From Planctomycetota bacterium (GTDB taxonomy: Bacteria > Planctomycetota > PUPC01 > DSUN01): DNA of 13,928 nt. Position 1 is the first letter of the stretch. Every line of letters starts with the position of its first letter. The notes beneath the pieces were generated by a model that was given only the letters and a program-made list of their open reading frames with translations, was not told where the DNA came from and did no database searches. Shown here one piece after another: positions 1-13,928 of the stretch. The position numbers and the translations under genes were made by a program. The stretch is taken from positions 1-13,928 of the forward strand of contig VGYW01000219.1 of NCBI GenBank assembly GCA_016872875.1, in the 5' to 3' direction.

Positions 1-345
1 CGTAGAGCCCCCGAAGCGGGGCGATTCAATGGGCGTGAAACGCCCCCTTCGGGGGCTTGGATGGGGGGGACGCGCCATCCCAGGGCTCCCTTCGGTCGCC
101 CTGGGCTACGGCTGGGTCGCCCGCGTCGGCGGGCTACAAGGCCCCGAGATGTGGGCAAAGATCAGGGCGAAGCCCTGGGAGACGCGGGCGGCAAGATTCA
201 GCCCTGTAGGGGCGTACTACCCACCCTGGGCAGGACGCGGCGCCCGGAACCACATAGCACGCCCTTTCAGGGCCGACCTACCTACCGCCCCGTTCCCAGG
301 GCTTCGCCCTGGGCTGTTATAGTACGCCCCTGTCGGGGCTCCGGA
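1..345. repeat. Intergenic field of palindromic repeats, no gene
   Basis: No credible gene is seen here; the open frames have no ribosome binding site and run through palindromes. Visible units are a hairpin pair at 5-55 (GAGCCCCCGAAGCGGGG, then CGCCCCCTTCGGGGGC), a two-hairpin repeat at 79-137, a hairpin CAGGGCGAAGCCCTGGG at 163-179, its reverse complement inside CCCAGGGCTTCGCCCTGGG at 295-313, and an inverted pair AGCCCTGTAGGGGCGTACT (200-218) and AGTACGCCCCTGTCGGGGCT (321-340). Block 5-137 is matched by 4102-4234 with nearly identical spacing, so this is a dispersed repeat family and not unique sequence. Confidence 0.75.
79..137 (+). repeat. Two-hairpin dispersed repeat, copy 1
   Basis: First hairpin: CCCAGGGC and GCCCTGGG around an 11-nt loop. 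A linker CTACGGCTGGGTC follows, then a second hairpin GCCCGC-GTCG-GCGGGC and a terminal TAC. Copies 2 (4026-4083, minus) and 3 (4177-4234, plus) keep the same architecture with different bases in the second stem. Confidence 0.8.
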
Positions 346-390
346 GTAGTTCACCAGAGCTGGGGGCCATACTCAACGCACTGACCGCTA

Positions 391-419
391 TTGACATCGG
401 GCGCGCGATAGTGTACATT
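391..419 (+). promoter_or_regulatory. Sigma70-type promoter of the Phd-PIN toxin-antitoxin operon
   Basis: TTGACA at 391-396, a 17-bp spacer, and TACATT at 414-419, placed 48 bp before the antitoxin start. The 9-mer GCGCGCGAT occurs at 401-409 (in the spacer) and 423-431 (around the expected start site), 22 bp apart, about two helical turns. Phd/YefM antitoxins autorepress by binding such repeated sites, so these are operator candidates by inference. Confidence 0.6.
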
Positions 420-466
420 GTTGCGCGCGATTGAGGATTCAAGAAGGGGCCAAAGGAGTCAACGCC

Positions 467-772
467 ATGAGGTTCATGACCCTTCGGGACCTACGCACGA
501 AGACCTCCGCGCTCCGCAGGGACCTGGTTTCGGAGAGGGAGATGATCGTCACGGCCAACGGAAGGCCGTTCGCCGCGATCGTCCCCATCAGCCCGGATGC
601 ACTTGAGGAAGAGGTCCGCGCGCTCCGCCTCGCGCGTTTCGGGGTGCTCGTTGATCGCATCCAGGCCAGGTCGAAGGCGATGGGGTTCGAGAAGACGAGC
701 ATGAAGGAGATAGACGCCGTGATCGCCCGGGTGCGGCGCGAGAGGAGACGGCGCGACAGGGCCGCGCAATGA
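467..772 (+). CDS. Type II toxin-antitoxin antitoxin, Phd/YefM family
   Basis: A 101-residue protein, the usual size for Phd/YefM antitoxins, which bind their own promoter through the N-terminal half and neutralise the toxin with the C-terminal half. The N-terminal part shows the family pattern: a start strand and helix (MRFMTLRDLRTKTSALRRDL), then VTANGRPFAAIVPI, the strand-turn-strand typical of the fold. The C-terminal part is a charged helix rich in Arg and Lys, the expected toxin-binding tail. The ATG at 467 is chosen because AAAGGAG lies at 452-458, 8 nt upstream; an in-frame TTG at 431 has no such site and would sit in the operator region. It overlaps the PIN toxin start by ATGA (769-772), so the two are translationally coupled. 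Family assignment is by sequence pattern. Confidence 0.85.
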   Translation: MRFMTLRDLRTKTSALRRDLVSEREMIVTANGRPFAAIVPISPDALEEEVRALRLARFGVLVDRIQARSKAMGFEKTSMKEIDAVIARVRRERRRRDRAAQ

Positions 773-1176
773 GGGTAGCCCTCGACACAAATGTGCTCGT
801 GTCGGGCCTTCTGACCCCTGGCGGAACATGCGCGCAGATCCTGCGACTAGTGCGCACTCGCGTGCTGACCTGCTGTGTAGATGCGCGAATGCTCATGGAG
901 TACGACGAGGTCCTGCATGGGCTCGACCCGCCGGTCGTGCCAGCAGAGGCGGATGAGCTTTGCCACATCGTGCGGGACGTCGCGTTGATGGTTGAGCCGC
1001 CGCCTCTCGCCACGCGCCTGCCTCACCGCGACGATCTTCCCTTCCTCGAAGTCGCCAAGGCATCTGATGCCATCCTGGTGACTGGCAACAGGCGGCATTT
1101 CCCAAAGAAGCCGTGCGTTGGGGCGACGGTCATGTCGCCGAGGGAACTGCTCGACTACTTGCGCCGCCCGCTCTGA
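769..1176 (+). CDS. PIN-domain toxin of a type II toxin-antitoxin pair
   Basis: A 135-residue PIN-domain protein of the 'putative toxin component, PIN family' type (COG1569-like), expected to be a Mg2+-dependent ribonuclease held in check by the antitoxin at 467-772. Acidic active-site candidates are D6 in ALDTNVLVSG, E44 or E47 in MEYDEVL, and D88/D89 in HRDDLPFLEVA. The C-terminal TGNRRHFP carries Asn where many PIN proteins have a fourth Asp; this variant is, from memory, common in the COG1569 group and need not mean loss of activity. The start codon lies inside the antitoxin stop (ATGA), the classic coupled arrangement. The length is normal, with no frameshift. Confidence 0.88.
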   Translation: MRVALDTNVLVSGLLTPGGTCAQILRLVRTRVLTCCVDARMLMEYDEVLHGLDPPVVPAEADELCHIVRDVALMVEPPPLATRLPHRDDLPFLEVAKASDAILVTGNRRHFPKKPCVGATVMSPRELLDYLRRPL

Positions 1177-1217
1177 GACCCGGGGGTGCCATTCATGGCG
1201 AGAGGATGCAACGGCCT

Positions 1218-2534
1218 ATGGATGCGCCTTCGCTGAAGGAACGGCTGGAGTGGTTTCAGGACCTCAAGTTCGGCTTCTTCATGCACTGGGGGCCATACAG
1301 CCAGTGGGGCTGCATCGAGAGCTGGCCGCTGGTGCCGGCCGACGCCTGGGCACGGCCCGATGGCCTCAAGCCCTGGGCCGAACGGGACAAGGACATCGCA
1401 CGCTTCCAGCGCGACTACTTCGCACTCAATCGCACGTTCGACCCCACGAGGTTCGACCCCGCGAAGTGGGCCGCCGAGGCCAAGGGCGCTGGCTTCAAGT
1501 ATGTCTGCTTCACGACCAAGCACCACGACGGCTTTTCGATGTTCGACACGCGGCAGACCGACTACCGCGTGACCGGCCCCGACTGCCCGTTCAGCAGGCA
1601 GCCGCGGGCGAACGTGGCGAAGGAGGTGTTCGACGCCTTCCGCGCCCAGGGCTTCGCCATCGCCGCCTATTTCTCGAAGTCGGACTGGCACTGCCCCTGG
1701 TACTGGTGCCGCGACTTCCCGGTCCGCGACCGCAACCCCAACTACGACACTGCCCAGCACCCCGAGCTCTGGGCGAAGTTCCAGCAGTTCGTCTACGCCC
1801 AGATCGAGGAGCTGATGACCGGCTACGGGAAGATAGACATCCTGTGGCTCGACGGGGGCCAGGTGAGGCCCCCGAGCCAGGACATCAATATGCCCCGCAT
1901 CGCAGCGATGGCGAGGCGGCATCAGCCAGGCCTCATCATCGTGGACCGCACGGTCGGCGGCGACTTCGAGGATTATCGCACCCCCGAACAGGAGGTGCCC
2001 GATGCCCCGCCCGGCTTCGTCTGGGAATCCTGCCTCACGATGGGCGACCAGTGGTCCTACAAGCCCAACGACCGCTACAAGAGCACCCGCCAGCTCATCC
2101 ATCTGCTGGTGGACATAGTGTCGAAGGGCGGGAACCTGCTCCTGAACGTCGGCCCGCAGCCCGACGGCGAGCTGCCCGCCGAGGCGGTGGCCCGTATGCG
2201 CGAGATGGGCGAATGGCTCGCGGTCAACGGCGAGGCCATCTATGGCTCGCGCGCCATCGCCCCCTACAAGGAGGGCCGCGTCTGCTACACCCGCAAGGGC
2301 GACAGCGCCTACGCCATCGCCCTCGCCGACGAAGGCCAGGACACCCCGCCTGCCACGCTCACCCTCTCCTCGCTCCAGCCCGCCGCGAACTCACGCGTCC
2401 ACATGCTCGGCGTTTCCGAGCCGCTCGCCTGGCGGCCAAGCGGCGGCGGAGCGATCATTGACATCCCGGCCGCCATCGCCTCCAGTCCCCCCTGCCGCCA
2501 CGCCTTGGCCCTGAAGCTTCGAGTCGCCACGTAA
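1218..2534 (+). CDS. Alpha-L-fucosidase, glycoside hydrolase family 29
   Basis: About 438 residues, hydrolysing terminal alpha-L-fucose from glycans with retention. The (beta/alpha)8 barrel begins almost at once: LKFGFFMHWGPYSQWG is the family's N-terminal strand with the substrate-contacting His-Trp pair; FDPAKWAAEAKGAGFKYV and TTKHHDGFSMF follow. ILWLDGG supplies the probable nucleophile Asp (about residue 212), and GGNLLLNVGPQPDG closes the barrel before a smaller beta domain. No signal peptide is visible, so it is either cytoplasmic or exported by another route. Start choice is open: ATG 1218 lies 12 nt after GAGAGG (1200-1205), while ATG 1206 (442 aa) directly abuts that motif; a longer start at 1113 would overlap the PIN gene and is rejected. 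Only 41 nt separate it from the toxin stop. It has no transporter or other sugar gene nearby. Confidence 0.93.
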   Translation: MDAPSLKERLEWFQDLKFGFFMHWGPYSQWGCIESWPLVPADAWARPDGLKPWAERDKDIARFQRDYFALNRTFDPTRFDPAKWAAEAKGAGFKYVCFTTKHHDGFSMFDTRQTDYRVTGPDCPFSRQPRANVAKEVFDAFRAQGFAIAAYFSKSDWHCPWYWCRDFPVRDRNPNYDTAQHPELWAKFQQFVYAQIEELMTGYGKIDILWLDGGQVRPPSQDINMPRIAAMARRHQPGLIIVDRTVGGDFEDYRTPEQEVPDAPPGFVWESCLTMGDQWSYKPNDRYKSTRQLIHLLVDIVSKGGNLLLNVGPQPDGELPAEAVARMREMGEWLAVNGEAIYGSRAIAPYKEGRVCYTRKGDSAYAIALADEGQDTPPATLTLSSLQPAANSRVHMLGVSEPLAWRPSGGGAIIDIPAAIASSPPCRHALALKLRVAT

Positions 2535-2541
2535 CCGGCGC

Positions 2542-2569
2542 TTGAGAAACCTCGCGCGCGTGGTATGAT
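2542..2569 (+). promoter_or_regulatory. Promoter of the aspartic protease gene
   Basis: TTGAGA at 2542-2547, a 16-bp spacer and TATGAT at 2564-2569. Transcription would begin near 2576, giving a leader of about 70 nt and arguing against translation from the ATG at 2570, which overlaps the -10 box. Confidence 0.55.
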
Positions 2570-2644
2570 ATGGGTATGAAGAAGCTGGCTGCTCGTTCGC
2601 CGATTGAGTGGAAGCTGCCGGCAAGGCGGCCGAGGAGAGCGCGC

Positions 2645-3007
2645 ATGGGAATGACACACGTCACGGTGACCGTCCGGAACCCCGCGAACCCGCGCAAGTC
2701 GTGGGACGGCCTGTTCCTCGTTGACACGGGAGCGTACGACTCCATGGCCCCGGCGAAGCATCTCAAGAAGATTGGCCTCACCCCGGTAGGGGAGAGGACC
2801 TATGAGTTGGCCGACGGCAAAGAGGTGAAGATGAAGACGGCCGTCGCACAAGTGGAGTTCATGGGGGACATCGTGGGCACCACGATCGCCTTTGGCCCCG
2901 ACGACGCTGAGCCCATCCTCGGCGTCACCGCCCTGGAGTCTGTTGGCATCGAGGTTGACCCCCGAACCCAACGCCTCAAACGCCTCCCCGCCGTCCGGCT
3001 GAAGTGA
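2645..3007 (+). CDS. Single-domain retroviral-type (clan AA) aspartic protease
   Basis: A 120-residue protein. FLVDTGAYDSM carries the catalytic D-T-G triad (Asp near residue 27), and the C-terminal half has PILGVTALESVGIEVDP, the hydrophobic-hydrophobic-Gly motif that supports the active site in retropepsin-like folds. One D-T-G per chain implies an active homodimer, as in retroviral proteases. The ATG at 2645 is preferred because GAGGAG lies at 2632-2637, 7 nt upstream; the in-frame ATG at 2570 would begin inside the promoter and add 25 residues of basic low-conservation sequence. No signal peptide is present. Related bacterial proteins are mostly of unknown substrate, so the physiological role is not known. 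Confidence 0.82.
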   Translation: MGMTHVTVTVRNPANPRKSWDGLFLVDTGAYDSMAPAKHLKKIGLTPVGERTYELADGKEVKMKTAVAQVEFMGDIVGTTIAFGPDDAEPILGVTALESVGIEVDPRTQRLKRLPAVRLK

Positions 3008-3133
3008 CCTGCGAGACGTCCGCCCAGAGCCCTGTTGTTGCACATGGTGTGGGGGCTCGGCAACGATGCCCCGGGGCGGCCGTGCGAGCACGCCCTTGCA
3101 GTGCGGTTCGAGCTCCCGTGGCGGTCTCCGGGC

Positions 3134-3162
3134 TTGCGGGCGGACCGTTCATCTGCTATGAT
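3134..3162 (+). promoter_or_regulatory. Promoter of a long leader before the lipoprotein gene
   Basis: TTGCGG at 3134-3139, a 17-bp spacer and TATGAT at 3157-3162. A start near 3169 would give a leader of about 290 nt before the lipoprotein ATG at 3461. The early leader holds an inverted repeat CGCGCGGAC (3181-3189) and GTCCGCGCG (3211-3219). The rest of 3008-3460 shows no recognised gene. Confidence 0.45.
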
Positions 3163-3241
3163 GCCCACGTGAGGAAGCCGCGCGCGGACGTTCCGAGAAG
3201 CCGCGGCGTTGTCCGCGCGGGTTGACCAAGGAGAGTGGGGC

Positions 3242-3382
3242 ATGCAGCCGGCGCCGCTTGGACCACGAGGAAGCCAGTGCGGCCCGCCCGCTCGAGGGCG
3301 GGAAGGAGCGCCCCCTGCTGCCTGCGGCACCGGCGCACTGGATGCCAGGGGGCCGCCGCACCTTCAGCCGCTACGTGAGTGA
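3242..3382 (+). CDS. Possible 46-residue leader ORF, unrecognised
   Basis: A short frame starting at ATG 3242 with a very good ribosome binding site (AAGGAG at 3228-3233, 8 nt upstream) and ending at TGA 3380-3382. It lies between the promoter near 3157 and the lipoprotein gene, so it could be a leader peptide or a chance frame. The translation (MQPAPLGPRGSQCGPPARG and onward) is Pro/Gly/Ala-rich, resembles no family I know and has no signal peptide. The only support is the ribosome binding site and position; in such GC-rich DNA chance frames are frequent. An overlapping frame from 3222 exists in another phase and has no ribosome binding site. Confidence 0.25.
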   Translation: MQPAPLGPRGSQCGPPARGREGAPPAACGTGALDARGPPHLQPLRE

Positions 3383-3460
3383 ACGGCGGGCCGCCGCTGG
3401 CCCTGGCAGCGGGGGCGAACCTGGGCTCGACACAATCACTTCCGTTCGGGAGAGCGTATC

Positions 3461-3889
3461 ATGTCGATGAAAGCGGCGAGTGTTCTGGTCGGCGTCGCGT
3501 TGGTCGCCCTGGCGGGGTGCACGACTCACTACAGCACGGCCCCCGGGACGGGGGTGCCCATGGCGCCGCTGACCACGACGGCGACCTATGACGTGCTGGG
3601 CGATGCGACCGGCACGGCGACGGCGGGCTACCTGTTCTACTTCATCCCGCTACAGGCCGAGCGGAAGGTCGGCGCGATTGGCGGCGTCGGCCTCCTCCAG
3701 CAGCTCCAGGGCGGCGGCCTGCCGGCCACGGTGAACGCCGCCCTCTACCAGGCGATCGAGGCGCAGCCGGGCGCCGACGCCATCCTGTCGCCGCGGTGGC
3801 GCATGGTCTCGAAGAACTACATCATCTACCGCGAGGACACCGCGACGGTGAAAGGGAAGGCTGTCCGGTACAATCCGAACGTCAAGTGA
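3461..3889 (+). CDS. Small outer-membrane-type lipoprotein, unknown function
   Basis: A 142-residue protein with a clear lipoprotein signal: basic start, hydrophobic stretch VLVGVALVALAG and the lipobox LAGC with the lipidated Cys at residue 20. The mature part begins with a Thr/Ser/Pro-rich linker, then YDVLGDATGTATAGYLFYFIPL, a region with ALYQAIEAQPGADAIL, and ends NYIIYREDTATVKGKAVRY. That pattern (glycine-rich middle, 'AL..A....GADAI' and a terminal strand ending in G.A....) recalls short bacterial lipoproteins of the TRL-like type, but I would not name the family firmly. GGGAGAG at 3448-3454 precedes ATG 3461 by 6 nt; ATG 3467 is an alternative start. It is probably transcribed from the promoter near 3157. 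Confidence 0.8.
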   Translation: MSMKAASVLVGVALVALAGCTTHYSTAPGTGVPMAPLTTTATYDVLGDATGTATAGYLFYFIPLQAERKVGAIGGVGLLQQLQGGGLPATVNAALYQAIEAQPGADAILSPRWRMVSKNYIIYREDTATVKGKAVRYNPNVK

Positions 3890-3916
3890 GCCTTAGCGGC
3901 CACGGGCCGCGGGCTC
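3888..3916 (+). terminator. Hairpin directly after the lipoprotein stop
   Basis: GAGCC-TTA-GCGGCC-ACG-GGCCGC-G-GGCTC folds into a two-part stem (5 and 6 bp with small internal loops) starting at the stop codon. No T-run follows, so it may be a weak or factor-assisted terminator or only an mRNA 3'-end stabiliser. Confidence 0.35.
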
Positions 3917-3941
3917 GGACTGGGCGTTGAGGCGCCGCCTG

Positions 3942-3979
3942 GCCGCCTGCCGCGCGGCACGGCCCGTGCGGCAGGCGGC
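3942..3979. repeat. Perfect 12-bp inverted repeat in the 3890-4272 gap
   Basis: GCCGCCTGCCGC (3942-3953) is exactly mirrored by GCGGCAGGCGGC (3968-3979) around a 14-nt loop. It could extinguish transcription arriving from the lipoprotein gene or be a mobile palindrome. The 3890-4272 gap contains this hairpin and two inverted repeat copies, and no gene. Confidence 0.6.
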
Positions 3980-4025
3980 GACGGTGGCGCGAGCTATTGG
4001 CCTCTGCGAAGGTAATGTGCGCCCT

Positions 4026-4083
4026 GTAGCCCCCGACGGGGGCGACCCAGCCGTAGCCCAGGGCGACCGTAGGGAGCCCTGGG
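4026..4083 (-). repeat. Two-hairpin dispersed repeat, copy 2 (inverted)
   Basis: Read on the minus strand: CCCAGGGC, an 11-nt loop (TCCCTACGGTC), GCCCTGGG, then CTACGGCTGGGTC and a second hairpin GCCCCC-GTC-GGGGGC followed by TAC. It lies head to head with copy 3, which starts less than 100 bp away. Confidence 0.8.
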
Positions 4084-4101
4084 TAGGCCGGCCCAACGTG
4101 G

Positions 4102-4234
4102 GAGCCCCCGAACGGGGGCGATTCAGACGGCCACGAGTCGCCCCCTACGGGGGTTCATGCACCGGCGGCGTGGTTCCCCAGGGCTCCCTGCGGTCGCCCT
4201 GGGCTACGACTGGCTCGCCCACTTCGTGGGCTAC
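4102..4234 (+). repeat. 133-bp composite palindromic repeat, containing two-hairpin copy 3
   Basis: The left half has GAGCCCCCGAACGGGGGCG followed by ATTCA and CGCCCCCTACGGGGG; the right half (4177-4234) is two-hairpin copy 3, with CCCAGGGC-TCCCTGCGGTC-GCCCTGGG and second stem GCCCAC-TTC-GTGGGC. The whole block aligns with 5-137, with 75 versus 74 bp between the two halves' starts. It ends 26 bp before the ribosome binding site of the caspase-like gene, so it lies in that gene's upstream region. Confidence 0.75.
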
Positions 4235-4272
4235 GAACAAGAGCGCCAGTGGTCAATAGAGGAGGAGCGCGC

Positions 4273-5958
4273 ATGGCATCACGGAGCAGGTGCTCGACGT
4301 GGCTCTGGCGCCGCGTGGCGCTGGGCGCAGCGCTCGCCAGCGGCGCCCTGCTGGCGGGCTGCGGGACCGTCGTCTCGGAAGTCTACCGCCAAGGGGCCAT
4401 CCAGAACGCCTACCAGCCCCAGGTGAGCCGGAGCGCCCAATCGCCCGCGCGCGGCCTCACACTGGCCGTTCCGCCCCTCGCCGAGTCGCGCCGCGGCAAG
4501 CGCGAGCAGCACACCCTCTGGAAGTGCTTCGTGCCGGTCCTCAGCGCGCAGGCGTACTGGGAGCAGCCCGACTGGTTGGCCTGGGAGGGCCTGGTCTACG
4601 AGCAGTACAAGCCGGCGGGCCGGGACCTGGCGGAGGTCCTCGCCGGCGAACTCGCGCGCTCCGGCCTCTTCGCAAAGGTCGAGGGCCAGGCGCGCCCGGG
4701 GGCGGCTGACCTCGTCCTGGAGGGGGACGTGCGCGACCTCACCCTCATCCAGCGCCCGCACCTCCTGGGCACGTCGGTCTTCATCGGGCCGCTCCTCGGC
4801 CTGCTCGGCCTGCCCCTGGGCTCCTGGGAGGCCACGCAGACCCTCGAGCTCCGCCTCGTCGAGGCCGCCAGCCGCAGGGTCGTATGCGAGCGCGTATTCC
4901 AGACTCGCGACGACGGGGTGGTGGCGGCCTACTATGGCCGTGACCCGCACCGGTGCGGCTACCCGGCGGAGGCGCTGCTCCGCCCGGTGGTCGCGGCGTT
5001 CGTGGGCGACGTGGAGAAGGCCCTCGCCGAGAAGGGCGAGGGCCATTGGGCCGCCATCGCGGCGGCGCGCGGCCTGCCGCCCGCGGCCCCGCCTGAGCCG
5101 GAGCGTCCAGTCGTTGTTCCCACCCCCCCCGTCGCCCGGCCGCCCACGGCTCTGCGCGGCCAGCACTGGGCCATCGTCATCGGCGTGTCGGCCTACCGCG
5201 ACCCGCGGGTGCCGCCCCTGCGCTACGCGGCGAGCGACGCCCGCGCGTTTTACGACTGGCTGGTGGACCCGAAGGGCGGGCGCTATGCGCCCGACCACGT
5301 GAAGCTGCTGCTCGACAAGGAGGCGACGGGTGCGCAGCTCCGCGAGGCGCTCTTCACCTGGAGCCGCCAGGCCATCGCCGAGGACCTGCTCGTCATCTAC
5401 TATGCCGGCCACGGCTCCCCGGAATCGCCGGCCAGCAAGGACAACCTCTTCCTCCTCCCCTACGACACCGACTACGAGAAGATCGCGGCGACCGGCTTCC
5501 CGATGTGGGACATCGAGACGGCGCTCCGGCGCTTCGTGCGTGCGGGCCAGATCGTGATCGTCACCGACGCCTGCCACGCAGGCGGCGTGGGCGCCGAGTT
5601 CGCCAACCTGGGCGTCCGCGACATCAAGGTCGTGATCAACCAGCTCAACGAGGGGCTTCAGCGCCTCACCAAGGCGGCCAGCGGCGTCGCGGTCCTCACC
5701 GCCAGCGGCGCCGACCAGCTCTCCCAGGAAGGCCAGCAATGGGGCGGCGGCCGCGGCGTCTTCACCCACTTCCTCCTCAGGGGCCTCCAGGGCGAGGCCG
5801 ACTACAACAAGGACGGCGCTGTGACCCTTGGGGAGCTCTGCCCCTACGTCTCCGAGCAGGTGCGGCGGGCGACGCGCAACGCGCAGAGCCCGGAGGTGTC
5901 CGGCAAGTTCGACCCCGCCCTTCCCATCGGCGGCGCGCCCGCCCGCGGCACCCCGTAG
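4273..5958 (+). CDS. Lipoprotein with C-terminal caspase-like (peptidase C14) domain
   Basis: A 561-residue envelope protein. The basic start and hydrophobic run ALGAALASGALLAG end in lipobox LAGC (Cys30). Residues about 50-260 form an unassigned domain with LVLEGDVRDLTLIQRP and a hydrophobic stretch near GPLLGLLGLPLG, in the style of trafficking-type lipoproteins. A proline-rich linker follows near 270-292. From about 297 the caspase fold starts: HWAIVIGVSAYRDPRVPPL, DLLVIYYAGHGS with catalytic His380, and IVIVTDACHAGG with catalytic Cys434, so the His-Cys dyad is intact. YNKDGAVTLGELCPYV resembles the EF-hand-like or late segment seen in bacterial caspase proteins. GGAGGAG at 4261-4267 is 5 nt before ATG 4273; an in-frame start at 4249 lacks a site. 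Such domains cleave after basic or acidic residues; substrate here is unknown. It is probably attached to a membrane and facing the periplasm. Confidence 0.88.
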   Translation: MASRSRCSTWLWRRVALGAALASGALLAGCGTVVSEVYRQGAIQNAYQPQVSRSAQSPARGLTLAVPPLAESRRGKREQHTLWKCFVPVLSAQAYWEQPDWLAWEGLVYEQYKPAGRDLAEVLAGELARSGLFAKVEGQARPGAADLVLEGDVRDLTLIQRPHLLGTSVFIGPLLGLLGLPLGSWEATQTLELRLVEAASRRVVCERVFQTRDDGVVAAYYGRDPHRCGYPAEALLRPVVAAFVGDVEKALAEKGEGHWAAIAAARGLPPAAPPEPERPVVVPTPPVARPPTALRGQHWAIVIGVSAYRDPRVPPLRYAASDARAFYDWLVDPKGGRYAPDHVKLLLDKEATGAQLREALFTWSRQAIAEDLLVIYYAGHGSPESPASKDNLFLLPYDTDYEKIAATGFPMWDIETALRRFVRAGQIVIVTDACHAGGVGAEFANLGVRDIKVVINQLNEGLQRLTKAASGVAVLTASGADQLSQEGQQWGGGRGVFTHFLLRGLQGEADYNKDGAVTLGELCPYVSEQVRRATRNAQSPEVSGKFDPALPIGGAPARGTP

Positions 5959-6013
5959 CGCGGCCACACGCGAGGGCGAACCCAACGGCGCCGCCGGCCT
6001 GCCGCTGCGAGTC

Positions 6014-6042
6014 TTGAAATCCCTTCGCTCTTGTGGTACTAT
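6014..6042 (+). promoter_or_regulatory. Promoter of the PPIase gene
   Basis: TTGAAA at 6014-6019, a 17-bp spacer and TACTAT at 6037-6042, with the expected start near 6049 and about 45 nt of leader. It lies outside the preceding gene, so the PPIase can be expressed independently of the caspase-like lipoprotein. Confidence 0.6.
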
Positions 6043-6094
6043 CCGCGCCGTGGGAAGCCGGCGGCGCTCCCTGCGACGGTTAAGGACAACGGGC

Positions 6095-7042
6095 ATGAGG
6101 TCGGTCTGGCTGGCCATGGCCCTGGCCGCGGCCGGCGGCGCGCGGGCGGCCGAGGAACCCGCCGAGCGCGAGCGCGGCATCGTGGCCAACGCGATCGTGG
6201 CCGTGGTGAACAACGAGGCGATCACGAAGCTCGAGGTTGACGGCCTGGTGGTGAAGCTGTACCGCGAGACGCCCAGCCTGACGCCCGACGAGTACCGCGC
6301 GACGTGGGAGCGGGCGCGCGAGGCCCTCATCGAGGAGAGGCTCCTCGTCCAGGAGGCGCGCCGCCGCAAGCTCGCCGTCCCGCCCGAGGAGGTCAACGCC
6401 GAGGTCGAGCGGATCGAGAAGGCGGGGATCAAGGCGGAGAACCTCCGCGACATGATCCGCGACAACCTCCTGGTTGCGCGCCTCCTCGGAAGCCTCCAAT
6501 CCCCACGCGCCGTCAGCCCCGAGGAGGTGGCCGACTACTACGAGAAGCACCGCGAGGAGTTCCTCCTGCGCGAGCAGCGGCAGGTGCTGCTGATCGAGGT
6601 CCGCGCCCCCGACCCCGGCGGCAAGCCCGCCGCGCGCAAGGCCGCCGACGAAATCCTCGAAGCCCTCAAGAAGGGCGAGGACTTCGCACTCCTGGCCAAA
6701 CGCCACTCGAAAGGCCCCGCGGCCGACAAGGGGGGCGACCAGAGCTGGTTCAACAAGGGCGCCCTCACCCCCAAGCTCGACGAGGCCGTCTTCCGCCTCA
6801 AGGTCGGCGAGCTCGCCGAGCCAATCGAGTCCGACGACGGCTTCCTCATCGTCAAGGTCGCCGCCGTGCGGCCCGCGAGCCAGCAGACCCTCGCCGAGGC
6901 CCGGCCCGCCATCGAGCGGCGCCTCCAGGCCGAGCTGCGCCAGGAGCGCGGCCGCCAGCTCCTCAAGCGCCTCCGCGACGAGGCCTCGATCCTCCGCCTC
7001 GACTTCTTCCCAAAGGATGCCCCAACGCCGCCATCGAAGTAG
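6095..7042 (+). CDS. Exported parvulin-type peptidyl-prolyl isomerase (SurA/PpiC-like)
   Basis: A 315-residue protein likely to act as a periplasmic folding helper for envelope or outer-membrane proteins. A short signal peptide (RSVWLAMALAAAGGARA, cleavage probably after ARA) leads into the SurA N-terminal pattern: VNAIVAVVNNEAITKLEVD-like sequence, a long helical region (ALIEERLLVQEARRRKLAV) and VSPEEVADYYEKHREEF. The PpiC core occupies about residues 160-262: QRQVLLIEVRA, GEDFALLAKRHSKGP, GGDQSWFNKGALTP, FRLKVGELAEPIESDDGFLIVKV. Only one parvulin domain is present, as against two in E. coli SurA. AAGGAC at 6082-6087 sits 7 nt before ATG 6095; the frame is open further upstream but overlaps the previous gene without a start signal. 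Confidence 0.9.
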   Translation: MRSVWLAMALAAAGGARAAEEPAERERGIVANAIVAVVNNEAITKLEVDGLVVKLYRETPSLTPDEYRATWERAREALIEERLLVQEARRRKLAVPPEEVNAEVERIEKAGIKAENLRDMIRDNLLVARLLGSLQSPRAVSPEEVADYYEKHREEFLLREQRQVLLIEVRAPDPGGKPAARKAADEILEALKKGEDFALLAKRHSKGPAADKGGDQSWFNKGALTPKLDEAVFRLKVGELAEPIESDDGFLIVKVAAVRPASQQTLAEARPAIERRLQAELRQERGRQLLKRLRDEASILRLDFFPKDAPTPPSK

Positions 7043-7074
7043 CCGCTCGCAGGGCAGCTCGCGTGTACGCCGGC

Positions 7075-7173
7075 GGGGGATGAATGGATGAGTGGATGGG
7101 TGGATGGGTGGATGGATGTCAGAGGGATCGACTCTTTCATTCATCCATTCATCCAAACATCCATTCATCCCCC
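7075..7173. repeat. TGGA/TCCA minisatellite arranged as a large inverted repeat
   Basis: GGGGGATGAATGGATG (7075-7090) is mirrored exactly by CATCCATTCATCCCCC (7158-7173), 16 bp. The left arm continues as TGGATGGG-type 4-bp repeats, the right as ATCC-type repeats, so further pairing is possible around a non-repetitive centre (GTCAGAGGGATCGACTC). It lies between the PPIase stop (7042) and the ribosome binding site of the next gene (7186-7190), where it could act as a transcript hairpin. Confidence 0.85.
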
Positions 7174-7198
7174 TTCGTCGCGGCCGGAGGCCCTGTCA

Positions 7199-7702
7199 GT
7201 GACGAGTCGGCTTCGCTCCTGCCTCGTGGTTCTGCTGGGGGGTGTCGCAGCCCTCTTCGTGCGCGACGAGCGCCAGGCCAACGGCGCAGGCACGCGCGCC
7301 GTCCGGGAACTGCTCGACAGCAGGAGTGGAAAGGAGCCGGCCAGCCCCCACGCGGTTCGTCGTGCCCTGGCGTCGGCCGGCAGCGAGGGGATTGCCCTCG
7401 CCCTCGGGCTCTTGAGCGACCCCGAGCCCGCGGCGCGTGCCGCGGCCGCCGCGTTCCTCGGCGACCGCCGCTGCCGCCTCGCCGTCCCCGCCACCATCAG
7501 GATGCTCCGCGACCCCGACCGTGGCGTCCGCCGGGCCGCGGCCCGCGCCCTGGGCGCCATAGGCGACCCCCAGGCCATTCCCTTCCTCGAACGCGCCGTC
7601 GCCGAGCGCGAGCCCGCCACCGCCGAGGCCGCCCTCCTCGCCATCCGCGACATCCGCTCCGCCGACGCCGCGCCGCCCGAACGCCGGCCCCCCTTCCGAT
7701 AG
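7199..7702 (+). CDS. Small exported or membrane-anchored HEAT-repeat protein
   Basis: A 167-residue protein with a GTG start at 7199, chosen because GGAGG (7186-7190) lies 8 nt upstream; the frame is open further up but only through the TGGA repeat. Residues 6-20 (SCLVVLLGGVAALFV) are a signal anchor or uncleaved signal. From about residue 70, HEAT-like helical pairs follow: GIALALGLLSDPEPAARAAAAAFLGD, ATIRMLRDPDRGVRRAAARALGAIGD, and AIPFLERAVAEREPATAEAALLAI, about three repeats of roughly 30 residues. HEAT repeats are protein-interaction scaffolds, so a partner-binding role is likely; no catalytic domain is seen. The gene is 156 nt after the PPIase and may share its transcript if the intervening hairpin is passed. 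Confidence 0.7.
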   Translation: MTSRLRSCLVVLLGGVAALFVRDERQANGAGTRAVRELLDSRSGKEPASPHAVRRALASAGSEGIALALGLLSDPEPAARAAAAAFLGDRRCRLAVPATIRMLRDPDRGVRRAAARALGAIGDPQAIPFLERAVAEREPATAEAALLAIRDIRSADAAPPERRPPFR

Positions 7703-7738
7703 CGCAACCCCTCCTGACGCCCATCATCAGGAAATAGT

Positions 7739-7766
7739 ATGGCCCGGAGCCGAAGCCCCGGGCCAT
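7739..7766 (-). terminator. UUCG-loop terminator of the minus-strand small-lipoprotein genes
   Basis: On the minus strand ATGGCCCGGGGC-TTCG-GCTCCGGGCCAT forms a 12-bp stem (one G-U pair) capped by the very stable UUCG tetraloop, followed by ACTATTTCC. It lies 34 nt past the stop codon of the gene at 7801-8112. On the plus strand the stem carries a mismatch, so the minus reading is preferred. Confidence 0.7.
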
Positions 7767-7800
7767 GTCTGCTCGTGGTGCCCTTCCGCCAGATGGCGGC

Positions 7801-8112
7801 CTACTTCTTGAACCGCGGGAAGACGGGCAGGGAACGCGAGGTGACTGGCAAAGGCGCGGGCCTCCACACGGGCCCCACGGACCAGGGCATGGGCGGCAGT
7901 ATGGGCGGCTTCCACGCCGGCGGGGTCGGGCTTGGCAGCGGGAGCGGCGGCGCCACGGGGGCCGGCCTCGGCTTCCGACCGTGGCGTTTGGGGGGCTTGA
8001 AGGGGTTGACGCGGGTGTAGTGGCGCGCGTCGGCGCTCGTGTTGAAGCACGCAACCATCCCCAGCGCCATGCCTGCCGCAACCAGGAGCTTGATGCAGCG
8101 AAACGGTCTCAT
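7801..8112 (-). CDS. Small proline-rich lipoprotein, unknown function
   Basis: A 103-residue protein. The signal (KLLVAAGMALGMVAC) ends in a lipobox-like MVAC with Cys22; the mature chain is dominated by prolines and basic residues (PPKRHGRKPRPAPVAPPLP and so on), with no cysteines, so it is probably an extended wall- or membrane-tethered peptide. AAGGAG lies about 8 nt upstream of ATG 8112. It is last in a minus-strand set and only 3 nt behind the 22-residue frame at 8116-8184, so translation is likely coupled. It stops just before a strong terminator. I recognise no family. Confidence 0.65.
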   Translation of the reverse strand: MRPFRCIKLLVAAGMALGMVACFNTSADARHYTRVNPFKPPKRHGRKPRPAPVAPPLPLPSPTPPAWKPPILPPMPWSVGPVWRPAPLPVTSRSLPVFPRFKK

Positions 8113-8115
8113 CCT

Positions 8116-8184
8116 TCATCTCCTTGCCTGAACACAAAGGACTGCAAGGGCGAGGGTCGCGGCGAGGACAAGCTTCTTCAGCAT
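8116..8184 (-). CDS. 22-residue signal-peptide-like mini-gene
   Basis: The frame MLKKLVLAATLALAVLCVQA-RR, 22 residues, has a strong ribosome binding site (CAGGAGACATTTCAG before ATG, about 9 nt spacing) and looks like a bare signal peptide: two lysines then a hydrophobic core of Ala, Leu and Val. The residue before Cys is Leu, so it is not a standard lipobox. The stop codon sits 3 nt before the next start and inside that gene's ribosome binding site. It could be a toxin-like membrane peptide, a leader that meters translation of the next gene, or a decayed lipoprotein; the coupling favours a leader role. Protein product is not proven. Confidence 0.5.
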   Translation of the reverse strand: MLKKLVLAATLALAVLCVQARR

Positions 8185-8240
8185 CTGAAATGTCTCCTGA
8201 TGGGTATGCGGCAGGGCCCCACGGCCCCAAACCTCCGCTC

Positions 8241-8531
8241 TCAGTGTTTCCGCCCGGAATGGCCGTGGTGGCTGCGGCCGTGATGGGAGGAGCCCCCGCG
8301 GCCGGAGTAGGGGCTGATCACCTTGAACTTGTATTGACGCTGGTAGGGTTGCACAGGGTAGTACCTGTACCGATACGTCGGGGGCTGGTAGGTGTACGTG
8401 CTGTAGCCGCTGGTCCCCGTGCTGGTCACGCCGCTGTAGGTCCTCGCCGGCGTGTCGCACCCCGGGCACGGCAGAAGGGCGGCCACCGCGGTCCCTGCGA
8501 GGAGCAATCTCGCGATCAGTGAACGGCTCAT
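8241..8531 (-). CDS. Small Tyr/His-rich lipoprotein, unknown function
   Basis: A 96-residue protein starting at ATG 8531 (AGGAGG about 7 nt upstream; an in-frame ATG at 8552 is less well placed). The signal LIARLLLAGTAVAALLP leads to CPGC, a lipobox-like end. The mature part is tyrosine-rich (STYTYQPPTYRYRYYPVQPY) and ends in His- and Gly-rich sequence (GGSSHHGRSHHGHSGRKH), which could bind metal ions. First gene of the minus-strand set; the next frame begins 56 nt downstream. No family is recognised. Confidence 0.65.
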   Translation of the reverse strand: MSRSLIARLLLAGTAVAALLPCPGCDTPARTYSGVTSTGTSGYSTYTYQPPTYRYRYYPVQPYQRQYKFKVISPYSGRGGSSHHGRSHHGHSGRKH

Positions 8532-8706
8532 GGCTCTGCCTCCTGTCTCCATCGGAGTCTGCCTCCCGAAGCCCGATTAACCGCACGCGCTGTCACCCAT
8601 CCTGCTCCTCCTTTGCGTCGTGGGCCTCCGCTTCGCCCCTCTATACTCCGAAACCCGCCTGGCCCTGCGCTGCCCGCGGAAAGAATCCGCCTCCCCACTG
8701 AGCCGG

Positions 8707-8811
8707 TTCGTAGTGCGGCCTTCAGGCCGTGGCTTTCTCCCCGCGCTTGCGGGGGAGGACGCGGGGCACTGAGGCCCCGCCCACAGGACGGGCTGAAGCC
8801 CGCACTACGAA
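8707..8811. repeat. 105-bp palindromic element with 12-bp terminal inverted repeats
   Basis: Ends TTCGTAGTGCGG (8707-8718) and CCGCACTACGAA (8800-8811) are perfect inverted repeats. Inside each end is a small hairpin, CGGCCTTCAGGCCG left and CGGGCTGAAGCCCG right, differing by paired changes. In the middle are CCCCGC-GCTT-GCGGGG (8739-8754) and GCGGGGC-ACTGAG-GCCCCGC (8761-8780). No gene lies in 8553-8882; besides this element that gap holds the sigma-factor promoter and a region with no visible signal. The element resembles REP- or MITE-like dispersed palindromes; no transposase is linked. Confidence 0.75.
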
Positions 8812-8827
8812 CCTGGCCGGATAGCGC

Positions 8828-8855
8828 TTGACGCCGCTGCCGCGAAGCGTAAACT
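8828..8855 (+). promoter_or_regulatory. Promoter of the ECF sigma factor gene
   Basis: TTGACG at 8828-8833, a 16-bp spacer and TAAACT at 8850-8855, 27 bp before the GTG start. The leader is short, with AGGGGAAG at 8872-8879 as ribosome binding site. Confidence 0.5.
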
Positions 8856-8882
8856 ATGGGCGGCGCCTGTTAGGGGAAGCCA

Positions 8883-9635
8883 GTGCGCGGGAAACGCGGC
8901 AATACTTCGATGGGCGGCGAGGCCAGCAGGGCCGCCAGCACGCACTGGAGCCTGATCGAGGAAGCACGCGCCAATGACCCCCCGCGCTCGCTCGTCGCAA
9001 TCGGGGAGCTCGCCAGGCTCTACTGGAAGCCGGTCTATTGCTATCTCCGACGCACGGGCCGCGACAACGAGAAGGCCAAAGACCTCACCCAGGGCTTCTT
9101 CGAGAAGCTGCTCACTGACCGCGCCATCGTGGAGCAGGCGGACCCCGCAGTCGGGCGGTTCAGGACCTTTCTCCTCACCGCCGTGACCAACTACGCGCGG
9201 AGCGCGGAGCGCGCGGCGAAGCGCAGCCCCCGGCAGCCCATCCTGAGCCTGGACGGCCTCCACTGCCCGGAGGTCCTCGGGCGGGTATCCTCCGCGAGCC
9301 CCGAGAAGGCTTTCACCTACGCCTGGGCCTCCGAAATGCTCAACCGCGCCCTCACCCAGACCGAAATGGAGTGCCGGCGGACCGGCAAGGCGACCCACTG
9401 GGAGGTCTTCCGCGAACGGGTCGTGCTCCCCATCCTGGACGGTGCCGAAGCCCCGCCCCTCGCGGACGTCTGCGCCAGGCTCGGAATCGAGGACCAGGCC
9501 AAGGCCTCTAACATGATCGTCACCGTCAAGCGTCGCTTCCAGGCGGCCCTGAGGGGCCTCGTCCTCGAAGTCGTAGGCTCCGAAGCGGAGGTGGAGGACG
9601 AGATTCGCGAGATGATGGCCGCGGTGGCCGGGTGA
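8883..9635 (+). CDS. ECF-type RNA polymerase sigma factor paired with a Ser/Thr kinase
   Basis: A 250-residue sigma70-family protein. Region 2 spans about residues 35-115: ELARLYWKPVYCYLRRTGRD, KAKDLTQGFFEKLLTDRAI (core binding and -10 recognition), GRFRTFLLTAVTNYARSAERAAKR. Region 4 is about 190-235: PPLADVCARLGIEDQAKASNMI with TVKRRFQAALRGLVLEVV, the helix-turn-helix for -35 recognition. This layout (long linker, 'GRFRTFLL', no anti-sigma gene, kinase directly downstream) is the type widespread in Planctomycetota, where kinase action is thought to replace the anti-sigma factor. GTG 8883 is favoured by AGGGGAAG just upstream; ATG 8910 has no site. The kinase begins 14 nt after the stop, so the two were one operon. 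Confidence 0.88.
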   Translation: MRGKRGNTSMGGEASRAASTHWSLIEEARANDPPRSLVAIGELARLYWKPVYCYLRRTGRDNEKAKDLTQGFFEKLLTDRAIVEQADPAVGRFRTFLLTAVTNYARSAERAAKRSPRQPILSLDGLHCPEVLGRVSSASPEKAFTYAWASEMLNRALTQTEMECRRTGKATHWEVFRERVVLPILDGAEAPPLADVCARLGIEDQAKASNMIVTVKRRFQAALRGLVLEVVGSEAEVEDEIREMMAAVAG

Positions 9636-10249
9636 AGGGGACTTGAGGCATGGAGCAAGATCCTACGTTTGGGCTTGACCCAGAGCGGCTGGCCCGGCTG
9701 TTGGCCATCGGGGCAGGGGCCACGGGCGGCGACGACGCGGAAGGCACCCAGCCGACTCAGGAGCTCGCCTGCCCGAAGTGCGGGACGAAGGTGCCGCTCC
9801 CCGCGCTCCGCGGCGCGGAGACCGTCGCAGCCCCGGCCACCCTTGCCGGTTCCGACGACGACCCCAAGCTGACGCTGAGCCTGCCAGGTGCGGGCGACCC
9901 CACGCGAAGCCGTGATGGGGCAGAGACCGAGCTGTCGGTGGAGGACGCCCTTCGCTCCGCGGGGCCGGGCGCGGGCCGCTACGTCGAGCAGGCCGCCATC
10001 GGCAAGGGCGGCATGGGCGAGGTCGTCCTCTGCGTTGACCGCGACATTCGCCGCCCCGTGGCCATGAAGCGCATGCTCCCCGCCACCGCCGCCGACCCCG
10101 CCCGCCGAGCGCGCTTCGTCGAAGAAGCACAGGTCACCGGACAGCTCGAGCACCCCAACATCGTGCCCATCTACGAGCTCACGAGGCAGCCTGATGGGAC
10201 GGTTTATTACACGATGAAGCTGGTCAAGGGGCGCTCGCTGGCGGATATC

Positions 10250-10367
10250 ATCAGGGACATCAGGGACCAAAGGGACGAAAGGGCCACATCCCGTGCCGCG
10301 TCCCGCGTGCCGCGTGCCCAGGAAGAGGCGGATATTGGTTTGGGTTCTGGGGACGCGGGACGCAACC
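10250..10367 (+). repeat. Insertion 1 in the kinase: 9-bp minisatellite plus palindrome
   Basis: Four 9-bp units ATCAGGGAC, ATCAGGGAC, CAAAGGGAC, GAAAGGGCC (10250-10285) are followed by GC-rich repeats with TGCCGCGT twice (10294-10301, 10308-10315) and an 11-bp inverted repeat GCGTCCCGCGT (10298-10308) and ACGCGGGACGC (10353-10363). It lies where related kinases have a variable loop between the N-lobe and ...SLGDLLQVF, and shifts the frame by +1. Exact borders cannot be fixed from this sequence alone. Confidence 0.65.
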
Positions 10368-10540
10368 GCTTTCTCCCTCGGCGACCTGCTCCAAGTGTTT
10401 CTCAAAGTCTGCGACGGCGTCGCCTTCGCCCACTCGCGCGGCGTGGTCCACCGCGACCTCAAGCCCGCGAACATCATGGTCGGCGACTTCGGCGAAGTGC
10501 TGGTCATGGACTGGGGTTTGGCCAAGATCATTCGGGCTGG

Positions 10541-10676
10541 GGACGTGGGCGGGGCCTCCGCGCCCCGCGAGGCTGTTGTGGGCGGCGTGTCCCCACGCCG
10601 CGGGACGCGGGACGGGGACGTCCCGCCCACAATTCCCCCCGAGCCGAGCGGGGCAGTGACGCCCCGCCTACAACAA
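10541..10676 (+). repeat. Insertion 2 in the kinase: palindromic repeat cluster
   Basis: Contains GCGGGGC-CTCCGC-GCCCCGC (10549-10568), an inverted pair TTGTGGGCGG (10576-10585) and CCGCCCACAA (10623-10632), and GCGGGGC-AGTGAC-GCCCCGC (10648-10667). The third-frame reading opens after a TGA in the loop of the last hairpin (10657-10659). It separates the DWG segment from GTPAYMSPE, in the activation-segment linker, and shifts the frame by +1. The same 7-bp stem with a 6-nt loop occurs in the element at 8761-8780. Confidence 0.65.
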
Positions 10677-10758
10677 TCTGGTCACGCGTCAGGAACCCGC
10701 TCCACAGATTGCCACAGACCGCCAGGAAATCACCGCCCTCCAAACCCTCGCCGGCTCC

Positions 10759-12600
10759 ATGCTCGGCACGCCAGCCTACATGTCGCCCGAGCAGGCCAGG
10801 GGCGAACTCGACAACATTGACGCCCGCTCCGACATCTGGTCGCTGGGCGCAATCCTCTATGAGATTCTCACGCTTGAGCGCGCCTTCGCGGGGGAGACCA
10901 CCTATGCCATTCTCGCGGGGGTGCTCAAAGGCAACATCGTCCCGCCCGAGCAGCGTGCCCCGAACCGCAACGTGCCCCGCGAACTCTCCGCCATCGTCAT
11001 GAAATGCCTCAACCGCACCCGCAGCCGTCGCTACGCGAGCGCGCTCGACCTCAAGCGCGACGTGGCCTTGTTCCTTGAGGGCCGCAGCGTCTCGGCCGCG
11101 CCCGACTCTTTTTCCCAGGCATTCGTGAAGCTCATCAAGCGCAACAAAGCTGTCAGCGCGGCCATAGCCGTCGCCCTATCCGTCCTATCGGTCCTATCCG
11201 TCCTATTCATGCTCCGCCTCGCCCGCGAGCGCGACCGCGCCGTTGCGAGCGAGGGCCGAGCCATCACCAACGAGAAGGCAGCCGTCGCAGCCCGCGACGC
11301 GCAGCGCGCCACCGCCCTCTCTGCCTCGAAGCGCCAGGCCGAAAGCGCCGTCCGAGCCGCAAGCGAAGGTCGCCTTGACGAAGCCAAGGTCCGAGCCGAC
11401 GCCGCGGTCGAGGTCATGCCCGACGGCCCCTGGGGCCACTACGCCCTGGGCGTCCTCGCCCACGAGAAGAAGGACTTCGCCTCCGCCCGCAAGCACCTCG
11501 ACGAGGCCCTTCGCCTCGACCCTGCCCACGGCCCCTCCAAGCTCCTCCACACCACCGTCCTCGCCGCCTCCGGCGACCTAGCCAAGTGGGAGCAACTCGC
11601 CTCCGAGGCCGACAAGTGCACCCACTGGAGGGCCCTCGTGGCCGCGGGGGATGCCCTCTATGCCAGTGATCGATTCGCGCACGCCGCCAGATCCTACCAG
11701 CGTGCGGTTCACCTATGCGAGGCGGACCCGGCCATCCCAGCCCCCACCAAGGAGGCATTCAAGGACAAGCTCGTGAAGGCGAATGGTCGCCTCAGGATGG
11801 CGGGCTTCTACGAGTCAATTCGCAAACTCCCCTTGGATGAGCAGCAGGAACGCCTTGCTGCGAGAATCAATGAGGCCTACCAAGGTGGGGTGATCTACTA
11901 CAGCAACGGGGTGGTCATTGAGAAGGGCGGCAGATTCAGGATATCCCTTGGTTACGCAGGGAGCAAAGCGAGGTGGCTCGATCCCCTGCGCGGTTTGCCC
12001 ATCACTGAGCTGAGTATCGAGTCCACGGGGGTTGAGGATCTATGCCCCGTCAGAGGCATGCCGCTCACGCAGCTGAATTGTGGAGGGACCCGAGTCAAAG
12101 ACCTCAGCCCCTTGCGGGGCATGCGTCTTGAGCATCTGGATGTCGCCTCAACCGGCGTTACAGACCTCAGCCCCCTGGCAGGAATGCCGCTGGTCTTGCT
12201 GCGCTGTCATGCGAACCTGAGGCTGTGCGATCTCTCGCCGCTTAAGGGCATGCCGTTGAGGTCACTTACCGTGAGTAACACCAGTGTTCTTGACCTTGCG
12301 CCGTTGCAGGGCATGCCTTTAGAGGAAATGCACTGCATCGAGACAAGCCTGGAGGATCTCTCCCCACTGAGGGGCATGCCCCTAGCCGTCCTCAGCGTCT
12401 TCTCCACCCGCGTTAGTGATCTCACCCCTCTTGAGGGGATGAAACTCCGTCAGCTTGGCTTCACGCCCAAGAACATCAAGAAGGGGATTGAGGTTGTCCG
12501 CGCCATGAAGTCACTTGCCATTGTCACTGTTGATCGCGGCAAGAACTTAACGGCGAGCGATTTCTGGAGAAGGTATGACGCGGGGGAGTTCAGCAAGTAG
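10759..12600 (+). CDS. C-terminal kinase fragment: C-lobe end, transmembrane helix, TPR-like region, leucine-rich repeats
   Basis: An open frame of 613 residues from ATG 10759, which is an internal Met of the kinase ([13 protein letters not shown]), not a natural start; no ribosome binding site precedes it. Order: activation-segment end and C-lobe (1 to about 115), transmembrane helix [20 protein letters not shown], charged coiled region with [22 protein letters not shown]-like helices ([20 protein letters not shown]), then leucine-rich repeats in 21-residue units of the form MPL-x2-L-x5-T-x-V-x-DLSPL-x-G at 12058, 12121, 12184, 12250, 12313, 12376 and 12439. It would be the sensor part, outside the membrane if the kinase is inside. 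If expressed alone it lacks ATP-binding and catalytic loops. Confidence 0.55.
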
Positions 12601-12603
12601 GGC

Positions 12604-12760
12604 GGGGGCGGCCAGTGGACGGTGGACAGTAGACAGTAGGCAGTCGGCAGGAGGCAGGAGGCAGTGGGCAGACGGCAGGGGACACACGGCAGGGGGAGAG
12701 AAGACAGGTGTTCGGTGACCGGTTTTCGGTTTTCGGGGTAAGAGGTTCGCGTGATTCGCG
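12604..12760 (+). repeat. GGCAG/GGACAG-type minisatellite, left copy
   Basis: Short degenerate units (AGTGGACGGTGGACAGTAG, CAGTAGGCAGTCGGCAGG, CAGGAGGCAGTGGGCAGACG) of 7-8 bp, then GAGAGAAGACAGGTGTTC and GGTTTTCGGTTTTCGGGG. Shares exact 17-mer CAGTCGGCAGGAGGCAG (12641-12657) and 21-bp stretch 12661-12681 with the right copy, in the same orientation. Confidence 0.75.
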
Positions 12761-12789
12761 GTCAAGTTGGACTCTGGTGGCCCCACGGC

Positions 12790-13161
12790 TCAGGCGTTGC
12801 CGCGCTTCTCCGCGCGGGTTTCCTGTTCGACGGCGCGGGTGACTAGGGGCTTGAGGAAGGGCGCATCCTGAGTGGCCGCTTTCCAGACGGTCTGGAGGTT
12901 GACGCCGAAGTAGCCGTGGATGACCTTGTCCCGCATCCCCGCGACGCGGGTCCAGGGGATGTCGAGGTGCCTCTTCCGCACGTCGGGCGGGATGTGCTTG
13001 GCGGCCTCGCCCATGATCTCGATGGCGCGGATGACGGCGAAGACCGTCTTGTCATCGGCGGCAAACTGGTCGTAGTCCATCTCAGCGACGAACGCCTCGG
13101 CCTTCCCGATGGCGTCGAGAATGTCGTTGAGGTAGTCGAGGAAGTCCCTCGGAGTGCTCAT
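12790..13161 (-). CDS. HepT-like toxin (HEPN domain, DUF86) of an MNT-HepT pair
   Basis: A 123-residue all-helical HEPN protein. The RNase motif R-x4-H-x-Y is present as RDKVIHGY (Arg77, His82, Tyr84), in the surrounding IPWTRVAGMRDKVIHGYFGVN typical of the family. In characterised systems HepT cleaves RNA and is silenced when the partner MNT protein adds AMP to the motif tyrosine, here Tyr84. It overlaps the MNT stop codon by ATGA (13158-13161) and follows it, the usual gene order. Length and motifs are complete. The C-terminus ends just before the left minisatellite. Confidence 0.88.
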   Translation of the reverse strand: MSTPRDFLDYLNDILDAIGKAEAFVAEMDYDQFAADDKTVFAVIRAIEIMGEAAKHIPPDVRKRHLDIPWTRVAGMRDKVIHGYFGVNLQTVWKAATQDAPFLKPLVTRAVEQETRAEKRGNA

Positions 13162-13475
13162 ACCATCACAACCTCGCTGAGGATGCGCTCGCCGATACGA
13201 GGCTTGAGGCCGCCGCGGTGAACCAGGTCCACCTTCACGCCCAGGAGATCGGTCAGGTACTCTTCGACTTCGATGTACTCCAGGAGGCTGGGGGGCGTGG
13301 AGAACTCGACCAGGACGTCGAGGTCGCTGCCTCGGTGGGCGTGTCCGCAGACACGCGACCCGAAGACGCCGAGCGAGTTGACGGCGAAACGCTCGCGCAG
13401 CACTGGCATGTGGTCGTGAAGGGTCTGCCGCCAGGCTTCCAGGCGCTCGCCGCTGCCGACCCGTTGCTTCCTCAT
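13158..13475 (-). CDS. MNT-type minimal nucleotidyltransferase antitoxin
   Basis: A 105-residue minimal nucleotidyltransferase. The signature GS-x10-D-x-D is seen as GSRVCGHAHRGSDLD with Gly39, Ser40, Asp51 and Asp53 as the metal-binding pair; VKVDLVHRGGL supplies the third acidic strand (Asp83). It should AMPylate and inactivate the partner toxin. AGGAG about 8 nt before ATG 13475 sets the start; in-frame ATG further up (KMGTRQERP region) is not preferred. It leads the two-gene operon. Related proteins are also annotated as 'nucleotidyltransferase domain', but the HEPN neighbour makes the toxin-antitoxin role likely. Confidence 0.88.
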   Translation of the reverse strand: MRKQRVGSGERLEAWRQTLHDHMPVLRERFAVNSLGVFGSRVCGHAHRGSDLDVLVEFSTPPSLLEYIEVEEYLTDLLGVKVDLVHRGGLKPRIGERILSEVVMV

Positions 13476-13500
13476 CGGGCGCTCCTGCCTTGTTCCCATC

Positions 13501-13638
13501 TTCACACTCAGTGTAGCCAATCGGAACGCCGGAATCAAGGATTCCCGGACAGTTGCGGAGAAGCAGCTCAAGGCAGGGTCGCTGAAGGTGGTGGAGGAGT
13601 TGGAGAAGCAGGGGTGCAAGGTGGACTGGACGGAGTAG
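13501..13638 (+). pseudogene. Possible C-terminal gene remnant upstream of the MNT gene
   Basis: A plus-strand frame without its own start ends at TAG 13636-13638 and reads coding-like: IKDSRTVAEKQLKAGSLKV then VEELEKQGCKVDWTE. Its codon choice resembles real genes, and it ends exactly where the right minisatellite begins. It has no recognised family and its 5' limit cannot be placed, as the frame continues into the antisense of the MNT gene. It may be debris left by the insertion of the cassette or a chance frame. Confidence 0.3.
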
Positions 13639-13800
13639 GCCAGTCGGCAGGAGGCAGCCGGCAGACGGCAGAGAAGAGGGAAAAGCCGGCAGGAGGCAGT
13701 AGGCAGTGGGCAGACGGCAGGGGGCGGAGGACAGTGGACAGAGGGCAGGGGAAGAGAAGGCAGGTGTTGGGTGGTAGGTGTTGGGGGTCGGGGGTGGGAC
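13639..13800 (+). repeat. GGCAG/GGACAG-type minisatellite, right copy
   Basis: Same style and orientation as 12604-12760: CAGTCGGCAGGAGGCAG at 13641-13657 and the 21-bp match at 13703-13723 are identical to the left copy, followed by GAGAAGGCAGGTGTTGGG-type units. The two copies bracket the MNT-HepT pair and the remnant. Confidence 0.75.
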
Positions 13801-13928
13801 TAGTTCGGGGGCCATCTATGAGCAAGCCCGAGGCGGCGGGGCGGCGGCGGGGACGGCGGGGTCAAGCCTCAATTTTCTACTTTTTGCTTGACCTGATAGA
13901 GTTCTGGCCTCCGGCGAGGAAGCAGCTC
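13801..13928 (+). other. Window end: low-complexity stretch with an AT-rich inverted repeat
   Basis: GTCAAGC (13861-13867) is mirrored by GCTTGAC (13886-13892) around an AT-rich 18-nt centre, in otherwise GC-rich sequence. A frame opening at ATG 13818 (MSKPEAAGRRRGRRGQAS) runs off the end with only a weak G-rich site before it; it cannot be judged from 37 codons. Confidence 0.35.

What the first reader, a model, noticed from the sequence alone, without database searches (positions are those of the whole stretch)
79..4234. Two-hairpin repeat with pairing-preserving changes in three copies
Copies at 79-137 (+), 4026-4083 (-) and 4177-4234 (+) share CCCAGGGC...GCCCTGGG, a fixed linker and a second hairpin. 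The second stem reads GCCCGC/GCGGGC, GCCCCC/GGGGGC and GCCCAC/GTGGGC: at one position three different Watson-Crick pairs (G-C, C-G, A-T). Three copies are few, but this is what selection on a folded DNA or RNA structure would leave. No transposase is linked, so it may be a REP-like family moved in trans or a structured RNA element.
Basis: seen in the sequence. Interest (0 to 1): 0.72.

Follow-up and report, generated by a model that had tools for sequence, protein, structure and literature searches.

The report
Gene-less hairpin transposons of Planctomycetes
The repeated double hairpins are the ends of small mobile DNA elements that probably borrow a single-strand-cutting transposase from full-length cousins, and the same kind of ends has been catalogued for years as a small RNA.

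Summary
Confirmed: three two-hairpin repeats at the stated places. They are not stand-alone: 4023-4237 is one 215-bp mirror-image element with six hairpins, and 79-137 is part of another, cut by the window edge. One sister genome (a Planctomycetota MAG) gives 125 matches; 76 distinct copies keep the variable pair every time (GC 30, CG 29, AU 15, GU 2, none broken). There the same repeats flank two transposase genes: the element with a gene in its middle. The enzyme is a Y1 HUH transposase of the IS200-like 'subclass 1.2', not a RAYT; the 2018 survey that defined it called it generally without terminal hairpins. Its four sister genes carry Rfam's 'Acido-Lenti-1 sRNA' at their ends (one below threshold). 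Over 294 Planctomycetota genomes that 'RNA' and the enzyme co-occur (61 both, 16 and 6 single, 211 neither); it flanks the enzyme gene in 20 of 59 genomes, mostly mirrored, against 1 of 30 RAYT-type control loci. A Bacteroidota plasmid shows the same layout with and without the gene. Best reading: non-autonomous, hairpin-ended ssDNA transposons mobilised in trans by subclass 1.2 transposases, with Acido-Lenti-1 as such an end. Mobility itself was not shown.

The parts
4023..4237 (.). complete 215-bp six-hairpin, gene-less element (MITE-like), lying between the genes at 3461-3889 and 4273-5958
   Evidence: one of 32 elements of 211-225 bp found in the fetched loci and the window; model matches at both ends
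4026..4083 (+). left end in REP orientation: GTAG 4026-4029, small hairpin A 4029-4043, linker, GTAG 4053-4056, large hairpin 4057-4083
   Evidence: 83.5 bits
4104..4119 (+). inner small hairpin B
4120..4140 (.). centre; the transposase gene occupies the matching place in L046 and L047
4141..4153 (-). inner small hairpin B' (mirror of B)
4177..4234 (-). right end, mirror copy: large hairpin 4177-4203, CTAC (GTAG on the minus strand), small hairpin A' 4217-4231
   Evidence: 86.1 bits
79..137 (-). right end of a second element whose left end would lie beyond the window start
   Evidence: 83.7 bits
7..56 (.). inner hairpins B (7-22) and B' (42-56) of that second element
295..340 (+). Rfam RF01687 Acido-Lenti-1 match: a cousin end of the other subfamily
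   Evidence: 39.4 bits, gathering 37

Best explanation
The repeats are the ends of small non-autonomous transposable elements. Each element is a mirror image: outer small hairpin, a TAG-footed large hairpin, inner small hairpin, short centre, and the same in reverse. Full-length relatives have the same ends with one gene in the centre, a Y1 HUH transposase of subclass 1.2 (IS200-like). Inferred mechanism: when the DNA is single-stranded the enzyme binds the hairpins, uses TAG at the hairpin foot as recognition or guide sequence, cuts with its tyrosine, and moves the gene-less elements in trans. Selection for that recognition keeps the stems paired. Shown: architecture, copy number, covariation, shared ends of gene-bearing and gene-less copies, enzyme-repeat pairing, co-occurrence. 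Inferred: binding, cutting, movement.
For: Copy number: 125 model matches in one genome. Pairing: 98.6% of 1216 cells paired against 94.4% in shuffles, 0 of 500 as high; the variable pair GC 30, CG 29, AU 15, GU 2, broken 0 of 76; 21 parsimony changes of that pair on a tree built without it. Same ends with gene: L046 and L047. Cognate pairing in G001: model matches above 50 bits lie beside the two C54 genes (10) and not beside the other four, where the model gives 24-32 bits at three and none at C21; RF01687 at gathering score lies beside C4, C21 and C552, under it at C43 (33.9 bits), and not at C54. Enzyme type: NF033573 over cut-off in 3 of 3 tested, NF047646 absent or 23 of 80 bits; HUH in 59 of 59 and Y-x3-Q-x2-HH in 57 of 59 further loci. 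Co-occurrence 61/16/6/211 of 294 genomes, p about 1e-40, uncorrected for kinship. Outward TAG-foot hairpins at 34 of 59 loci against 3 of 28 RAYT-type controls; outer against inner foot 60 against 6 of 176 hairpins, controls 4 against 0 of 54. RF01687 at 20 of 59 loci, 38 of 42 matches mirrored, against 1 of 30 controls, 1047 bp off. Second phylum: Persicobacter plasmid with gene-bearing and gene-less copies.
Against: No movement, excision or empty site was seen; no pair of strains was available. 25 of 59 subclass 1.2 loci lack a perfect TAG-foot hairpin of 7 bp or more, and a divergent group (such as L168, L176, L178, L180) lacks the layout. 16 genomes have RF01687 without the enzyme at the threshold used, and 6 the reverse. 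The Bernardetia relative (L156) shows no such ends within 220 bp. In covariation the number of pairs with two-sided changes (2) is not beyond shuffles (119 of 500): the signal rests mainly on one pair. In the sister genome the enzymes are six and mostly divergent (45-49% to the first, one 91%), as with domesticated enzymes rather than a spreading IS.
Confidence: 0.86

Rival explanations
1. Classical REP/BIME moved by a RAYT (class 2 TnpA_REP).
For: GTAG at the hairpin foot, inverted pairs and high copy number are REP traits (PMC3733652, abstract and passages). RAYT-like proteins exist in the sister genome (three tested match NF047646 at 59-79 bits, under its 80-bit cut-off).
Against: The flanking genes are not RAYTs. 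RAYT-type control loci have TAG-foot hairpins at 3 of 28 and RF01687 at 1 of 30, 1047 bp off; the 13 RAYT-type or other Y1 loci of the sister genome have neither repeat.
Confidence: 0.06
2. A structured RNA: sRNA, terminator-like or mRNA-stabilising hairpins, as Rfam files RF01687.
For: Strong RNA folds, C(UNCG)G in the large loop of all three window copies, position between genes; Rfam types the cousin as sRNA.
Against: Copies come as mirrored pairs on both sides of the transposase gene, so on one side the 'RNA' would be read from the opposite strand (38 of 42 matches mirrored). Presence tracks the enzyme. Some copies may still be transcribed and act secondarily.
Confidence: 0.05
3. Paired changes come from quasi-palindrome repair or gene conversion between arms and copies, not from selection on the fold.
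For: Template switching in hairpins can rewrite one arm from the other (recalled); copies are close relatives, so changes are shared.
Against: It does not explain the conserved TAG foot, constant linker, fixed layout and cognate gene. It may add to selection.
Confidence: 0.03

Closest known systems
REP/BIME with TnpA_REP (RAYT), 'REPtron'
   Same: GTAG/TAG at hairpin foot, inverted pairs, many dispersed copies, gene flanked by the same repeats, HUH tyrosine enzyme
   Different: enzyme is IS200-like subclass 1.2; unit is a fixed six-hairpin element of about 215 bp with its own inner hairpins, laid out as the gene-bearing element minus the gene
IS200/IS605 insertion sequences and their gene-less PATEs (Haloquadratum, PMC3119063, passages)
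   Same: Y1 HUH enzyme of the same class, subterminal hairpins, gene-less derivatives moved in trans
   Different: ends here are mirror-symmetric with three hairpins a side; PATEs are described as having no terminal inverted repeats
Rfam RF01687 Acido-Lenti-1 (PMC2864571, table passage)
   Same: 8-bp hairpin, CUA, linker, 5- to 6-bp hairpin; found at the ends of sister genes
   Different: window copies score 17.7-18.4 bits, under the 37-bit gathering score; longer loop with an inner CC/GG pair
TnpA_Y1 subclass 1.2 (PMC6006769, sections 17 and 18 and passages)
   Same: Y---Q--HH motif, DH[IV]H, WQ, about 150 aa, IS200-like
   Different: [quoted passage not shown] here it has such ends and is common in Planctomycetota

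Membership tests
GTAG-type REP with RAYT | palindrome with unpaired GTAG at one end | tested here: met
   TAG at the large hairpin foot in 76 of 76 copies, the G in at least 90% (the search pattern favoured this, with up to 4 mismatches)
GTAG-type REP with RAYT | many dispersed copies | tested here: met
   125 matches
GTAG-type REP with RAYT | linked class 2 transposase (NF047646) | tested here: not met
   the two C54 proteins match NF033573 only
TnpA_Y1 subclass 1.2 | HUH and Y---Q--HH motifs, IS200-like | tested here: met
   6 of 6 in G001, 57 of 59 elsewhere, NF033573 over cut-off in 3 of 3 tested; the paper's own profiles were not available
IS200/IS605 insertion sequence | hairpins near both sides of the gene | tested here: met
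IS200/IS605 insertion sequence | defined cleavage sites, no target duplication, mobility | not tested
   no empty sites available
MITE/PATE (gene-less derivative) | short, no gene, ends shared with a gene-bearing element | tested here: met
   window 4023-4237 against L046/L047; L205-L208 against L204
Rfam RF01687 | gathering score 37 bits | tested here: not met
   three window copies 17.7-18.4 bits; 295-340 reaches 39.4 and does belong
functional RNA | transcription as a defined RNA | not testable with these tools
   no expression data

The most novel reading that the evidence does not exclude
Subclass 1.2 Y1 transposases as a whole, across several phyla, run a mobile-element system of their own: mirror-symmetric six-hairpin ssDNA transposons and swarms of gene-less copies. 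The symmetry would let either DNA strand serve as substrate. Acido-Lenti-1, and perhaps other hairpin 'sRNA' families, are their DNA ends rather than RNAs.
Probability: 0.55. Interest if true: 0.82.

Novelty: new variant of a known kind. Interest (0 to 1): 0.72.

Why it matters
It joins two orphans. Subclass 1.2 transposases were described as generally lacking the hairpin ends of their class, and Acido-Lenti-1 was published in 2010 as a probable RNA without known function. If right, a curated RNA family needs reclassifying, about a quarter of sampled Planctomycetota genomes carry the system (67 of 294 the enzyme; 77 of 294 RF01687), and there is a testable HUH system between IS200 and REPtrons with ends, enzyme and substrates already paired.

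Tried and rejected
RAYT as the mover: rejected after and the controls. Membership of the window copies in RF01687: rejected on score. Window's own genome: not held. Contigs C160-C166 of G001 were looked at because their lengths bracket 13928; none has that length, and window 1200-2560 matches G001 at best at 77% over 468 of 1361 bases, so I take the window for another record, probably of a close relative. Viral contigs: 68 stretches matched a pattern, none encodes a relative. A second plasmid search added no new record. Literature; papers PMC13298647, PMC10059132, PMC7682815 and PMC4853749 were seen in the listing only. Mirror symmetry of the flanks alone was dropped as evidence because RAYT-type controls show it too (27 of 29 against 16 of 29). 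Other Rfam matches at 7071-7178 are weak microRNA matches in a simple repeat, under their gathering scores.

Rows dropped: 14 of 90 doublets were identical to others. Control L149 was dropped for a short flank and L153, of unknown strand. Two of 13 Y1 loci of G001 (L052, L054) had short flanks. Seven of the 66 other enzyme-bearing genomes (G089, G108, G132, G180, G210, G239, G258) are not among the 59 loci because their rows were not listed. Of the 30 RAYT-type controls 26 are over the NF047646 cut-off and 4 (L150-L153) under it. Among the 32 elements L024 (first), L032 and L042 are copies of one sequence. Caps: searches scored 150 candidates of 2749 and 15855, so their counts are lower bounds; one search used stricter filters and 20 candidates per genome. 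Flanks scanned with Rfam were up to 1500 bp for L096-L154 and up to 500 bp for L157-L186.

Full report
1. The observation. A simple GTAG-stem pattern occurs twice in the window against 0.05 expected. Both strands fold. Read on the opposite strand, each hairpin is preceded by GTAG: GTAG-small hairpin-linker-GTAG-large hairpin.

2. What the unit is. The copies at 4026 and 4177 are not two repeats but two ends of one 215-bp mirror-image element, 4023-4237, with two further hairpins inside (4104-4119 and 4141-4153). The copy at 79-137, with hairpins at 7-22 and 42-56, is the right part of a second element cut by the window edge. I found 32 such elements of 211-225 bp in the fetched loci and the window. 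Ten predicted genes of the window were scanned with Pfam; none is a transposase.

3. Where else. An exact-pattern scan of the collection of 84,980 species gave 43 stretches, all in one Planctomycetota MAG, VGYV01, here G001. A covariance model built from 76 distinct copies matches 125 places in it, 3 in G146, and none in 38 other relatives. The window is not part of that MAG as held, though its repeats are very close to those in it.

4. Covariation. In the 76 copies 98.6% of 1216 cells are paired (94.4% in shuffles, 0 of 500 as high). Sliding the partner by one column drops pairing to 49-63%. The number of pairs with two-sided change (2) is not beyond shuffles (119 of 500), so the signal rests mainly on one pair. 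That pair type changes 21 times on a tree made without it (a short alignment, so a rough number). Its columns were not part of the search pattern; the GTAG foot was, with mismatches allowed.

5. The gene. Y1_Tnp (PF01797) has 19 matches in the MAG, 17 over the cut-off. Six form a group of their own (91% between the two on contig C54, 45-49% for the rest against the first). The two C54 genes are flanked by the window's repeat: seven copies round one, three round the other. In them the gene stands where gene-less elements have their short centre. The other four genes (C4, C21, C43, C552) have Rfam RF01687 Acido-Lenti-1 beside them (C43 under the gathering score, at 33.9 bits), on C21 six copies in a row about 66 bp apart. 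RF01687 is not found beside the C54 genes, and the window-repeat model gives only 24-32 bits beside C4, C43 and C552. The 13 other Y1 loci have neither. So each repeat subfamily keeps to its own enzymes.

6. The kind of enzyme. NCBIfam calls three of three tested IS200/IS605 (NF033573, over cut-off); the RAYT model NF047646 is absent or at 23 of 80 bits. Three other Y1 proteins of the MAG match the RAYT model instead, at 59, 79 and 79 bits, all under its 80-bit cut-off. The significant PDB sequence matches are chains named transposase (2xm3, 2xma, 2xo6, 2fyx), the first three being ISDra2 as I recall. The tyrosine motif is Y-x3-Q-x2-HH, the mark of TnpA_Y1 subclass 1.2 (PMC6006769: sections 17 and 18 and passages). 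That paper says the subclass is generally without terminal IS200 secondary structures and lists its REP as 'no'.

7. Test across the phylum. In 294 Planctomycetota genomes RF01687 is found in 77 and the enzyme (alignment A1, E at most 1e-15) in 67: 61 both, 16 RF01687 only, 6 enzyme only, 211 neither, Fisher p about 1e-40, kinship not corrected. I took the best enzyme locus of 59 of the 66 other genomes (29 loci, 30). RF01687 at gathering score lies at 20 of 59 (6 of 20, 11 of 20, 3 of 19), on both sides at 11 of those 20, and 38 of 42 matches point the mirrored way. Thirty RAYT-type loci of 29 of these genomes, with flanks up to 1500 bp, have 1, at 1047 bp. Hairpins of 7 bp or more with TAG at the outer foot stand at 34 of 59 loci, 23 on both sides, against 3 of 28 RAYT-type loci; of 176 hairpins 60 have TAG at the outer foot and 6 at the inner, of 54 in controls 4 and 0. 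In the first 29 loci an earlier script gave 18 of 29 against 4 of 29. Of the six enzyme-only genomes four are among the 59 (L176, L178, L180, L185); all four lack TAG-foot hairpins, which fits.

8. Another phylum. The closest plasmid relative, on a Persicobacter (Bacteroidota) plasmid, has the same layout: small hairpin, TTAG, 8-bp hairpin, small hairpin, gene, and the mirror image. Its upstream module recurs in the record (18 matches). Four copies printed are gene-less; L205 spans 216 bp from outer hairpin to outer hairpin against 661 bp for the gene-bearing L204; the window's element spans 203 bp by the same measure (4029-4231). The Bernardetia relative shows no such ends.

9. Mechanism. Known for the class (recalled, and PMC8266576 passages): HUH Y1 enzymes bind hairpins in single-stranded DNA, cut near the foot and rejoin; for E. 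coli TnpA_REP, substrates with changed GTAG gave no product. By analogy the TAG foot of the large hairpin is the recognition or guide sequence here; before the outermost hairpin only AG is well kept, so the inner GTAG is the likelier one. The mirror layout would give each strand the same substrate. This is inference; nothing here shows cutting or movement.

10. Comparison. It works like a REPtron and like IS200 with its PATEs (PMC3119063, passages). It is not a RAYT REPtron by the enzyme test. It differs from canonical IS200 by symmetric multi-hairpin ends. I call it a new variant of a known kind. That RF01687 has not been linked to a transposase in print rests in the held library only, with several papers seen as listings; Weinberg 2010 (PMC2864571, table passage) rates it 'y' (probably RNA), not cis-regulatory. 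PMC3733652 (abstract, passages and section 16) reports GTAG REPs and RAYTs, including Planctomycetes, and REP-free TIR-flanked genes.

11. Weak points. No expression data, no strain pairs, relatedness uncorrected, 25 of 59 loci without a perfect TAG-foot hairpin, and 16 genomes with RF01687 but no enzyme at the threshold used.

Noticed in passing
window 9650-12600: A Ser/Thr kinase gene is split over two frames (Pfam Pkinase positions 1-98 and 158-253); the region 10545-10672 between holds GC-rich hairpin repeats related to one at 8757-8785 (D10, I9, I24, I25), as if another repeat family had inserted in the gene.
   Followed up: partly
window 163-340: A hairpin CAGGGCGAAGCCCTG near 164-178 and the Acido-Lenti-1 match at 295-340 lie right beside the element end at 137, suggesting nested or adjacent insertion of two subfamilies.
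   Followed up: no
L001, L015, L024, L035, L041 around the elements; window 138-163: A subset of elements shares longer inverted flanks reading like ATCTTTGCCCACATCT, perhaps a palindromic target or a longer element form.
   Followed up: no
L048:1902-2275: Six Acido-Lenti-1 copies in tandem, about 66 bp apart, beside the transposase gene: BIME-like local expansion.
   Followed up: no
L178, L180, L185, L186: Some subclass 1.2 loci have small hairpins followed by TTTGTAG, without the large TAG-foot hairpin; may be a second type of end.
   Followed up: no
L125-L154 and L050-L062: RAYT-type loci of the same genomes often have mirrored flanks without TAG-foot hairpins (mirror beyond shuffles in 16 of 29 and 8 of 11), like the published TIRYT type.
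   Followed up: no
window 12600-12709 and 13642-13765: Two clusters of a repeat with 14-base spacing (GGCAGTAGGCAGTGG type, D1).
   Followed up: no
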